A stretch of DNA of 64,000 bases. Source: Lentisphaerota bacterium (lineage in GTDB: Bacteria; Verrucomicrobiota; Kiritimatiellia; JAAZAB01). The notes under the pieces are model-generated. The model did no database searches. It had not been told where the DNA came from and was given only the letters and a program-made list of their open reading frames with translations. Positions 1-64,000 of this stretch are shown here, piece by piece; position 1 is the first letter of the stretch; every line of letters starts with the position of its first letter. A program made the translations under genes and the position numbers. The DNA lies in the NCBI GenBank assembly GCA_016188985.1, contig JACPGM010000081.1:1-64000 (forward strand), given 5' to 3'.

Positions 1-605
1 GAGTCCGCCGGGACGTTGTTGTCTAACTTGGTCCAGGTCAGTCCGTTGGTGGAGGTGGCGTAATAAATGGAATAGCGTCCCGGCGTGCCACCCCATCCCG
101 AGTACCACATCTTATAGGTGGACCCGTCCTGGAGCACGAACTTGATAGAGGCGTGAGTAGCATCGCCTTTGCCGGCGTTGCCTAAGGGGATTCTGCCGTT
201 GGTGCTTACGCTGTCCGAAACGGCGGGGGTGGTGTTGTCATACTTGGTCCACTCCAGGCCGTTGGGTGAGGTTGCGTAATAAATGCGATAGGAGCCCCCA
301 GCTCCCCAAATTTGTCCCGAGTACCACATCTTATAGGTGGAACCCTCCTTGAGCACGAACGGGTCAGTCACGCCGTTAGTGTCGCCTTTTCCGGCGGTGC
401 CCAAGGGGATTTTGCCGTTGGTGGAGCTGCCATCCGAATTTGCCGGGACGGTGTTGTCGTATTTAGTCCAGTTAACCGTCTGGGCTAAGGCCGCGTTCTG
501 GCTGAGGAGCAGGCCCAGAAGCAGAGCCAAGCCAAAAGCTCCCCGGGCTTCAAGCCGCTGTTTCCAGGGCTGCCGGCTTCCAAACAGGCGCTTGAGAAAG
601 CTCAT
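1..605 (-). CDS. Secreted protein with repeated YKMWYSG / IYYATSxNGLxWTK blades (GH43/arabinanase-like beta-propeller), truncated by window edge
   Basis: Reverse-complement reading gives MSFLKRLFGSRQPWKQRLEARGAFGLALLLGLLLSQNAALAQTVNWTKYDNTVPANSDG... with at least two ~73-aa repeats; absent from ORF track because it runs off the edge. Confidence 0.75.
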   Translation of the reverse strand, partial: MSFLKRLFGSRQPWKQRLEARGAFGLALLLGLLLSQNAALAQTVNWTKYDNTVPANSDGSSTNGKIPLGTAGKGDTNGVTDPFVLKEGSTYKMWYSGQIWGAGGSYRIYYATSPNGLEWTKYDNTTPAVSDSVSTNGRIPLGNAGKGDATHASIKFVLQDGSTYKMWYSGWGGTPGRYSIYYATSTNGLTWTKLDNNVPAD

Positions 606-734
606 AGTTATATCCTTTGCATATACGTTAGTCCGCCCGGCCGCGCCCGGCAAGTTTAAACACCGGCAGCATAAACACCGACAGCATCAAAACGCCGCGT
701 GAGGATAACCCGGCAACCTTTATGGGGTTATGGG

Positions 735-1008
735 GTAGGGCGCGTTCGTCCAGCCTTCGTAGCCAGTAGGCTTACTACGGCGGAGTAGGCCCGAACGCGC
801 CTGCCTGCGCCGAAGCGGCTTCGGTAGGCAGGCCGCGGACCGTCGTCGCGCCGTAGAGGCGCTTTGCCGCGTCGCGAAGGCGGACGGCTCGGCGAGCCGT
901 CCCTTCCTCCCTGGCGGACTCGTGCTTCGTAGCGAAGGCTTACTTCGCAGAGTAGCATCAGCCTGCCGGCGGAACCTTCACGCGACCACCTCGTAACTGA
1001 CATTACGA
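735..1008. repeat. Dispersed intergenic repeat family D, copy 1 (nested palindromes)
   Basis: GTAGGGCGCGTTCGTCCAGCCTTCGTAGCCAGTAGGCTTACTACGGCGGAGTAGGCCCGAACGCGCC... recurs at ~9.66-9.85, 10.59-10.80 and 16.07-16.22 kb. Confidence 0.9.
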
Positions 1009-1012
1009 AATG

Positions 1013-2983
1013 TCACCCTGATTCCATCACGGGCACGGCGGTGTCCCACTGCTTGAGTCGGGCAATATCATAGCCAAGCTGCGTATATTCCAAGTTCAGC
1101 TTCTTCTCTTCGGCCAAGGTAAGCTTTTGCGCCGGATTTAAGCGGGCGGTTTGACGAAACTGGTTAATCTCCTTCCGGCGGCGCTGGAGCGCCGCCGCGC
1201 GGATATCCAGGATGAGGAGTTTAACCGGCGCCGCCTGGTCTTTAAGATCTTCCTGAACCTTATTCGGCGCCACCAGCGCCTGGGCCGCAAACCGCGACAG
1301 ATCCGCTGAGGCGGCGCAACGACTCTCCCGCGGCGTTGATGGCACGGCCAATACCTGAGCCACGAACCGGAACAACTCCCGTTCCTCATTATCATTTTGG
1401 GCAATAATGCCCATAACATCCGTTCCGCTTTGCTCGGCCTCAAGACATACCCGCATGACCTGCCGGCAGAGGGGATCCGTCACCATGTCCAACGGCAAAT
1501 AAGTTCTCACCAGGCCGCAAAGCTGCGGATTCGCCACCAGATGTCCGGCCAGCGCCAATTCTTTGAGCGGCCGCGCCAGCGTTGCCGCCACCGTTTTTCC
1601 AGTCGGCTCAATTACTTGGGGCCGACTGCGTTTCAGCACCTTGTCCAGCTCCCGCTCCAAGGCGAGCGCGGGCACCGCCAGGCGCTCAGCGGCCTGCTGA
1701 ATAAGCCGGGCTTGCTGGACCGCGTTAGGCGTGCGAGCGATTGTGGCGACCACCGCCGCGGCCACGCGCATAAGACCGGCTTCCGTGTCAAGCCGCTCGC
1801 GGCCGGCAAGCACATCAATCTGAAAATCCAGGAGCGAGCGCGCGGCGCTGAGCAGGCCGCGGAACTGGGCCGGCCCATCCTCATGGCGCAGCAGCGAATC
1901 AGGGTCTTCGCCCTCTGGCAGCGCCGCGATGCGCACGGCCAATCCGGCCTGCAGGAACGTGTCCGCCGCCCGCAAAGCGGCATCCTGTCCGGCCCGGTCG
2001 GCGTCGCCGACGAGCACGACACTATCGGCATAGCGCTTCAGGATGCGGGCATGGTCGGCGGTAAAGGCCGTGCCCTGAGCCGCCACCGCCGTGGGAAAGC
2101 CGGCCAGATGACAGCGAATGACGTCAATTTGCCCCTCGCAGACGATGGCCGCGCGCGCTTCCACGATGGCGCGGCGGGCCTTGTCGAGCGCATAGAGAAC
2201 GTGCCCCTTGCGGAACAGCGCCGTTTCGGGCGTATTGACATATTTGGCCTGCTCGGCTTGCTCGGTCAAGACGCGCCCGCTGAATCCGACGACGCGCCCT
2301 TGCTCGTCGCGGATCGGGAACATGAGGCGGTTGCGGAAGCGGTCATACCAGCCCTTCGACGCCGGCTGTTCCGGCCCGCCTGCAACGCTATGCGTAGCAT
2401 TGCGGGCAGGCCGGGCCTTGGCCGGAATAACCAGGCCGGCGGCTTCCAGTTGTTCGGGCGCATATTTTTTCCCCGCCCAGCGCAGGAGGGTATCCCAGGA
2501 TTCCGGAGCAAAGCCGATAGCAAACTCCGCGACGGCCGCCGCGGGCAGCGAGCGCGCCGCGAGGTAGTCCCGGGCCGCAGCGCCTTCCGGTTTTTTAAGC
2601 AAAATCTCCTGGTACAGTCCGGCCACGGCCGCGTTGATTTCGTAAAGCGTCTCTTTGCCGAACCGACCGTCGGTGCTGTCGGCTTCCAGTTGCAGGCGGA
2701 TACCGGCGCGCCGGGCCAGCAATTTGACCGCCGCCATGAAATCCACCTTTTCGAAATCCATGACGAACCGGAAGACGTCGCCGCCGGCGCCGCAGCCGAA
2801 GCAATGAAAGATCTGGCGCTGGGGATTGACCATGAAGGATGGCGTTTTTTCCTTATGGAACGGGCAGAGCGCCTTGAAGGCCGAACCGCTGCGCTGGAGC
2901 GCGAAATAACCGCCGATCACCGTCGCAATATCGTTATTGAGACGGATTTCTTCCAGCAGAGCGTGAGGCACCTTGAGCGGCAT
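1013..2983 (-). CDS. dnaG: DNA primase
   Basis: CHC2 zinc finger CPFHKEKTPSFMVNPQRQIFHCFGCGAGGDVF; TOPRIM region CEGQIDVIRCHLAGFPTAVAAQGTAF...VVLVGDADRAGQDAALRA. Confidence 0.97.
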   Translation of the reverse strand: MPLKVPHALLEEIRLNNDIATVIGGYFALQRSGSAFKALCPFHKEKTPSFMVNPQRQIFHCFGCGAGGDVFRFVMDFEKVDFMAAVKLLARRAGIRLQLEADSTDGRFGKETLYEINAAVAGLYQEILLKKPEGAAARDYLAARSLPAAAVAEFAIGFAPESWDTLLRWAGKKYAPEQLEAAGLVIPAKARPARNATHSVAGGPEQPASKGWYDRFRNRLMFPIRDEQGRVVGFSGRVLTEQAEQAKYVNTPETALFRKGHVLYALDKARRAIVEARAAIVCEGQIDVIRCHLAGFPTAVAAQGTAFTADHARILKRYADSVVLVGDADRAGQDAALRAADTFLQAGLAVRIAALPEGEDPDSLLRHEDGPAQFRGLLSAARSLLDFQIDVLAGRERLDTEAGLMRVAAAVVATIARTPNAVQQARLIQQAAERLAVPALALERELDKVLKRSRPQVIEPTGKTVAATLARPLKELALAGHLVANPQLCGLVRTYLPLDMVTDPLCRQVMRVCLEAEQSGTDVMGIIAQNDNEERELFRFVAQVLAVPSTPRESRCAASADLSRFAAQALVAPNKVQEDLKDQAAPVKLLILDIRAAALQRRRKEINQFRQTARLNPAQKLTLAEEKKLNLEYTQLGYDIARLKQWDTAVPVMESG

Positions 2984-2997
2984 GGCTATTTTTCGTA

Positions 2998-3190
2998 ACG
3001 ACTCAGCTTCTGAGAAAACAATTTCCGCCCGTGGCGGATCCGCCTCTGGCGGAAACTACAAAATGCGCGTCATGCCTGAGGCAGATCCGCCTCTGGCGGA
3101 AAACACGCGAAATTTGAATACAATTTCTATTCCCATTTTCGTGCCTTTCGCGTGTTTCGTAGTTCCATTTCTTGACGACCTGAGTAGTCA
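2998..3190. repeat. Dispersed repeat family A, copy 1 (MITE-like, near-terminal inverted repeats)
   Basis: Begins CGACTCAGCTTCTGAGAAAACAATTTCCGCCCGTGGCGGATCC, ends TTTCGTAGTTCCATTTCTTGACGACCTGAGTAGTC; related copies at 6966, 8046 and 39236 (inverted). Confidence 0.85.
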
Positions 3191-3778
3191 CTATTTTTCT
3201 TCAACCGGCGACTCCGGATTGGGCGCCGGCGCGGGTGGCAGCTCCGGCCCGGCCACGGCCGGGACGCCGTAAGACAAGCGCACCGCGCCAAGCTTTGCGA
3301 CCACCGGCGGCGCGCACTGGAAGACGGCCTGCCCGATCCGGGATTGCTTGCGCACCACATCCCGCAGAAACTCATTGGGCCACAAGCCGATGGCAAATAC
3401 CCACATGAACGTTACCAGCGTTCCCCGCAGTAAACCGGCCACCGCGCCGACCGGCCGGTCAATTTTGTCGTTGAACTTGATCGTCAGCAGAATACGCAGG
3501 AGCATGCGCACATTGAGTAATAAAAGGGCAATGCAGACAACGATCAGCAAAAACGCCACGGCCAGGGCCGCCTCCGGCGATTCCGCCAGCCGGGTGTGGT
3601 CGGTCAGCCCTCGTCCCACGGCCTGGTAAAATCTCAAGCCCATGGCCAGCACGATCCCGGTGCTGATCAGCCGGAAAAACTCGCCGGAGAGTCCCCGGCG
3701 CAGGCCCAGCAACACTTCCCACAGCACGATCACCAGCGCGCCGATTTCCACCAGCGTAAAAGTGTTGAAAAACGTCAT
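3191..3778 (-). CDS. CvpA family membrane protein
   Basis: ~195 aa, four hydrophobic segments, LVEIGALVIVLWEVLLGLRRGLSGEFFRLISTGIVLAMGL; next to dnaG. Confidence 0.7.
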   Translation of the reverse strand: MTFFNTFTLVEIGALVIVLWEVLLGLRRGLSGEFFRLISTGIVLAMGLRFYQAVGRGLTDHTRLAESPEAALAVAFLLIVVCIALLLLNVRMLLRILLTIKFNDKIDRPVGAVAGLLRGTLVTFMWVFAIGLWPNEFLRDVVRKQSRIGQAVFQCAPPVVAKLGAVRLSYGVPAVAGPELPPAPAPNPESPVEEK

Positions 3779-5196
3779 GGCTTCAATGCTCCGCCCCGCA
3801 GCGTTTTCAGCCGCGCCTGAGCTTCGGCCATACGCCCATCGGCGGCAAAGCGCCCGACAAAACGTTCATAAGCCTGGATAGCCTGATTGGTCAAGCTTAA
3901 GTGCTGGTCATAAAGCTGAGCCAACATCCAGAGAGGTTCCGGCCAGTCGGGCTCAAGTTGGAGCGCTTGTTTCAAGGAAACCACCGCGGTGTCGAACTCC
4001 TTTTTTTCCACGGCCAGTTGGGCCAGCGTCAAGTTCGCTTCGAACCAGCTATTGCTCAGCGCCACGGCCTGCTTTAAATGGGTCATGGCTTCATCCGCTT
4101 CGGCGCGTTCCCGCCAATAGAGGCTCAAGTCGTAATGGGCGCGCGCTGACTTCGCGGCAAGTTTGTCGGCTTCGCGGACGGCCCGGTCCCGCGCGGAAAG
4201 TTTGTCGGCGCGCTCGGCGGCGCGGGCCGCCCGCAGATAAGTATAGACCGCTTCGTCCGGGCGGTTTTGCTGCTGCAGCGTGCGCGCTGTTCCGAGCAAT
4301 TCATCGTATGACTCCGCGCGGGGTTCCGCGGGAGTATCAGCCGGCGCCGGCAAGTCCTGTTTGGCGCCGGGCGCGGGGGGCCGGGCGGCGGACATGGCCG
4401 CGGAAGTTTTTGGCGGGGCTATGGCCGAGGACGCCTTGGCAATCTCCTGGAGCGCTTGCCGGGCGTGCGCGGCGAACGGCCCTTCCGGGGCCAGACGCAC
4501 ATAATCCTTGAACAACTGCGCGGCCTGGGAATCATTTTTCAGCCAGCGGTGATTGACCACGGCCAGGTTATAAATGGCCGGGGCATAGCGGGCATCCTGG
4601 GCGAGCGCTTCCTGCAGCCGGGAAATGGCCGGCGCCAGATTGGTCCGGCCAATTTCCAGGAGCGCCAGAGCCGTAAGAATACGGGGCTCGCCCGGCGCGC
4701 GCCGGCGCGCCTCGTCCAAGGTTGTCAAAGCATCGCTCCAGCGCTGCTGCCGGCAAAAAATCTGACTTTGATATTCCAGGGCGCGGGTGCCGGCGGCATC
4801 CAGTTGCGCCGCCTGACGGAAAAAGGCCGCCGCCTGCGTATTGCTGCCGCACTCGGCCAGGACAACCCCGGCATTATAGACCGGCTCGGCGAACCGCGCA
4901 TCCAGCCGGGCGCTCAACACGAAAGCGCCCAGCGCATTCTCCCGCTGGCTGATACGGTGATAAGCCAGACCCAGGCTGTTATAAATGGAAGCCAGCGGCA
5001 GATTGGTTCCACCCGCCTCAATGCTTTTTTTCAGCAGGCGAATGCTCTGGGCATAATCTCCGCGCTTAAGCGCCTGCAGGCCTTGCCGATAGGCTTGGTT
5101 GGCCGGGTGCTCCCGACAGCCCGGCAGGAGCAGGATAATCGCCAGCGCCAGGATAAGTCCCTGGGTGAATCTGTTGATGGATATGATAAGTCTCAC
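3775..5196 (-). CDS. TPR-repeat lipoprotein
   Basis: Lipobox LLPGC; tandem TPR units (NSLGLAYHRISQRENALGAFVLSARLDARFAEPVYNAGVVL...). Confidence 0.85.
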   Translation of the reverse strand: MRLIISINRFTQGLILALAIILLLPGCREHPANQAYRQGLQALKRGDYAQSIRLLKKSIEAGGTNLPLASIYNSLGLAYHRISQRENALGAFVLSARLDARFAEPVYNAGVVLAECGSNTQAAAFFRQAAQLDAAGTRALEYQSQIFCRQQRWSDALTTLDEARRRAPGEPRILTALALLEIGRTNLAPAISRLQEALAQDARYAPAIYNLAVVNHRWLKNDSQAAQLFKDYVRLAPEGPFAAHARQALQEIAKASSAIAPPKTSAAMSAARPPAPGAKQDLPAPADTPAEPRAESYDELLGTARTLQQQNRPDEAVYTYLRAARAAERADKLSARDRAVREADKLAAKSARAHYDLSLYWRERAEADEAMTHLKQAVALSNSWFEANLTLAQLAVEKKEFDTAVVSLKQALQLEPDWPEPLWMLAQLYDQHLSLTNQAIQAYERFVGRFAADGRMAEAQARLKTLRGGALKP

Positions 5197-5368
5197 CTTG
5201 CTCCCGCCGTAGTGGCTGTAACCGCCGAGATTTATCTACCAGATTCAATCCGACTTGGCAACGTCCATCTCCCGGTTGCAAAAAAACACTTGCCTTTCGT
5301 CCGGGACTGTTGTTTATTTTGTCAGAGGCAGCCAAAAAAGCATCTGCCAAGGTCCCGAGGACGTAGCC

Positions 5369-5569
5369 GTGAAGGAAAAAATCCATCCGCAATATCAAGA
5401 GGCCACGATTACCTGCATTTGCGGCAACGTGGTTCATACCCGTTCAACGGTCAAGGAAATGAAGATCAACGCCTGCTCGGCCTGTCATCCCTTTTATACG
5501 GGCACGGCCAAATATGTGGATACGGGCGGGCGGGTGGAGCAGTTCAAAAAGCGCTACGGCAAGAAATAG
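5369..5569 (+). CDS. rpmE: 50S ribosomal protein L31 (zinc-binding type)
   Basis: GTG start: [66 protein letters not shown]; CxC...CxxC zinc ligands. Confidence 0.95.
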
Positions 5570-5584
5570 CTTCAATAATGCTTA

Positions 5585-5628
5585 AGGGCCAGGGTGGACT
5601 TGCGCTTGACCACCCGGCCTTTTTTTTG
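5585..5628 (+). terminator. Rho-independent terminator after rpmE
   Basis: GGGCCAGGGTGG-loop-CCACCCGGCC followed by TTTTTTTT. Confidence 0.8.
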
Positions 5629-5640
5629 CGCCTTTGCGTT

Positions 5641-5732
5641 TGTAGCCGTCGGACGTTAGGCCGACGTTCCGGTCCAGCGTAGGCGGATCCGCCTCTGGCG
5701 GAAAAAACGCGCCCCTATGTGGCGCGGCTACA
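5641..5732. repeat. Family B hairpin repeat, divergent copy (TGTAGCC...GGCTACA ends)
   Basis: Self-complementary ends; related hairpins at 13162, 26553 and 35999. Confidence 0.6.
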
Positions 5733-5857
5733 GAAAGCAAGCCTATCGTCCCTGGACAGCGCCGGGCGGGCTCACGGCTACAACTTTGTCATGCCGTTGG
5801 CAGACCCGCCTCAGGCGGGAAATTCCTTAACGTTAAGTCTAACCGGAAACTTTTTCC

Positions 5858-6952
5858 ATGGACATTTCACCGGCATTCGTGGATGCGCTCGCCGCGCGCC
5901 TGGCGGAGCGCGAGGAACAACTGGCCGCGGCCGCCGCCAGCGGCGAGCGCAATTTTCGGAACCTGCTCAAATCCCACGCGCGGCTGAAGAAAATCCTGGA
6001 ACTGGCCAATACCTTCGCCCGGCTGGAGAAGACTATTGCCGAGCATCGGGAATTGATCGCCGGCAACAGCGACCCGGAACTTAAAACCCTGGCCCAGGCG
6101 GAGCTCTCCGAAGCCGAAAAAGCCCGGCCCGCGACCGAGCGCCTTCTGCTTATTGAACTTTCTGGGCCCAACCCCAATGACGAGCGCAATGTCATCATGG
6201 AAATCCGCGCCGGCGCCGGCGGCAACGAAGCGGCGCTTTTCGCCGGGGACTTAGCGCGCATGTATATGCGCTACGCGGAAAAGAAAGGCTGGCCGACCGA
6301 AATCATGGACGCCAGCCCGGCCGAACTGGGCGGCTACAAGGAAATAATTTTCGCCATCCAGGGCCAGGACGTCTTCCGCGCCCTGCAGTTCGAGGGCGGG
6401 ACCCACCGCGTCCAGCGCATTCCCGTCACGGAAGCCGCCGGCCGCATTCACACCTCCACGGCCACGGTGGCGGTGTTGCCCGAGGCCGAGGATGTGGATG
6501 AAATCGTTATCAAGCCGGAAGACCTGCGCGTGGATGTCTTCCGCGCTTCCGGGGCGGGCGGCCAGCACGTCAACAAAACCGATTCCGCGGTGCGGCTCAC
6601 CCATCTGCCGACGGGCCTGGCAGTAGCCTGTCAGGCCGAGCGCTCGCAGCATAAGAACCGCGCCAAGGCCCTGCGCCTCCTGCGTTCGCACCTGCTGGCT
6701 CGCCAGCGCCAGGAAACCCAAGACCGCGTGGTGGCCTCCCGCCGCGCCCAGATCGGCAGCGGCGACCGCAGCGAGCGCATCCGCACTTACAATTTCCCGC
6801 AAAACCGTCTGACCGATCACCGCATTCATTTCACGCTGTATACCCTGGAGAAAATCATGGAAGGCGAGTTGGAAGAGCTGTTAGGCGCGCTTTACGAGCA
6901 TAACCACGCCACGCAAACCACCCTTTCCCTGGATCAGTTGCTGAAAATCTAA
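5858..6952 (+). CDS. prfA: Peptide chain release factor 1
   Basis: [30 protein letters not shown] motif [44 protein letters not shown]. Confidence 0.97.
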
Positions 6953-6965
6953 GTGCCGGATTTGG

Positions 6966-7138
6966 CAACTACTCAGCTATCTGAGAAAACAATTTCCGCC
7001 CGTGGCGGATGCTACTCTGCGAAGTAAACCTTCGCTACGAAGCACGAGTCCGCCTCAGGTGGATCATGCCTTAGGCAGACCCGCCTCTGGCGGGAACTAC
7101 GAAATGCGCGTCATGCCTGAGGCAGATCCGCCTGTCAC
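6966..7138. repeat. Family A repeat, copy 2, carrying a nested 39-bp R1 insertion (7010-7048)
   Basis: AACTACTCAGCTATCTGAGAAAACAATTTCCGCCCGTGGCGGA[TGCTACTCTGCG...AGCACGAG]TCCGCCTCAGGTGG; same sequence uninterrupted at 8046. Confidence 0.85.
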
Positions 7139-7155
7139 CGGATTTTGTAAATATT

Positions 7156-8037
7156 ATGACCCTTATGGCTTCTGCTGATACACTGGCCGCCGTTCTCACC
7201 GCCGCTACCGCGCACGTGCAGGCCACGGCCCCCCATGAGGCCCGCCTGAAATGCGAATGGCTCCTGAGCAGTGCGCTCGGTTGCGCGCGGTTGGAACTCA
7301 GCGCCCGGCGCGATCAGCATCTCACTGAATCCCAGGTTCGGCAGGTTGAAGAAGGCGCCTTGCGCCTGGCCGCGGGCGAACCGCTGCAATACGTCCTGGG
7401 CGAAGCCGAGTTTTTGGGAAGAGTTTTTGCCTGCGACGCCCGCGCCTTAATTCCACGGCCGGAAACGGAACAACTGGTGGCGTGGCTCCTCGAGGACGAA
7501 ACCCTCTGGCAAACTAAAGCGCCAACGATTGCCGATATCGGCGCCGGCAGCGGCTGTATTGTAATTTCCCTGGCCTTGGAACGGCCGCAAGGTCGGTACC
7601 TGGCCACCGATACCAGCGCCGTGGCGCTGGCGCTGGCCCGTGAAAACGCAGCGCGGCATGGCGTTTCCGCTCGCATCCGCTTCATTGAGGGTGATCTTTT
7701 GGCGGGCGCCGCGCCTGAAACGACCTTGACAGGCCTGGATGCCGTGGTGTCCAATCCGCCCTACGTGCGCGCCGCGGACTGGGCATGGCTGGAGAAGAGC
7801 GTGCGCGATTTTGAACCGCCGGCGGCGCTTCTGGGCGGCGCCGATGGCCTGGCCGTGATCCGGCCGCTCGTGGCGCAGGCCTTTCATGCGCTTAAACCCG
7901 GTGGAATGCTCTTCCTGGAAATCGGCGAAGACCAGGGCGCCACTGTTCAGGAGATTGTTCGGACGGCCGGCTTCCGCGACACACGCCTCCGAACCGACCT
8001 GGCCGGCAAGGACCGCCTGCTGCGGGCACGGAAATGA
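7156..8037 (+). CDS. prmC: Release factor glutamine methyltransferase
   Basis: NPPYV catalytic motif (LDAVVSNPPYVRAADWAWLE), SAM motif ADIGAGSGCIVISLALERP; follows prfA. Confidence 0.95.
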   Translation: MTLMASADTLAAVLTAATAHVQATAPHEARLKCEWLLSSALGCARLELSARRDQHLTESQVRQVEEGALRLAAGEPLQYVLGEAEFLGRVFACDARALIPRPETEQLVAWLLEDETLWQTKAPTIADIGAGSGCIVISLALERPQGRYLATDTSAVALALARENAARHGVSARIRFIEGDLLAGAAPETTLTGLDAVVSNPPYVRAADWAWLEKSVRDFEPPAALLGGADGLAVIRPLVAQAFHALKPGGMLFLEIGEDQGATVQEIVRTAGFRDTRLRTDLAGKDRLLRARK

Positions 8038-8045
8038 AAAAGGGA

Positions 8046-8250
8046 CGTAACTACTCAGCTATCTGAGAAAACAATTAACGCCCGTGGCGGATCCGCCTCA
8101 GGTGGATCATGCCTTAGGCAGACCCGCCTCTGGCGGGAACTACGAAATGCGCGTCATGCCTGAGGCAGATCCGCCTCTGGCGGAAAATACACGAAATTTG
8201 AATACAAAGTCCATTCCAATTTTTAGCGCCTTTCGCGTGTTTCGTAGTTC
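8046..8250. repeat. Family A repeat, copy 3; right end missing and fused to the downstream CDS
   Basis: Matches copies 1 and 2 through CGCGTGTTTCGTAGTTC then diverges into the ceramidase-like reading frame. Confidence 0.85.
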
Positions 8251-9655
8251 GGAAATAGACATCACGCCGGCCATCGGCACTCATCTGGCCGGAGACATGT
8301 GCCGCTTGCGGCCGGCGGAAAAGATTCTGCATCCGCTCTTTGCCCGGGCCCTGGTGGCCGGGCGAAGCGCCGCTCCCGACGAAACCAGCATTTGCCTGCT
8401 GACGCTGGACCTCTGCACCATCGGTAATGAATGCGCGGCGCATCTGCGGCAGGAGCTTGCCCGCCAATTCGGTTTTCGGCGCGAAGCGGTAATGCTGCAC
8501 CTGGCGCAGAATCATAGCGCGCCGTCTTTGGGCGGACACCTGTTCTTGACGCCGGACAGCCCCTATGTCTCCAAGGATTTCTGGTGGGTCTACCAGGGCG
8601 ACCCAAACTACCTGGATTTCCTGGCGCCGCGCCTGCAGGAAGTCGTGCAAAGAGCCATCGCGGCCATGCAACCGGTTACTATGGCCTGCCTGGGCAGAGC
8701 CGACGGCCGGATCGCCCACAATCGCCGTTTTATCAAGCGCAACGGCTCGGTGCAGAGTCAGCCGTTGGTGGACGACCTCTTTGAGGTGCTCTGTGTGGAA
8801 GGCCCGACGGATCCCGAGGTCGGCGTCGCCGTTTTTAAGAATCGCGCCGGAGAGATCACCGCGGCTCTGCTCCACCACACCGGCCATCCTTGCAGCCATT
8901 TCAGTTCTAACTGGGTCACGCCGAGCTGGCCGGGCGCCTGGTGCCGGGCCTTCAAGCAACTCGCCGGCCAACAGTGCGTTCCTCTGATGCTTAACGGCTG
9001 CTGTGGCAACATCAATGTCTGGAGCAACGTGCCGTTCGAACGCATACCCGCTGACGAAACCGTGGCCGAATGGCTGATGCAGTCAACCGCCGCGGTCCTG
9101 GAGAAGCTCGTGTTCACCGAGCCAAGCGAGTTAGCCTGTAATAGCGTCATCTTGCCTATGAACTTCGCGGACCTGGAGCTCCAATTAGGCCGCGAAAACC
9201 TGGCGCACGCGCGCCAGTTGCTGGAAAAGCATCCGCAGCCGCGCTGGCGGGACCAAGCCAAAACCAACCTGGATGTCGAGTGGATTTTTGCGGTCGTGGC
9301 CAACGACCTGCACCGCCGGATCCAGAGCACCCAGACGTATTCCTACGAAGTTCAGGCCTTCCGCCTGGGCGACCTCGGCCTGGTGGGTCTGATCGGCGAG
9401 CCGTTCGTCGAGGGCCAACTGGAGATCAAGCGCCAGTCCCCGGCCAAACGCACTTTCGTGGCGCACATGTGCAACGGCTATATCGGCTACGTGCCCACCC
9501 GCCAGAGTCATCGCGCCTTTAACTATAACTTCCTGTCGCCGGAAGGCTCTCCGGTGCGCCGCGGCGCCAATCTCTTTCTGCTGCAGGAAGATGCCCTGGA
9601 ACGGATCGGCGCCGCGGCGATTGACGCACTTAAAGGCCTGTTTGCTCCGCCGTAG
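8084..9655 (+). CDS. Neutral/alkaline ceramidase-like N-terminal domain protein (true start uncertain; in-frame GTG at 8237)
   Basis: EIDITPAIGTHLAGDMCRLRPAEKILHPLFARALVAGRSAAPDETSICLLTLDLCTIGNE... typical of ceramidase-like family; first ~50 codons are repeat A sequence. Confidence 0.75.
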   Translation: MADPPQVDHALGRPASGGNYEMRVMPEADPPLAENTRNLNTKSIPIFSAFRVFRSSEIDITPAIGTHLAGDMCRLRPAEKILHPLFARALVAGRSAAPDETSICLLTLDLCTIGNECAAHLRQELARQFGFRREAVMLHLAQNHSAPSLGGHLFLTPDSPYVSKDFWWVYQGDPNYLDFLAPRLQEVVQRAIAAMQPVTMACLGRADGRIAHNRRFIKRNGSVQSQPLVDDLFEVLCVEGPTDPEVGVAVFKNRAGEITAALLHHTGHPCSHFSSNWVTPSWPGAWCRAFKQLAGQQCVPLMLNGCCGNINVWSNVPFERIPADETVAEWLMQSTAAVLEKLVFTEPSELACNSVILPMNFADLELQLGRENLAHARQLLEKHPQPRWRDQAKTNLDVEWIFAVVANDLHRRIQSTQTYSYEVQAFRLGDLGLVGLIGEPFVEGQLEIKRQSPAKRTFVAHMCNGYIGYVPTRQSHRAFNYNFLSPEGSPVRRGANLFLLQEDALERIGAAAIDALKGLFAPP

Positions 9656-9656
9656 T

Positions 9657-9845
9657 AATGGGTCACTTATGAGGTCGTCGCGTGAAGGTTCCGCCGGCAG
9701 GCGGATGCTACTCTGCGAAGTAAGCCTTCGCTACGAAGCACGAGTCCGCCAGGGTGGAAGGGACGGCTCGCCGAGCCGTCCGCGGCCTGCCTACCGAAGC
9801 CGCTTCGGCGCAGGCAGGCGCGTTCGGGCCTACCCTACCTGTTAC
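9657..9845. repeat. Family D repeat, copy 2 (inverted orientation) with nested R1 (9700-9750)
   Basis: Reverse complement of the 735-1008 copy, lacking two internal hairpin modules. Confidence 0.85.
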
Positions 9846-9958
9846 CCCATGAGACTGAGGCCATACCCGCCGTAAAAGATTTCTGCTTGCATCGTTTGGG
9901 CAATCCTGCTAAGAAGCAAGCCGACGTTGCCGCAATTCCCGCAAGCTGGAGAACGCTA

Positions 9959-10273
9959 ATGGCAGTTAAAATCAGATGCCGTAAGACCGGGGCCAACAAC
10001 GATCCGTGTTTCCGGATCGTCGCCACCGACAGCCGCGCGCCCCGCGATGGCAAGAGTCTGGAAATCCTGGGCTGGTACGATCCCAAAAAAACCAAGGCCA
10101 ACTTCCACCTGGAGCTCGAGCGTATTCAGGCCTGGCAAGGCAAGGGCGCCATTATTTCGGAAACGGTTCGCAGCCTGATCAAAAAAGCCCGCACCGTTCC
10201 CATGGCGGCGCCGGCGCCAACCACGACCTCCGCCACGCCTGAGGCTACTCCCGAGAAGACGGCCAGGGCCTGA
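9959..10273 (+). CDS. rpsP: 30S ribosomal protein S16
   Basis: MAVKIRCRKTGANNDPCFRIVATDSRAPRDGKSLEILGWYDPKK. Confidence 0.95.
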   Translation: MAVKIRCRKTGANNDPCFRIVATDSRAPRDGKSLEILGWYDPKKTKANFHLELERIQAWQGKGAIISETVRSLIKKARTVPMAAPAPTTTSATPEATPEKTARA

Positions 10274-10277
10274 GCGC

Positions 10278-10508
10278 ATGAAAGAATTTATTGTCTACAT
10301 CCTGAAGGGACTGGTTAATTATCCCGAGCAAATTGTAGTGGCCGAAATTTTCGGCCGGCAGACGGCCATCCTGGAAGTGCGCTGTCATCCCGAAGACATG
10401 GGCCGGATCATCGGCAAGAACGGCAAGACCATCGGCGCCCTGCGCGTGCTCCTGACCAGCCTGGCGGCCAAGCAAAAGCGCCGCACCATCCTCGAAGTCG
10501 TCGAGTAA
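10278..10508 (+). CDS. khpA: KH-domain RNA-binding protein (YlqC/KhpA family)
   Basis: MKEFIVYILKGLVNYPEQIVVAEIF...VRCHPEDMGRIIGKNGKTIGALRVLLTSLAAKQ. Confidence 0.9.
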   Translation: MKEFIVYILKGLVNYPEQIVVAEIFGRQTAILEVRCHPEDMGRIIGKNGKTIGALRVLLTSLAAKQKRRTILEVVE

Positions 10509-10587
10509 AGTACGGAAGGCAAGCCACTCTGCTAAAGGCCATGTGAGGCAAGGCGCAGGATTAATGCCTCAGCCATCTTAAAGGGGC

Positions 10588-10795
10588 AAGAGGTAGGGCG
10601 CGTTCGTCCAGCCTTCGTAGCCAGTAGGCTTACTACGGCGGAGTAGGCCCGAACGCGCCTGCCTGCGCCGAAGCGGCTTCGGTAGGCAGGCCGCGGACCG
10701 TCGTCGCGCCGTAGCGGCGCTTTGCCGCGTCGCGAAGGCGGACGCCCCGGCGGTGCGTCCCTACCCTCACACGACCACCACATAACTGGACCTTC
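10588..10795. repeat. Family D repeat, copy 3, between khpA and trmD
   Basis: GGTAGGGCGCGTTCGTCCAGCCTTCGTAGCCAGTAGGC... nearly identical to copy 1. Confidence 0.9.
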
Positions 10796-10815
10796 CGCGC
10801 AGGAAAGTTATTCCC

Positions 10816-11562
10816 ATGGGAACCACATTGCAGGTTGATATCATTACCATCTTCCCTTCCATGGTGCGGGGATTCCTGGAAGAAAGCATCATGAAGCGCG
10901 CCGCCGAGCGCGGGGCCGTTACCTTCCGGGTAATTAACCTGCGCGATTTTACCGGCGACCGCCACCAGAGCGTGGATGACCGCCCTTACGGCGGTGGGCC
11001 GGGCATGGTTATGAAGCCGGAACCGTTCTTCAAGGCCGTGGAAGCGGCACGCGGCGTGGCGCGTGACGCGCCACGGGTAATCCTCATGTCGCCCCAAGGA
11101 CGTCCCTTCAGCCAGGCCTTGGCGGCCGAGCTTGCCCGCGCGCAGCATCTGATCTTTCTTTGCGGCCATTATGAGGGCGTGGACGAGCGCGTGGCCCAAG
11201 CCGCGGCCACTGATGAAATTTCAATTGGCGACTACGTGCTGACCAACGGCACCCTGGCGGCCGCCGTGGTGATTGACGCCGTGGTGCGGCTCCTGCCCGA
11301 TGTCCTGGGCGCCAAGGACGCTACCGCGGAAGAGTCGTTCCAGGACAACCGCCTGGAATACCCGCAATACACCCGCCCCGAAAATTTCCGGGGCTTGCGC
11401 GTACCGGATATTTTACTGACCGGCGACCACGCGGCCATCGCCCACTGGCGCTCAGAGCAGTCCCGCCAACGCACCCGCGCGCGGCGACCGGACTTGCTGA
11501 TCCAGCCTGAGGCGGATCCCTGGCCTGGCTCGGGCAGGCTGCCTTCGTCAGAAAAGTCTTGA
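10816..11562 (+). CDS. trmD: tRNA (guanine-N1-)-methyltransferase
   Basis: VDIITIFPSMVRGFLEESIMKRA; DDRPYGGGPGMVMKPEP; CGHYEGVDERV; SIGDYVLTNG. Confidence 0.97.
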   Translation: MGTTLQVDIITIFPSMVRGFLEESIMKRAAERGAVTFRVINLRDFTGDRHQSVDDRPYGGGPGMVMKPEPFFKAVEAARGVARDAPRVILMSPQGRPFSQALAAELARAQHLIFLCGHYEGVDERVAQAAATDEISIGDYVLTNGTLAAAVVIDAVVRLLPDVLGAKDATAEESFQDNRLEYPQYTRPENFRGLRVPDILLTGDHAAIAHWRSEQSRQRTRARRPDLLIQPEADPWPGSGRLPSSEKS

Positions 11563-11647
11563 CGGGCCAACGCTTAGGCCTACAATCGCTCGCCAAACCG
11601 CTGAAAAGTTTTTGGGCAAACGATCGCCCCAAGGTTTTTGCACGCTA

Positions 11648-12001
11648 ATGAGCACGAGCATACTGAAAGCAATTGACCTGGAAAACCGCAAGAAGGAGCC
11701 CTTGGCTGGCTTTGCGGTCGGCGACAGCGTCAAGGTCCTGATAAAAATCAAGGAAGGCGATAAGGAACGCCTGCAGGCTTTTGCCGGCACGGTGATTGCC
11801 CGCAAGGGTTCCGGCGCTACGGAAACCTTTACCGTCCGCCAGATTTGTTTCGGCGAAGGGGTCGAACGTGTTTTCCCGCTGCACTCGCCGAACTTAGCCG
11901 GCCTTGAGGTGGAAGACCGCGTGAAAAGGAAGCGGGCCAAATTGTATTATCTGCGGAAGCGCACTGGCAAAACGGCCAATCTGGAAACGCAGCCGGCTTA
12001 A
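11648..12001 (+). CDS. rplS: 50S ribosomal protein L19
   Basis: VGDSVKVLIKIKEGDKERLQAFAGTVIARKGSGATETFTVRQICFGEGVERVFPLHSPNLAGLEV; start ATG 11648. Confidence 0.96.
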   Translation: MSTSILKAIDLENRKKEPLAGFAVGDSVKVLIKIKEGDKERLQAFAGTVIARKGSGATETFTVRQICFGEGVERVFPLHSPNLAGLEVEDRVKRKRAKLYYLRKRTGKTANLETQPA

Positions 12002-12019
12002 TACCTTGGCAGAGAGAGC

Positions 12020-12736
12020 ATGGAGGAAAACGCAGGCTTGCTGCAATTCGAACGCTTAGCGTGGGCCCGCGGCTGCCGGCGCGTGGCCGGCGTGGACGAA
12101 GCCGGGCGCGGCCCCCTGGCCGGCCCGGTCGTGGCGGCCGCCGTCGTATTTGCCCAGGCTTTCATCGAGCAGGAAGAGCATCTCAGCTTTGCCGCGCTCA
12201 CCGATTCCAAGCAGCTTACCGAACGCCAGCGCGAGCGGTTCTTCGAACTGCTGGTTAAGTCTCCCGAAGTCGAAATCGGCGTTGGTTTCGGCGATGTGCC
12301 CGAAATTGACAAGCTCAACATCCTGGCCGCCACGCACCGCAGCATGCAACGGGCCTTGGCGCAACTGACCGCTCCCCCGGAGTATGCCCTGATTGATGGC
12401 CGGGCGGTGCCTGGTCTTCCCTGTCCTTCCCTGGCCATCATTAAAGGCGATTGCCGCAGCCTTTCGATCGCCGCCGCCAGCGTGATCGCCAAGGTGACAC
12501 GCGACCGCTTAATGACCAATCTCGACCGCGAGCATCCTGAATACGGGTTTGTGCGCCACAAAGGCTACGGCACGGCCGCGCATATCCAGGCCCTCCTGAA
12601 ATATGGCGCTATCTCCCAGCATCGCCGCTCGTTCCGGCCAGTGCGCGACATGGAGACCATCCGCGGCCGGCTGAATCCCGACCATGATCGGGACCGGTGC
12701 CATGTGGAAAATTTTAAACCTCCTGCTGTCCGCTAA
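12020..12736 (+). CDS. rnhB: Ribonuclease HII
   Basis: VAGVDEAGRGPLAGPVVAAAVVF; DSKQLTERQRERFFE; SVIAKVTRDRLM. Confidence 0.95.
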   Translation: MEENAGLLQFERLAWARGCRRVAGVDEAGRGPLAGPVVAAAVVFAQAFIEQEEHLSFAALTDSKQLTERQRERFFELLVKSPEVEIGVGFGDVPEIDKLNILAATHRSMQRALAQLTAPPEYALIDGRAVPGLPCPSLAIIKGDCRSLSIAAASVIAKVTRDRLMTNLDREHPEYGFVRHKGYGTAAHIQALLKYGAISQHRRSFRPVRDMETIRGRLNPDHDRDRCHVENFKPPAVR

Positions 12737-13130
12737 GGCCGCGGCCAAGCCTCCGACCGCGGGCCGCTGGGGCGAAGAGCAGGCCGAGCGCGCGTTGCGC
12801 AAGAAAGGCTACGCCATTCTCGGCCGCCGCGTCCGCATCGGCCGACGCGATGAATTGGACTTGGTGGCGCGGGACGGCGCCGTACTGGTGTTTATCGAAG
12901 TCAAGACCCGCAAAACCGAGACGTTCGGCCGGCCTGTGGCGGCAGTCAACCGCGCCAAGCGGCACTACCTTGCGCGCGCCGCCGTGCGCTATCTCAAACG
13001 CCTGCATCCGGCGCCTCGCGCGTTCCGTTTCGATGTTGTCGAAGTAATCGGCGCGGCCGGCGCGGGCGCGCCGCTGGTCCGCCACATTGAAAATGCCTTT
13101 CCCCTGGACCGCTGTTACCGCGTTCCATGA
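12702..13130 (+). CDS. yraN: YraN/UPF0102 family endonuclease-like protein
   Basis: GRWGEEQAERALRKKGYAILGRRVRIGRRDELDLVARDGAVLVFIEVKTRK; adjacent to rnhB. Confidence 0.9.
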   Translation: MWKILNLLLSAKAAAKPPTAGRWGEEQAERALRKKGYAILGRRVRIGRRDELDLVARDGAVLVFIEVKTRKTETFGRPVAAVNRAKRHYLARAAVRYLKRLHPAPRAFRFDVVEVIGAAGAGAPLVRHIENAFPLDRCYRVP

Positions 13131-13301
13131 AGCCAAAGTCTTGAGTGCTTGACGCTTAGTTGGTAGCCGCGCCCGTGAGGGCGTGGACTCTTCCGGCGGC
13201 CACGGCGTTCCCTCCTGAGGCGGGTCCGCCTGTGGCGGAACCGCCGCGGCTACCTGTTCTCGTGTTCCGTGAAGCAAAAGCCTTGAGCGCTTGACGCTAA
13301 G
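13120..13301. repeat. ~40-bp imperfect direct repeat (13120-13159 / 13261-13301) flanking a family B hairpin (13162-13254)
   Basis: GCGTTCCATGAAGCCAAAGTCTTGAGTGCTTGACGCTTAG vs GTGTTCCGTGAAGCAAAAGCCTTGAGCGCTTGACGCTAAG. Confidence 0.85.
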
Positions 13302-13376
13302 CCGCCGCTGTGCGATATTCCCGGCACTGAACCGTAACTGCGCAACCCGACGAACAATAAGACAAAGTGGAAAACC

Positions 13377-13847
13377 ATGCAATTCGATGACGCCCAGAAA
13401 GATGCCGTTCGGCGCTGGGTAGCCGAAGGTTGCAGCCTGGCCGATATCCAGAAGCGCTTGAGTAACGAATTCAAACTCTCCGTAACCTTCCTGGACTTGC
13501 GCTTTATGATCCTGGATCTCGGCCTGAAGATTAAGGAACAGGCTAAGACAACCAGTCCAGGACTGGCGCTGGGCAACAATCCAACGGCACGGACGGCCCA
13601 GGCCGCGGAGGGTTTTGAACCGGAAACCGCCGGTGGCGTTTCCGTCACGCTCGACCGCGTCATGAAACCCGGCGCGGTGGTGAGCGGCACGGTTCGGTTC
13701 AGCGACGGTGTTTCGGCTTCCTGGCTGCTGGACCAGCTTGGCCGCCTGGCGCTGGACGCGCGCAAGCCGAATTACCGGCCCAGCCCGCAGGACCTGGAAG
13801 CCTTTCAGAGCGAGCTGCGCAACCTTCTGCAAAGCCGCGGATTCTGA
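13377..13847 (+). CDS. Conserved hypothetical protein
   Basis: 156-aa ORF: MQFDDAQKDAVRRWVAEGCSLADIQKRLSNEFKLSVTFLDLRFMILDLGLKIKEQ; upstream of the next convergent genes. Confidence 0.6.
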   Translation: MQFDDAQKDAVRRWVAEGCSLADIQKRLSNEFKLSVTFLDLRFMILDLGLKIKEQAKTTSPGLALGNNPTARTAQAAEGFEPETAGGVSVTLDRVMKPGAVVSGTVRFSDGVSASWLLDQLGRLALDARKPNYRPSPQDLEAFQSELRNLLQSRGF

Positions 13848-13875
13848 GGTAACCCGGCGTTGCGCGCCGGGCTAT

Positions 13876-14034
13876 GATGTAGCACCCCTTTGGGGTGCGT
13901 TGTGAGCAGGCCAAAGGCCTGTAACATGATAGCCTGGGGCGCCTGCCTGCGCCGAAGCGGCTTCGGCAGGCAGGCAACCCCAGGACAAAACGTGTTGCCC
14001 AAAACCATCCCGCACCCTGTAGGGGTGCTACATC
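13876..14034. repeat. 159-bp element with 13-bp perfect terminal inverted repeats and nested palindromes
   Basis: GATGTAGCACCCC (13876-13888) and GGGGTGCTACATC (14022-14034); inner TGCCTGCGCCGAAGCGGCTTCGGCAGGCA hairpin. Confidence 0.8.
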
Positions 14035-14064
14035 TCCCCCAAGTTTTTTCCCTGGAATGTCATT

Positions 14065-14346
14065 TCAGTGGATCGAAGTGCGCAGATCGAGGAGCAGGTA
14101 GCGGGGATCACCCTCGATCAGAGCGCTCAGGCTGGACAAGCGTTCCTGCACTTGCTGCTGCTCGGCCGCGACGGTAACGAACGCCAATTCGGCTACCTGC
14201 CATAAATCCTGCTGGCCGACCTCGGCCACGCTCACGTTCATCCGGTTTAAAACGCGGTCCTTAAGGCTGCGCACCACCCGGCGCTTATCCTTAAGCGAGC
14301 GCGCCTCCGGAATGCTGATCCGCGCCTCTAACAATCCGATCACCAT
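14065..14346 (-). CDS. DUF503 (YlxP-like) family protein
   Basis: MVIGLLEARISIPEARSLKDKRRVVRSLKDRVLNRMNVSVAEVGQQDLWQVAELAFVTVA. Confidence 0.85.
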   Translation of the reverse strand: MVIGLLEARISIPEARSLKDKRRVVRSLKDRVLNRMNVSVAEVGQQDLWQVAELAFVTVAAEQQQVQERLSSLSALIEGDPRYLLLDLRTSIH

Positions 14347-14352
14347 ACGCCT

Positions 14353-15462
14353 TTATCCTCCGAACAACCGGTCCAGAAGCCAGGCGACATCAGCAGCGGT
14401 AATGGTCTTCGGATTGGCCTTGGTGGACCAGGCGCCGACCGTTTCCTGAATGATCGCGTCTTTTTCAATGAGCGCTTGGCCGCGGAAGGGCGAGGACATA
14501 TCAAGCGCAACAAGCAGATGCCGGATAAGCTCCAGCAGGTCCCGGCCCAGGGCTTGGCTGACCTGCGCGTATTTTGGGCCAACAACTTCCCGGTTCAATT
14601 CCACGGCATGCGGCAAGCACACGCCGCAGAGGTAGCCGTGGGGAACATGGTAGCGAACAGCCAGCGGATGGCAAATTCCGTGAACAATGCCCAAACGCGC
14701 CATGCAAAAGCTCAAGCCTCCCAGGTAACTGCCCAGCAAGAGCGGTTCAGCCGCCGCGCTCGCTCCGCGATAGAAGGCTTCCAGGTTGGCGCCAATCAGA
14801 CTGAGCGCTTGCAGTCCCAGGCAATCGCTCAACCAGGTGGCATGGCGGCTGGTAAAAGCTTCCCACGCCTGGGTAAAGGCATCCATGCCGGCATAAGCAA
14901 TTGTGCGCTGCGGGCAATGGGCCAAGAGGCCGGCATCCAGAATGACCAGGCGGGCCAGCAGGGCATCGTCGCGAATTGATTTTTTCTGGCGGGTGGCGTT
15001 ATTAGTCAAAACGGAGTTGACCGTCGCCTCGGAGCCGGTGCCGGCGGTGGTCGGCGCGGCCGCAAATACGATACCCGGTGTCTCAATGGCGGCGCCCTGG
15101 TGATAGGCCTGCGGCGGCTGCGCGGCATGAAACAAGCCCGCGCAGGCTTTGGCCAGGTCCAGCACGCTTCCGCCGCCGACCCCGGCAATAAAATCGGCCC
15201 GGTGTTTGCGCGCCGCGGCCAGGAGCGCGCTTAAGTCATCAAGGGTCGGCTCGCCACCGACGTGTTCCCAAGCGGCCATGATCAGGCCGCCGGGATTATT
15301 TTGAAGAATTATCGGCAACACCCCGTGGGCGGCCAATGAGCGCCCATGCACCAGCAACCCGCGCCGGCCGTAGCGCGCGCATTCCGCCAGGAGTTCCTTA
15401 ACCCGGCCGGCGCCCACCAGCGTCCGTTCCGGAAGCAAAAATTTCTCGGGCAGAACGCTCAT
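14353..15462 (-). CDS. Iron-containing alcohol dehydrogenase family protein
   Basis: FIAGVGGGSVLDLAKACAG; PTTAGTGSEATVNSVL; GIVHGICHPLAVRYHVPHGYLCGVCLPH. Confidence 0.9.
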   Translation of the reverse strand: MSVLPEKFLLPERTLVGAGRVKELLAECARYGRRGLLVHGRSLAAHGVLPIILQNNPGGLIMAAWEHVGGEPTLDDLSALLAAARKHRADFIAGVGGGSVLDLAKACAGLFHAAQPPQAYHQGAAIETPGIVFAAAPTTAGTGSEATVNSVLTNNATRQKKSIRDDALLARLVILDAGLLAHCPQRTIAYAGMDAFTQAWEAFTSRHATWLSDCLGLQALSLIGANLEAFYRGASAAAEPLLLGSYLGGLSFCMARLGIVHGICHPLAVRYHVPHGYLCGVCLPHAVELNREVVGPKYAQVSQALGRDLLELIRHLLVALDMSSPFRGQALIEKDAIIQETVGAWSTKANPKTITAADVAWLLDRLFGG

Positions 15463-15809
15463 GAGTACTGCATGATGATCGCGATCATTTCCAGCGGCTC
15501 GCCTCCGTTATTAATGACCGCGTGCTCCGCGCCTTTGCCCGTTAGAATCGCGTCGCCGGTTTGAACCGCTGCTTGAGTTTTGCCATCGTCAATCAGGCCC
15601 TGGCCGCGCAAGACCACAAAAAGCTCATCTTCGCCCTCATGTTTGTGCAAGCCGATGCTGGCCTGCGGCGGCAGGGTCAGACGCGCGCAAAGCCTGGTCC
15701 GGGCGGTGATTTCCTCCTTCTTGAAAAAATGCTGGATGGTCACATCGCCTGCGCCGCCGCGCATCTGGCTGCGCACTTCGGTTGGCATATCTGCAGCCTT
15801 GCGGATCAT
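15459..15809 (-). CDS. Cupin-domain protein
   Basis: IGLHKHEGEDELFVVLRGQGLIDDGKTQAAVQTGDAILTGKGAEHAVINNGGEPLEMIAII. Confidence 0.85.
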   Translation of the reverse strand: MIRKAADMPTEVRSQMRGGAGDVTIQHFFKKEEITARTRLCARLTLPPQASIGLHKHEGEDELFVVLRGQGLIDDGKTQAAVQTGDAILTGKGAEHAVINNGGEPLEMIAIIMQYS

Positions 15810-15907
15810 AGCGCTCCTTTCGTTTTATCCGCCTTCATCCCGATCTCCAAGCGATCGGGAACTCCGGCGGGACAGCCTTCGCGTCTCGCCAAGCTCGCCG
15901 CGAAGGC

Positions 15908-15984
15908 TGGTCGGGGCGGTGGGATTTGAACCCACGACCTTTTGGTCCCGAACCAAACGCGCTACCAAACTGCGCTACACCCCG
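15908..15984 (-). tRNA. tRNA-Pro (anticodon CGG), CCA encoded
   Basis: Reverse complement CGGGGTGTAGCGCAGTTTGGTAGCGCGTTTGGTTCGGGACCAAAAGGTCGTGGGTTCAAATCCCACCGCCCCGACCA; full cloverleaf. Confidence 0.95.
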
Positions 15985-16069
15985 AAAGCAGGAAAAGAGC
16001 ATACCGACTTGCCACCAGCAGTCAACTTACTTATTTGACGCACAGGGAGTAATCCGTCAGTCTCGCGGG

Positions 16070-16225
16070 GCAACTGGTAGGGCGTGTTCGTCCAGCCTTC
16101 GTAGCCAGTAGGCTTACTATGGCGGAGTAGGCCCGAACGCGCCGTTCACGGTGAACGTTCACGATGAACCACGGACGGCTCGGCGAGCCGTCCCTACCTT
16201 CACGCGATCACCTCGTAACTGACCA
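16070..16225. repeat. Family D repeat, copy 4 with an exchanged internal hairpin
   Basis: GGTAGGGCGTGTTCGTCCAGCCTTCGTAGCCAG...CCGAACGCGCC then GTTCACGGTGAACGTTCACGATGAACCAC then GGACGGCTCGGCGAGCCGTCC. Confidence 0.85.
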
Positions 16226-16292
16226 ATTACGATTCCAGGCAAATATTTCTGTTAAAAATCAACCGGGCGGGATATGCTTTCACCGGACTAAA

Positions 16293-16485
16293 GCGGGCTG
16301 TGCCCGCACCCCATTATCCAACACAATATCCAATATTCAACAAGGAATATCCAATAGCCAAGTTAAGAGAATCGCAGACAACGTGTAAGGGGTGTTTTTG
16401 TTTCCTTTTTTCATTATTGGTTATTGAGTGTTGGATATTGGATATTCTTATTCAAAGATCCACGCAAAAACGTGTATCTTTACGG
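16293..16485. repeat. Composite element: GCGGGCTGTGCCCGCA + TTGGATATT-type hairpin + ACGCAAAAACGTGTATCTTTACGG
   Basis: Same two end modules, same order and spacing, recur inverted at 26692-26881 with a different core. Confidence 0.8.
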
Positions 16486-16512
16486 GAAAGGGTCTAAGGA
16501 GCAAGGCTGGCG

Positions 16513-17370
16513 ATGTGTTATTTTGTTGCAACCTTGATATTGTTCGTCGTCGCCGCCTTGCGCCTGCCGGCGCAGACCAGCGTGTTTCCCAGGCTGGCGC
16601 CACGCGAAATTGTTGCCGCTCCAGCGGCGCAGCCTGGGCAGGCGTTGGTCATCAGCCTGGGCCGGGGAGAACTCATGAGATTCGTCTGGATCGCTCCGCT
16701 CAAGATCTGGGTCAGTCAGTTTGAAGTTACCAACGCTCAGTACCGTCGCTTCGACCTGGGCCATGAAAGCAAGACTTACTACGGGCATTTGCTCAACGAG
16801 CCCGAGCAGCCCGTGGTCTGGGTTTCCTGGGAAGACGCCAACAACTATTGCCAATGGCTGACCAGGACTTTCGGCCGCCATGACGAAGCACGCTCAAGCG
16901 CCCAGGCGCGTCAGATTCCGCGCAACCATCACTTCCGCCTGCCGTTGGAAAAAGAATGGCAAACCTTCGCCGGTTGCGGCGATGGCCGGCAATACCCTTG
17001 GGGCAACACCTGGCCGCCGCCGAACACGTTCAACTATCGCGGCCAGGAAGGCGTGCGGCTCCTTTACCGGCTGTTTCAGCGCGAAAGTTTTATCCGCGGA
17101 CGCCGCGATGAGTTCATGGTCACGTGTCCGGTCAAGCAAAGCGGGACCAACGCCTGGGGCCTTTGCGGCGTGGGCGGCAACGTGTGGGAATGGTGCCAGG
17201 ACTGGTTTGACAAGGAGCAAATCACCCGCTCCTTGCGCGGGGCAAGCTGGAATAACGACGAGCCCGACCTCATTGCCATCACCAACCGCAGCGACGCCTA
17301 CCCCGCGCGGCGCAATGCCATGATCGGCTTCCGGGTGGTCGTCGCCCCAATAAATCCACAAGGGCTATAG
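16513..17370 (+). CDS. SUMF1/formylglycine-generating-enzyme-fold protein, secreted
   Basis: Signal-like N-terminus; FEVTNAQYRRFDLGHESKTYY...PVVWVSWEDANNYCQWL...YPWGNTWPPPNTFN...GVGGNVWEWCQDWF...SLRGASWNN. Confidence 0.9.
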   Translation: MCYFVATLILFVVAALRLPAQTSVFPRLAPREIVAAPAAQPGQALVISLGRGELMRFVWIAPLKIWVSQFEVTNAQYRRFDLGHESKTYYGHLLNEPEQPVVWVSWEDANNYCQWLTRTFGRHDEARSSAQARQIPRNHHFRLPLEKEWQTFAGCGDGRQYPWGNTWPPPNTFNYRGQEGVRLLYRLFQRESFIRGRRDEFMVTCPVKQSGTNAWGLCGVGGNVWEWCQDWFDKEQITRSLRGASWNNDEPDLIAITNRSDAYPARRNAMIGFRVVVAPINPQGL

Positions 17371-17395
17371 CCACACTTTATAAAGTGTGGCTATA
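17366..17395. terminator. 30-bp perfect palindrome after SUMF1 gene (possible terminator; CCACRCTTTNNAAAGYGTGG family)
   Basis: TATAGCCACACTTTATAAAGTGTGGCTATA. Confidence 0.6.
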
Positions 17396-17540
17396 ACTGA
17401 AAATCCGGATTGGCCCCTGCTCGACCACACTGACGCGAATATTCAATGGCTTCTGACGATCATGACAGTAGCTTCCTGGCGATTGACGTCAGCAAACATG
17501 ATATTCCATTCCTTAGCGCGGTTTCCAGCGGGGAAAAAAA

Positions 17541-18983
17541 CTAATCCGCGCCAGGGACCGCGGGCGGAACGAGGGCCGGACGGGAAGGCACCGGTTCAAT
17601 CACTTGCATCCGCTGCCAGCGGCCTTGGGCAAAGCGCCAGCGAAAGACCAGGCCCAGCAGACAAATATAGGCGGAGGCGATTCCCCAGGCGGCATAGAGT
17701 CCGATGTGAAAATACATCACGCCGACGGTAACGGGCAAAACAACCAAGCCCAGGGAAAGACCGGCAATCGTCCAGCCAAGAAATCTGGTGTCACCCGCGC
17801 CGCGCAAGGCGCCGGCATAAATGACGGTAAGCGCATCGAACACGCTGTAAAAAGCCACAAAGCGCAGAACAACCACGGCAAGCTGCCGGACGGCGGCAAA
17901 TTCGGCAACATCATCCGCGCGCGACTGAAAGATGTTTATCAGCCATTGCGGGGCCAGAACAAACACCGCCGCCAGCGTCCACATGTAGACACAGGTCAAC
18001 TGCAGGGCGCTGCGGGTGGCAGTGATGGCCTCTGCCGGTCGGGCGCGTCCCATGGCCTGGCCCACCAGGGTGCTGACAGCGATTGAGAACCCGATCATGG
18101 GCATGAAGGCCAGCAGGTTGATTGAGCAGGCGATATTGGTGGCGGCCAGCTCATTGCGGCCCAGGCGTCCGACCATCAGCAGGAAAATGGTGAACCCGAA
18201 AATATCCACAAAGAAATGGAGACCCGAGGGCATGCCGAATTTCAGCAGGCGCGCGCATAGCGCGCGGTCGAAGGCCCACGCCCGGCGCACGCCATAGATC
18301 CGCTCGTTAGGCTCGCGGAAGATCACCAGGACATAGAGGACGACCATGACAGCCTGGCTGGTCACCGTGGCCACGGCCGAGCCGGCGATACCCAGTTCCG
18401 GAAAACCCCCGCGCCCGTAAATGAGCAGGTAATCCAAGGGCACGTTGAGGGTTACCCCGATCAGGTTAATAATCATAATGGGCACCGTCAAACCCCGGCC
18501 GGAGAAAAAGCAGCTCAACGCGTTATCCAAGAGGCCGAACACGGCGCCCAGCATGAGAATCCGGAAATAGATGGTTTCAAGCTCGCGTAAGCGCGGCGCA
18601 TGCCCGGCCAGTTGGAACAGCCCTTCGCCGCCGAACGAGAGGATGGCCAGCAGAATGCCGGAAAAAAGCGCCACATAAATACCCTGCCAAAGGGCGCGGC
18701 CGGCCTGCCGGGGCAGTTGCGCGCCGACATACTGCGCCACAAAGACATTGGTGAACTCGACCACCCCCATGAAAAAGCACATGAACATGAAAGCCGATAA
18801 GCCCGCCGGCACGGCGGCGGCCAAGGTATCCAGCGAGTAGCGCCCCAGAAACAGCCGATCGGTGAAAAGCATGAGAGTATGCGAGCTCATGCTGACGATC
18901 AGCGGCAGGCTGAGGCGCAGCAGCTCGCGGTAGCCGCCCGGCCGCCGCCAGACCAGGGTTAGACGCTGAAAGAAGAAAATCAT
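17541..18983 (-). CDS. MATE family efflux transporter
   Basis: 480 aa, ~12 TM; SLPLIVSMSSHTLMLFTDRLFLGRYSLDTLAAAVPAG; GFSIAVSTLVGQAMGRARPAEA. Confidence 0.92.
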   Translation of the reverse strand: MIFFFQRLTLVWRRPGGYRELLRLSLPLIVSMSSHTLMLFTDRLFLGRYSLDTLAAAVPAGLSAFMFMCFFMGVVEFTNVFVAQYVGAQLPRQAGRALWQGIYVALFSGILLAILSFGGEGLFQLAGHAPRLRELETIYFRILMLGAVFGLLDNALSCFFSGRGLTVPIMIINLIGVTLNVPLDYLLIYGRGGFPELGIAGSAVATVTSQAVMVVLYVLVIFREPNERIYGVRRAWAFDRALCARLLKFGMPSGLHFFVDIFGFTIFLLMVGRLGRNELAATNIACSINLLAFMPMIGFSIAVSTLVGQAMGRARPAEAITATRSALQLTCVYMWTLAAVFVLAPQWLINIFQSRADDVAEFAAVRQLAVVVLRFVAFYSVFDALTVIYAGALRGAGDTRFLGWTIAGLSLGLVVLPVTVGVMYFHIGLYAAWGIASAYICLLGLVFRWRFAQGRWQRMQVIEPVPSRPALVPPAVPGAD

Positions 18984-19204
18984 GATGGGATTACGCTCAG
19001 AAGGAAATGCACCACAGTTTTCACCACGCCGCCCCTGACCGGACTTCTACTACATTGCGCTGTTCGTAACAAGTCAAGTCCCGCTTGCCCAGGACAGTAC
19101 CGCTTTGATACAGAGGGCAGTCCTTCACCTTGTTTGGGCGTGTCCTTTTTTTATTTTACACGATCTCGCGCGTATCTTATGGTATCCCCCGTTTGCACTC
19201 CATT

Positions 19205-19990
19205 ATGATTAAGAAGAGGATTTTAGACCGTTTCTCATTAAAAGGCAAAGTAGCGCTGGTAACGGGTGGCGCGGGATTGTATGGCCGTCAAATTGTGGCG
19301 GCGCTGGCTGAGGCCGGCGCGCGCACGTTTATTGCCGCCCGCCACGTCGAAGCCCTGGAAGCGGTGGCTGTCGAACACCGAAAAACAGGCGCGGATGTGA
19401 CCGCCCTGCCGCTCGATCAATCACGCGAAGATTCCGTGCTGACCTTGCGGGACGAGGTACTGCGACGCGCCGGTGGTATTGATGTGCTGATCAACAACGC
19501 CGTGGCGCGTCCCATGAAAGGCTACAACGACAAATCCGCGGCGTTCGACGAAAGCATGCGGGTCAACGCCACGGGTCTCTTTCTGATCACGCGCGCGATC
19601 GGCGACGCCCTGCGCGACAACGGCTCGATCGTCAATATCGGTTCGATCATGGGCTTGATCGGGTTGGAACCCACCAACTACCGCGGTACCGATATGTCGG
19701 GCTGGATTCCGGACTATTTTTTCCACAAAGGCGGCATGGTCAATTTCACGCGCTTTATCGCCAGCTATTACGGGCCGCGCGGCATCCGCTGCAACTGCAT
19801 CCATCCCGGCGGCTTGCAGCAAGCCAGTCAGCCGGCGCCGTTTGTGCGGCAGTATGGCGAACGCACATGTCTCGGGCGCATGGCCAACGAGACCGATCTC
19901 ATGGGCATAATCGTCTTTCTGGCCTCCGACGCCTCGGCCTATATCACCGGCGCCAACATCCCCGTGGACGGCGGCTATACGGCGAAATGA
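19205..19990 (+). CDS. SDR family oxidoreductase
   Basis: KVALVTGGAGLYGRQIVAALAEAGA; IRCNCIHPGG; SDASAYITGANIPVDGGY. Confidence 0.9.
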   Translation: MIKKRILDRFSLKGKVALVTGGAGLYGRQIVAALAEAGARTFIAARHVEALEAVAVEHRKTGADVTALPLDQSREDSVLTLRDEVLRRAGGIDVLINNAVARPMKGYNDKSAAFDESMRVNATGLFLITRAIGDALRDNGSIVNIGSIMGLIGLEPTNYRGTDMSGWIPDYFFHKGGMVNFTRFIASYYGPRGIRCNCIHPGGLQQASQPAPFVRQYGERTCLGRMANETDLMGIIVFLASDASAYITGANIPVDGGYTAK

Positions 19991-19991
19991 C

Positions 19992-20768
<777 letters not shown>

Positions 20769-20770
20769 GA

Positions 20771-20797
20771 TGTTTTTCGCCGGAGCGAAAAACATTT
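20771..20797 (+). terminator. Rho-independent terminator after SDR pair
   Basis: TGTTTTTCGC-CGGA-GCGAAAAACA-TTTT. Confidence 0.75.
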
Positions 20798-21239
20798 TCG
20801 AACCGAATGCGCCACACTGGCGCGGAGTCGAACCGTCAGGTGCGGGATGCCGCCACGTTAGACCGTTCCCTTAAAACATGACACACTTTTGCGGAGAAGT
20901 TTTGCCTGCTCAGTCATGCCCATGGCTTTGTAAAATTGGCAAGCCGCAGCTTTGCCCTGCCGCAGGCCAGGGTTCACCACGCAACCGCCGCGGTTGCGTG
21001 GCATGGGGGCAGGGCGAATTTCGCTTCCGCCAGCGGCGGATTTGAAAAAGCAAGGTCAGTCCGGCTCAGATGCGGGTGCGCCGCGCGAAGCATTAGCCTC
21101 GTGGCTATGCGAGCGCGGGAAACCCGCAGGCGGCCTAAGATCGCCGCCGCCTTTTTCAAACGAAATTCGCACTGCTATGAACACGAACAGGAAGTGAAAG
21201 AGATTTGGTTGCGGCTATATGCCGCCTTGGGAGAACATC

Positions 21240-22304
21240 ATGACCAGCAAAGACCGAGTGCGCGCCGCGGCGCTTCGCCAGCCGAGCGATCGCCCACCCA
21301 CCAGCCTGCGCTGCACGCCGGAAGCCTGGGCCGCGCTGCGGCAGCATCTCCACGTGGAAACGAATGACGCCGTGATGAACGCGCTTGACATCGATTTCCG
21401 TTGGCTCCCGCTGCCATTTATCGGACCGAAAGAGCGGTCGGCGGTGCCGCTGGGCAGCGAAGGCACGGACTTCTGGGGCTGCCACAACCGCAAGGTCAAA
21501 AACGAGTTCAACACCTATATCGAGTTCGATTACCATCCCCTCGCCAAGGCCACCTCCGTGAAGGACATCGAGGCGCACGATTGGCCCAGCCTGGACTGGT
21601 GGGACTACGACGCCATTCCGGCCGCCATCAACGCCATCAACCTGGAGGGCCCGCGCGCCATCGCCGCATTCGCGGGCGGCGCATTCGAGACGCCATGGTA
21701 TATACGCGGCTTGGAGCAATTCCTGGTGGATTTGTACGAGAACCCCGATATCGTGGACGCCATTTGCAGCCGGGTCGAATCCTATTATCGGGAGCGCATG
21801 GCGCGCGTCCTCGCGGTCGCCGGCGACCGGATTGATGTGATCTGCTCTGGCGGGGATCTGGGCACCCAGCGCGGCATGATGATCAACCCGGATGTCTGGC
21901 GCGAGCGCATCAAACCCTATAGCGGCCGGCTGATCTCCACCTACAAAAAGATGGGCTACGCGACCTTTTACCATTCCTGCGGGTCGATCACGCCGGTGAT
22001 CGACGATTTGATCGAAATGGGGCTCGACCTGTTGGATCCCGTCCAGGTCGGCGCGGCGGGGATGGCGCCCGAAACCTTATTCGCCGCCTTCGGCGACCGG
22101 CTCTCGTTTCACGGCGCGATCGACGAGCAGGAGCTGCTGCCGCACGCCACGCCCGAAGAAGTTTTTCGCGAAACCACGCGTATCATCGCCATCCTGGGCC
22201 GCAACCACGGGTTCATTGTGTCGCCCACCCACCAGGTGCAAGGCGATACACCCCCGCAAAACGTGACCGCCATTTTCGACGCCGCGCGGCAATACCGCTG
22301 GTAA
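21240..22304 (+). CDS. Uroporphyrinogen decarboxylase (UroD)-like family protein
   Basis: MTSKDRVRAAALRQPSDRPPTSLRCTPEAW...AFAGGAFETPWYIRGLEQFLVDLYENPDIVDAICSRVESYY...FYHSCGSITPVIDDLIEMGLDLLDPVQVGAAGM. Confidence 0.85.
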   Translation: MTSKDRVRAAALRQPSDRPPTSLRCTPEAWAALRQHLHVETNDAVMNALDIDFRWLPLPFIGPKERSAVPLGSEGTDFWGCHNRKVKNEFNTYIEFDYHPLAKATSVKDIEAHDWPSLDWWDYDAIPAAINAINLEGPRAIAAFAGGAFETPWYIRGLEQFLVDLYENPDIVDAICSRVESYYRERMARVLAVAGDRIDVICSGGDLGTQRGMMINPDVWRERIKPYSGRLISTYKKMGYATFYHSCGSITPVIDDLIEMGLDLLDPVQVGAAGMAPETLFAAFGDRLSFHGAIDEQELLPHATPEEVFRETTRIIAILGRNHGFIVSPTHQVQGDTPPQNVTAIFDAARQYRW

Positions 22305-22433
22305 AAGAGCACAACAATGGATGGGACCACACGCGGTGCGCGCTCCACCACATTGCGCTTGATTTGGCGATTGGCGATCCATTATCATCCCCCCTTGCCT
22401 TCTTGAAAAAAAACGCGCGGTCGAGGAGTTGTC

Positions 22434-23456
22434 ATGTCCGCCATTCGCACTGCCATCCTGGGATACGGCCGCAGCGGCAGCACGATGCATGCCGGCGCCA
22501 TCGAAAAAAACAAGGCATTCCAATTGACCGCCGTCTGCGATGCCGACGCCCATGCCCGCCAGAAGGCCGCTGCCCGCTTCGGTTGTCAGCCCTATGCCGA
22601 TCATCGCGCCATGCTCAAGGAAGAAGCGCTCGACCTCGCGGTGATCGTTACGCGCAGCGATCAGCATTGTCCGATGGCTTGCGATTGCCTGGCTGCGGGC
22701 GTCAACGTGCTGGTGACCAAACCTTGGGCGCTTAATGCCGAGGAAGCCGAGCGCATGATCCGCGCGGCCGAATCCACGGCCAAGCTCCTATTGCCCTGGC
22801 TGCCCGCGCGCTGGGGTTCCGACCTGCGGCGCCTCAAGCAACTGGTCGTTGAGGAGCGGGTCATTGGCGATGTGTTCCTGGCAAGGCGCACGGTAGTCAG
22901 TTTCGGCACGCGCAACGATTGGCAGACTTCCCGGCGTCAGGGCGGCGGTTACCTGCTTAACTGGGGCCCGCACATTGTGGATCCGCCGCTTCAGTTGCTG
23001 GGCAGTCCGGTCAAGTCAGTTTATGGGCGGCTCAAGCAGACGATTAATCCCGGCGATGTCGAAGACTTGTTTCTGGGCATCCTGACGCTGGCCAATGGCG
23101 CCATCGTGCAGGCGGAGTTTACAATCGCGACCGAGGATCCGCCGCAGTGGTTCATCCAGGGCACGCGCGGCACAATTGTGGTGCAGGGCACCCATCTGAA
23201 GGTAAATGCCAAAACTCCCGCCCAACCCGCGAATCCAACCCAATCCTACACTATCAAAACCGATCATGGCCAGATTCGGGAAGAAGAACTGACTGGAGCG
23301 CCGCAAGGGGACGAACACGCCGTTTATGGTGACGTCGCCGCGGCCCTATCCGGCCAGGCGCGTTTCCCGGTAACGCCGCAAAGCGCGCTGGAACTCACCC
23401 GCGTGCTGGATGCCATCCGCACCTCCAGCATGGAAAACCGCGTAGTCATGCTGTGA
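22434..23456 (+). CDS. Gfo/Idh/MocA family oxidoreductase
   Basis: RTAILGYGRSGSTMHAGAIEKNKAFQLTAVCDADAHARQKAAARFG; VLVTKPWALNAEEAERMI. Confidence 0.92.
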   Translation: MSAIRTAILGYGRSGSTMHAGAIEKNKAFQLTAVCDADAHARQKAAARFGCQPYADHRAMLKEEALDLAVIVTRSDQHCPMACDCLAAGVNVLVTKPWALNAEEAERMIRAAESTAKLLLPWLPARWGSDLRRLKQLVVEERVIGDVFLARRTVVSFGTRNDWQTSRRQGGGYLLNWGPHIVDPPLQLLGSPVKSVYGRLKQTINPGDVEDLFLGILTLANGAIVQAEFTIATEDPPQWFIQGTRGTIVVQGTHLKVNAKTPAQPANPTQSYTIKTDHGQIREEELTGAPQGDEHAVYGDVAAALSGQARFPVTPQSALELTRVLDAIRTSSMENRVVML

Positions 23457-23513
23457 AGCGCCCGCTGACCAAGCTGAGCCTGCGTTCCTGCCAGCCATTC
23501 CGCTTTTTGCCTG

Positions 23514-23539
23514 TGACCACGCTTTGGAAAGCGTGGTCA
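23514..23539. repeat. 26-bp palindrome TGACCACGCTTTGGAAAGCGTGGTCA
   Basis: Same family as 17366-17395 and 25299-25334, with compensatory base changes. Confidence 0.7.
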
Positions 23540-23632
23540 TCCGCCCCAGCCAAGCCGTTGGCGTTCCGGAAGCTTGCCTCTCCCATATTCACTGGGTATG
23601 CTCATTCAACAACAGCCATAATGGGGTTTTAA

Positions 23633-24499
23633 ATGCAAAAAAAAGTCGTTTGGCACGAGATGTTTAAGGACGAATTTGAAGCGGCGCTCGCCACGCGGCC
23701 GGTATGCTACCTCTCCTTCGGTCTCAGTGAGCCGCACGGCGTGCAGAATGCCATGGGACTGGACGGGCTCAAGGCCTATACGCTTGTTCAGCGCGCCGCC
23801 GAGGCGCACGGAGGCATTGTGGCCCCGCCCGTCTGGTGGCACGTGCATGAAACGCCGCTGAGTTTGGAATGGCTGGCAACACAGAATGCGCCGAAGCCTT
23901 ACCTCACCTGCGTGCCGCCGGATTTGTTCCTGCGCCAGTTGGTTTATCAATTGCGCGCCGTAGAGGCCGCGGGGTTCCGCGCGGCAATCTGCGTTACCGG
24001 CCATTACGGGGGGATCGAGGTAGACATGAACCAAGTCTGCCAAATATACTCCGCACGACGCCCTCTGCGCGCCGTTGCCCTGTCCGATTGGGAAGCGATT
24101 CGCTACAAGGACTATCACGGCGATCACGCCGGCCTATGCGAAACATCGCAGCTCTGGGCGCTTCGACCGGAAATGGTGGACATATCCCGTATTCCCGAGG
24201 AACCGTTCGAGGGACCCTTATTCGCGTCGTCGCATTATGCACGGCGGTCGTCCCGACGCGAAGGCGAAGCCATCGTGAGCTCTCAGGTGATCTACCTGAA
24301 GACTCTTTCCGATGAACTGTTGCGTCAGGCCGAAGGCAGGCCGGCACCACAACGGATTTCATTCGACGATGCCGAGAAGATATGGGAGGAAATGCTTGCC
24401 GATCGTCCCAATTGGATATTAAGCCGGCTTACGTTTAATAACGAATTTTGGGACTATGTTAGGGAACGGCGCAAACGTTTTCCCTTGCCCATAGAGTAA
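23633..24499 (+). CDS. Creatininase family protein
   Basis: PVCYLSFGLSEPHGVQNAMGLDGLKAYTLVQRAAE; CVTGHYGG; DHAGLCETSQLWALRPEMVDIS. Confidence 0.88.
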   Translation: MQKKVVWHEMFKDEFEAALATRPVCYLSFGLSEPHGVQNAMGLDGLKAYTLVQRAAEAHGGIVAPPVWWHVHETPLSLEWLATQNAPKPYLTCVPPDLFLRQLVYQLRAVEAAGFRAAICVTGHYGGIEVDMNQVCQIYSARRPLRAVALSDWEAIRYKDYHGDHAGLCETSQLWALRPEMVDISRIPEEPFEGPLFASSHYARRSSRREGEAIVSSQVIYLKTLSDELLRQAEGRPAPQRISFDDAEKIWEEMLADRPNWILSRLTFNNEFWDYVRERRKRFPLPIE

Positions 24500-24545
24500 A
24501 ATCCCCAAGAAATTAAGGCGACCAATGAGTTTTCTTCTCTGTCCG

Positions 24546-25310
24546 TCATTCCGCTTCAAGCGCCACCGCCGTCAACGCCGGCACGGTCAGGGCGACAACT
24601 TTGTCCATCCGGATGGGCTCAGACTCGACCCGGCCCAGCGTCCACTTGCGCCACTTAAATTGCGGCCATTCGGCGCGAGCAGCAAATGTGATGCTGGCTG
24701 GCTCAGCGCTTTCGTTAAGCAGCAGAACCAGGGGGCGTCCGTCAGGGCCGCGCCAGACGGTATGTCTGACGGCCTGGCGTTCCAGCCGGAGCGGGCGCTT
24801 TCGAGCGCATAATGCGGCGGGAATAAGCACACTGATTTTCGCTCCGGCGACCTCCGCGGCGAGCGGCGGCGCTATGCTGCCGAAATGCAGGAATCTACGA
24901 ACGCGCGTGCGAAGGATTGCCAGGTCCCGCAGAAACGCGGCGGCTTCAGGATATTGCATGATCTCGGCGCTCGTCCAACCAAGTTGCCCGCCAAAAAGGA
25001 ATTGTTCTTCCTGGACCATCGCAAAAAGCGGCAAGTTCTGCATGATCGCCGTAGGGCCTTCGAGGTTCTTGAGCGCGGCAATCCAGGCGGCGGCAGTTTC
25101 GGTCGGATCAGCCGGCCGGATGACCGTCATGTGCGGCAGGAGCCTGAGGGCCATGGCGTGTTCCACCCTGGCCGACTCTGGCAGGCCCCGACCGTCGGTG
25201 TTCAATTTTTTCGCGGCATCCGAGGGGTTGTGTTTTTTTTGGCCTATCCCAGGAGGAATTGGCGGGGATGGGATTGGCCAGCGCTGAATACAATTGAAGT
25301 TCATGGGCAC
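24546..25310 (-). pseudogene. Chimeric gene remnant: transketolase-like segment fused to a glycosidase-like C-terminus
   Basis: PESARVEHAMALRLLPHMTVIRPADPTETAAAWIAALKNLEGPTAIMQNLP is transketolase-like; EEQFLFGGQLGWTSAEIMQYPEAAAFLRDLAILRTRVRRFLHFG... resembles a glycosidase-type (DUF6259-like) C-terminus; 5' end lies in a palindrome. Confidence 0.6.
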
Positions 25311-25334
25311 ACTTTATAAAGTGCGCCCATGAAC
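25299..25334. repeat. 36-bp near-perfect palindrome containing the ATG of the + strand UroD-like gene and an outward ATG on the - strand
   Basis: GTTCATGGGCACACTTTATAAAGTGCGCCCATGAAC. Confidence 0.85.
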
Positions 25335-26429
25335 GACTTTGAAAAACTTTTTCCGGCTGACAAGCTGACCAAGCGCGAGCGCGTGGAGGCCACGCTTAAC
25401 TGCCGGAGCGTGGATCGCGTGGCCCTGCTCGAACAGCTCAGCTACAACCCCGGCGTCATCGCATTGTATACCGGCAAGGATATAGAGGGTTTTAATTATA
25501 CGGTGGATGATATATGCGTTGTGATTCGATTGACCATGGATTTGATCATGCCGCCGGTAGCGCCGCGCGGCAGCGAGCGGCTGACAACACCGGACGGGTT
25601 CGTTTATCAAAACGACAATTGGACCTCCTGGCGGCTGAGCCGCCCTTTTAACGACGAAGAAGGCGCGCGCAACTGGCTGGCGCAAAGGACCGCCAGGATT
25701 CGCGAAAAGCCGCTTGATGCCGCCACGGAACGCGCCCGGCATCGCGCCGGAATGCTGGAACTTCAGGCGAAGATCGGCGACACCGTTGTCCTTAATTATA
25801 GCCACACCGGTTTCTGCAATGCGTTTGACCCGATGGGTCTGGAGCTATTCGCCTATTTTCAGATCGAATACCCTGAGGCGTTGGCGGATTATCTGGAGGC
25901 GTCTACGGCCAAAGAATTGGACCGTATCCATGCGGTGGCGGATCCGGGACTCTCTCCGGTTATTCTGCTCGCCGAAGATTTCGCCACGAAGCAGGGCCCG
26001 ATCTTTTCACCGGAATTTCTCGGTAAATTTCATTACCCGTACGTTAAGCGGGTGACGGACGCGTGGCACGAACACGGCATGCGGGTTATTTATCACAGCG
26101 ACGGCAATTACCGTAAGGCGCTCCCCGACCTGATGGCCTGCGGCGTGGACGGCTTTTATTGCCTTGAGCCCAACTGCGGCATGGATATCGTCGAGTTGAA
26201 AAACACGTGGCCGCGGATGGTCTGGGCCGGCGGCGTGGATGGCGTTGACCTGCTGGAGCGCGGCACGCCGGAACAGGTCCGCGCCGAGGTGCGCCGGCAC
26301 ATTCAGGCCACCGATGCCCTGCGAACCGGCGGTATGTTCGTCGCCTCATCAAGCGAAATTAATCCGCCGATCAAGCCGCAAAACTTCAAGGCCATGGTGG
26401 ATGCCGTCGGCGAATTGCAGCGGGCCTGA
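25329..26429 (+). CDS. UroD-like family protein
   Basis: LTKRERVEATLNCRSVDRVALLEQLSYNPGVIALYTGKDI...HEHGMRVIYHSDGNYRKALPDLMACGVDGFYCLEPNCGMDIVELKNTW. Confidence 0.85.
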   Translation: MNDFEKLFPADKLTKRERVEATLNCRSVDRVALLEQLSYNPGVIALYTGKDIEGFNYTVDDICVVIRLTMDLIMPPVAPRGSERLTTPDGFVYQNDNWTSWRLSRPFNDEEGARNWLAQRTARIREKPLDAATERARHRAGMLELQAKIGDTVVLNYSHTGFCNAFDPMGLELFAYFQIEYPEALADYLEASTAKELDRIHAVADPGLSPVILLAEDFATKQGPIFSPEFLGKFHYPYVKRVTDAWHEHGMRVIYHSDGNYRKALPDLMACGVDGFYCLEPNCGMDIVELKNTWPRMVWAGGVDGVDLLERGTPEQVRAEVRRHIQATDALRTGGMFVASSSEINPPIKPQNFKAMVDAVGELQRA

Positions 26430-26552
26430 TTTTGTTATTCGGGTAGTGGTTGCGCGGAAATAAAATCCATTAGCGGCTTACGGAAAAATTAACAACAACA
26501 TGTTGTAAGTTCGCAACAATGCGAAAGCCGACGCATATAACCGCATTATCAA

Positions 26553-26617
26553 ATGTAGCCGCGGCGGTGACGCCGTGGCTGCCAGGTAAATCCACGCCCT
26601 CATGGGCGCAGCTACAT
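26553..26617. repeat. Family B hairpin repeat
   Basis: ATGTAGCCGCGGCGGTGACGCCGTGGCTGCCAGGTAAATCCACGCCCTCATGGGCGCAGCTACAT. Confidence 0.8.
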
Positions 26618-26691
26618 AGCAGAATATTCCAAAACATAAAGTCATCTGTGCGCCGCAGGCGCATCATACGAAAAATTTATTTAGCACCTTG

Positions 26692-26881
26692 CCGTAAAGA
26701 TACACGTTTTTGCGTGTATGTTTCCGCCATTCAGAACCGCGCTAACAAACAAGAACAGATATTTCCGCCCCGGCGGAACCACGGATAGATACTGATGAAC
26801 ACTGATAATCCCTGAATTTCCATCCGTGTCTATCCGTGTTCATCCGTGGTTACAAATCTTTGGGTTGCGGGCACAGCCCGC
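26692..26881. repeat. Composite element, inverted: CCGTAAAGATACACGTTTTTGCGT + ACGGATGAACACGGAT-type hairpin + TGCGGGCACAGCCCGC
   Basis: 24-bp end identical (reverse complement) to 16462-16485; 16-bp end identical (reverse complement) to 16293-16308; different core. Confidence 0.8.
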
Positions 26882-26900
26882 CTTAAGAACTTACTATATT

Positions 26901-27944
26901 ATGACCGCCGAATTGACCAATGCGCCCAAAGTGCCCGCCACCAAAATCTGGGATTACGCAGCGCATAACGCCTTCTTGGATCTGGCCTGGTATCACGGGC
27001 GCTGGTTTTGCGCGTTTCGTGAAGGGAGCACGCACCTCTCGGGCGACGGTCGGACCCGGGTGCTGGTGTCGGACGACGGTTTGCTTTGGAAATCCAGCGC
27101 GCTGCTGGAAGTCGGCCCGCGCTTCAAAGGGTTTGAGAACCAATGTGATGTATCGTTGAGCGAAACCCCGGATGGGAGATTGTTCCTGAAAGTGGTTACC
27201 TGGGACCCACGGTGGCCCAAGCCGCAGTCGGTTATGGCCCGCAACGCCGCCTGGTTTACACGGGATGGCGCCGTTTGGGACGGGCCGCGCGAAATTGGCG
27301 ATCCTAACTTCTCGCTATGGAAGATCAAGTGGCGCCAGGGCGTCGCCTACAGCGTTGCTCACGATTGTGCGGCGGAACTTAACGCGCGCGTCCCGGTCCG
27401 GCTATACACCAGCAATGATGGTCTGCACTGGCGTGTCCTTTTGGATCCACTATGTAATTACGGGCCGGCCATTCTTACCAACGAAAGCACCTTGGAATTC
27501 CTTGGGGACGGCGCCGCGGTCTGCCTGACCCGCTGTCACTATGTCGGCCAAGAACTGCCTGGCCGCAACGCCTGGGAATGCCCGGCCGTGCTCGGAACGG
27601 CGCGAGCGCCGTACACGGTCTGGCAATGGCGCAAAACCGATTGGGCCGTTGGTGGACCGAAACTGCTGGCGCTCGCCGATGGCACGTTATTGTTGGCCAG
27701 CCGCCGCTGGCTTAGCGCGGATTGGTCCGACCAGCGCCTGGACCTCTGCCGGGTTAATCTCCAATCAGCCCGGTTTGAACCGGTAGTCACATTCGTCTCC
27801 GGCGGTGATTCGTGCTACGCCGGCATGGTGGAACACGCCGGCAAGCTGGCCATAGCTTATTATTCCTCCCATGAGGGTAAAGCCGGCATTTATTTTACCC
27901 AATTAGCCTTGCCGCTGCTCAGCGCGCAACCGGCAAATAGGTAA
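26901..27944 (+). CDS. Sialidase/BNR-repeat-like (glycosidase-like beta-propeller) protein
   Basis: HGRWFCAFREGSTHLSGDGRTRVLVSDDGLLWKSSALLEVGPRFKG...DSCYAGMVEHAGKLAIAYYSSHEGKAGIYFTQL. Confidence 0.75.
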   Translation: MTAELTNAPKVPATKIWDYAAHNAFLDLAWYHGRWFCAFREGSTHLSGDGRTRVLVSDDGLLWKSSALLEVGPRFKGFENQCDVSLSETPDGRLFLKVVTWDPRWPKPQSVMARNAAWFTRDGAVWDGPREIGDPNFSLWKIKWRQGVAYSVAHDCAAELNARVPVRLYTSNDGLHWRVLLDPLCNYGPAILTNESTLEFLGDGAAVCLTRCHYVGQELPGRNAWECPAVLGTARAPYTVWQWRKTDWAVGGPKLLALADGTLLLASRRWLSADWSDQRLDLCRVNLQSARFEPVVTFVSGGDSCYAGMVEHAGKLAIAYYSSHEGKAGIYFTQLALPLLSAQPANR

Positions 27945-28039
27945 AGCAAGTAAAGCAAGAAATCAGCCTTGATTAGAAATCAGTCCCTGCTTAAACTTCC
28001 GACTCATTTCTTCCCAAGCGCGGTTCAACCGACCTTGAA

Positions 28040-30664
28040 ATGGTCTTAGTTATGGCTGGCGCCCCGAAACAAAAACGTGGTTTCACCCTGCGCGCGCTGG
28101 TGGTCAGCCTGGTGGCCCTGCTGCTGATGGGCATCTGGATCGAGTATGTCGAGCGCTATTGCCAGTACGGAGGGCCGCTGGGCGAGAACTTTCCGCCCAA
28201 TGCCGCGGTGGGCGTGGTCCTGGCAGTCATGGGCATCAGCGCGCTGCTGGGGTTTCTGCGCAAAGGTCTGCGTTTAGCTCCCGCCGAGCTGGTCGTGGTT
28301 TACGCCGCGTTGGTGCTGGCCGCCCCTTTGATGACCCAAGGGATGTGGGGACGTCTATTCGGGCTCCTGGCCGGCATTCCGCACGAGGGCGACTTCAAGA
28401 GTTATGAAAGCCTGCCGAGTATGCTCTGGCCGCACGGAGCCAACCTGGTCCAAAATGGTCGTTTTACCCAGGGTCAGCAGGGATTTGAGCAAGAAGGCGG
28501 CGGCGAGGTCACCTGGACCAACGTTGATCGGCATGCCAAAGGCGTCTGGCACAGCCCGGTCCTTTCCAATGGCGCTGACACCAATGCGCGCGTAGCGCTG
28601 GTCTTCACTCTAAAACGCCAGGCGGCCGGCCAGGAAGTCCTGATACCCGGCGAGCGTTTTTTATTTTCCATGCTGGTCAAGGCGGAGGACTTGCAAAAAG
28701 GCTCGTTCTATTTTGTTGAGCTCGCGGCCGATGACAAACCCGCGCGCAGCATTTTCATGTCATCCAGCGCCACGCGGCCAACCTTTGCCAATCCCTGCGG
28801 GTTCCAGCGCGTCGGCGTAAGCCTGGTGGCGGTGCCGGTTGAGCTCCGCAGCAACTTGAATTTCCGCATCGGCTTGGAAGGCGAAGGGCGGCTGACCTTG
28901 CAGGATATCGAATTCAAAAACGTTGAAGCTGTTGAGGGTCTCTACAGCGGCCGCAAGATGGTCACGGAAAGCGGCTTGGCCTCGCTCGGCGCCCATGAGC
29001 GCGATTTCACGGTGGTCAAGCCCGACAATATGTTCAGTTGGCGGGGACTCAAGTTCCTGGTTACAGGCTACATTCCTCTGGCGCAATGGGTCGCGCCGGC
29101 CATAGCCTGGACGGCGCTGATCGGCGGCCTGTTTATCGGCTTCCTGGGCTTGAATCTCCTGCTGCGCAAGCAATGGTCGGAACATGAGCGTTTTTCGTTT
29201 CCGCAAACCATTCTGCCCCGCCACCTGCTGGCCGAGGAGCACTCTCACACCGGTGGTTGGTACTATCCCCTTTTTCGCAACCGGGCAATGTGGCTCGGCT
29301 TTGGCATCACCCTGCCCCTGGTGGTTTTGAAAGGACTCCACTTTTACAATCCGGCTATTCCCGCGCCGATGTTCGCTGCCGGTAATTTCAGCGCCTATTT
29401 TTCCAATCCGCTGATCAAGGCCTTCTTTCAGGACGTGTCCGTTGGCGGGACCATTGGCGCCGGTTTCTCGTTCTCGCTGCTGGCCATTGCCTTGCTGATT
29501 GATACTAACGTGTTGTTTTCGCTCTTGATTTCCTACTGGCTGTTCCAGTTATGGAACTTGTTTGGCAAGGCCTTCAATTTCACGCGTTTCCCCGGCTACC
29601 CTTGGCGCCATCAGCAGCACATGGGGGCCTTTATCGGGTACGCGCTACTGGCGGTTTTTGTTGCCCGGCGGCATTTGGCGCAAGTATTCCGCGCAATTTT
29701 CATTTTTGGCGATGGCAGGCGAATTCCCTTGGGCAATGAGCGTGGACAATACCGGTTAGCGCTCCTGATGGTCATTCTGGCCCTTGGCATCATCGCGATC
29801 TGGAGCATCTGGACCGGCATGGGCCTGACCGCCGGGCTGCTGTTTTTCGGCTACCTGCTGATCGTCGGCTTCGCCGCCAGCAAAATCCGCGCCGAGTGCG
29901 GCGCGCCCTTTTCCTATATGACGCCTTATTTCGCCATGCAATTCGTGGCGGCCGCCGGCGGATTCGCCGTGTTCGGCTCAACCGGCATGCTAGTGGCCAC
30001 GCTGGCCAGCGGGTTCATGGCCCCGGCCAGTTTCCTGCTCATGGCGCCCAGCCAAATCGAAATGATCGAACTGGGCCGGCAGATGAACGTGCGCACGCGC
30101 GACCTTGGCGCAGGACTTTTTATCGGGTTGCTGGGCGCGCTCTTCATCGGCGGGTTTGTCCTGCTCTGCTGGGGTTATGGGCTGGGCGTTGACCGGCTGG
30201 AAACTTCCTGGCCCTACACGCAGAACTGGTATTTCAATTCATTTCGCACGGGCGAGGCCAGCGCCGACCGCGCCTTTGAGATCGGCACCCTGGCCGCCAC
30301 GCCCGAGACGCGGCCGATGGATATCCTCCACAACCTGGATGCCAAAGGTCTGGGGATTGGCGCGCTCATAACCTGGGCGCTGGCCGCGCTGCGCAGTTTG
30401 TTCATGTGGTTTCCAGTACATCCGATCGGCTACGTGCTGGCCCCCAGCCACTTCATGGCCGGATTCTGGTTCTGCGCGTTCCTGGCCTGGCTGATTCGAC
30501 TGCTGATCCTGCGCCTGGGCGGCGCGCGCATGATCCGCGCGGGACTTGCGCCCTTCTGTCTCGGAATGTTCCTGGCCTGCATTTGTTCCATCATCTTATT
30601 CGATCTGGTGGGAATTGCTCTGCGGTTGCAAGGTATCACCAATATCTATTCGGGTTTGCCATGA
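28040..30664 (+). CDS. Large polytopic membrane protein, DUF6785/DUF6784-like
   Basis: 874 aa with multiple TM segments: RGFTLRALVVSLVALLLMGIWIEYVERYCQYGGPLGENFPPNAAVGVVL; tightly linked to next gene (ATGA overlap). Confidence 0.75.
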   Translation: MVLVMAGAPKQKRGFTLRALVVSLVALLLMGIWIEYVERYCQYGGPLGENFPPNAAVGVVLAVMGISALLGFLRKGLRLAPAELVVVYAALVLAAPLMTQGMWGRLFGLLAGIPHEGDFKSYESLPSMLWPHGANLVQNGRFTQGQQGFEQEGGGEVTWTNVDRHAKGVWHSPVLSNGADTNARVALVFTLKRQAAGQEVLIPGERFLFSMLVKAEDLQKGSFYFVELAADDKPARSIFMSSSATRPTFANPCGFQRVGVSLVAVPVELRSNLNFRIGLEGEGRLTLQDIEFKNVEAVEGLYSGRKMVTESGLASLGAHERDFTVVKPDNMFSWRGLKFLVTGYIPLAQWVAPAIAWTALIGGLFIGFLGLNLLLRKQWSEHERFSFPQTILPRHLLAEEHSHTGGWYYPLFRNRAMWLGFGITLPLVVLKGLHFYNPAIPAPMFAAGNFSAYFSNPLIKAFFQDVSVGGTIGAGFSFSLLAIALLIDTNVLFSLLISYWLFQLWNLFGKAFNFTRFPGYPWRHQQHMGAFIGYALLAVFVARRHLAQVFRAIFIFGDGRRIPLGNERGQYRLALLMVILALGIIAIWSIWTGMGLTAGLLFFGYLLIVGFAASKIRAECGAPFSYMTPYFAMQFVAAAGGFAVFGSTGMLVATLASGFMAPASFLLMAPSQIEMIELGRQMNVRTRDLGAGLFIGLLGALFIGGFVLLCWGYGLGVDRLETSWPYTQNWYFNSFRTGEASADRAFEIGTLAATPETRPMDILHNLDAKGLGIGALITWALAALRSLFMWFPVHPIGYVLAPSHFMAGFWFCAFLAWLIRLLILRLGGARMIRAGLAPFCLGMFLACICSIILFDLVGIALRLQGITNIYSGLP

Positions 30665-33600
30665 GCTCCACGAACACAGCTTACTCCTTGGGCAACCAAA
30701 TCCTTGGCGCCGTGATTTTCGCGGCGCTCGGATTGATCGCGCTGGCCGGCTACGTCCTGTTTGCGCTCCCGCCGGAGAGAGAGCACCGGGAGACATTACC
30801 ACCGACCTACTCCGAACAACCGCTGCTTAATGCGCTCACCAGCAATGGCCTCAGCCAGCGCATGCAAGCTATTGAACGCGCCGGCCAATCGCCGGGTGGC
30901 CGCCAGATCGGTCGCTACAGTGGCAGCCCTGGGTTTTACCGCACCGAACAGTTGATTCGCGAGTCTTTCCGCCAGGCTGCCCTGGAGATTCAGACCCAGG
31001 AGTTGCCGGTGACCGTGCCTGTAACCGAGTATTGCGAAGTGCTCGACGAGCGCGGGCAACCGATACCAGGAGTCACCTTGTATCCTTTTGCCCCCTGCGG
31101 CCTGATTCCCACGGCGCTGCCCACTAATGGAATTAAAGGCGAGTTGGTATTGGTCGAGAACTCGAACTTGCGGTTCCTCGCCGGCCACCGGCCTGAGGAG
31201 AGCATCGTCCTGACTTACCTGGGGCATTGCGACTGGAAGTCACTGGCCGCTTTGGGCGCGAAAGCAGTCATTGTCATGGAAGACGAACTGAAACGGTCCC
31301 TGGCGGCCGACCCAGACAAGCCCATGGACTGGAAGACCATGGTATCCGGCGTCGAAGTGGTTTATCCCCGTTTCCTGGCGCGCGGGCCGTTGGAGGCTTG
31401 CGCGGGCAAGCAAGTAACGCTGCGCTGCAAAGTTACCTGGCAGGAAAAGCAAGTGCGCAACCTGCTGGGCGTGCTGAAGGGCAAGGGCACGGCAGCGGAA
31501 GCTCTGTTGATCAGCGCCTATTACGACAGCAATTCTTTGGTGCCCGAATTGGCGCCCGGCGCTGAGCAAGCCATTCCTTTGGCCGTCCTGCTGGAACTTG
31601 CGCAGGCCCTGGCGCCTTACCGGGGCCAGTTGCAGCGCGATGTGATTTTCATCGCCACCGCCGGCCAAGCTCAGTCGCTGGCCGGCATGTGCCGGCTGCT
31701 GGAGCCGATTGAAACCTTCACCGTGGGCACGGCCAACCGCAGGGCATTGGAGGACACGCTGGCCGAGGAAAACATTCTATTGGCGCACGCCCGGCGCGGC
31801 CTGGAACTTGTGAATGACGACGCGCGCTGGGCTGTCGGCCCGCGTAGTATGCGGGCGGAAGACAACCGTCATACTATAACGGCCTCCAGTTTCACGGAAC
31901 GCTGGCGGGGTGAAAACGCCGACTTCCGGGAATGGTTGGAAAAGCGCGTTATGGCCGTGCTCGGTGAAATCAACCTGGACTTCAAGGACCGGGTAATTGA
32001 GCGCCAGTTGGCTTACCTGCGCGCCGGCTCGCCGGTTTATCGCGAGGGGTTTGTGCCGGAAAAGGCGACCGATCAAGAGCGCAAGGCGCCGGAGAACCGG
32101 CATCCGCTCCTGGCGGAACTTCTGGCGGCCAAGGCGGACGACAACCATTCCGGCAACCTATTGATGCTGCCCTTTGACCAGTTGGTCGCGCAGCCGGAGT
32201 TCGCCGCCTGGGACGTAAGAAACCGTCTGCGAGTTCTCCTGGAACACCTGGCCGATTACCACCGGCGGCAAATCAAGGAGATTGAAGACTCGATCGCCAT
32301 CCGGGAATTATTTGCCCCCTACCGGCTCACGATGGCGGTGAATCCGGAACTCAATTCTGGCGGCGCGCGCGCTTACCAGGATTTGGCCGTGCTGACCGGC
32401 GTAGGTAATATCGGTTCGATAGCCGAGCCGCAGGTCGGCGAAATTGCCCAACTGCTCAAGAACATGGTTCCCGCCCGTGGTCGCCACAGCGCTTTTGACG
32501 TCATCCACTGGGGTGCCCGTGACGCCCAGGGCGCCACTGAGCGGCAAAACGTCAATTTCTTGAGCATGTTTCTCATGAACTCCGAGCTTTGGACCTTAGC
32601 GGGCAAGCTGGCCTTCACGCTGCAAAACTACCAGTTCAAGCCGGAAAAGATCTGCACGCCGGAGGATGCCTTCAGCGGCCTCAATTTGGATGTGGTCCGC
32701 GAGCAAGTGCCCGTTATTGCCCGAGCGCTCCTGGCCATGGCCGATGGCCGCGTGGCGTTCAAAGCAATTCCGCCGGACCGCAAAAAAAGGATTGTTACCT
32801 TGCATGGCAAGGTTTTCGGCACAGCCGGCGCGGGGACGACGGCACCCAACCACCCGATGGGGATCAACACCGTCGTGCGCGCCTATCTGCCGGGCGATAA
32901 GCTGGCCGAAACTATTGACAGCACCTGCCGGGGCGTCAGTATTTATCCCGTGCTGATAACCAACCCGAACGGCGAATATCGGAAACGGTTCAACTTCAAC
33001 CTGATTTCCTACGGCGGCTGGATCAGTTCCATTGCGCTTGACGCCGCGCGGTTTGACGAGCAGGGCCGCGTGCGTTTCTTCAAGAATGCCGCGCAGAACG
33101 TCCAGCAGATTTACCCGAACGAGCTCTTCAACGCCGCCATGCTGCAATCGGCCAACTGGGCGCCGGCCAAGCCGATCTTAGCCGGCCTTTTCCGCTGCGC
33201 CGGCGTCGAGTTATACGAGCAGAACAATCCCATGACCATGCAGGCTTTCAAGGGCATCGCGTTTCTCAACCAAAGGGGCCTGGCCAGCGCAGCCAATTGC
33301 CGGTTCACTAAGACCATAGCCTTCCTCGAGCCCGACTGGTCGTTTTATCTTGCCCTCTTAGACGGCGCCTCCGACAACAAGGAAATTCTTGAAAACCGCG
33401 CTTTTCTGCTGAACGTTAACCCCGCGGAACCGGTCACGCCCGGCGAGCCGGAAATCTACGGGGCCGGCTACCTGGCGGCGGATAACCCCAATATCACTTA
33501 TGTCCACCAGGCAACGGCGGACTCCATGCTGCGCACCAACGAAAAACGCCTCGAGTTGCAGAAACGCTATGGCATTGCCGACGAACTGATGCTCACCTTC

Positions 33601-35973
33601 CAGGCGCGCGGTAAGGAATTGCTGGACAAGGCCCGCCAGTGCCGCGCGGCCAAAGACCCGCTGGGCGCGGTCCTGGCCGCGGGCAAGAGCCTGGCCTACG
33701 CCATGAACAATCATCCCGTCATCCGCAAGAAGATTTCCCATGCCGTGATCGGCATTCTCTGGTACCTGGGCCTGCTGGTCCCATTTGTCTTTTTCTTTGA
33801 AAAGCTGGTTTTTGGCTTCAGCGATATCCGCAAGCAGTTGCTGGCCAATGGTATTATCTTCATGGCCGTCTTCCTGCTGCTGCGCTGGCTGCATCCGGCC
33901 TTCCAGATGGTGCGCTCTTCGCTGATGATTCTGCTGGGCTTCGTTATTCTCCTCCTGACCATGCTGGTCACGCTGATGGTCAGCGGCAAGTTCAAGCAGA
34001 ACATCAAGGAATTGCGCAGCAAGGAAGGCCGCATCGAAGGGGCCGACATTAACCGCGGGGGAGTTATCGGCACGGCCTTCATGCTGGGCCTGAACAACAT
34101 GCGCCGGCGCAAGGTGCGCACCGGCCTGACCGCGGTAACGCTGATCCTGCTGACCTTTGTGATCATCTGCTTCACCTCGATTGCCACCGACCTGGTGGAC
34201 GTGGAATATCCGGTTGGCAAATCAAACTGGAACGGCATCCTCTTCCGCAAGAACAATTACCTGCCGTTGGCGGCCTCCGAGCTGAGCGGTCTCCAGCAGA
34301 TCTACGGCCAGCAATATCCGCTCGCCGCCCATACCTGGCTGATCGCCAGCCTGCAAGTCGTTGGCGGCGGCAGCATGCAGAACGCCGAAATCATTGTTGA
34401 CCGCGAATACGTCCTGGGCGCCAACACGATCAAGAAGCGCGCGGTGGTTAACGCGGCCGTGGGGCTGGCCTGGAATGAACCGCAATTCTCCGGCCTGGAT
34501 CGCCTGTTACTGACTAAGCGCGGCTGGTTTCCCCGCGAACCGTCGCTGCGCAAGGAACTGGCGGCGGCGGTCAAGGCCGGCTACAAACATGAGCGCCTGG
34601 TTATCCTGCCGGACGCCGTGGCCCGCGCACTGGAAATCACGCCGGAGGCCGTGGATGGCGGCAAAGTCGAGGTAACCATAAGCGGCGACAAGTACACGGT
34701 GCACGGAATCATTGACACCCTGGCGCTGGACAAAGTTACCGGCCTGGACGGCCGCGGCATTATGCCCTACGACATCAATTCGATTCAGGCTTTGGGTTCC
34801 AGTTCAGCCGGCGTGCTAGTCCCGGAAGACGTCAAGCGCCTGAACTCCGCGCAGGTTATTCTGGTCAACACGCTCCCGCCGGGCAGACTGGGCCTGGACG
34901 AAAGCCGCATAGTTTCGTGCGGCATTCTTTTTCCCAGGGAGCCTTACCCCATTAACGCCGACGGCCCGCTGCAACCAGCGGTGAGTTACAAGGAGCAGCG
35001 CCAGTGGGTCGCCGAATTCCTGGAGCGCTCCGGCGCCTACGCCTATTACGCCATTGACTCTCTGGCCTACTACGGCGCCAGGCAGCGCGCGCGCACATTC
35101 GCGGGCTTGCTGGAAATGCTGATTCCGCTCATGATTGCGGCCCTGACGGTTTTCAGCACCATGCGCTCTTCGGTGTATGAGCGCCGCGACGAGATTTACG
35201 TGTATAACGCCGTTGGCATCGCGCCCAATCATGTGTTCTTCATGTTCATGGCCGAGGCTTGCGTCTACGCCATCGTGGGCGCCATGCTGGGTTATCTGCT
35301 CAGCCAAGCCACCGGCCGGGCGCTGCTGGCCCTCAACCTGACCGGCGGACTGAACATGAATTACAGCTCTATCGAAACCATTTATGCTTCGCTGACCATC
35401 ATGGGCGCCGTGCTGCTTTCCACCATCATCCCCGCGCGCGACGCCGCGCGGCTGGCCGCGCCGGCCGAGGAACGCGAATGGTCCGTGCCGGTGGCCGAGG
35501 GCGATGTCATGGCCTTCAACCTGCCGTTCACCTTCACCCCGCATGATCGCATTGCGGTAATCAGCTATTTTCACCGCTGGTTGGAGGCCAACGGCGAAGG
35601 CAGCGCCGGACCGTTCTTCTGCGCGGCGCCGCAGCCCAAGCTGCAGCAAGGCGCCACGAGCGAACACGGCGGCGGACTGCTGCCGGGCATTACGACCACG
35701 GTCTGGCTTAAACCCTTTGACCTCGGTGTCTCGCAACGCCTGGATATCCGGCTGCCGACCGACCCGCAGACCGGCGAATACATCGCCAATATCCGGCTCT
35801 TGCGCCTGAGCGGCACTTCAGCCGCCTGGAACCGCACGGTCAAGCCGTTTCTGGGAGTCCTGCGCAAGCAGTTTTTAAACTGGCGGGCGGCCACGCCGGC
35901 CGAACGCGCCGAGATGTTCACGGAGGCTAGAGGGTTGCTGGCGAAATGCGCGGTTGAGTCGGCCGCGGCTTAA
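30661..35973 (+). CDS. 1770-aa fusion: N-terminal TM + degenerate M28-peptidase-like domain + FtsX/MacB-type ABC permease
   Basis: ATGA overlap start; LLISAYYDSNSLVPELAPGAEQAIPLAVLLELAQALAPYRGQLQRDVIFIATAGQAQSLAG; C-terminal GTAFMLGLNNMRRRKVRTGLTAVTLILLTFVIICFTSI... and LLEMLIPLMIAALTVFSTMRSSVYERRDEIYVYNAVGIAPNHVFFMFMAEACVYAIVGAMLGYLLS. Confidence 0.8.
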   Translation: MSSTNTAYSLGNQILGAVIFAALGLIALAGYVLFALPPEREHRETLPPTYSEQPLLNALTSNGLSQRMQAIERAGQSPGGRQIGRYSGSPGFYRTEQLIRESFRQAALEIQTQELPVTVPVTEYCEVLDERGQPIPGVTLYPFAPCGLIPTALPTNGIKGELVLVENSNLRFLAGHRPEESIVLTYLGHCDWKSLAALGAKAVIVMEDELKRSLAADPDKPMDWKTMVSGVEVVYPRFLARGPLEACAGKQVTLRCKVTWQEKQVRNLLGVLKGKGTAAEALLISAYYDSNSLVPELAPGAEQAIPLAVLLELAQALAPYRGQLQRDVIFIATAGQAQSLAGMCRLLEPIETFTVGTANRRALEDTLAEENILLAHARRGLELVNDDARWAVGPRSMRAEDNRHTITASSFTERWRGENADFREWLEKRVMAVLGEINLDFKDRVIERQLAYLRAGSPVYREGFVPEKATDQERKAPENRHPLLAELLAAKADDNHSGNLLMLPFDQLVAQPEFAAWDVRNRLRVLLEHLADYHRRQIKEIEDSIAIRELFAPYRLTMAVNPELNSGGARAYQDLAVLTGVGNIGSIAEPQVGEIAQLLKNMVPARGRHSAFDVIHWGARDAQGATERQNVNFLSMFLMNSELWTLAGKLAFTLQNYQFKPEKICTPEDAFSGLNLDVVREQVPVIARALLAMADGRVAFKAIPPDRKKRIVTLHGKVFGTAGAGTTAPNHPMGINTVVRAYLPGDKLAETIDSTCRGVSIYPVLITNPNGEYRKRFNFNLISYGGWISSIALDAARFDEQGRVRFFKNAAQNVQQIYPNELFNAAMLQSANWAPAKPILAGLFRCAGVELYEQNNPMTMQAFKGIAFLNQRGLASAANCRFTKTIAFLEPDWSFYLALLDGASDNKEILENRAFLLNVNPAEPVTPGEPEIYGAGYLAADNPNITYVHQATADSMLRTNEKRLELQKRYGIADELMLTFQARGKELLDKARQCRAAKDPLGAVLAAGKSLAYAMNNHPVIRKKISHAVIGILWYLGLLVPFVFFFEKLVFGFSDIRKQLLANGIIFMAVFLLLRWLHPAFQMVRSSLMILLGFVILLLTMLVTLMVSGKFKQNIKELRSKEGRIEGADINRGGVIGTAFMLGLNNMRRRKVRTGLTAVTLILLTFVIICFTSIATDLVDVEYPVGKSNWNGILFRKNNYLPLAASELSGLQQIYGQQYPLAAHTWLIASLQVVGGGSMQNAEIIVDREYVLGANTIKKRAVVNAAVGLAWNEPQFSGLDRLLLTKRGWFPREPSLRKELAAAVKAGYKHERLVILPDAVARALEITPEAVDGGKVEVTISGDKYTVHGIIDTLALDKVTGLDGRGIMPYDINSIQALGSSSAGVLVPEDVKRLNSAQVILVNTLPPGRLGLDESRIVSCGILFPREPYPINADGPLQPAVSYKEQRQWVAEFLERSGAYAYYAIDSLAYYGARQRARTFAGLLEMLIPLMIAALTVFSTMRSSVYERRDEIYVYNAVGIAPNHVFFMFMAEACVYAIVGAMLGYLLSQATGRALLALNLTGGLNMNYSSIETIYASLTIMGAVLLSTIIPARDAARLAAPAEEREWSVPVAEGDVMAFNLPFTFTPHDRIAVISYFHRWLEANGEGSAGPFFCAAPQPKLQQGATSEHGGGLLPGITTTVWLKPFDLGVSQRLDIRLPTDPQTGEYIANIRLLRLSGTSAAWNRTVKPFLGVLRKQFLNWRAATPAERAEMFTEARGLLAKCAVESAAA

Positions 35974-35998
35974 GCCGCGGAAGCGGCAACTGTTTCCT

Positions 35999-36061
35999 GT
36001 AGCTGCGGGCGTGAGCCCGTGGCCGCCGGAGGAATCCACGCCCTCACGGGCGCGGCTACCT
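35999..36061. repeat. Family B hairpin repeat
   Basis: GTAGCTGCGGGCGTGAGCCCGTGGCCGCCGGAGGAATCCACGCCCTCACGGGCGCGGCTAC. Confidence 0.8.
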
Positions 36062-36115
36062 AGGCGGAAAATTCCTATACATTCGAGTTAAGCAATCCGG
36101 GCGGAGAAGGCAGCA

Positions 36116-38161
36116 ATGGCAACCGAAATAAGAAAACGATTGAGCGGCGATGCTGAGCTTGAGCAGTATCGGGCGATCCTCGATGAGCCCACCGAATTCA
36201 AGAACGGTTTCACCTGGGTGGCGGTGGCTGGGGCCTTTTTCTGCGGACTGCTCATGATGCCCGGCACGATTTACCTGAGCCTGATGACCGGCGGCGGCAT
36301 CGCGGCTTCCTGGGTAACTCTGATCATCTTTTCCGAGGTAACCCGGCGGGCCATGAAGACCTTGAGCAAACAGGAGCTGGTGGTGCTCCTGGGCGTGGCC
36401 TCCACCATGTCAATGGGCGGACCGATTGGCGATCTGATCTGGCGCCAGTATCTGATCCGTTCCGACGCCGTGCGCGACATGGGGCTGCTGGGCCAGTTCC
36501 CATCGTGGTATGCGCCGCAGCCCGCCAGCGAGGCTATTCTCTCCCGCAGCCTGCTGCATTCCGACTGGATGATTCCCATTCTGCTGATGGTTTTCCTCTC
36601 CGTGATCGGAACGCTGCGCTCCTATACGCTGGGTTATTTCTTTTTCCGGCTGACATCCGATATCGAGCGCTTGCCGTTCCCGTTTGCCGCGGTCGGCGCG
36701 CAGGGTACGATGGCGCTGGCCGAGGCCGGCGAAAAGCAAACCACCTGGAAGTGGCGGGTGTTCTCGCTGGGGGCGGTTCTGGGCTTGAGCTTTGCCGTCA
36801 TCCAGCTCGGCGTTCCTCTGGTGACCGGCGCGTTTCTGACCAAGCCGATTCTGGTTATTCCCCTGCCGTGGTACGACGCCACTACCCTGACCGAGAACTT
36901 GCTGCCGGCCACGCCCTTCGGCCTGGTTATTGACCTCGGTCTGCTGTTGACCGGCATGATTGTGCCGTTCTGGGCGGCCATGGGCACGGGCGCGGGGATC
37001 TTGTTGACCACCATCATGAATCCGCTGCTGCACAAGCTGGGTGTGCTGCAACGCTGGCAGCCGGGCATGGACACGATCAACACAACCTTCAATAATTCCA
37101 TTGACTTCTGGTGGAGTTTTTCGATCGGCGTAACCCTGGCTATCGCCGTAATTTCTTTTTATCAGACGTTCCGGGACATTGCCCGCAAGGCGCGCGAGCG
37201 CCGTCGTCCCGACCCAGGCTGCGCCGGAGGCGACGCCGAGGCGAGCCCGGACCGGAAAGCGTTGAGCGCCGGCGCCAAGCGCGAGAACCTGTGGGCGGCG
37301 CCCGATAATCGCGGCGACTTCTCGCCCTGGCTGGCCGTGGCGCTCTATTGTTTAGGATCGGGCGCGGTGGTGTGGATTGCCCACCTGCTGGTGCCAAAGT
37401 TCCCGCTCTATTTCCTGATCCTCTTTACCATGGTCTACGCCCCGATCATGACCTACATTGACGCCCGGCTGCAGGGCATCTGTGGCCAGGAGGCCAATAT
37501 CCCGCTGGTCAAGGAAATGGCCATAATCCTCTCGGGCTACAAGGGCATTGATATCTGGCTGGCGCCGATTCCCTTGAACATGTCTGCCGGCGCAGCCTCG
37601 CACTTCCGCACGATTGAATTGACCGGCACTAATTTCTTTTCCTACGTCAAGTCCAGTGCGCTGACCATGCCGCTGGGGTTCATCCTCAGCTTCATCTTCT
37701 GGGCCTTCATCTGGAAGTCGGGCGCCGTGCCCTCGGACCTTTTTCCCTACGCCCAGAAAATGTGGGAGCTGACCGCCAAGAACACGGTCTTGCTCTATTC
37801 GGCCACGATGGAAACGGGAGGTGCCCAGCCACTCTTCTTCCAGGCGCTGCATCCCAAGGTTATTGCCGGATCGTTCTCCTTCACCGTGCTGGCGTTCATT
37901 GTCATGTCAATTATCAATGCGCCGATCATGGCCATCTACGGGTTCCTGCAGTCGATCGGCGGCATGCCGCATGGTTTTATTCTGCTGGTCGTCGGCAACC
38001 TGATTGGCAAGTTCTATTTCCGCAAGCGATTCGGCACCACGCGCTTTCTGCAGATTGCGCCGGTTCTGCTGGCCGGCTACGGCACCGGCGTGGGATTAAT
38101 CGCCCTGATCGGCGTGGCCATCAACCTGATTGTCAGCGCCGTCTCCGGAATGCCGTTTTGA
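36116..38161 (+). CDS. OPT/DUF6785-like polytopic membrane transporter
   Basis: 681 aa, ~14 TM; VAVAGAFFCGLLMMPGTIYLSLMTGGGIAASWVTLIIFSEVTRR; GGPIGDLIWRQYLI. Confidence 0.75.
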   Translation: MATEIRKRLSGDAELEQYRAILDEPTEFKNGFTWVAVAGAFFCGLLMMPGTIYLSLMTGGGIAASWVTLIIFSEVTRRAMKTLSKQELVVLLGVASTMSMGGPIGDLIWRQYLIRSDAVRDMGLLGQFPSWYAPQPASEAILSRSLLHSDWMIPILLMVFLSVIGTLRSYTLGYFFFRLTSDIERLPFPFAAVGAQGTMALAEAGEKQTTWKWRVFSLGAVLGLSFAVIQLGVPLVTGAFLTKPILVIPLPWYDATTLTENLLPATPFGLVIDLGLLLTGMIVPFWAAMGTGAGILLTTIMNPLLHKLGVLQRWQPGMDTINTTFNNSIDFWWSFSIGVTLAIAVISFYQTFRDIARKARERRRPDPGCAGGDAEASPDRKALSAGAKRENLWAAPDNRGDFSPWLAVALYCLGSGAVVWIAHLLVPKFPLYFLILFTMVYAPIMTYIDARLQGICGQEANIPLVKEMAIILSGYKGIDIWLAPIPLNMSAGAASHFRTIELTGTNFFSYVKSSALTMPLGFILSFIFWAFIWKSGAVPSDLFPYAQKMWELTAKNTVLLYSATMETGGAQPLFFQALHPKVIAGSFSFTVLAFIVMSIINAPIMAIYGFLQSIGGMPHGFILLVVGNLIGKFYFRKRFGTTRFLQIAPVLLAGYGTGVGLIALIGVAINLIVSAVSGMPF

Positions 38162-38164
38162 TTT

Positions 38165-39226
38165 ATGGAAACAATATTGTCCCAGGTCAAACTGCCGCTC
38201 AAGCGCTCCTTGCAAATTGCCGTGCAGGGTATCCGCATCCGGCTGGGCCGCTCGCTGGTGACCATCAGCGGCGTGGCCTTGGGCATTGCCTTCCTGATGA
38301 GCAATGTCTCCGCCCAGTTCATCAAGGCGGCCATCGGCAAGGAACGCGAACTGCGCCAGACCGTTAAACTGATGGAAACGGTCGTGCGCAGCGAGGTCGG
38401 CGATTTCGCCGGTAAAAGCCTTTCGGTCGCGGTTTTCGGCACGCTCTCCGGCGCGGAACGCTCCCTGCTGGAGCGCCTGGCCGCGGCCCAACTGGCGGCG
38501 CTCAAGCTCTATGGCCTCAATGTCCCTGGCGCCGCGCCGGCCGCGCTTAAAGGAATCGGCCAGGACAGCCACGCCCTGCTCGTGCTGGGCAACGCCCGCA
38601 AGTGCCCGGTGGCGCTGGAACACCTGGCCGACGGCCTGAAACAGAAAGTTGTAATTGATTCGCTCAGCAACCGCGTCTTTCCCGCCTTCGTTCGGCAAGG
38701 CCGGGCTACGGCCCTCGATCCCGGCAGCGCCGCCGAGGATCAAGTCCGGCGCGAGGTATTTTTCAGCAAGGCAACCGACGAGCAAATTGCCAAACTCAGC
38801 CATGCGGCCGAGCAAGACCGCTTCCGCACCATCTGGATCGTGGTCATTTCCATCCTGGTAACGGTCATTGGCGTATCCAATGCCTTGCTGATGTCGGTAA
38901 CCGAGCGCTTCCGCGAGATCGGCACGATGAAGTGTCTGGGCGCGCTCTCGAGCTTCATCCGCCGGCTGTTCCTGATCGAGAGCGCCTTGATTGGTTTTTG
39001 CGGATCGGTGCTCGGCATTCTGGCCGGCGGATTGTTGCCGGTTATCGTTTTCGGCATTTCCTTCGATTTTCGCTCCGTGCTGCTGCAGATGAATTTTGGG
39101 TTGCTGCTGGCTTCGGCCGCCGGCACGCTGGTCGCCGGCACGCTCTTTGCCATTGGCGCGGCCATCTATCCGGCCAATATCGCGGCGGGCATGGTGCCGG
39201 CCTCGGCCTTGCGGAGCAATATTTAG
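38165..39226 (+). CDS. FtsX/MacB-like ABC transporter permease
   Basis: RLGRSLVTISGVALGIAFLMSNVSAQ; VISILVTVIGVSNALLMSVTERFREIGTMKCLGALSSFIRRLFLIESALIGFCGSVLGILAGG. Confidence 0.88.
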   Translation: METILSQVKLPLKRSLQIAVQGIRIRLGRSLVTISGVALGIAFLMSNVSAQFIKAAIGKERELRQTVKLMETVVRSEVGDFAGKSLSVAVFGTLSGAERSLLERLAAAQLAALKLYGLNVPGAAPAALKGIGQDSHALLVLGNARKCPVALEHLADGLKQKVVIDSLSNRVFPAFVRQGRATALDPGSAAEDQVRREVFFSKATDEQIAKLSHAAEQDRFRTIWIVVISILVTVIGVSNALLMSVTERFREIGTMKCLGALSSFIRRLFLIESALIGFCGSVLGILAGGLLPVIVFGISFDFRSVLLQMNFGLLLASAAGTLVAGTLFAIGAAIYPANIAAGMVPASALRSNI

Positions 39227-39235
39227 CCAATGGAA

Positions 39236-39460
39236 GTAACTGCCCAGGTCGTCAAGAAATGAAACTACGAAAAACGCGTCATGCCTAAGGCAGATCCGCC
39301 TGAGGCGGAAAAGGCACGAAAATGGAAAAGAGAATTGTATTCAAATTTCGCGTGTTTTGCGCATTTCGTAGTTCCCGCCAGAGGCGGGTCTGCCTAAGGC
39401 ATGATCCACCTGAGGCGGATCCGCCACGGGCGGAAATTATTTTCTCAGGTAGCTAAGTAG
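39236..39460. repeat. Family A repeat, copy 4 (inverted)
   Basis: CAGGTCGTCAAGAAATGAAACTACGAAAAACGCGTCATGCC...CGGAAATTATTTTCTCAGGTAGCTAAGTAG. Confidence 0.85.
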
Positions 39461-39466
39461 ATACCA

Positions 39467-40240
39467 ATGGATAATAATTCCTTAACCGCATTGTTCGGCG
39501 ACGACAGCACCGCGCAGAAAAGCGGCTATGTGATCCGCGCCGTGGAGGTCTGCAAGGTCTTTGCCCTGGGCGAGCATGAAACCCATGCCTTGCGCGGGGC
39601 GACCCTGGACGTGCGCCGCGGCGAATACATCTCGATCATGGGCCCCTCTGGTTCGGGTAAGACCACCCTGTTTAATATGATCGGCGGACTCAACAAGCCG
39701 ACTTCCGGCAAGGTCTACATTGACCAGGTGGATATCGCCCAGCTCGATCCCTATGAGCTGGCCTGGCTGCGCTGCCGCAAGGTGGGCTACGTGTTCCAGT
39801 CGTTCAACCTGATCCAGGTCATGTCCTGCATCGAAAATGTCATGCTGCCGATGGCCTTTGCCGGACTGAGCTCCGAGGACGCGCACGACAAGGCCCGGGA
39901 TATTCTCGCGCTGGTGGGCCTGGGCGACCGCGCCTTGCATAAACCGGCCGAAATGTCGGGCGGCCAGCAACAGCGCGTCGCCATTGCCCGGGCCCTGGCC
40001 AATTCGCCGGATATCATCCTGGCGGATGAACCCACCGGCAACCTGGACCTGAAAACTGGCGAGGAAATCATTGAGCTGTTTGCGCGGCTGCGTGACCAGC
40101 TTGGCGTCACCATCATCACCGCCACCCACGACCTCAAGATGCTCAAGCGCTCGGACCGCATCGTTTGGATCGAGGATGGGCGCATCACCCGGGTCACCAC
40201 CCCGGACGAAATGAAGATCAAGATTGAGGAGATCCATTGA
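39467..40240 (+). CDS. ABC transporter ATP-binding protein (LolD/MacB type)
   Basis: Walker A GPSGSGKTT; signature LSGGQ-like MSGGQQQRVAIARAL; Walker B IILADEPTGNLD. Confidence 0.95.
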   Translation: MDNNSLTALFGDDSTAQKSGYVIRAVEVCKVFALGEHETHALRGATLDVRRGEYISIMGPSGSGKTTLFNMIGGLNKPTSGKVYIDQVDIAQLDPYELAWLRCRKVGYVFQSFNLIQVMSCIENVMLPMAFAGLSSEDAHDKARDILALVGLGDRALHKPAEMSGGQQQRVAIARALANSPDIILADEPTGNLDLKTGEEIIELFARLRDQLGVTIITATHDLKMLKRSDRIVWIEDGRITRVTTPDEMKIKIEEIH

Positions 40241-40289
40241 GGGTTAGGGTTCAGGGTTTTTCGATTGTCATTCCGGGCTTTCCGCCTCT

Positions 40290-40378
40290 GGCGGATGCTA
40301 CTCTGCGAAGTAAGCCTCCCTGCTCTGCGAAGCCGCTACGCAGGGCGTAGAAGAGTCGCTACGAAGCACGAGTCCGCC
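40290..40378. repeat. R1 repeat, long-core copy, inside an ATTCCCGC-type intergenic repeat
   Basis: GGCGGATGCTACTCTGCGAAGTAAGCC...GCTACGAAGCACGAGTCCGCC; flanked by CATTCCGGGCTT / CCCGGAATCCAG and GGATTCCCGCCTGCGCGGGAATGAC. Confidence 0.8.
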
Positions 40379-40483
40379 TTTGGTGGAGACCCGGAATCCA
40401 GTCCCTCCTGATGCAAAATCGGGACTTGATCAGGTTATTCTGGATTCCCGCCTGCGCGGGAATGACCGAAAGAATCTACAGCC

Positions 40484-40978
40484 ATGAAAAAAAATTGGAA
40501 AAGGGTCAAGCAAGTCCGCGCCAATCCCCGCGGAACTTACCGGAGGGACCCGCTGGCGGCGATTCCGCTTACCCCTGCGAACGTGGAGCAGAAGCGGGAT
40601 AGCCAGGGTCTGATCCACCTGCGCGCGCGCCTTCCGCTCAAAGGGTTACGCAAACGCGTGGCGGATTTCCTGGGGTATGAATATGCCAAGACGGTCGCGC
40701 TGGACACGCTGGGCTCGCGGTATTACGAGCAGGTGGATGGGCAACGCAGCCTGCGCGCGATCGTCGCGGCCATGTTGCCGGAGAGCGGCCGCAGCCCCGG
40801 CCAACTCGAAGAGCACATCGTGCTCTTCACCAAAGCGCTGATGGCCAAGAATCTGCTTGTCTTGAAAGTGGCCGCGGATCCCGACGATCCGGGAGAGCCC
40901 GCCTATGCCCGAGCGCCGGCCAGGGAGCTCGGCCAGGAAGGACGGGACGCGAAGACAAAACCGGAAGGACAACCATGA
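40484..40978 (+). CDS. PqqD-like domain protein
   Basis: KTVALDTLGSRYYEQVDGQRSLRAIVAAMLPESGRSPGQLEEHIVLFTKALMAKNLLVLK; sits between two ABC ATPases. Confidence 0.7.
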   Translation: MKKNWKRVKQVRANPRGTYRRDPLAAIPLTPANVEQKRDSQGLIHLRARLPLKGLRKRVADFLGYEYAKTVALDTLGSRYYEQVDGQRSLRAIVAAMLPESGRSPGQLEEHIVLFTKALMAKNLLVLKVAADPDDPGEPAYARAPARELGQEGRDAKTKPEGQP

Positions 40979-41706
40979 CTACACCCACCCCCGGACGCAA
41001 CGTGATCGCTGCCTCCGTGAACGTAAAGCGCAAGTACCAGCTTGGCCGGGAAACCGTCTGGGCCTTGAACGGCATTACCCTTGACATCTTTGAGGGCGAA
41101 TATCTTTCCATCATGGGTCCCTCCGGCTCGGGCAAATCAACCTTCTTTAACATGATCGGCGCGCTGGATGTGCCCACGGAAGGCACCATCCGCTTCATGG
41201 GCCAGGACCTCTTTAAGTTGCCCGAGGCCAAGCAGGCCTGGGTGCGCTGCAACAAGATCGGTTACATTTTCCAGACCTTCAACCTGGTGGCCGTTATGAC
41301 CGCGCTGGAAAACGTGGCGCTACCCGCCATCCTGCGCGGAGACGCGCCCAACGCGGCTGCGGCTAAAGCCGCCGCCACGCTGGATATCGTCGGCCTGGCT
41401 CATCGCCGGGAGCACCTGCCCGCGCAGCTCTCCGGCGGACAGCAGCAACGCGTCGCTATTGCCCGCGCCCTGGTCAACAGCCCGGCGGTCATTCTGGCGG
41501 ATGAACCCACCGGCAATCTCGACACCAAGACCGGAGCTGAAATCATTGAATTGCTCAAACGCCTGCAGTCGGAGCATGGCGTTACGATCATCACCGCGAC
41601 CCACGACATCAAAATGCTCCAGATCTCCGACCGGATCGTGTGGATCCGCGACGGCCGCATTGAGCGCCTTGAGGAACATGACCGGGTCAAGTTCACCGTC
41701 CATTGA
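40975..41706 (+). CDS. ABC transporter ATP-binding protein (LolD/MacB type)
   Basis: GPSGSGKSTFFNMIGALD; LSGGQQQRVAIARALVNSPAVILADEPTGNLDTKTG. Confidence 0.95.
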   Translation: MTTPTPGRNVIAASVNVKRKYQLGRETVWALNGITLDIFEGEYLSIMGPSGSGKSTFFNMIGALDVPTEGTIRFMGQDLFKLPEAKQAWVRCNKIGYIFQTFNLVAVMTALENVALPAILRGDAPNAAAAKAAATLDIVGLAHRREHLPAQLSGGQQQRVAIARALVNSPAVILADEPTGNLDTKTGAEIIELLKRLQSEHGVTIITATHDIKMLQISDRIVWIRDGRIERLEEHDRVKFTVH

Positions 41707-41925
41707 TCGGAACGTTCGGGAACGCATTGATCCATCCATCCCGTCAAGGAAAGCTCATGACCGAAACATCCCACATGCGCTTCCACCCCGTCAATCCCGC
41801 CGAACCGGTGATTGCGGTCTTCTTCGATCCGGCCCTCTCGCCGGAGTCGGAATGGCGCCTGGAAACCCGTTTCACCCTGGAGGCGGGCTGACCCTCGTGT
41901 CGAATGTTAACTATAAGGAGACTGT

Positions 41926-42741
41926 ATGATGAGCAGCATTCAGTTTGGACGGTGGCCGGGCGGACGCACGCACGCCGTCACGTTCAGTTACGACGATGGC
42001 CGCAAGGAAGATCGCCGGATGGTGGAGATCTTCAATCGCTACGGCTTGAAGGGTACCTTCAACCTCAATAGCGATATGCTGAATTTGCAGGACCGCGTCA
42101 GCCCCGATGAGGTCCGGACGCTCTATGCCGGCCACGAGGTGGCTTGCCATTTCGCCACGCACCGGTTTCCAACTCGCTGCCCTCGTGAAATCCTGCTGCG
42201 GGAGGTCTTGGAAGACCGCCGGCGGCTGGAAACCCTGACGGGCGGACTGGTAACCGGCATGGCCTATCCCTTCGGACTCTTTAACGCCGAGGTCATTGAA
42301 ATCCTACGGGCCTGCGGCATCCACTATGCCCGCGCGGCGGTCTCGACAGGACAATTCACCTGGGCTCCGAACGATTGGCTGCAATGGCATCCCACGGGTC
42401 ATGACCGGTCGGTCACACCGGACACGATCCGGCGTTTTTTTAACGCCCCGGTCTGGGAAGCCGCGGGCCGGCTGTATTATATCTTTGGCCACAGTTACGA
42501 GTTCAACAGCCCCGAGCGCTGGGCCTTCCTGGAGTCCATTTGCCAGGCGTTCCGGGACCAGGGCAGCGACAACCTCTGGGCCGCAACGAACCTCGAAATT
42601 ATGACGTATGTCGAGGCCGTGCGCGCGCTCGTGTTCTCGGTGGCCTGCGATCGTGTGCGCAATCCGTCGGCAATCCCCGTCTGGATCGACAAGGACGGCA
42701 AGGCCGTTGAGATCCCCGCGGGGCAGATGCTCTCGCTCTGA
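41926..42741 (+). CDS. Polysaccharide deacetylase (NodB) family protein
   Basis: AVTFSYDDGRKEDRRMVEIFNRYGLKGTFNLNSDML; EVACHFATH; AYPFG; RBS AAGGAG upstream. Confidence 0.85.
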   Translation: MMSSIQFGRWPGGRTHAVTFSYDDGRKEDRRMVEIFNRYGLKGTFNLNSDMLNLQDRVSPDEVRTLYAGHEVACHFATHRFPTRCPREILLREVLEDRRRLETLTGGLVTGMAYPFGLFNAEVIEILRACGIHYARAAVSTGQFTWAPNDWLQWHPTGHDRSVTPDTIRRFFNAPVWEAAGRLYYIFGHSYEFNSPERWAFLESICQAFRDQGSDNLWAATNLEIMTYVEAVRALVFSVACDRVRNPSAIPVWIDKDGKAVEIPAGQMLSL

Positions 42742-42769
42742 GTCCAGGCAAGAACTCCGTTATGAGGGG

Positions 42770-42792
42770 GCAAAAACGTCTATTTTGACGGG
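42770..42792. repeat. Degenerate copy of the ACGCAAAAACGTGTATCTTTACGG module
   Basis: GCAAAAACGTCTATTTTGACGGG, upstream of the radical SAM gene. Confidence 0.4.
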
Positions 42793-42858
42793 CAAATCTT
42801 CTTTTCCCTATCAGTCAACGGCCTATAGTCTACAGCCTGAATAAGCCTGAGTATTTCC

Positions 42859-44253
42859 ATGAAGGTTCTTTTCGTTTATCCTGATATCGGCGTGCGCGGC
42901 GGCGCGCGCAGTTACCAGTTCGGCATCGGGCTCTTGAGCGCGTTGCTCAGGACGCGCGGCCACGCGACCAGTCTATACTACATGTTTGGGGATTATAACC
43001 CCGCGGCGCTCAAGCGCGCGGTCGCCATGTACCAGCCGGGCCTGATCGCGTTCTCGGCAGTCTCGCCGCAGTTTCGGTTCGTGAAACAGATTTTCAAGGA
43101 CTTGGCGCCTTTTCCCGCCTTTACCATTCTGGGCGGACACCACGCCACCTTGGCGCCGGAATGCCTGCAAACCATTGAAGGACTGGATGCAATCTGCATT
43201 GGCGAGGGGGAATATCCGCTTCTGGAACTGGTCGAGACCCTGGAGCGCGGCGGCGAAGCAAGCGCCATTCCCAACCTCTGGGTAAAAACCCGCAACCAAG
43301 GCATTGCCAAAAACGCGACCCGCCCTTTTACCGAAAACTTGGATACGTTGCCGTTTGTGGACCGCGAACTGTTTGATTACCAGGCAATCATTAATTCCGA
43401 TTTCCACACGGCCCAATTCATGTTTTCACGCGGCTGTCCCTACAATTGCACCTTCTGCAGCAACCATGCCCTGCGCGAGCGGCAGGATGGCAAATACGTC
43501 CGGTTCCGCGGCGTGCCGAGCTGCCTCGCTGAAATCCGGGAGGTGACCGGCCGCTACCGCATGCGCGCCCTCTATTTCAATGACGACTGCTTTACCACGC
43601 ACCGGAATTTTGTGGACGAATTCTGCACGCGCTATTCCGAGGAGTTCGCCTTGCCCTTCGCCATTAATGCCCGACCGGAGACGCTGAACGACGACATCTG
43701 CCGTGTGCTCAAAGCCGCCGGCTGCCAGCGCCTCAGTATCGGCATCGAAAGCGGCTCGGAGAGCTTCCGTCAAAAAGTGCTCGGCCGGCGTCAGTCAAAT
43801 GAGCGGATTGTCGCGGCCTTTGCCGCGGCCCGCCGCGCGGGAATCAAGACCAAATCATTTAACATCGTCGGCTTCCCTTACGAGACGCCGGCCATCTTCC
43901 AGGAAACCGTGGACCTCAATGAGCGCATCCAGCCCGACAGCGTCATCATCGGCATCTTTGAGCCCTACCCCGGCACGCGGCTGGCGGAGATATGTTTGCA
44001 AGAGGGTTTCCTTCCCAGCGACCAGCCGGATGCCTGGTTCCTGGGCCGGATGGATACGATCTTGAACATGCCGGCTTTCCCGCGCCGCGCAATTTTGCGC
44101 TGCTTCCGGAATTTTGCGTTTAATGTCTATAAAAAGTCGGCGCCCTTAAAGGCGTTTTTTTATAAAGCGTATTATTCCGCCGCCGGCGAGCGGCTGATCC
44201 GCCTGCTCGCCCCCGTTAAGGATCTCCTGCGCCGCCTGGTGATGGGCGTGTGA
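42859..44253 (+). CDS. B12-binding-domain radical SAM protein
   Basis: MFSRGCPYNCTFCSNHALRERQ; N-terminal cobalamin-binding-like domain; SIGIESGSESFRQKVLGR. Confidence 0.93.
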   Translation: MKVLFVYPDIGVRGGARSYQFGIGLLSALLRTRGHATSLYYMFGDYNPAALKRAVAMYQPGLIAFSAVSPQFRFVKQIFKDLAPFPAFTILGGHHATLAPECLQTIEGLDAICIGEGEYPLLELVETLERGGEASAIPNLWVKTRNQGIAKNATRPFTENLDTLPFVDRELFDYQAIINSDFHTAQFMFSRGCPYNCTFCSNHALRERQDGKYVRFRGVPSCLAEIREVTGRYRMRALYFNDDCFTTHRNFVDEFCTRYSEEFALPFAINARPETLNDDICRVLKAAGCQRLSIGIESGSESFRQKVLGRRQSNERIVAAFAAARRAGIKTKSFNIVGFPYETPAIFQETVDLNERIQPDSVIIGIFEPYPGTRLAEICLQEGFLPSDQPDAWFLGRMDTILNMPAFPRRAILRCFRNFAFNVYKKSAPLKAFFYKAYYSAAGERLIRLLAPVKDLLRRLVMGV

Positions 44254-44327
44254 GGCCGCAAACGGGCTTTGTCAAAACCCCTTTCGTCGAGCGGTATGCG
44301 GAAGCCGCTGGTTTGCCGACACATTTC

Positions 44328-44543
44328 TTATGCTGGCACAGGAGTCAAGCTGAAGACACGAGCCAAGTGGGATGCCCTTTGAATATCGCCGCTGCGTAAG
44401 GCTTCGCGGACATCATCCAATTTATAGGCATCATCCAATGACAAGTAGGGAGACCAGTCATTGTCCGTTTCGATCAATTCGACATCAACCTCGGCCACAT
44501 ACTGGCCTTCATGAATTAATTTTGTGTGGTGCCTTGTGTTCAT
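44328..44543 (-). CDS. Small protein, putative antitoxin partner of the DUF4258-like gene
   Basis: 71 aa MNTRHHTKLIHEGQYVAEVDVELIETDNDWSPYLSLDDAYKLDDVREALRSGDIQRASHLARVFSLTPV; 18 nt downstream of toxin-like gene. Confidence 0.6.
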   Translation of the reverse strand: MNTRHHTKLIHEGQYVAEVDVELIETDNDWSPYLSLDDAYKLDDVREALRSGDIQRASHLARVFSLTPVPA

Positions 44544-44561
44544 TTCTTTCTCCTCATAAAA

Positions 44562-44864
44562 TCACTTGTCCATCGTCTTGAATCCGGCCGGTAGGCTGTT
44601 ACAATCACGGCCGGAGATGTTTGTCCCCTCGGAATCCCCCCAGACCACGTGAATCGGGTTTCCATCGCGGTCCTGTTGCAGGACAAGCACACATGGCCCT
44701 TTCGGAAAGTCCGGATAATCCTCCACTAATCTGCCGTTGGGCACATCTGCCACAATATCCCTGACAAACAGACCTTCTTCGGCTATTCCATCATAGCCGT
44801 GTTCCGATATTCTTATTTTTCCTCTCTGAGCCAGTTGAACGATCCGGCGTAATGTATCACTCAT
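44562..44864 (-). CDS. DUF4258 (RelE-fold/BrnT-like) putative toxin
   Basis: GKIRISEHGYDGIAEEGLFVRDIVADVPNGRLVEDYPDFPKGPCVLVLQQDRDGNPIHVVWG. Confidence 0.7.
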   Translation of the reverse strand: MSDTLRRIVQLAQRGKIRISEHGYDGIAEEGLFVRDIVADVPNGRLVEDYPDFPKGPCVLVLQQDRDGNPIHVVWGDSEGTNISGRDCNSLPAGFKTMDK

Positions 44865-44910
44865 GCCATAATCATAACGTAACAAATATGATTGGCAAAT
44901 CGTTTCTTAT

Positions 44911-44987
44911 GGCCAACACTACTTCTGAGGCGTTCCGAGACCCGTGTCCGCACGGGGCTTGGAATTGCCTCCGGAAGTTTGTTGGGC
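44911..44987 (-). other. attC-like integron recombination site (best example, 77 nt)
   Basis: Minus strand: GCCCAAC-AAACTTCCGGAGGCAATTCCAAGCCCCGTG-CGGA-CACGGGTCTCGGAACGCCTCAGAAGTAGT-GTTGGCC; R'' RYYYAAC exact, R' GTTGGCC, long imperfect stem with bulges; stop codon of the cassette gene lies inside. Confidence 0.75.
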
Positions 44988-45452
44988 TTCGCTTGTACAT
45001 CTGAAAACGTATGTACAGTGGAGATTTGTGCCACCGTCCAGAAAGTACACAGTGACATACTCAGGCGCGTAGTCTCCGGGCTTTGGCTGAAATGGTTGTT
45101 TGTGAAATCCGATGGGTTTGATGACTTCGCCAGATGGAGAGCGCATCTCCGATTTAATGTCTGACGGCAAACCGTTTGTCCAATTGGCAGATTGAAATGC
45201 CTTCTGCGCATACAGTCTCAGCGACGCTGAATTGGTTTTGACGTTTGGCTTGAGTTGATATGTCACATAGACATCACAATGCGAACCGTGAACTGCGACG
45301 GCGCCAATGTGTCGACTGTACATCGAAAGGTCTGGCTCACACTGCCGGAGCAGAGCTTCCTCCTTGATAAAGCGTGCGTTGTCTGGTTCTGTGGCCAAAG
45401 ACACTGTAAGAACAACTGTCCACAACAACAGTACTGTCGTTATCGTTCTCAT
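44919..45452 (-). CDS. Secreted hypothetical protein (cassette gene)
   Basis: MRTITTVLLLWTVVLTVSLATEPDNARFIKEEALLRQCEPDLSMYSRHIGAVAVHGSHCDVYVTYQL. Confidence 0.65.
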   Translation of the reverse strand: MRTITTVLLLWTVVLTVSLATEPDNARFIKEEALLRQCEPDLSMYSRHIGAVAVHGSHCDVYVTYQLKPNVKTNSASLRLYAQKAFQSANWTNGLPSDIKSEMRSPSGEVIKPIGFHKQPFQPKPGDYAPEYVTVYFLDGGTNLHCTYVFRCTSEAQQTSGGNSKPRADTGLGTPQK

Positions 45453-45458
45453 CTTCAA

Positions 45459-45519
45459 ACCCAACGGCGAACTGAGCGCGCGCCGCCTAAGACGGCGCGC
45501 TTGGGTGACGGGCTTAGGC
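45459..45519 (-). other. attC-like site (61 nt, R'' degenerate)
   Basis: Minus strand: GCCTAAGCCCGTCACCCAAGCGCGCCGTCTTAGGCGGCGCGCGCTCAGTTCGCCGTTGGGT; R' GTTGGGT fits GTTRRRY. Confidence 0.55.
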
Positions 45520-45653
45520 GGCTTCCGCCAAAGTTATAGGCGGATGCTACTCTGCGAAGTGGCGAAGCCCCTTCGCTATGACCTTCCTTCGCCCACCGAA
45601 GCGAGGGCTTCGCGAAGGCGGGAGCACGAGTCCGCCTCCGGCATGAAAGCGCC
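45459..45653. repeat. ~190-bp gene-less segment duplicated at 47287-47482, carrying an R1 repeat
   Basis: AACGGCGAACTGAGCGCGCGCCGCCTAAGACGGCGCGCTTG...CACGAGTCCGCCTCCGGCATGAAAGCGCCG in both. Confidence 0.95.
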
Positions 45654-45706
45654 GTTCCCGGCACGCCGCGGGTCAACGGTACGGTGCGACCTCTGGTTCG
45701 ACCTTT

Positions 45707-46192
45707 TTATTTCTTCTTCTGTTGTAATTCTGTTCGGAGTATACGCATGTATTCTTCGTGGGTGTATGTGACCGTCACAGGTTTGCCCTTGTCATCAAGT
45801 CTCCATTCTGAATAGTTTTCCTGAATCGGGCGCATGCCCATCGGCCCTTGAAAGAGCCAATATTCTTTATTCTTATAAGGATCGTGCAGAAAGATAAGAA
45901 AATCTTTTCCAACTAAATCTGCCAATGTCTCTACTTCTAGATGCGCATACATATGGGAACGAAAATCTACCGTAGTTTCACCCTCCCCCTTGAAAAGTTC
46001 TTTAATCTTCGCTTTTATCACACAATATGACATGGGATTAGCGGTATCAGACGGCTTTACAACCTGTGCAACAGTGATTCTCGCAATGACACACGCTCGC
46101 TCCAACTTTTCAGATAGAGTGAACAAGACTGAGGTAGCATGCGTAGTAAATGGGAAAACTAATAATGAAAGTATAAGTATGTTTCTTTTCAT
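45707..46192 (-). CDS. Secreted hypothetical protein (cassette gene)
   Basis: MKRNILILSLLVFPFTTHATSVLFTLSEKLERACVIARITVAQVVKPSDTANPMSYCVIKAKIKELFKGE. Confidence 0.65.
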   Translation of the reverse strand: MKRNILILSLLVFPFTTHATSVLFTLSEKLERACVIARITVAQVVKPSDTANPMSYCVIKAKIKELFKGEGETTVDFRSHMYAHLEVETLADLVGKDFLIFLHDPYKNKEYWLFQGPMGMRPIQENYSEWRLDDKGKPVTVTYTHEEYMRILRTELQQKKK

Positions 46193-46200
46193 GTCTTTGG

Positions 46201-46267
46201 GTCTAACGGCATGAGTCACGGTTTTGGCGCGATAGCGACAAATACCGTGCGCTCATTTGTGCGCAAC
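46201..46267 (-). other. attC-like site (~67 nt)
   Basis: Minus strand ends ...GCCAAAACCGTGACTCATGCC-GTTAGAC (R' exact GTTRRRY); stem GAGcgCACGGTaTTTGtcGC / GCgcCAAAaCCGTGaCTC; R'' degenerate. Confidence 0.6.
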
Positions 46268-46306
46268 TCTTCCATACTTCAACAATTGTGGAAATGAGGA
46301 AGACAA

Positions 46307-46624
46307 TCACGCGCGCTTCGCGCGCACGCTCTCCACCCATTCCTCAACCGTGATGAGAATTCTCAGTACCTTGCGATCCTTTATCCAATACTCTTTGGTC
46401 CTACCCTTGGTCTCGTATCGAATCACATCCATCTGCCGAAGATGACGCAAGGTCATGGAAATCGTCGTCAGGGGGATATGCAAGGCAGTGCTCAGATCGC
46501 CGGGGGTCTTGCGGCTTGTGTCCAGGCAGCGCAGGATGAGATAGGCCGTCGGATTCCCCAGAACTCGACAACACCGTGAAGCCCGGTACATCGTCTCCGG
46601 CATATTCTGTTTCGTTATTCCCAT
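46307..46624 (-). CDS. ArsR-like winged-helix transcriptional regulator
   Basis: ASRCCRVLGNPTAYLILRCLDTSRKTPGDLSTALHIPLTTISMTLRHLRQMDVIRYETKGRTKEYWIKD. Confidence 0.8.
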   Translation of the reverse strand: MGITKQNMPETMYRASRCCRVLGNPTAYLILRCLDTSRKTPGDLSTALHIPLTTISMTLRHLRQMDVIRYETKGRTKEYWIKDRKVLRILITVEEWVESVRAKRA

Positions 46625-46645
46625 AACCCCCCGCCACCTCCACTA

Positions 46646-46677
46646 TTCCACACTTCAACAATTGTGGAAGTGTGGAA
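46646..46677. promoter_or_regulatory. 32-bp palindromic putative operator upstream of the ArsR-like gene; diverged second copy at 46270-46301
   Basis: TTCCACACTTCAACAATTGTGGAAGTGTGGAA (one mismatched pair). Confidence 0.6.
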
Positions 46678-46699
46678 GGTTCTTGTCAAGTCAGCCTAT

Positions 46700-46755
46700 T
46701 GCGAACGATTGAGCTAAAGCGCGGTTCACCGCGCGCCTTCAGCTTCTTGTTCGGT
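46700..46755 (-). other. attC-like site (56 nt)
   Basis: Minus strand: ACCGAAC-AAGAAGCTGAAGGCGCGCGG-TGAA-CCGCGCTTTAGCTCAATC-GTTCGCA; CGAAC/GTTCG pair, bulged stem; cassette stop codon inside. Confidence 0.65.
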
Positions 46756-47274
46756 AATCTCTTGTTTTCTGATTGCCCTTGGCAGAGACACCGCCATCAA
46801 GCTGCCGACTGTGAAAAAGAGCAATCCAAATCCCGGAAGGAACCATGATTGTCCTTTCAGTCCGGGCTCTAACAAACACTCCTCCGGGTTGCCTGGCAGG
46901 TAATACACGGTAACGCTCTTGCCTTTGGGATATCGGTTTACGATGCGCCGCGCATGCGACGGATTGCTGGAGCCATAGTCTCCGTAGGCAACACGATTAC
47001 CGCTGAAAGTAGTGTCGTTGACACTGAAGTCATACATGACTTCGGCGTGATAGGTGCCACTCCCCTCATCACTATCCTGATACTCTACTGAAGATGCCAC
47101 AACTCTGCCTTGAGTAGCGGGCCAATCCACACTGGCCTTAGCTCGGATGAGGCCACGAACACCAAAGAAGGCAACGCTTGCGCCAACCACGACAAAGATG
47201 AGTGGAAAAATCCGTGAGAAGAAGAATCTCATTCCCGGGGACATTTGCTTTGACGATGATGAAGATATTCTCAT
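46726..47274 (-). CDS. DUF3592 domain membrane protein (cassette gene)
   Basis: GRVVASSVEYQDSDEGSGTYHAEVMYDFSVNDTTFSGNRVAYGD...RYPKGKSVTVYYLPGNPEECLLEPG. Confidence 0.8.
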   Translation of the reverse strand: MRISSSSSKQMSPGMRFFFSRIFPLIFVVVGASVAFFGVRGLIRAKASVDWPATQGRVVASSVEYQDSDEGSGTYHAEVMYDFSVNDTTFSGNRVAYGDYGSSNPSHARRIVNRYPKGKSVTVYYLPGNPEECLLEPGLKGQSWFLPGFGLLFFTVGSLMAVSLPRAIRKQEITEQEAEGAR

Positions 47275-47286
47275 TATTCTCCTTTC

Positions 47287-47347
47287 ACGGAACGGCGAAC
47301 TGAGCGCGCGCCGCCTAAGACGGCGCGCTTGCACGACTTGCTTAGGC
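47287..47347 (-). other. attC-like site, duplicate of 45459-45519 with different R'
   Basis: Minus strand: GCCTAAGCAAGTCGTGCAAGCGCGCCGTCTTAGGCGGCGCGCGCTCAGTTCGCCGTTCCGT; homology between the two copies breaks right after GTT. Confidence 0.5.
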
Positions 47348-47489
47348 GGCTTCCGCCAAAGTTATAGGCGGATGCTACTCTGCGAAGTGGCGAAGCCCCT
47401 TCGCTATGACCTTCCTTCGCCCACCGAAGCGAGGGCTTCGCGAAGGCGGGAGCACGAGTCCGCCTCCGGCATGAAAGCGCCGGGCGTGT

Positions 47490-47549
47490 CGGAAACGTGA
47501 CGGTTCAGCTACCGAGCGGGGCGAGGTAGGCTGAAACCGGTGGTTAGGC
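47490..47549 (-). other. attC-like site (60 nt) after BrnA-like gene
   Basis: Minus strand: GCCTAAC-CACC-GGTTTCAGCCTACC-TCGCCCCGCTC-GGTAGCTGAACC-GTCAC-GTTTCCG; R'' exact, stem with extrahelical bases, R' degenerate after GTT. Confidence 0.6.
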
Positions 47550-47828
47550 ATTTCTTCTTTCTCTCAGCACGCCGCGAAGATATTTATGCAAGATGCTCGA
47601 AATCAGCGTTTGATAGGGCAGGCCCTCCTCGATCGCCTTGGTTTGGATGCCAACCAGATCGCGTTCCGCCAAGCGGATGTTTATCCGCTTGTTTTTCTGG
47701 AGAGTATTACGGGAATACTGCTGCAATTTGGCGATTTCCGACCTTCCGTTTCTTGCCGGACGCCATTCGTTACGCTCGTATGACGCCAGTATGTCTCTTT
47801 CTTCCGAATCCATTGTCTGCTTTTTCAT
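47544..47828 (-). CDS. BrnA/CopG-type antitoxin
   Basis: KNKRINIRLAERDLVGIQTKAIEEGLPYQTLISSILHKYLRG. Confidence 0.8.
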   Translation of the reverse strand: MKKQTMDSEERDILASYERNEWRPARNGRSEIAKLQQYSRNTLQKNKRINIRLAERDLVGIQTKAIEEGLPYQTLISSILHKYLRGVLRERRNA

Positions 47829-48103
47829 TTTCCCCTCCTCAAATATTTCTTCGTCGCTTTTCGGCTCGGAATAATTGTTTTCAGAAAAACACCTTCTTCA
47901 TCGTCCACATAAGGGACGAGGCAGGCGTATTCATCTATTTCGACTATCGCCATCTTTTGTCTGGGATATTTTCTTTGGTCAGGGTGATCCATAACTTCCA
48001 AGACTTGCCCTTGCTCGAACAGAACGGCGACTTGTTCAAATCCCACTCCGCGATTCTGTTTTAACCATTCATTTTTCCGTTCATCCCACCGGATGTTTTT
48101 CAT
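47825..48103 (-). CDS. BrnT-like toxin
   Basis: MKNIRWDERKNEWLKQNRGVGFEQVAVLFEQGQVLEVMDHPDQRKYPRQKMAIVEIDEYACLVPYVDDEEGVFLKTIIPSRKATKKYLRRGK; overlaps the antitoxin start. Confidence 0.8.
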   Translation of the reverse strand: MKNIRWDERKNEWLKQNRGVGFEQVAVLFEQGQVLEVMDHPDQRKYPRQKMAIVEIDEYACLVPYVDDEEGVFLKTIIPSRKATKKYLRRGK

Positions 48104-48133
48104 AAGGACAATATACGGCATAGTATGCCGTTT

Positions 48134-48189
48134 GTCAACACATCGGCTTCATTCGTCTTCACTTATTTTCTGCCGAACATGTGTTAGAC
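48134..48189 (-). other. attC-like hairpin upstream of the BrnT/BrnA cassette (56 nt)
   Basis: Minus strand: GTCTAAC-ACATgttCGGC-...-GCCGATGT-GTTGAC; R'' exact. Confidence 0.45.
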
Positions 48190-48191
48190 GT

Positions 48192-48217
48192 AATTATCAT
48201 ATTGCAATATGATAATT
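48192..48217. repeat. 26-bp perfect AT-rich palindrome AATTATCATATTGCAATATGATAATT
   Basis: Direct reading; 2 nt from the GTTAGAC box. Confidence 0.9.
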
Positions 48218-48519
48218 CTAGATAGTATAAACAATGGGCAGAAACAATAATTGCCTTTTTTAAAATCGTATGTCTGGTTTTGATGAAGGTCAACGATAAA
48301 ACAACGGAAAATTTCTGGCAGGCCTGCCAATCCTGCGTGAAAACGCAACGCGTCACCACCGCTCATGCTCTTATAAAGCTGTGAAACAATAGAAAATCAT
48401 CGCGCCGGCGGGGCGGCGCTCCTACAAAAACCCATGATAGACGGGAAAATGTAGGAACCGAGCCCCACCTCGGCGATCTTCGGCAATTTTTTCACGCGTT
48501 CTCAGTAAGAATACGGCTC

Positions 48520-49551
48520 ATGAAACACGCAGGTCGCTACACGGTGGTCGCGGTAGGGACTCTCCTGGTGGCTTTCGTCTGCGCCGCGGGTCTGTTCGCG
48601 TGGCGGCTGAGGGAAGCGCGCCAGATACGCGAAGTGCCCGTTCTGATGTATCATAAAATCGGCGCGGTCACCGACAATGCCTGGTGGGTGCCGACTGATG
48701 TCTTTGAGCGCCAACTGCGGGCCTTGTATTTTCAGGGTTATGCCACCATCCTGCCCGCGGATCTCGTGCACCACCACAAGACCGGCAAACGACTGCCGAG
48801 CAAGCCAGTGCTGATCACCTTTGATGACGGCTATCGCGACAGCCTTGCCACTGCTGAACCGCTGCTGAAAAAATACGGCTTCCAAGCCGTGGTTTTCCTG
48901 CCCACCGCCTTCATCGCCGAAACGCCCGAAACCCGCCGGTCGTTCGAAGGCCAGAGCTGCCTGATCTGGCCGGAAGTCAAGGCCATGCAGGAACGCAGGA
49001 CCTTTGTCTTCGGCGGGCACAGCCACCGGCACGAGAATCTAATCGTCGCAGGCGATGCCGAGGCCGATATCCGGGAATGTTTCGATCAGTTGCGCCGGCA
49101 CGCGATCCGGCAACCTTTTGCGTTCTGTTATCCGCATGGCGAATACAATGCCCAAACAACCGCCGCCGTCAAACGCGCCGGGTTCCAGTGCGCTTTTGGC
49201 TGCGAGGACCGGGTGGCCCAAACCGGCCGAACGAATAATCTGCTGGAGCTGCCGCGGGTGTCGGTCATGGGCGGAAGACATGATTTCAGGGTTAGCAATC
49301 AAACCTGGGCCAAGAGAACTGATTTCACCCTGAATGTCCATCACGAGGGCATCCCGATTGAAGTCAGTCCGCGTCTGGTGGTGAGCGGCGCGGTTGCGGA
49401 TCAAGGCTGGCTACCGGCAGTGGAAGTCGGCAATGCCAATTACGAATGGCGCTGGCCACGGCCGGCAGCGCAAAGCAAACCGCTGCCGCCGCTGCGCCTG
49501 GAAATCTGGGACAAACACCGGTTGTTTTTACTGTGGTCAGAAAAACTGTGA
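48520..49551 (+). CDS. Membrane-anchored polysaccharide deacetylase (NodB) family protein
   Basis: VPVLMYHKIGAV...KPVLITFDDGYRDSLATAEPLLKKYGFQAVVFLPTAF...FGGHSHRHENL. Confidence 0.9.
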   Translation: MKHAGRYTVVAVGTLLVAFVCAAGLFAWRLREARQIREVPVLMYHKIGAVTDNAWWVPTDVFERQLRALYFQGYATILPADLVHHHKTGKRLPSKPVLITFDDGYRDSLATAEPLLKKYGFQAVVFLPTAFIAETPETRRSFEGQSCLIWPEVKAMQERRTFVFGGHSHRHENLIVAGDAEADIRECFDQLRRHAIRQPFAFCYPHGEYNAQTTAAVKRAGFQCAFGCEDRVAQTGRTNNLLELPRVSVMGGRHDFRVSNQTWAKRTDFTLNVHHEGIPIEVSPRLVVSGAVADQGWLPAVEVGNANYEWRWPRPAAQSKPLPPLRLEIWDKHRLFLLWSEKL

Positions 49552-49567
49552 GCCAACCTGCCGCCGC

Positions 49568-49698
49568 GCCGCCATTCTATGGCGGCCTACAGTAAACACA
49601 GTGCGGCCAGGGTATGGCAACTTATTCCGATTTATTCCAAGGTAATGCGGATATGCGGCCGTCAGAATCCGGACTGTAGGCCTTCATAGTATGAAGGC
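49568..49698. repeat. 131-bp MITE-like element bounded by two hairpins and CCTACAGT/ACTGTAGG inverted repeats
   Basis: GCCGCCATTCTATGGCGGCCTACAGT...GGACTGTAGGCCTTCATAGTATGAAGGC. Confidence 0.7.
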
Positions 49699-49746
49699 GC
49701 AATTTACTCGGTCTTGTCCGGGCAGGTTGCCACCTTGCTCCCCGCG

Positions 49747-52700
49747 CTACTGATCCAGCAGCGCGCTGAAAGGAACAACACCTTCCCGACTGCCCGCCGC
49801 CGGAACGGCGCCGGGATGCCACGCTACGGCGGTCTCCAATCCCAAGGCCATACTGTCCGGCGTGTAGCCATCAAACTTTTCGTTTAACGCGACATCCACC
49901 GCCACGCGCTCACCCTTGGCCAGCCATTGTCGGTCGCTCAAAGGGCACACTTGTTTCTTGCGCCATTCGCCGCGCCGGCGGATCCAGAAACTTGCCGCAA
50001 AGGGCGGCGTTTCATTCTTGTGCGCTTCCCAAACGCATTTTACCCGACGCGAATTATCATCAAAACTAAGACTCACCAGGCTCAGGTGCGTACCGAATTC
50101 AATTGGCGTTTTCAAATTGGCCGCCAGCCGCTTAACCTCACCTTGCCACCAGCGCGGTTCTTTCTGCGCCATGATCTGCAGACTGAGATAATCGCTGTGG
50201 GCCAGTCCTCCTTGCAGGTTCACCGCGGCGCGCCACATTGCCTCGGAATCGCCCAGGGCGCGCGCTACCGCCAGATCCAATTGCATTAATTCAAGCCCGT
50301 TCCACAGCAAGCCCCAGCGCAGGGTATCAAGCTCCACAAGGCGTCGTTGGGCGTCATTAGGCTTTCCGCGCGCGATGGCGTGCGTAACGCCGGCCATGAG
50401 CAGCTCAGTGTGCAAGGCTTCCAGCATGGACTGCATGGTCCAGCGGATTTCCGTATTGCGGAAATAGAGCCGCCCCGGGCTGCGCGCACGAACACTAAAG
50501 CGCGGCTGACTTTCCCGCGCCACGGGAAATTCAAGCAGGCAGTTCGTCCAGACGCCGGGGACCATCGGCCCACAGAACGTGGTGTAATGCACACCACAGC
50601 GAATCTCGAAATCGGTTGCCGGCGACGGATCGGCTGAAGATTCTGCCCTAAACATCGCTTCGCTTGAAATAAAGTAGATGCCGCGCGCCAGTCGGACGGG
50701 CAACGTGAGGACAGCCCGGTAAGGCGGAAATGGACCGGAGGGATTGGAGACCGGCTCGGTCAAATCCAGGACATCAAGCGTCTGGATTTCGCGGCTTCTT
50801 AATCGGCCAGTGTCCGCCTCGCGCTGGTCAATAATGTCGTGCGTCGTATTTACCCGGATGCGCGCAAACTCATTGAAATAATACCCGCTATTGCCGTTGA
50901 TGCCCACAGTGGCGGCACTGACGCGCCAGGCTGCGTCTAGTTCTTCTTCGAGTCGCTCGACGGCCGGTTCCAATTGCTCCGCCCAGTCCCAGCGCGCCGA
51001 GCGCACCGCCAGGAGATAAGCCGTGGCCGGGTCGCAGGCCGCCGCCAGCTCAGCCTCGGAAAATGTCTCCCAAATTGCTTCTTCCAATCCCAAGTCCAGG
51101 CAGATTCGCGCCGCTTCGGCCGGAGAAAACGCCACGCGCGCAAAACAGGGAATGTAGAGAACGTCCCTGACCTGCTCGGTGCTGAGCGTAATTTCCTCAA
51201 ACTGTTTGAGGCGCGGGCGCCAAACGGAGCGCTTTAGCGGCACAATGGCCGCATCGTAGGGCTCCAGCGCAACCCGGCGAGTTTGCCCAAATCCTCGGAC
51301 CACAACCGTAGCCGAGCGTTCGGCCGTGTTGAGCACAAGGTAGATTGGCGCGCCCGGACGTTCGGGCCCGCCCACGGCAATTACACGCTTTCGGCGATCG
51401 ATCAATAGCCCGGTGGCCGCGCCCAGTTTGTGGCCAATCGGGAAGAAGGTCTGGCGGCCTTTTTCGGCATCATAATAATTATTCACAAAAAGCGGCTGGG
51501 GCAGTTCCAGATCAATTTGATGTTGCGGAGTTACCGGCTTCCGCACTCCGTAAAGCTCAATGGCCGGTGACACAAATGTGGCCAGGCCTTGCGGCGGGAG
51601 AGGTGCCCAGACGCAGAGCCGTTCGCTGTTACGGCTGAACTCGTCGAACAATCCCTGCGGGGCAGGAAACAGCGCATCGGTCAGCGGGTTGCGCAGACCG
51701 CGGCCGGATATACTCGCGGCGCGCAAGAGGTAATCGGCGCCTTGCTGAGTCAAGCCGGCCAAACCTTCTCTTTCGATCTTAGAAATGCAAATGGGCGCCC
51801 GGTCACTTTCCGGCCAAGCGCCTTCGGCATAGTTCTCGGTGGCTACGGCCGACTGCATAGGCAAATGGGCCTCAAGCCATTGCTCGGCCAAGACCCGGGT
51901 ATCGGTCCAGCCGAAGAGTGAAGCCGAACGCGAGCCGTTGATCCCATTGGCGGCCACGGCGGCCAGACCCAGGGTCAAGGCGGTTAAGCGCAAAGCAACC
52001 CGTTGCGAGCGCCAGAGGCAGATGAGCGGCAGCGCCGCCAACACCGCGAAACACGGCAGAAACGCCATGAATTCCTGGCTGCGCACCCAAGGGGATAGAT
52101 AAATAAAAAAGACCAGATAAAGTCCCGGAAACAGCAGCGTGATGGGCAAGTATCTCCGAAAGTCCCGCAGCGCGAGGCAAGGCAAGCCCGCGGCAACCAG
52201 GACCAGCCAGGGCCAGCCAATCGTTTGCAGGTAGGACCCAAGCTCCCGGAAATGCAGAAGATAGCGAACCCGAATACCACCCCCGAACGGCGCCAGGCTT
52301 GAGGCTCCTTCGCGATACACCCGGGCTTTCTCGGCGATCAAGCCATTGATAAACCAGGGCAAGTCCAACGCCTCCGGCATGGCCAGCAGGAATCCCAGCA
52401 GGAAACAAACCAAGGCCAGGCCGAACCGGACAGAAATTGATCTCAACGCCATTTTCAGCGCGCGCATCGGAGCACGGCCGGCCAAAGCCAACGCCAGCAT
52501 AACCGGCAGTAAAAGGACCAGTTGAAATTTTGTGCCGGCGGCAAATCCGCCGGCCAGGGCCGCCAGGACCAGACTCCACTTACTCCGGGTATCCGCCGCC
52601 ACGGCCATCAGCCACAAAGCGGTCGTGAGCGTCAAGAGCATGGCGATATCGGTTTCGCCATAGTGGCTATGCTCAACCGGGTATTGGGCTAGTCCCAGCA

Positions 52701-53121
52701 AAGCGGCGCCCAACACGCCCGCCCAGGCTGAGCGGGTAATCCGCCGGACCAGCAAATACCCGATCAGGCTGATCAGTGTGCCGGCCCAGACATTAAACCA
52801 GCGCGCCACCAGGATATTGTTTTCGGCGCCGCCGACACGGTCTTTCAGGCCGCGCTGGAACGCGCTGTAATTTCGAACGTAGTCAAGTCCGCGACCGATC
52901 CAAATGGCCGGCTGGACCAGCACGAAAAAACCATGGGCATAAGGCGGCCCTTTCATGGAAGCGCCGCGCGCGGCCTTATTCACAGCTTCGCCAATGGGAG
53001 CTTCATCGGGATGAAAGGCGGGCCAATTGACTCCCTGGAAGCGCAGGTGAAAAGCCGCCAGGCAGACAAGCAGCAAAGCCCAGCGGGCAAGGCGGCTCGA
53101 TGGAATGATTTCAGGATGCAT
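49747..53121 (-). CDS. PMT/ArnT-like (GT-C) glycosyltransferase with ~550-aa soluble C-terminal extension
   Basis: LRFQGVNWPAFHPDEAPIGEAVNKAARG (acidic DE loop), ~10 TM, YPVEHSHYGETDIAMLLTLTTALWLM. Confidence 0.8.
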   Translation of the reverse strand: MHPEIIPSSRLARWALLLVCLAAFHLRFQGVNWPAFHPDEAPIGEAVNKAARGASMKGPPYAHGFFVLVQPAIWIGRGLDYVRNYSAFQRGLKDRVGGAENNILVARWFNVWAGTLISLIGYLLVRRITRSAWAGVLGAALLGLAQYPVEHSHYGETDIAMLLTLTTALWLMAVAADTRSKWSLVLAALAGGFAAGTKFQLVLLLPVMLALALAGRAPMRALKMALRSISVRFGLALVCFLLGFLLAMPEALDLPWFINGLIAEKARVYREGASSLAPFGGGIRVRYLLHFRELGSYLQTIGWPWLVLVAAGLPCLALRDFRRYLPITLLFPGLYLVFFIYLSPWVRSQEFMAFLPCFAVLAALPLICLWRSQRVALRLTALTLGLAAVAANGINGSRSASLFGWTDTRVLAEQWLEAHLPMQSAVATENYAEGAWPESDRAPICISKIEREGLAGLTQQGADYLLRAASISGRGLRNPLTDALFPAPQGLFDEFSRNSERLCVWAPLPPQGLATFVSPAIELYGVRKPVTPQHQIDLELPQPLFVNNYYDAEKGRQTFFPIGHKLGAATGLLIDRRKRVIAVGGPERPGAPIYLVLNTAERSATVVVRGFGQTRRVALEPYDAAIVPLKRSVWRPRLKQFEEITLSTEQVRDVLYIPCFARVAFSPAEAARICLDLGLEEAIWETFSEAELAAACDPATAYLLAVRSARWDWAEQLEPAVERLEEELDAAWRVSAATVGINGNSGYYFNEFARIRVNTTHDIIDQREADTGRLRSREIQTLDVLDLTEPVSNPSGPFPPYRAVLTLPVRLARGIYFISSEAMFRAESSADPSPATDFEIRCGVHYTTFCGPMVPGVWTNCLLEFPVARESQPRFSVRARSPGRLYFRNTEIRWTMQSMLEALHTELLMAGVTHAIARGKPNDAQRRLVELDTLRWGLLWNGLELMQLDLAVARALGDSEAMWRAAVNLQGGLAHSDYLSLQIMAQKEPRWWQGEVKRLAANLKTPIEFGTHLSLVSLSFDDNSRRVKCVWEAHKNETPPFAASFWIRRRGEWRKKQVCPLSDRQWLAKGERVAVDVALNEKFDGYTPDSMALGLETAVAWHPGAVPAAGSREGVVPFSALLDQ

Positions 53122-53373
53122 ATTTCCGTAAGGAAACTTTTATTCTCAGCTATCCAAGCTTCGGCTAGCCAAGGGCGCATTATGCAAGTTCAGCCCGGCA
53201 TGTAAAGCAAACAGCCGCTGGTAATGCTCGCTTGCGTGGGTAGGTAATCCTGTATTTGCACCCACGTAAGTGACGAGTAACCTACAGTAGCTTTTTTACG
53301 GTTGCTTTCCCGGTAAGGACCTTTAAGATGCGCTTCAAATAATTGCCGGACTTCTATTTGCGGACTTGGCCCC

Positions 53374-54537
53374 ATGAAAATTCTGTTGCTGGCCCCGCAT
53401 CCCTTTTATCAGGAGCGCGGCACGCCGATTGCCGTGGACCTCCTGCTGACCGCGCTGTCCCGGCGCGGCGACCAGGTGGATGTGCTGACCTTTCACGAAG
53501 GCGCCGAACGCGCTTATCCGGGCGTTACTCTCTGGCGGATCTGCCGCTTGCCGGGGATCCGCGGCATCCCGCCGGGCTTTTCGCTAAAGAAACTACTCTG
53601 CGATTTTTTCCTTCTGGTCAAAGCTTTGCGGATGGCCGCCCGCGGGCATTACCAGGTGGTCCACGCCGTGGAAGAATCCGTTTTCGCGGCCATGTTGATC
53701 CGCTTCTTTTTCCACACGCCCTATGTCTACGATATGGATTCCTCCTTACCCCGGCAATTAACCGAAAAAATCCGGATGCTGAAGCCGTTCTTGCCGCTTC
53801 TGAAATTTTTTGAAGGTTGCGCCATTCGCCGGGCGCTGGCGGTCGTGCTGGTCTGTGAGGCCTTAGCCCAGATTGCCCAGGCCTACATGCCGCGCAAGCT
53901 TTGCCTGTTGCGGGATATATCGCTCCTGGCGCCGGCCGGCAGCGCGACCCCCTTACCGGAATTAGCGGGTCTTAAGCATCCCTGCTTCCTCTACATCGGC
54001 AACTTGGAACGCTATCAGGGGCTTGACCTGCTGCTCGAGAGTTTTGCCCTCTTGCGGCAAAGCGGCCTGCAGGCGTCCCTGGTAATCGCCGGCGGCATAG
54101 CCGCTGATATCCGGCGCTACCAGGACAAAGCCGCGCAATGGCCGGAGCTTCGCGAAGACGTGCGTTTTCTCGGTCCTTGGCCGGTTGCCCGGATGGCCGA
54201 TCTTTTTGCAGCCGCCGATGTGCTGGTCTCGCCGCGCATCCGGGGCAATAACACACCCATGAAAATCTATTCGTATTTGCACTCCGGCAAACCCATCCTG
54301 GCCACGGATTTACCCACCCACACGCAGGTGCTGACGCCCGAGGTCGCGCTGTTGAAGCCGACGACGACTGAGGCTTTTGCCGCCGGCATGCGCCAACTGA
54401 TTGAGCACCCGGACCAGGGCCGCGCACTGGCCGAGCGGGCCAAAGCCCTGGCCGAGAAGCAGTATACCTTTGCGGTCTTCGAGCGCACCGCCCGGGGATT
54501 GTACGACTGGCTGGAGCACGCGACCACCCAGGCCTGA
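53374..54537 (+). CDS. Glycosyltransferase family 4-like
   Basis: MKILLLAPHPFYQERGTPIAVDLLLTALSRRGDQVDVLT; FLGPWPVARMADLFAAADVLVSPRIRGNNTPMKIYSYLHSGKPILAT. Confidence 0.9.
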   Translation: MKILLLAPHPFYQERGTPIAVDLLLTALSRRGDQVDVLTFHEGAERAYPGVTLWRICRLPGIRGIPPGFSLKKLLCDFFLLVKALRMAARGHYQVVHAVEESVFAAMLIRFFFHTPYVYDMDSSLPRQLTEKIRMLKPFLPLLKFFEGCAIRRALAVVLVCEALAQIAQAYMPRKLCLLRDISLLAPAGSATPLPELAGLKHPCFLYIGNLERYQGLDLLLESFALLRQSGLQASLVIAGGIAADIRRYQDKAAQWPELREDVRFLGPWPVARMADLFAAADVLVSPRIRGNNTPMKIYSYLHSGKPILATDLPTHTQVLTPEVALLKPTTTEAFAAGMRQLIEHPDQGRALAERAKALAEKQYTFAVFERTARGLYDWLEHATTQA

Positions 54538-54666
54538 TTTTTGGCGCTTGCCAATGGCCTGAACTTATTGCTACATTTCTCCGTTTTTGGCTTTGAAAAT
54601 GCCAGGGCTGTTTTCCCGGCCAGCCAGCGAAAAACCAAACGCCCTTAAACGTGTAAGCAACGAATC

Positions 54667-56475
54667 ATGAATCAGGAAACAAAGACGGAAGCTCATAAAG
54701 GTTTTGACCTCAGAGAGTTCGGCAGCGACCAGCAGGCGGCGCTGGCCAAAATGTATGAGGATACCCTTAAAAACTTCAAGGAAGGCTCCATCGTCCAGGG
54801 CAAAGTGGTGGAAGTGCGCAACAACGAAGTGCTGGTGGATATCGGCTATAAATCAGAGGGCCTGATTGCCGGCGCGGAATTCCGGGACCTCGCGGCGCTG
54901 AAGCCGGGCGACACCGTGGAAGTCGTGCTGGAGCTTGTCGAGGACGACGAAGGCAAGATTATTCTCAGCAAAGCCAAGGCCGAGCAGCAGCGCATGTGGG
55001 ACAGCGTGCTTTCTTCCCGCGAGGAAGGCAGCGTGCTGGAAGGCGAAATCAAGAGCCGTGTGCGCGGCGGCCTGATCGTGGATGTCAGCGGCGTCAAGGG
55101 TTTCCTGCCCGGCTCTCAGGTTGATATCGTCCCCGTGCGCAACCTGGATGACTATCTCGGCAAGCGCTTCGAATTCAAGGTCATGAAAATTGACCGCGAC
55201 CGGCGCAATATCGTGCTTTCCCGCCGCGAACTGATTGAACAGCGCCGCCGCGATAAGCGCAAGGGGTTACTGACCGAAATGAAAATCGGCCAACTGCGCT
55301 CCGGCCTGGTAAAGAACCTCACTGACTTTGGCGCCTTTATTGACCTGGGCGGCCTGGACGGCCTCCTGCATATTACCGACATGAGTTGGGGCCGGGTCAG
55401 CCATCCTTCCAAAATCCTGAAAGTGGGCGAAACCGCCGAGGTAATGATTCTGGATATTGACTACGAGAAGGAGCGCGTTTCCCTGGGCCTGAAACAAAAA
55501 ACGCCCAATCCCTGGGACGCGATCGAATCGAAATATCCCGTCGGCAGCCGCGTGCACGGGCGCGTGGTCAACCTGGTGCCCTACGGCGCCTTCATTGAGA
55601 TCGAAGAGGGCGTGGAAGGCCTGGTGCACGTCTCGGAAATTTCCTGGATTCAGCGCGTGGGCCGGGCCTCCGACGTGCTGGCCCTCGGCCAGGAAGTTGA
55701 TGCCGTGGTGCTCAACATCAATCGCGCCGACCAGAAAATTTCGATGGGCATCCGCCAGACCACCGCCAATCCCTGGGACACCGTGCGGGAACAATACCCC
55801 GTCGGCACGCGCGTCAAGGGCACGGTGCGCAACTTCACTTCTTACGGCGCTTTCGTGGAGCTGCAGGAAGGCATTGACGGCATGATCCATGTCTCCGACC
55901 TGTCCTGGACACGCAAGGTGAATCACCCCTCCGAAATCCTGAAGAAGAACGATACCGTGGAGGTGGTGGTCCTGGAAGTTGATCCGACCAATCAGCGCAT
56001 CAGCCTCGGCCTTAAACAGGCGCAAACCGATCCCTGGGCCGCCGTAGCCGAGCGCTACAAGGTCGGCCAGATCGTTACCGGCAAGGTGTCGAAGCTGGCC
56101 TCTTTCGGCGCGTTCGTCAACCTGGACGAAGGCATTGACGGCCTGGTGCACGTTTCCCAGATCAGCGAGGAACGCGTCGAAAAGGCCAGCGACGCGCTCA
56201 AGGTCGGCCAGGAAATAACCGCCCGCGTCGTGAAAATTGATCTTATCGAGCGGCGCATCGGCCTGAGCATCAAGGCCGCCGCCTTGCCGGACGACCAATT
56301 CGTCGTGCAGGAAGACATGTTGGTCGGGTTGAAGCCGGGCGAGGACCTGGTGGACCTGGCCGGCGCCTTCAAGGAAGCCTACGGCGTCAGCCCGGCCGAA
56401 GGCCAAGTGCAGGAATGGCGGCCCGGCGATAAGAAAAAGAACGGCAAGGACGACGAGCAAAACGCGAAAAAATAG
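54667..56475 (+). CDS. rpsA: 30S ribosomal protein S1 (six S1 domains)
   Basis: Repeated S1 motifs: GSIVQGKVVEVRNNEVLVDIGYKSEGLI; VGSRVHGRVVNLVPYGAFIEIEEGVEGLVHVSEISW; VGTRVKGTVRNFTSYGAFVELQEGIDGMIHVSDLSW. Confidence 0.96.
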   Translation: MNQETKTEAHKGFDLREFGSDQQAALAKMYEDTLKNFKEGSIVQGKVVEVRNNEVLVDIGYKSEGLIAGAEFRDLAALKPGDTVEVVLELVEDDEGKIILSKAKAEQQRMWDSVLSSREEGSVLEGEIKSRVRGGLIVDVSGVKGFLPGSQVDIVPVRNLDDYLGKRFEFKVMKIDRDRRNIVLSRRELIEQRRRDKRKGLLTEMKIGQLRSGLVKNLTDFGAFIDLGGLDGLLHITDMSWGRVSHPSKILKVGETAEVMILDIDYEKERVSLGLKQKTPNPWDAIESKYPVGSRVHGRVVNLVPYGAFIEIEEGVEGLVHVSEISWIQRVGRASDVLALGQEVDAVVLNINRADQKISMGIRQTTANPWDTVREQYPVGTRVKGTVRNFTSYGAFVELQEGIDGMIHVSDLSWTRKVNHPSEILKKNDTVEVVVLEVDPTNQRISLGLKQAQTDPWAAVAERYKVGQIVTGKVSKLASFGAFVNLDEGIDGLVHVSQISEERVEKASDALKVGQEITARVVKIDLIERRIGLSIKAAALPDDQFVVQEDMLVGLKPGEDLVDLAGAFKEAYGVSPAEGQVQEWRPGDKKKNGKDDEQNAKK

Positions 56476-56601
56476 TTAAGCTGGGTTCAAAACTATTTCC
56501 ACCTGAGGCGGGTCCGCCAAAGGCTGATTTTGCCACACTTGTCCGCCAAGGTGGAAAAATGCACAAGAAGCACAAAACGGATATGCTTTTCTCCGTCGCA
56601 G

Positions 56602-56690
56602 ACGGACTCGTGCTTCGTAGCGACTCTTCTACGCCCTGCGTAGCGGCTTCGCAGAGCAGGGAGGCTTACTTCGCAGAGTAGCATCAGCCG
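56602..56690. repeat. R1 repeat, long-core copy (inverted relative to 40290)
   Basis: GACGGACTCGTGCTTCGTAGCGACTCTTCTACGCCCTGCGTAGCGGCTTCGCAGAGCAGGGAGGCTTACTTCGCAGAGTAGCATC. Confidence 0.85.
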
Positions 56691-56828
56691 GCGGCTGATT
56701 ATTTGTGAACCCGCCTGCCTGCCCACATCGCTGCGCGAAGTGCTGCGGGCGGGCAACGCCTATGGCGCAGCCATTGTGGGCAGGTTTTGTGCCTCTTTGT
56801 GGCTACTCTTGCAATTGACTCGATCTTC

Positions 56829-58055
56829 ATGACTATTCCAATTGACCGCCAGCTTGAGATCCTCGCCGCGCGCAGCGTAAATCTGGTTTCGCTGCCGGAA
56901 CTGCGCCGCAAGCTCGAAGGCGCCGCCCAAGGCCAGCGGCCGCTGCGCGTCAAATACGGGGCCGATCCCTCCGCCCCGGATATTCATCTCGGCCACGTCG
57001 TTGGGCTCAACAAGCTGCGCGAGTTTCAGGACCTGGGGCACACCGTGGTCTTCATCATCGGCGACTTTACCGCCCTGATCGGCGACCCCTCCGGACGCTC
57101 CGAAACCCGCCCGCGGCTCGCGCCCGAACAGATCGCCGCCAACGCTAAAACCTACCAGGACCAGGTTTTCAAAGTGCTCGACCCCCAGCGCACTGAGGTG
57201 CGTTTTAATACCGAATGGTGCGCCGGCCTGGCATTGGCCGAGGTCCTGCGGCTGGCCGCGCAGGTTACCGTGGCCCAGATGCTCGCCCGCGATGATTTCC
57301 AGAAACGTTTTCAGGAGCAGGAACCCATTTCCCTGGTGGAGTTCCTCTATCCGGTCATCCAGGGCTATGATTCCGTTCAGGTCGCCGCCGATGTTGAAGT
57401 GGGCGGAACCGACCAGCTCTTCAATCTGCTCGTCGGGCGCGACCTGCAAAAAGCTAGCGGCCAGGATCAACAGGTGGTGCTGACCCTGCCGCTCCTGGAA
57501 GGTCTGGATGGCGTCCGCAAGATGAGCAAGAGCCTCGGCAATTACGTGGGCATCAGCGAGAGCCCGCGGGAAATGTTCGGCAAAATCATGTCAATCCCGG
57601 ATACGCTCATCGGGCGCTATTTTTCGCTCGTCCTGGGCTGGAGCGCCGACAAGGTGCGCGCGCTCGAGCAAGACCTTGCCGCCGGCCGGAAACATCCGCG
57701 CCGGGTGAAAGACGAATTGGCCCAAGCCATCGTCGAAAAGTTCCATAGCCCGGCGGCGGCGCGGAACGCTTCGGCCGAGTTTGCGCGGATGTTTGCCGAA
57801 CACCAACCGCCGGATGACATTCCAACGGTCACAATTCCAATGACCCAGCGCAAAAACGGCAAGCTGGGCATTGTGGCGCTTCTGGTGGCCGCCGGTTTGG
57901 CCGAAAGCAATAGCGCCGCCCGGCGGCTCGTCCAGCAGGGCGCCGTCCGCGTCGGCGCCGACGCGGTTACCGACATCACCGCCGAGCTGGTCATTCCCGA
58001 AGGCTGCCTCATCCAAGCCGGCAAACGCGCCTTCGCCCGGATCAATTCGGCTTGA
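56829..58055 (+). CDS. tyrS: Tyrosyl-tRNA synthetase
   Basis: KYGADPSAPDIHLGHVVGLNKLREFQDLGH; VRKMSKSLGNYVGI; C-terminal S4 domain. Confidence 0.95.
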   Translation: MTIPIDRQLEILAARSVNLVSLPELRRKLEGAAQGQRPLRVKYGADPSAPDIHLGHVVGLNKLREFQDLGHTVVFIIGDFTALIGDPSGRSETRPRLAPEQIAANAKTYQDQVFKVLDPQRTEVRFNTEWCAGLALAEVLRLAAQVTVAQMLARDDFQKRFQEQEPISLVEFLYPVIQGYDSVQVAADVEVGGTDQLFNLLVGRDLQKASGQDQQVVLTLPLLEGLDGVRKMSKSLGNYVGISESPREMFGKIMSIPDTLIGRYFSLVLGWSADKVRALEQDLAAGRKHPRRVKDELAQAIVEKFHSPAAARNASAEFARMFAEHQPPDDIPTVTIPMTQRKNGKLGIVALLVAAGLAESNSAARRLVQQGAVRVGADAVTDITAELVIPEGCLIQAGKRAFARINSA

Positions 58056-58100
58056 CCGCTTCGCCGCCCCTGAATATGCTTTTCTTGCGTGTGTCGTTAT

Positions 58101-58135
58101 TCCGGTGTAACTCAATGGTAGAGTGGCTGGCTGTT
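58101..58135 (+). pseudogene. tRNA-Asn 5' half-copy interrupted by a palindromic repeat at the anticodon loop
   Basis: TCCGGTGTAACTCAATGGTAGAGTGGCTGGCTGTT identical to 58271-58305, then TCCGCCGCAGGCGGATCCGCCTCTGGCGGA. Confidence 0.85.
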
Positions 58136-58270
58136 TCCGCCGCAGGCGGATCCGCCTCTGGCGGAAACCACAAGCTGGCCAGGTCGCCACGTCAGCCCAC
58201 GTGACATCATAGCGAATGATATGACGAGCCGTTTGCTTGGAGTAGAATGCCGTTGGGCAAGTTAGCTGAT

Positions 58271-58345
58271 TCCGGTGTAACTCAATGGTAGAGTGGCTGG
58301 CTGTTAACCAGCAAGTTACAGGTTCGAGTCCTGTCACCGGAGCCA
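58271..58345 (+). tRNA. tRNA-Asn (anticodon GTT), CCA encoded
   Basis: TCCGGTGTAACTCAATGGTAGAGTGGCTGGCTGTTAACCAGCAAGTTACAGGTTCGAGTCCTGTCACCGGAGCCA; full cloverleaf. Confidence 0.95.
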
Positions 58346-58498
58346 CGGTCAATTTGGGATCAAGCACGAACTCGATCGGTGCAGTCTTCCCAACGATGAC
58401 CAAGTATTGTTTTCAAGTGTTTCTCCTGCGCTTTTATTTGCGGACACCGGAGTTCCACTGAAACTCAGCGGCCGGCCACCCGAAGGCTCAAACCCGTT

Positions 58499-60394
58499 AT
58501 GCAACAGACACTGATTTTTTCTTTAATTGCGGGATTGGTTCTTAGTTTTTCAGGCATAGGCAACGGACAGGTTCCGAAAGGATATATAGCGGCCCCTGAT
58601 CCAGACTATGATGACTTTACCTGGACGCTGCCCAGTACGGCATCGTCGGTAAGGTTGAGTTTGCCGACCGACATAGACAACTTTTTGTTCAACGAATATG
58701 GGGGTATCGGCGGCTATGGTCTCTGTGCCGGCGGACATATCGAAGGGCTGGATCACGTTTGGATTGAGTTTATCCCCGGCACGCCGGCCCGAAGCTGGGC
58801 TCCCGGAACGGTCATGGATATTGCCCTCAACGATCAGGAATATCACATTTGGATTGATTACGGCGACAATCTGATCGGTATTCATATGGAGATAATGACT
58901 CCCTATGTTTCTGTCGGCCAGACAGTTGCCAGGGGGCAGGAGGTGGGCATGGGGATGAGTTTTAATACTAATCAGACCAGTGGAGAAATGGCCCTCATTG
59001 ACCTCGGCCGCACAGACGGCAATGAGGCCTGGGGCGGCGGTTGCTACGTCTCGCCGTTTGATTATCTGCGTGATGCGGACAAACAGATATTGGTCAATGC
59101 CTACAAGCAAAATGTTATTCAGCCCTATCAAAATGACGGCACGCGAGTCTGGGGCTTTGAACCGCAGCAACCATACCTGACGAATAAACTAAGACTACAT
59201 GATGATAACGCGGGAAAACTAACCGGGGTCTGGTACCTGCCCGCCTCAAATTGGTTTTTTGGTTATCCCAATGATATCCTGACCATTATCGAAGCGGATA
59301 ACCCCTATATTACTGGTAATATAATAAAATCTCAGGATTGGAGCGGCAGCCGGGGGGACGCATGGTCACTTCACGGCACCTGTGACGTTGATTATGCCTT
59401 CGGTAAAATTGTAATTTATGATGAAGCCGCAACATATTACGGCATTTTTGTGATCGACGAAACGGGCGACCGGGCGACCCTGCGAATAGAATACCAGGAA
59501 CATTCCTATCCGTCCGGTTTCAGCACCAATGCCCTGATATATACTGAAAGGGAATACTACACTTATATCCCACTCGCCGGCGATTTTGACGGGGATGGCA
59601 AAACCGACCCGGCGCTTTACCAGGAATTATCGGGACGGTGGTCGGTGATGTTGTCGGCCGGGAGATATGAAATTGCCACGACCACCCTGGGCGGTTCAGG
59701 CTATAATCCGATTGCCAAGGACTTTGACGGCGACGGCAAGGCTGACCTGGGGGTATATAATGAAACCAACGGCAACTGGACGATCAGCCTTTCGGATAGC
59801 GGCTATGGCGTCGTTACGCTGAGCAATTTCGGCGGCGTGGGCTATGTGACCGTCGTCGGCGATTATGATGGCGACGGCAAAGCTGATCCAGCGGTGTACC
59901 ACGAAGCCACCGGCAGTTGGGAAGTGAAAGTATCCGGGAACAGTTATGCCTCTGTTGCCTTGTTGAACTTCGGCAATGCGGGGTATAGCGCCTTGGCCCT
60001 GGATTTTGATGGCGACGGCCAGGCCGACCCGGCGCTCTACAACACCGCCAGCGGCAACTGGATCGTCAAGTTATCCGGAAGCGATTACACTTCGACCTCT
60101 ATAACAAGTTTTGGCGGCGCAGGTTACTTGCAGGTGGCGGGCATGTTTGATGGGGATAACCGCGCAGACCCGGCGCTCTACAACAGCTCCAACGGCAACT
60201 GGTCAGTCCTGCTCTCGGATAGTAATTACCTTGCGGCGAACCTTGCTGGCTTTGGCGGCCCGGATTACACGGCAATGGTAGGTGATTATGACGGGGACGG
60301 CCTGGTTGACCCCGCGCTGTATCAGGAATCCACCTCAACTTGGTTCGTAAAGCTGTCCGCCAGCGGCTACACCACGGCAACAGCCACTCAATGA
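58499..60394 (+). CDS. Secreted protein with M23-like N-terminal region and six FG-GAP/VCBS-type calcium-binding repeats
   Basis: Signal peptide; YHIWIDYGDNLIGIHMEIMTPYVSVGQTVARGQEVGMG; GDFDGDGKTDPALYQ, KDFDGDGKADLGVYN, GDYDGDGKADPAVYH, LDFDGDGQADPALYN, GMFDGDNRADPALYN, GDYDGDGLVDPALYQ. Confidence 0.75.
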   Translation: MQQTLIFSLIAGLVLSFSGIGNGQVPKGYIAAPDPDYDDFTWTLPSTASSVRLSLPTDIDNFLFNEYGGIGGYGLCAGGHIEGLDHVWIEFIPGTPARSWAPGTVMDIALNDQEYHIWIDYGDNLIGIHMEIMTPYVSVGQTVARGQEVGMGMSFNTNQTSGEMALIDLGRTDGNEAWGGGCYVSPFDYLRDADKQILVNAYKQNVIQPYQNDGTRVWGFEPQQPYLTNKLRLHDDNAGKLTGVWYLPASNWFFGYPNDILTIIEADNPYITGNIIKSQDWSGSRGDAWSLHGTCDVDYAFGKIVIYDEAATYYGIFVIDETGDRATLRIEYQEHSYPSGFSTNALIYTEREYYTYIPLAGDFDGDGKTDPALYQELSGRWSVMLSAGRYEIATTTLGGSGYNPIAKDFDGDGKADLGVYNETNGNWTISLSDSGYGVVTLSNFGGVGYVTVVGDYDGDGKADPAVYHEATGSWEVKVSGNSYASVALLNFGNAGYSALALDFDGDGQADPALYNTASGNWIVKLSGSDYTSTSITSFGGAGYLQVAGMFDGDNRADPALYNSSNGNWSVLLSDSNYLAANLAGFGGPDYTAMVGDYDGDGLVDPALYQESTSTWFVKLSASGYTTATATQ

Positions 60395-60430
60395 TGCTTC
60401 GAGACTAAAAGACATACCGCAAAGGAATAC

Positions 60431-61603
60431 ATGAAAAGATTTAAACAAGGACGGCGGACATTTTCTCTTGCGGCGTGCGGAGCGCTCATTTGCGCCTTCC
60501 TGGCCGGGGCGCCGGAGGTTTTTTCCCAAGATAACGCTCCGGCCGAAGAACTCTGCATTGACGTCCATCACCACCTTATGGGCCGCGAAGGACCGCACGG
60601 CCTGCCGCAAAAGGAAGGCAGCGGTTCCGGCCAATGGCGCGCTCCGCGTCCAGCCCCAGGCGCCAAGCAGGGCCGGCCCGCGGCCGACTGGGAAGGCGCC
60701 GCGCGCCGCCTCATCGAAAAGATGGACCAATGCGGTGTTACCTCTGTGATTGTCATGCCGCCGCCCAGGGTGCGCAACAATACCAACTCCGAGGAATACG
60801 GCAAACTGCTATCGGTTGCCCGCCAATACCCGGGGCGTTTATACGTGGGGGCCGGCGGACATGTCCTGAACCCGATTATTCAGGAGACCGGCGCTGAAGC
60901 GGTGACCGCGGAGATACGGAAGCGGTTCCAGCGCGAAGCGGAACGTCTCTGTGCTGACGGCGTCAAATGCTTCGGCGAAATGGCCGCAACCCACATCTCG
61001 CATTCGCCCGAGCACCCCTTTGAGGAAGCGCCGCCCGACCACCCGCTATTTCTCCTGCTGGCCGATATTGCGGCCAGGAAGAATATCCCCATAGATCTGC
61101 ACATGGACGTGGTTGCAACAAATACAGCGGCTTCGGCCGGCTGGCGCGCCTTAAGCCGGCAGAACCCTGAGATATTCCGCGCCAATGTGCCCGGGTTGGA
61201 ACGGCTCCTGCAGCACAACCGCCTGGCGCGGATTGTCCTCCAGCACGTCGGCCGCGACAACGTCGGCCATCTCAATATAGAGCTGCTGCGCCGCCTGCTC
61301 GCAACGCATTCCAACCTCTATCTTGCGGTAGTGATAACGCCGCAGCCGACCATGGCCGGCCAGAAGACACTGATGCCGAACAGGATCATAGACGAAGATT
61401 TCCGGATTAAACCCGAATGGCTTGACTTGTTTCGGGAGTTTCCGGAGAGGTTTGCCATCGGCACCGATACTTTTACCTCCCCGGCCGGCGCGGACCGAAG
61501 CCCGTTTGAAATAACATTCAGAATTTTCAAAAGGCAACTCCCGCCCGATCTGCGTTCCAAGCTCTGCGGCGGGAACGCCGCGCGAATCTACGGCCTGAAA
61601 TAA
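60431..61603 (+). CDS. Secreted amidohydrolase family (TIM-barrel) protein
   Basis: LCIDVHHHLMG; CFGEMAATHISHSPEHPF; IPIDLHMDVV; FAIGTDTFTSP. Confidence 0.85.
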   Translation: MKRFKQGRRTFSLAACGALICAFLAGAPEVFSQDNAPAEELCIDVHHHLMGREGPHGLPQKEGSGSGQWRAPRPAPGAKQGRPAADWEGAARRLIEKMDQCGVTSVIVMPPPRVRNNTNSEEYGKLLSVARQYPGRLYVGAGGHVLNPIIQETGAEAVTAEIRKRFQREAERLCADGVKCFGEMAATHISHSPEHPFEEAPPDHPLFLLLADIAARKNIPIDLHMDVVATNTAASAGWRALSRQNPEIFRANVPGLERLLQHNRLARIVLQHVGRDNVGHLNIELLRRLLATHSNLYLAVVITPQPTMAGQKTLMPNRIIDEDFRIKPEWLDLFREFPERFAIGTDTFTSPAGADRSPFEITFRIFKRQLPPDLRSKLCGGNAARIYGLK

Positions 61604-61628
61604 AAAAACGGGCAAATCAAGAGCAAGA

Positions 61629-62036
61629 TTAACGAGCGCGGCGGCGGGCCAGTTGGGCAAAGTTCTCGCGTTTAAGTCTTTGGACCGCCACACGCCGCAA
61701 CTCGACCCAGATCGGGTGAACCGCGCAGGTGGCGCTCAAACAGCAGTCGCGCGGATTGACCGCGCACTCTCGCATGGCCGAAGGCCCCTGAATGGCCTCG
61801 ATCACTTCGAGCAGGTTGATCGCGCGCGGCCGCCGCGCCAGTTGAATTCCGCCCTGCACCCCGCGCAGCGATCGGAGCAGCCCGATCTTCACCAGGCGCT
61901 GCACGATCTTGGCCAGGAAACTGCGCGGGATATGCATCGCGCGGGCAATGGCGCCAACCGACTCAATCCGGTGCGGCGCCCTGGCGAGATAGAGCACACA
62001 GCGCACGGCGTAATCCGCCTGGCGCGTCACATACAT
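61629..62036 (-). CDS. Rrf2 family transcriptional regulator
   Basis: MYVTRQADYAVRCVLYLARAPHRIESVGAIARAMHIPRSFLAKIVQRLVKIGLLRSLRGVQGGIQLAR; C-x5-DCC-x5-C cluster-like CAVNPRDCCLSATCAVHP. Confidence 0.92.
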   Translation of the reverse strand: MYVTRQADYAVRCVLYLARAPHRIESVGAIARAMHIPRSFLAKIVQRLVKIGLLRSLRGVQGGIQLARRPRAINLLEVIEAIQGPSAMRECAVNPRDCCLSATCAVHPIWVELRRVAVQRLKRENFAQLARRRAR

Positions 62037-62039
62037 TGC

Positions 62040-62459
62040 TTATTTGAAAAAGCGCTCCAGGAGCCCTTGCAGCATCTGGGCATGACGGGCCTCATCGCGC
62101 GAGCTCTCATCGAAGATGTCGTGAGCCTCATCCACGTTGGTCTCCTTGGCTTTAACGGCCGCGGCCCGCTTGCCCTTATTGGCGCCGATCTCGCCGTTGA
62201 GCATCTTGGCCAGATTTTCCTTGGTGCTTTCGGCAATCAGGCCGTTCAGTTCGGCATACCGGGCGGCATGCTCAGCCTCTTCCCAGGCGATGCGCTTGAG
62301 GGTCTCGGCAATCTCCGGGTAGCCCTCGCGCTGGGCCTGGCGGGCCATGGCCAGATAAAGGCCGACTTCCTGGGTTTCCCCCTGGAAATTGGCCCGGACC
62401 GCCTCTTCCACCGCCGTGCCTTTACTTACCCCCAGCCGGTTCACATTAACGAGTTCCAT
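62040..62459 (-). CDS. Rubrerythrin-like ferritin-fold protein (no rubredoxin domain)
   Basis: [48 protein letters not shown]...[21 protein letters not shown]. Confidence 0.88.
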
Positions 62460-62639
62460 GGTATCCTCCCTTCTTAAATAGGACTGTTTTGCTCATGTTT
62501 CTACAATGTCCCGGACTGCTTGTCAAGAGTTTGCAGAAAAATACGTTCGGGCATCGTCGCTTGCCACCGTGAAGCAAAATATGACTTGAACTGGTGATAA
62601 GATTGTGGTGTAGTATTTAAATATTTGGTAATAATCCGG

Positions 62640-64000
62640 ATGAATATTCTTTTAATCTATCCCGAGTTTCCGGACACGTTCTGGAGCTTCAAGCACGCGC
62701 TTGAGTTTGTGCGCAAGCGCGCGGCCCTGCCGCCGCTGGGCCTGCTGACCGTGGCCGCCCTGCTGCCGCGGGAATGGTCCCAGCGGCTCGTGGACACCAA
62801 CGCGCGCGCGCTCACGAAGAAGGACCTGGCCTGGGCCGACCTGGTGTTCATCAGCGCCATGGTCGTCCAACGCGCATCGGCGCGCCGGATCATCGCCCAG
62901 TGCAAGGAGGCCGGCCGGAAGGTTGTCGCCGGCGGTCCGCTGTTTAATGCTGAGCACAATGAGTTCCCAGACGTGGACCATTTTATCCTGAACGAGGCCG
63001 AGTTGACCCTTCCGGATTTCCTCAAAGACCTGGCGCAAGGGCGCCCGCGGCGGATTTACTCTTCGACTGCATTCGCGGATCTGCGCCGAACGCCCGCGCC
63101 CAGGTGGGAATTGCTCAACCTCTCTCATTATGTTTGCATGAGCATCCAGTTTTCGCGCGGGTGTCCGTTCGAATGCGACTTCTGCAACATCACCGCCCTG
63201 CTGGGCCACCGCGTGCGCATTAAGACTTCCCGGCAGATCATCGCCGAGCTGGATAGTCTGTATGCCCAAGGCTGGCACAGCGACGTGTTTTTCGTGGACG
63301 ACAACTTCATCGGGAACAGGCATTTTTTGAAAACCGATCTCCTGCCGGCCCTGATCCGCTGGCGCAAGGCAAAAAAAGGGATCGTGTTCAACACCGAAAC
63401 GTCGCTCAACCTGGTTGAAGACCAGACCTTGATGGAAATGATGGTGGCCGCGGGGTTCACCAAGGTCTTCATCGGCATCGAGACGCCGGCCGAAGAAGGC
63501 CTGGCCGAGTGCGGCAAGCATCAGAACAAGAACCGCAACATGGTGGAAGACGTCAAACGCATTCAGCGCGCCGGGCTCCAGGTGCAGGGCGGGTTCATTG
63601 TGGGCTTTGACAGCGACCAGCCTTCGATCTTCAAGCGGCAGATCGAGTTCATCCAGAAGAGCGGGATCGTGACCGCGATGGTCGGCCTGCTCCAGGCCCC
63701 TCCGGGAACGCGACTCTACGAGCGCCTCAAGAAGGAAGGCCGCCTGCGAGGCGCATCATCGGGCGACAACGCGGATGGAACGACGAACATCATCCCGGCC
63801 ATGAACCTGGAAGCGTTGCGGGAAGGCTACAAGGAGATCCTTCAGCATATCTATTCGCCGGAACACTATTACAAGCGCATCCGGACATTTCTCCGCGAAT
63901 ACAAGACGCCCAAAGTGCGCCAGCCGTTCCGTTTTTCGCACATCTTTGTGCTGCTGCGTTCCAGCTACCGGCTCGGCATCCTGGGCCGGGAGCGCTTGCA
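62640..64000 (+). CDS. B12-binding-domain radical SAM protein (DUF4070-like C-terminus), truncated by window edge
   Basis: MNILLIYPEFPDTFWSFKHALEFVRKRAALPPLGLLTVAALLP; MSIQFSRGCPFECDFCNITALLGHRVRIKT; absent from ORF track because it runs off the edge. Confidence 0.92.
   Translation, partial: MNILLIYPEFPDTFWSFKHALEFVRKRAALPPLGLLTVAALLPREWSQRLVDTNARALTKKDLAWADLVFISAMVVQRASARRIIAQCKEAGRKVVAGGPLFNAEHNEFPDVDHFILNEAELTLPDFLKDLAQGRPRRIYSSTAFADLRRTPAPRWELLNLSHYVCMSIQFSRGCPFECDFCNITALLGHRVRIKTSRQIIAELDSLYAQGWHSDVFFVDDNFIGNRHFLKTDLLPALIRWRKAKKGIVFNTETSLNLVEDQTLMEMMVAAGFTKVFIGIETPAEEGLAECGKHQNKNRNMVEDVKRIQRAGLQVQGGFIVGFDSDQPSIFKRQIEFIQKSGIVTAMVGLLQAPPGTRLYERLKKEGRLRGASSGDNADGTTNIIPAMNLEALREGYKEILQHIYSPEHYYKRIRTFLREYKTPKVRQPFRFSHIFVLLRSSYRLGILGRERL

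Follow-up and report, generated by a model that had tools for sequence, protein, structure and literature searches.

The window, by which we mean the whole 64-kb stretch of DNA analysed, contains a compact series of small genes and recombination-site-like elements between a radical-SAM gene, whose stop codon lies at 44253, and a polysaccharide deacetylase gene at 48520. The preliminary description of this series offered two readings, namely a cluster of attC sites lacking an integron-integrase (CALIN; IntegronFinder 2, PMC9024848) or the remnant of a chromosomal integron. Listed from the head of the array to its far end, with scores from covariance model R1 (see below) where they apply, the features are as follows:

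48283-48384, plus strand: truncated intI, 33 codons and then a stop, the first ~28 being homologous to the IntI of contig C80
48265-48293, minus strand: putative cassette promoter Pc, TTGACC-17-TACGAT, with its -35 box overlapping intI codons 3-4
48172-48236, minus strand: attI, with the core G^TT at 48176-48178 (GTTCGGC on the minus strand) and the palindrome CATATTGCAATATG at 48198-48211
48138-48110, minus strand: own promoter of the brnTA pair, TTGACA-17-TATATT
47544-48121, minus strand: cassette 1, BrnT-like toxin gene (47825-48121, start probably at 48103) and CopG/BrnA-like antitoxin gene (47544-47828)
47490-47549, minus strand: weak attC of cassette 1, R1 13.4 bits, R' box poor
47287-47489, minus strand: cassette 2, ORF-less, ending in the type B attC-like site 47287-47347
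46726-47334, minus strand: cassette 3, DUF3592 membrane protein gene, start probably at 47274
46700-46755, minus strand: attC of cassette 3, R1 22.5 bits
46307-46624, minus strand: cassette 4, ArsR-type regulator gene
46201-46267, minus strand: attC of cassette 4, R1 24.4 bits
45707-46219, minus strand: cassette 5, secreted hypothetical protein gene without Pfam family, start probably at 46192
45660-45702, minus strand: degenerate, shortened attC of cassette 5, R1 10.9 bits, absent from the preliminary description
45459-45655, minus strand: cassette 6, ORF-less, ending in the type B attC-like site 45459-45519
44919-45464, minus strand: cassette 7, secreted hypothetical protein gene, its stop codon within its own attC
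44911-44987, minus strand: attC of cassette 7, R1 33.8 bits (E=1e-6), the best site in the window and also found by an independent geometry scan
44328-44885, minus strand: cassette 8, DUF4258 protein gene (44562-44885) and a small partner (44328-44543)
44257-44317, minus strand: possible terminal attC of the array, decayed, 7.9 bits with only the R boxes retained, beside the radical-SAM stop codon

Eight small genes on a single strand had been proposed, and eight are present, spanning 44328-48121 on the minus strand. Regarding their identities, DUF4258 (E=2.5e-12), DUF3592 (E=1.9e-18) and BrnT (E=1.8e-9) match above the Pfam cut-off, the HTH_5/ArsR match lies exactly at the cut-off, and the CopG antitoxin in the position of BrnA falls under it, while no credible Pfam match was obtained for three of the eight proteins, namely the two secreted ones and the small partner of the DUF4258 protein. 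A near-perfect 16-nt inverted repeat is located just upstream of the ArsR-like gene (46646-46677), with a second, partial copy behind it (46266-46302), and together these repeats likely constitute the operator of that regulator.

Sites of the attC type were sought with R1, a model of 48 positions with shortened loops, trained on four C80 sites and two from the sister species G002; these come from intact integrons of the window's own genome and of that species, and no window sequence was included. A covariance model was chosen because a geometry scanner misses sites with an altered R'' box (one requiring AAC...GTT and a fixed stem geometry returned only two window sites), and training was kept within the genus because strict scans of distant integron loci gave mostly implausible sites. 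The best C80 attC folds with R''/R' pairing, a 5-bp stem, an asymmetric CG/A step and a second stem. Within the 167 kb searched (with E-values that are rough), R1 returned five window matches (three clear, two weak); every one is on the predicted minus strand and at a gene junction in the ~4-kb array, while the rest of the window gave none even at E=10. Were the five placed at random, the probability of finding all of them in the array on one strand would be ~3e-8. In 107 kb of control loci, R1 matches are confined to two further integron arrays. An Rfam scan returned two tRNAs only, with no attC-like family above threshold. Seven junction hairpins had been put forward as attC sites; among these, R1 recovers 44911-44987, 46201-46267 and 46700-46755 clearly and 47490-47549 weakly, but not 45459-45519 (no match listed), 47287-47347 (4.5 bits) or 48134-48189, which is the junction of attI and cassette 1. 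The placement of stop codons within hairpins, proposed for several junctions, is seen for the gene at 44919-45464.

The sites at 45459-45519 and 47287-47347, neither of which adopts a canonical attC fold, both lie inside a 192-nt unit of which there are two copies, 97% identical (45459-45655 and within 47287-47489). The copies begin to diverge on the 3' side directly after GTT, the cleavage point of IntI, but no core site marks their 5' start, and the GTT edge is therefore one-sided. One more genomic copy of the attC-like part lies at C105:645-706, inside another orphan array, and a shortened type B form sits directly at the attI of G008:C115; type B sites are the only element common to different arrays within the window's genome. 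Judged by sequence, type B may perhaps represent a divergent type of attC. Upstream, the unit includes repeats that occur genome-wide (37 matches), and the notion that the ORF-less unit is purely such a repeat was rejected, as the full unit occurs only twice, both times in the window array. ORF-less repeat cassettes extend beyond the window, since contig C80 holds two of ~250-310 bp that are 80% identical to each other.

The head of the array aligns with that of the intact integron on C80. Specifically, blastn matched window positions 48174-48368 to the C80 attI, intI promoter region and intI start over 202 nt at 64% identity (E=2.5e-11), and the alignment, which falls exactly at the array edge, scores 59.7 bits as against 28.3 for the best of 40 dinucleotide-shuffled windows. 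In the coding part of the remnant MKVNDKTTENFWQACQSCVKTQRVTTAHA stands against MNVNENSDVFWKAYQACVEEHKIDPAHA; beyond this point there is no further homology, and a stop codon closes the frame at 48384. Approximately 28 of 442 intI codons are thus left in cis, and by alignment a putative attI lies between them and the first cassette. This attI, predicted from sequence, was aligned with its counterparts at three intact integrons and at five orphan loci. In the 3.09 Mb searched, exact copies of the palindrome ATATTGCAATAT occur only at the window attI and the C80 attI, whereas the C105 attI and one unrelated place have single-mismatch copies; around a palindrome match on contig C163 there is no integron. 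A role for the palindrome as a general regulatory box (e.g., SOS) was rejected, given that exact copies are found at two integron heads only. The statement that no tyrosine recombinase is visible in the window accordingly holds for intact genes, but overlooks the truncated intI that begins at 48283.

Two promoters are predicted at the head. The first belongs to the brnT cassette, where the left 'GTTGACA' of 48134-48189 proves to be a -35 box (11/12 matches) and the right half of that stretch to be attI, such that the seventh proposed attC is lost. The spacer of this promoter is a palindrome, which would fit an autoregulated toxin-antitoxin pair. The second, the putative Pc, has 9/12 matches, a score within shuffle expectation by itself; nevertheless, all nine aligned loci carry on the cassette strand TTGAC[A/C/G] at intI codons 3-4, a 17-nt spacing and a TA-type -10 box, and the TTGAC-17-TA arrangement is kept even at C38, where the start codon is gone. 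We hypothesize that this Pc, overlapping the first intI codons, serves as the cassette promoter; its lone score lies within shuffle expectation, and where intI is intact the -35 box is accounted for by constraint on the coding sequence. If correct, the position of the -35 box in codons 3-4 would explain why aligned stubs keep at least ~5 codons.

A search of the rest of the genome for intI revealed a full IntI on another contig. A single integron integrase is recognized by TIGR02249 (C80:7498-8826, 442 residues, 476.6 bits against a cut-off of 265), with its frame intact; its alignment with the solved structure of the Vibrio integrase IntI4 (2A3V) has E=4e-87, inspection shows the catalytic residues R, H-x-x-R, H and Y in place, and ~125 extra residues are present at its N-terminus. 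Integrases of similar length and 45-63% identity are found in gamma- and deltaproteobacterial MAGs. The gene forms part of an intact integron (C80:1-8826) with a clear minus-strand series of at least nine attC sites. The genome is a draft of 173 contigs, 86% complete, in which C80, C105 and the window belong to different contigs, and it is possible that C80 entered it through a binning error, though the close integrase versions in two family members (G002 and G008, 91-92% identical to C80 IntI) speak against this.

Additional recombinase-like and attC-like sequences were encountered. The recombinase at C105:27820-28623 was rejected as an IntI, since it skips approximately positions 191-221 of TIGR02249 and scores below the cut-off; by its sequence it looks XerC/D-like. 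C-terminal IntI-like fragments lie exactly at contig ends (G002:C18:1-144, G002:C27:1-144, G005:C82:3-143 and G009:C25:1-150) and may be repeated recombinase genes that the assembly left unresolved. The window's own genome (G000) has four further attC matches on one strand within 8 kb, with no IntI match (C151:25614-33487), which constitute another CALIN; the genome-wide attC list is a lower bound, as 150 of 465 candidates were scored and the window sites were left out.

When the heads of C80 and of the window were used as DNA queries, further heads of the same kind were recovered in a family comprising G000, G001 (same genus), G002 and G008:

G000:C105:1116-1255: orphan head, ~8 intI codons
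G001:C287: orphan head, 22 intI codons
G002:C66: orphan head, ~9 intI codons, attI core altered
G002:C38: orphan head, ~5 intI codons, start codon destroyed
G008:C115: orphan head, ~8 intI codons
G008:C36: short attI-only match, 0 intI codons

Matches to attC lie on the cassette side at C287, C66, C38, C115 and C105. The C105 array (1-1255) contains a retropepsin-like cassette, a toxin-antitoxin-like pair, and both type B and canonical attC sites, with a VapBC-like pair just behind the stub. Collectively, attI-like heads carry a full intI at three loci, 0-22 codons at six and 28 in the window, with no intermediates. In G002, three contigs, one with the intact integron (C34) and two with orphan arrays (C66 and C38), end in the same ~125-nt cassette start, identical in all three, with its edge exactly at G^TT and behind three different attC sites; the shared stretch stops at the contig ends, at about assembler-word length, and the existence of several copies, or of population variants, was inferred from branching and not read through. 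These sequences suggest that one cassette is present in all three G002 arrays and may have been exchanged in trans. The C80 integrase may be able to excise or insert cassettes at the window array in trans; the sequence of the window attI differs from that of the C80 attI.

Comparison with relatives bears on the history of the locus. In G001 the flanking radical-SAM and deacetylase genes are adjacent, ~410 nt apart and without cassettes, and in G003 the gene content beyond the radical-SAM gene is different. Hence the array does not represent a conserved operon, and the stable gene order in relatives that would have spoken against an integron is not seen. Cassette gain at this locus and loss in G001 are both compatible with the comparison.

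The cassette array is genuine: approximately eight minus-strand cassettes with at least three clear attC sites are headed by attI and then by ~28 intI codons. The CALIN label applies formally, with at least two attC sites and no intact integrase in cis, and the alternative of a chromosomal integron remnant is the right one, given that attI and the 5' end of intI head the array. We consider it very probable that 44255-48384 is a decayed chromosomal integron with a preserved attI and a 5' intI remnant, the points against being the two proposed sites and the left array end that have no canonical attC. In the sequence of events we envisage, an integrase would once have captured cassettes at the window attI; the body of intI would later have been deleted, up to the region before the deacetylase gene; and attI and the cassette promoter overlapping the first intI codons would have been kept, such that the cassettes could still be transcribed, with the brnTA pair in first position probably transcribed from its own promoter. 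We infer deletion in place, rather than observing it, because none of the relatives compared was found to carry a full intI at the corresponding position.

Three other origins deserve consideration. An improbable one is that intI start, attI and cassettes were copied or moved as a block, the integrase body never having been present here and the stubs reflecting dispersal. The distribution of intI lengths (six loci with 0-28 codons, three of full length and none between) would agree with such a move, as would the adjacency of the flanking genes in G001, but stub ends vary by locus, neither a shared terminal sequence nor a duplicated target was apparent, and trimming to a selected promoter accounts equally well for short stubs. 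Less probable still, and in our estimation very unlikely, is a CALIN formed by off-target (attG-type) insertion through the C80 integrase, with no integrase ever at the locus. Although off-target insertion is a proposed origin of CALINs (PMC8618304), the array is absent from the G001 locus and an intact IntI exists in the genome, it leaves unexplained why attI, the integrase promoter region and 28 intI codons stand in the right order at the head, and is contradicted by the intI remnant unless this moved in together with attI. Finally, an ordinary operon of small genes whose palindromic repeats or terminators were taken for attC, which could draw on the genome-wide repeats in the ORF-less unit and on the two foldless sites, is negligible in the face of R1 matches specific to integron arrays, attI and the intI remnant at the head, and the absence of the array from the same locus in G001.

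Building upon the decayed integron favored here, it is tempting, if doubtful, to speculate that the family harbors a distributed integron, in which one integrase locus would keep several scattered attI-headed arrays active in trans and the orphans would be selected for attI and Pc. Were this the case, such selection would account for stubs that end shortly behind the codons of the Pc -35 box.

The origin of integrase-less cassette clusters is an open question with three proposed answers, namely off-target insertion, intI loss and rearrangement (PMC8618304). In the window the survival of attI and of the first codons of intI makes the origin legible, and remnants of this type indicate that integrase-less arrays can arise through integrase loss. 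Searches for intI and attC alone overlook attI-headed remnants. With intact and orphan copies side by side, the family G000, G001, G002 and G008 would allow one to ask if a single integrase serves many attI docks, and if selection maintains Pc once intI is gone. Taken by itself, the window array adds a further example to a class already described; what stands out is that heads like this one turn up repeatedly across the family, and the open-access literature searched yielded no description of several attI-headed orphan arrays beside one intact integron.

Several characteristics are shared with known systems. Firstly, as in a CALIN, at least two same-strand attC sites lie within 4 kb with no intact intI beside them, and the cargo consists of toxin-antitoxin and hypothetical genes; unlike a CALIN, the window keeps attI and the start of intI, parts that lie outside a CALIN call. 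Secondly, Xanthomonas contains many arrays in which intI is deleted or truncated, and CALINs can be mobilised in trans (PMC12444791). Arrays likewise persist after truncation or deletion of intI in both cases, and some Xanthomonas genomes hold several arrays (PMC12444791), but these trace to one ancestral place beside ilvD, whereas here attI-like heads lie at several unrelated places alongside one intact integron. Lastly, the Pc of class 1 integrons is located within intI1 and drives transcription in the direction opposite to that of the integrase promoter (PMC8876359), and the present locus resembles these integrons in that intI and cassettes are divergent with attI between, and in a putative Pc within intI directed towards the cassettes; it departs from them in the position of the putative Pc at intI codons 3-4, the palindrome in attI and the truncation of the window intI, as well as in the ~125-residue N-terminal extension of the intact IntI on C80.

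Follow-up and report, generated by a model that had tools for sequence, protein, structure and literature searches.

An attC site in a chromosomal integron array headed by an integrase stub

The hairpin at positions 44911-44987 is very probably an attC site that closes gene cassette c5 at its 3' end, within a chromosomal integron array on the minus strand whose head is an attI-like region at 48172-48240 of the window (the whole 64,000-nucleotide stretch of DNA that was analysed, from a Lentisphaerota bacterium). At the head of the array stand an attI-like region and an integrase stub, and the focal site therefore belongs to an integron that has lost its integrase. Our observations cover the anatomy of the attC, its place in an array, the homology of the attI-like region, the stub, and an integrase that is intact on another contig of the genome. 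The focal attC is itself ordinary, and more is to be learned from the integrase-less integron that surrounds it.

An earlier note on this DNA had described the hairpin as a textbook-like attC with extrahelical bases. Its sequence and coordinates are correct and the inverted repeat is real, with the following parts:

44911-44987, minus strand: attC of cassette c5 (from its folds, the shuffled-window null and rank 1 in the window with a covariance model)
44981-44987, minus strand (gene strand): R'' box, GCCCAAC
44911-44917, minus strand (gene strand): R' box, GTTGGCC
44965: bulged T in the plus-strand fold
44972-44973: CG of a 1x2 loop in the plus-strand fold
44919-44920 against 44979: spacer in the plus-strand fold

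The R''/R' pair contains the AAC/GTT core and is paired at 6 of 7 positions, with one mismatch. The attC consensus is RYYYAAC for R'' and GTTRRRY for R'; GCCCAAC matches the former, and GTTGGCC departs from the latter at one base. Because the array has its genes on the minus strand, that strand is the top strand of the site and the plus strand the bottom one. The earlier note had read the site on the minus strand; recombination would be expected on the plus strand. The bottom-strand fold runs from the R stem through a central spacer (2 versus 1 bases unpaired) to a 5-bp L stem and a 1x2 loop (T versus CG); 6 bp further on come a bulged T and the terminal hairpin. Two net extrahelical bases result, one in the T/CG loop and one the bulged T, both on the R''-L'' arm, and the bulged T sits 8 nt from the G of the CG loop. 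The claim that unpaired bases are concentrated on one arm holds for this net excess and only slightly for the raw count, which is 6 versus 5 in the bottom-strand fold. Bouvier et al. (2009; PMC2727003), in the part of their paper available to us, assign two or three extrahelical bases to the R''-L'' arm, where a conserved G in L'' has a T 6-8 nt away, a pattern that the focal site fits with its G and its T at 8 nt on that arm. The same part of that paper gives G as the base following AAC in the bottom-strand R' box of most attC sites, whereas the focal site carries an A. "Textbook-like" is thus not fully apt, given the one departure from consensus in the R' box and the A after AAC. The TAG stop codon of the c5 gene (44919-44921, minus strand) lies within the R'-L' arm, as the earlier note had claimed. 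In established integron biology, the plus (bottom) strand of such a site would fold into a hairpin when single-stranded, and two integrase monomers would bind its R and L boxes; the extrahelical bases would set the polarity of recombination, and a cut at G^TT in R' would join cassettes.

Folded separately, each strand gave a strong hairpin; a symmetric stem devoid of extrahelical bases, which would have refuted the earlier note, was not the outcome. With flanks and DNA parameters, the folding energy was -22.1 kcal/mol for the minus strand (z -5.0) and -27.9 kcal/mol for the plus strand (z -6.5), values equalled by none of 200 shuffles in either case. A strict scan of the 64-kb window for single hairpins closed by AAC/GTT R boxes placed the focal hairpin first on both strands, at -27.0 versus -13.5 for the next on the plus strand (15 candidates) and at -22.1 versus -15.3 on the minus strand (16 candidates). 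The same scan found 2 equally good sites in 167 shuffled 64-kb windows, or about one per 80 windows with the context uncounted, and a looser one, in which candidates were ordered by energy per base, found 8 in 150. This chance rate and the location of so strong a hairpin where a gene ends would be compatible with a transcription terminator or other RNA hairpin that ends the c5 gene and resembles an attC by accident. However, the stop codon is inside the stem, the gene strand has no run of T after the hairpin, an Rfam search of the hairpin matched no family, and a model built from integrase-linked attC sites matches on one strand; we regard such a hairpin as highly improbable. That the site belongs to a REP- or MITE-like family of dispersed repeats is, in our judgement, slightly less credible still: many such repeats are present in the genome, one of them inside a neighbouring 215-nt repeat, but an 88-base query containing the focal hairpin recovered only itself from its own genome at E up to 10. 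A terminator, a REP- or MITE-like element and a chance hairpin were accordingly all rejected as the identity of the focal site.

The covariance model was trained on 8 attC sites from contig C80 of the same genome and from two other genomes, G002 and G021, with the focal site and the window left out. From a starting alignment of 12 attC sites we dropped those at L005 6395, 5832 and 522, L163 11984 and L162 6896 and added L005 5510-5573, and this one choice of rows was used throughout. The alignment has 17 predicted pairs, 11 of which show compensatory change. In a search of the window the focal site ranked first of 30 matches, on the plus strand, with 22.7 bits and an E-value of 5.6e-4, the E-values of this model being rough; the opposite strand of the site gave no match. 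Three further matches within the array, also on the plus strand, were at 46700-46755 (16.6 bits, E 0.025), 46205-46265 (14.7 bits, E 0.08) and 44257-44317 (9.5 bits, E 2.0). As a match of 15.1 bits (13571-13644) lies outside the array, these weaker sites are not distinguished by score alone. In a search of the whole genome, in which 150 of 2522 candidates were scored, the focal site was not among the 27 sites listed. A single match of 25.3 bits was seen at another locus (L165), while loci L006, L161, L167 and L168 contributed nothing to the analysis. Contig C151 of the same genome carries 8 matches on one strand by its end (L173 5614-13487), 5 of them with at least 24 bits; this group is perhaps a further array, possibly an extension of the C80 integron. 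For the focal site, the R, spacer, L and terminal-hairpin layout, the top model match in the window, the position at the 3' end of a gene and the attI-like region heading the array together uphold its identification as an attC. Against it stand the one off-consensus base of R' and the weakness or degeneracy of the remaining attC sites in the array.

The genes of the array are all on the minus strand and lead away from the attI-like region. From that end, the cassettes contain:

47825-48121, minus strand: BrnT-type toxin gene of c1 (BrnT above cut-off)
47544-47828, minus strand: CopG-like antitoxin gene of c1 (CopG_antitoxin, below cut-off)
47543-47549, minus strand: candidate R'' GCCTAAC of the c1 attC, 6 of 7 positions paired with the start GTTCGGC at attI
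46726-47268, minus strand: c2 gene, DUF3592 protein (67 bits, above cut-off, for the longer reading 46726-47334)
46700-46755, minus strand: attC of c2 (R' GTTCGCA, 46700-46706), matched on the plus strand as above; weak fold, z -1.75
46307-46624, minus strand: c3 gene, ArsR-type helix-turn-helix regulator (HTH_5 at cut-off, 22 bits; HTH_metalloreg below cut-off)
46201-46265, minus strand: attC of c3 (R' GTTAGAC, 46201-46207), matched on the plus strand as above
45459-46206, minus strand: cassette c4, including a copy of a 192-nt repeat core that ends at the crossover GTT
45707-46219, minus strand: c4 gene, 170 aa from GTG
45696-45702, minus strand: candidate R'' GTCGAAC of c4
44917-45464, minus strand: cassette c5, bounds inferred from G^TTGGGT (GTTGGGT at 45459-45465) to G^TTGGCC
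44919-45452, minus strand: c5 gene, 177 aa from ATG (181 aa from TTG at 45464), with a hydrophobic N-terminus and its TAG stop inside the attC
44311-44916, minus strand: cassette c6; the attC beyond it is degenerate
44562-44885, minus strand: DUF4258 gene of c6
44328-44543, minus strand: second gene of c6, 71 aa
44311-44317, minus strand: candidate R'' GGCAAAC of c6
44257-44317, minus strand: possible degenerate attC of c6 at the array end, the weak plus-strand match above

The c3 site, taken as 46201-46271, folds with a T-against-CG loop, 6 bp and a bulged T like the focal site (z -2.96), and the region 44257-44317 folds no better than its shuffles. Similar inverted repeats at 46266-46302 and 46642-46678 (core CTTCAACAATTGTGGAA) flank the ArsR-type gene and are possible operators. 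A 192-nt stretch occurs twice in the array with 97% identity (45463-45654 and 47291-47482); only one of its two ends coincides exactly with the crossover GTT, and parts of the stretch are repeated across the genome. It may be a cassette without an open reading frame, or two cassettes may each carry it as a repeat element. A plain attC made of the whole 215-nt repeat was rejected, since only one end of the 192-nt core is at the crossover GTT and part of the repeat is a dispersed element.

The region 44250-48500 was matched in 15 of 58 genomes (its own included), in many only by pieces of dispersed repeats. Family searches with the c5 protein matched no family, and no relative outside its own genome was found in 332 genomes of the class, an absence that is usual for cassette genes. 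The junction of c5 was presumably made by recombination; no relative with c5 missing or relocated, which would show the crossover as an empty site, was found among the genomes searched. For c6, a homologue in G021 is a cassette between attC sites (L162 6234-6294 and 6896-6954). The c6 region is also 82% identical to a stretch of contig C36 in a further genome, G008 (L131 1501-2106), where the model search gave no attC adjoining the copy. The gene pair in that copy lies outside any recognisable array, between genes that by eye resemble housekeeping genes.

The head of the array comprises:

48172-48240, plus strand: attI-like region (similarity to contigs C105 and C80, a six-locus alignment and a palindrome)
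48172-48178, minus strand: crossover candidate GTTCGGC
48283-48384, plus strand: integron integrase stub of 33 codons, the first 29 of which match the N-terminal end of the C80 integrase

Positions 48165-48365 are similar to C105:1107-1255 (73%, E 1.8e-16) and to C80:7387-7440 (76%, E 5e-4) of the same genome. In an alignment of six loci (the window, C105, C80, G002:C34, G008:C120 and G008:C115) an attI-like region is followed by the start of intI, and on this alignment the region in the window is homologous to those of three intact integrons (C80, G002:C34 and G008:C120). The stub aligned with the C80 integrase N-terminus with a score of 67, which none of 5000 shuffles equalled and which only 1 of 11622 pieces of the window, the stub itself, attained. 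A search of the genome with TIGR02249 gave no match on the array's own contig (C139), where there is only the stub beside the array. Since its own integrase is this stub, the array would be frozen in cis, and only the C80 integrase acting in trans could still move it, if at all.

The genome (3.09 Mb in 173 contigs, 86% complete) contains one integron integrase above the family cut-off, on C80, with 457 bits; such integrases were found in 25 of 58 genomes and are intact also at G002:C34 and G008:C120 (the latter with attI and integrase from L164). The C80 protein has 442 residues, its integron-integrase family match begins at residue 129, an alignment with the solved integron integrase 2a3v covers residues 136-440, and its catalytic motifs are present by eye. 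In its long N-terminus it may resemble clade 15 of the available part of Nemergut et al. (2008; PMC2426708), whose integrases have about 120 extra N-terminal residues. The attC sites of this integron are left of the integrase, on the minus strand. The focal site is like them in its R and L stems and spacer and in carrying a 1x2 loop and one bulged base on the R''-L'' arm, and shares with them a GAGGC...GCCTCCG segment; it is unlike them in its R boxes, GCCCAAC/GTTGGCC rather than the GCGAAC/GTTCGC type, and in its one R''/R' mismatch.

By the mechanism of recombination, the R'' box of a cassette should complement the start of the same cassette. On C80 this pairing is exact in three of four cassettes (starts 7391, 7079 and 6401; R'' 7138, 6456 and 5890), and the fourth cassette is off by a single mismatch. 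Each of c1, c4, c5 and c6 in the window departs from exact pairing once; for c5, GCCCAAC against GTTGGGT, this is a G-T pair beside 6 of 7 positions paired. The R'' boxes of c1, c4 and c6 weigh less than that of c5, because they were chosen by eye near gene ends. As a pattern of sequence, the departures would fit an array that has drifted since recombination ceased. It is conceivable instead that the array is alive as a satellite of C80, whose integrase would act in trans on the focal attC and the attI of the window. An intact integrase is present, the attI core is similar on both contigs, the focal attC retains R, L and extrahelical bases, and trans mobilisation of integrase-less arrays is stated in the available part of one report (PMC12444791). 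However, all four R''/start pairs tested in the window are imperfect by one position, against three of four exact on C80, and the remaining attC sites of the array are weak; both suggest decay, and we consider continued service in trans unlikely.

A second integrase-less integron in the same genome, at C105 (L160 1-1300), has an attI-like region and, by eye, a stub of about 9 codons. It also has, with gene names assigned by eye, an aspartyl-protease-like gene, an attC-like site and a ribbon-helix-helix/RelE-like pair, and a strong hairpin (z -6.57) lies at the contig end. The third stub locus, G008:C115 (L166 5085-5200), is in a relative from another genus of the family; it too has an attI-like region, and its stub is of about 8 codons by eye. 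A perfect 26-bp palindrome at 48192-48217, between attI and the stub in the window, is kept at all three stub loci and is a possible binding site for a regulator or the integrase. Its pattern was found only at these three loci, in 2 of 345 genomes of the class (G000, the genome under study, and G008). With two stub loci in this genome and one in another genus as its basis, the idea that attI-bearing integrons with stubs of about 8 to 29 codons and an attI with the ATTATNATRTTGCAAYATNATAAT palindrome form a recurring type, satellites on which the one intact integrase of the genome would act in trans, is at present speculative and, to us, rather improbable.

Clusters of attC sites that lack an integrase are well documented, as are intI pseudogenes, in the available parts of several reports (PMC9024848; Nemergut et al. 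2008, PMC2426708; PMC12444791; and, for Treponema, PMC3607928). In the available part of PMC9024848, a CALIN is a set of at least two attC sites without an integrase (the default of IntegronFinder 2). The array in the window is like a CALIN in having attC-bearing cassettes without a working integrase in cis, and unlike one in keeping an attI-like region and the first integrase codons and in having only one strong attC; measured against that count, it has one strong site and two weak ones (E 0.025 and 0.08, both rough model E-values). It also resembles the intI pseudogenes and pseudo-integrons of PMC2426708 and of Xanthomonas (PMC12444791), as far as the available parts describe them, in that the integrase is inactivated and the cassette array remains; it differs in that nearly the whole gene is lost, with 29 recognisable codons left. 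The same parts of these two reports indicate that a working and a broken integrase can coexist in one genome. We found no literature on integrons or attC sites under the name Kiritimatiell- and, within the partial coverage of the literature, no description of a genome of this kind in which attI-plus-stub loci accompany an intact integron.

In summary, this genome combines an intact integron with two others that lack an integrase and have related attI sites. Integrase loss, the decay of attC sites and a possible action in trans can therefore be compared inside a single cell, and these loci provide material for asking how integrons die. Should the stub loci still undergo recombination in trans, several arrays would draw on one integrase.

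Follow-up and report, generated by a model that had tools for sequence, protein, structure and literature searches.

Two gene-less slots of a chromosomal integron array in a Lentisphaerota bacterium probably represent one duplicated cassette

A chromosomal integron cassette array is located at 44.9-48.2 kb of the 64,000-nucleotide stretch of Lentisphaerota DNA that was analysed (contig JACPGM010000081.1, positions 1 to 64,000; hereafter the window) and carries two near-identical segments. These copies are probably two slots of a single gene-less cassette, in which the shared 192 bp would correspond to an attC site preceded by nested palindromic repeats. The cassette is proposed to have been copied to a second array position by integrase-driven attC recombination, which, as judged from the boundaries only, would have set its 3′ end at G^TT. 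The intact integron integrase encoded on contig C80 of the same genome could have acted in trans, or the local one, since lost, may have done so earlier. With less certainty, the leader between the opening GTT and the shared block may have been flipped in one copy, between ends at G^TT and AA^C, with the loss of about 9 nt; the 5′ ends would then no longer match directly because of this flip and loss. The setting is a draft genome of 173 contigs, related to the Kiritimatiellota, in which the repeats are short and near-identical.

The integron array

The array begins at an attI-like site adjoining a truncated intI gene (Table 1). The window region at about 48165-48310 aligns with the region upstream of the intI start on contig C105 (73%), and part of it also aligns with C80. 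Such attI-like regions were compared from C80, C105, the window and two relatives; all five are alike as far as AAC/GTT and diverge from there on, as expected of attI. No full integrase gene lies beside the window array, which is an attI-bearing array without its own integrase, while the intact integrase on C80 (7882-8820) matches TIGR02249 with 457 bits against a cut-off of 265. From the attI-like site toward lower coordinates, eight GTT boundaries are found and all cassette genes are on the minus strand, in the order BrnT/CopG, gene-less slot 2, DUF3592, ArsR-like HTH, 170-aa frame, gene-less slot 6, 181-aa frame and DUF4258. These slot boundaries are supported by the pairing of R″ with the cassette's own start, which in 11 ordinary cassettes of this genome holds at 6-7 of 7 positions and beyond them at only 1-2 of 7; none of 100,000 partner permutations gave an outer-base fit between R″ and start as good as the one observed.

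In addition to the intact integron on C80, cassettes are attached at two places to an attI-like platform in which the start of intI is truncated (window 48150-48390; C105 1107-1255), and these two platforms resemble each other more than they resemble C80. A palindromic motif, TTCCACACTTCAACAATTGTGGAAGTGTGGAA (89% alike), flanks the ArsR-like HTH gene on both sides (46266-46302, 46642-46678) and is perhaps a candidate operator of this gene. Elsewhere in the window, a 179-nt direct repeat, 75% alike, lies inside two neighbouring plus-strand genes (40007-40185, 41482-41660). No paper on integrons in Kiritimatiell* was found in the collection of literature searched, and this group therefore seems little studied.

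Table 1. Coordinates of the array features in the window
Feature	Position	Strand	Basis or match
DUF4258 gene, last cassette recognised	44562..44885	-	
Cassette with 181-aa frame; clean attC at 44911-44987	44918..45464	-	
attC module, copy 1 (R″ candidate GCCTAAG ... R′ GTTGGGT)	45459..45522	-	C105:645-706 at 90%; 3′ half in G003
Shared block, copy 1 (192 bp, from C of AAC to GTT)	45463..45654	-	pairwise alignment
Gene-less cassette slot 6 (G^TT to G^TT, 212 nt)	45465..45676	-	GTT positions
R0 with R1 nested in its centre, copy 1	45523..45648	-	R0 alone and R1 alone elsewhere
Leader arm, copy 1, GGCGTGCCGGGAAC, ends at AAC	45654..45667	-	
Cassette with 170-aa frame, attC very short	45678..46206	-	
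ArsR-like HTH cassette	46208..46705	-	
DUF3592 cassette	46707..47292	-	
attC module, copy 2 (R′ GTTCCGT)	47287..47350	-	
Shared block, copy 2 (192 bp, 5 differences)	47291..47482	-	pairwise alignment
Gene-less cassette slot 2 (G^TT to G^TT, 203 nt)	47293..47495	-	GTT positions
R0 with R1 nested, copy 2, 100% identical to copy 1	47351..47476	-	
Leader arm, copy 2, GTTTCCGACACGCC, starts at GTT	47483..47496	-	
attC of BrnT/CopG cassette (GCCTAAC ... GTTTCCG)	47490..47549	-	
First cassette: BrnT toxin and CopG-like antitoxin	47544..48121	-	
attI-like region; first cassette joined at G 48178	48178..48300	+	alignment with other attI-like regions
intI remnant, first ~33 codons	48283..48384	+	41% over 29 aa to C80 integrase

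The shared block and its ends

The original prediction described about 190 bp as near-identical at 45459-45653 and 47287-47482, and the alignment bears this out, being gap-free over 192 bp with 97.4% identity. Also as predicted, both copies finish on the minus strand with ...GCGCTCAGTTCGCCGTT, followed by GGGTTTGAAG and CCGTGAAAGG, respectively; the terminus common to both reads ...TTCGCCGTT, beyond which the sequences differ. The R1 repeat expected in each copy was found in both. The absence of an ORF was likewise confirmed, in that no ORF is conserved across the two copies and a 73-aa frame starting with TTG overlaps copy 1 but not copy 2; the shared block probably encodes nothing. The five differences between the copies are all confined to 8 bp of the attC 5′ arm (block positions 144-151). 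Five random changes in 192 bp would be so clustered with a probability of about 3e-6 (hand calculation), and this confinement suggests that the patch is probably the trace of one event.

Alignment of the copies places the 3′ breakpoint at GTT in both and the 5′ breakpoint at (C)GGCGC. The 5′ homology thus sets in short of the GTT that opens the cassette slot, after 22 nt in copy 1 and 13 nt in copy 2, and the sequences differ to the left of this onset. Therefore, the block is no plain GTT-to-GTT duplicate: compared with an ORF-free segment duplicated from GTT to GTT, the window copies agree at the 3′ end and not at the 5′ end. The claim that a gene-less cassette was duplicated by attC x attC recombination consequently stands in part, agreeing with the array, the attI-like site, the intI remnant, the attC sites, the full integrase of the genome and the 3′ GTT end, but not with a 5′ homology that stops short of the opening GTT.

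An attC site joined to dispersed palindromic repeats

The last ~62 bp of the shared block read as an attC site, and the preceding 126 bp are repeats. A third attC of the same type is found on C105, where it follows the gene of another cassette and precedes a toxin-antitoxin-like cassette; in this site and in both window copies, the homology stops at GTT and the sequence beyond differs. The C105 attC has an R″ complementarity of 6/7, while the R″ candidate GCCTAAG of the window copies pairs with the slot's own start at 1/4 and 0/4 outer bases. Folded alone, the attC modules are no better than shuffled sequences (z -0.8 and -0.4). A simple R″..R′ scan picked up the attC sites of C80 and a single clean attC in the window, and missed the attC of both copies, in which R″ reads AAG. 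Among named genomes, the attC pattern search returned one record of this type, a Kiritimatiellaeota bacterium from Lac Pavin; the pattern gave no match in viral contigs, and the shared block none in plasmids. The mixed attC alignment is of poor quality.

R0 and R1 are nested dispersed palindromes that account for two thirds of the segment and lie directly on the R″ side of attC. R0, approximately TTTCATGCCNNAGGC(A/G)GATCCGCCTCNGGCGGAAA, gave 20 pattern matches against 1 for the control, all such repeat counts being lower bounds, and it occurs alone at many places. R1, CTCGTGCT..CTTCGCAGAGTAGCAT, sits in the centre of R0; it is found at many non-cassette sites in this genome and in other members of the family, and was not found in the other families searched. 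Because of these many non-cassette sites, R1 is no cassette part as such and is a passenger, both palindromes most likely being genome-wide repeats that the attC brought along. The original prediction named occurrence of the segment outside any cassette context as evidence against it, and for the R0/R1 part, which is present at many places without attC, this evidence was obtained. The attC module, in contrast, recurs on C105, with its 3′ half in G003, a genome of the same genus, and was found only at these cassette boundaries and those of the window.

A cleaner case is provided by a gene-less cassette of about 310 bp that is present at three loci of the same genome (C80:7070-7393, where it is the first after attI, C80:5509-5821 and C25:1282-1627) and partially in a relative (G004, C217). 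All of these open with GTTCGC and the three own-genome copies close at GTT, which makes them ORF-free duplicates from GTT to GTT, with different neighbours among the loci. The body of this cassette consists of dispersed repeats that also occur elsewhere without attC (C116, C124, C37, C24). R0 is present in the C25 copy and absent from the C80 copies, which shows insertion of R0 into a gene-less cassette. Set beside the window copies, this case indicates that gene-less cassettes built from dispersed repeats recur in the genome.

The 5′ leaders

Upstream of the block, copy 2 opens with G^TTTCCGACACGCC, and copy 1 opens with G^TTGACCCGC followed by GGCGTGCCGGGAA^C. The 14-nt leader arms are reverse complements of each other at 12 of 14 positions, the unshared leader thus being inverted between the copies. 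In copy 2 the start of the leader coincides with G^TT, and in copy 1 its end coincides with AA^C, these being the crossover points of R′ and R″, respectively. This match was first noticed by inspection. In a position-bound test, 27 of 100,000 GC-matched random pairs were as good, while a position-free test with a harsher mismatch penalty was not significant (2168/20,000). Beyond the R box, the arms match at 6/7 positions, against 1-2/7 in ordinary cassettes. When the attC is stripped of R0/R1 and joined with the arm of copy 1 and the start of copy 2, a long hairpin forms (z -4.5, with arms chosen afterwards), which 6 of 3000 random arms equalled. When R0/R1 was taken out of copy 1 with no part of copy 2 added, a hairpin was not clearly regained, random arms being as good in 131/3000 cases with 13 nt and in 603/3000 with 19 nt.

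The two 5′ forms would be interconverted by a single inversion spanning the leader from G^TT to AA^C, together with the loss of about 9 nt. One conceivable mechanism, which we consider doubtful, is that the palindromic repeat in the 5′ arm of attC removed strand polarity, with the integrase then cutting not only at R′ (G^TT) but also at R″ (AA^C) and flipping the leader between them. A shift of recombination to R″ has been described in an attC mutant devoid of extrahelical bases (PMC2727003), and such a flip would be a natural case of it. If confirmed, it would reveal the use of R″ outside the laboratory.

Origin of the two copies

Altogether, duplication of one gene-less cassette is favoured by the C80 integrase, the attI-like regions, the R″/start pairing, the recurrence of the attC on C105, the three-locus gene-less cassette and the inverted leader arms. 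Against it stand the 5′ homology short of GTT, the failure of GCCTAAG to pair with its own start, the weak fold of the attC module, a leader match found by inspection, the extra loss of about 9 nt and a draft assembly with short repeats.

Rather unlikely, the block might instead be the 3′ tail of a larger gene-bearing cassette that was duplicated, each copy then having deleted the gene and kept a different short leader. Palindrome-rich DNA is generally known to be prone to deletion, and the mismatch between R″ and start within either slot looks as if the original 5′ part were gone; however, two deletions ending at the same base next to R0 would be needed, and the inverted leader copies are not predicted. 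It is improbable that ordinary homologous recombination, gene conversion or template switching, rather than an integrase, gave rise to the second copy of the block, its GTT end then being simply where the likeness of the attC sites happens to stop. The 5′ end of the block is indeed no cassette boundary, same-type attC sites are alike up to GTT anyway, and the five clustered differences look like a single patch, yet neither side offers a shared flank of any length to guide the exchange, and the other gene-less cassette of the genome moved from GTT to GTT. Independent insertion of R0/R1 beside two same-type attC sites, for which the R0 insertion into the C25 cassette and its absence from both C80 copies offer a precedent, is highly improbable and was rejected on the 100% identity of the 126 bp between the two copies, the best other R1 match in the genome being 97% over about 66 bp.

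Relation to known elements

The duplicated cassette proposed here appears to be mostly of a known kind, since repeated non-coding cassettes have been described in Vibrio. In six Vibrio arrays, 6-49% of the cassettes are non-coding, and many of them are paralogous (Boucher et al. 2006, PMC1382264). These paralogous cassettes of chromosomal integrons resemble the window copies in that they have no ORF, occur more than once per array and show homology that stops at cassette boundaries. Unlike the present case, they are without homologs outside cassettes, whereas here genome-wide dispersed repeats make up the bodies, and the two window copies have unlike 5′ ends. As in integron attC sites (Bouvier et al. 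2009, PMC2727003), the attC of the block lies at the 3′ end of the cassette, ends at the GTT crossover and is found behind different genes; in contrast to the usual attC, its R″ reads AAG and fails to pair with the start of its own slot, and its R″ side directly adjoins a 126-bp repeat. What is unusual here is the cassette body made of dispersed repeats and, possibly, a flip of the leader whose two ends coincide with the R boxes. Some integrons are rich in non-coding cassettes, and how these arise and what they are used for are open questions. In this genome, two families of such cassettes have bodies that consist of ordinary genome-wide palindromic repeats, which suggests one concrete route of origin, namely that non-coding cassettes arise by repeats landing in or beside attC sites.

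Being short, palindromic, mostly intergenic and present in many copies, R0 and R1 are similar to REP-like and other dispersed palindromic repeats. Y1-transposase-like genes are present in the genome; no link between a REP transposase and R0/R1 was established, and neither repeat lies near the intact Y1-like gene on C159. One R0 copy (C109, 1422-1455) lies about 450 bp from a fragment of a Y1-transposase-like gene at the contig end. On C1 (about 1501-1593), an R1 repeat lies in frame within the gene of a large PQQ-repeat-like protein (552+ aa); it contributes no stop codon and directly follows the signal-peptide-like start, an arrangement somewhat reminiscent of the gene-internal palindromic elements of Rickettsia.
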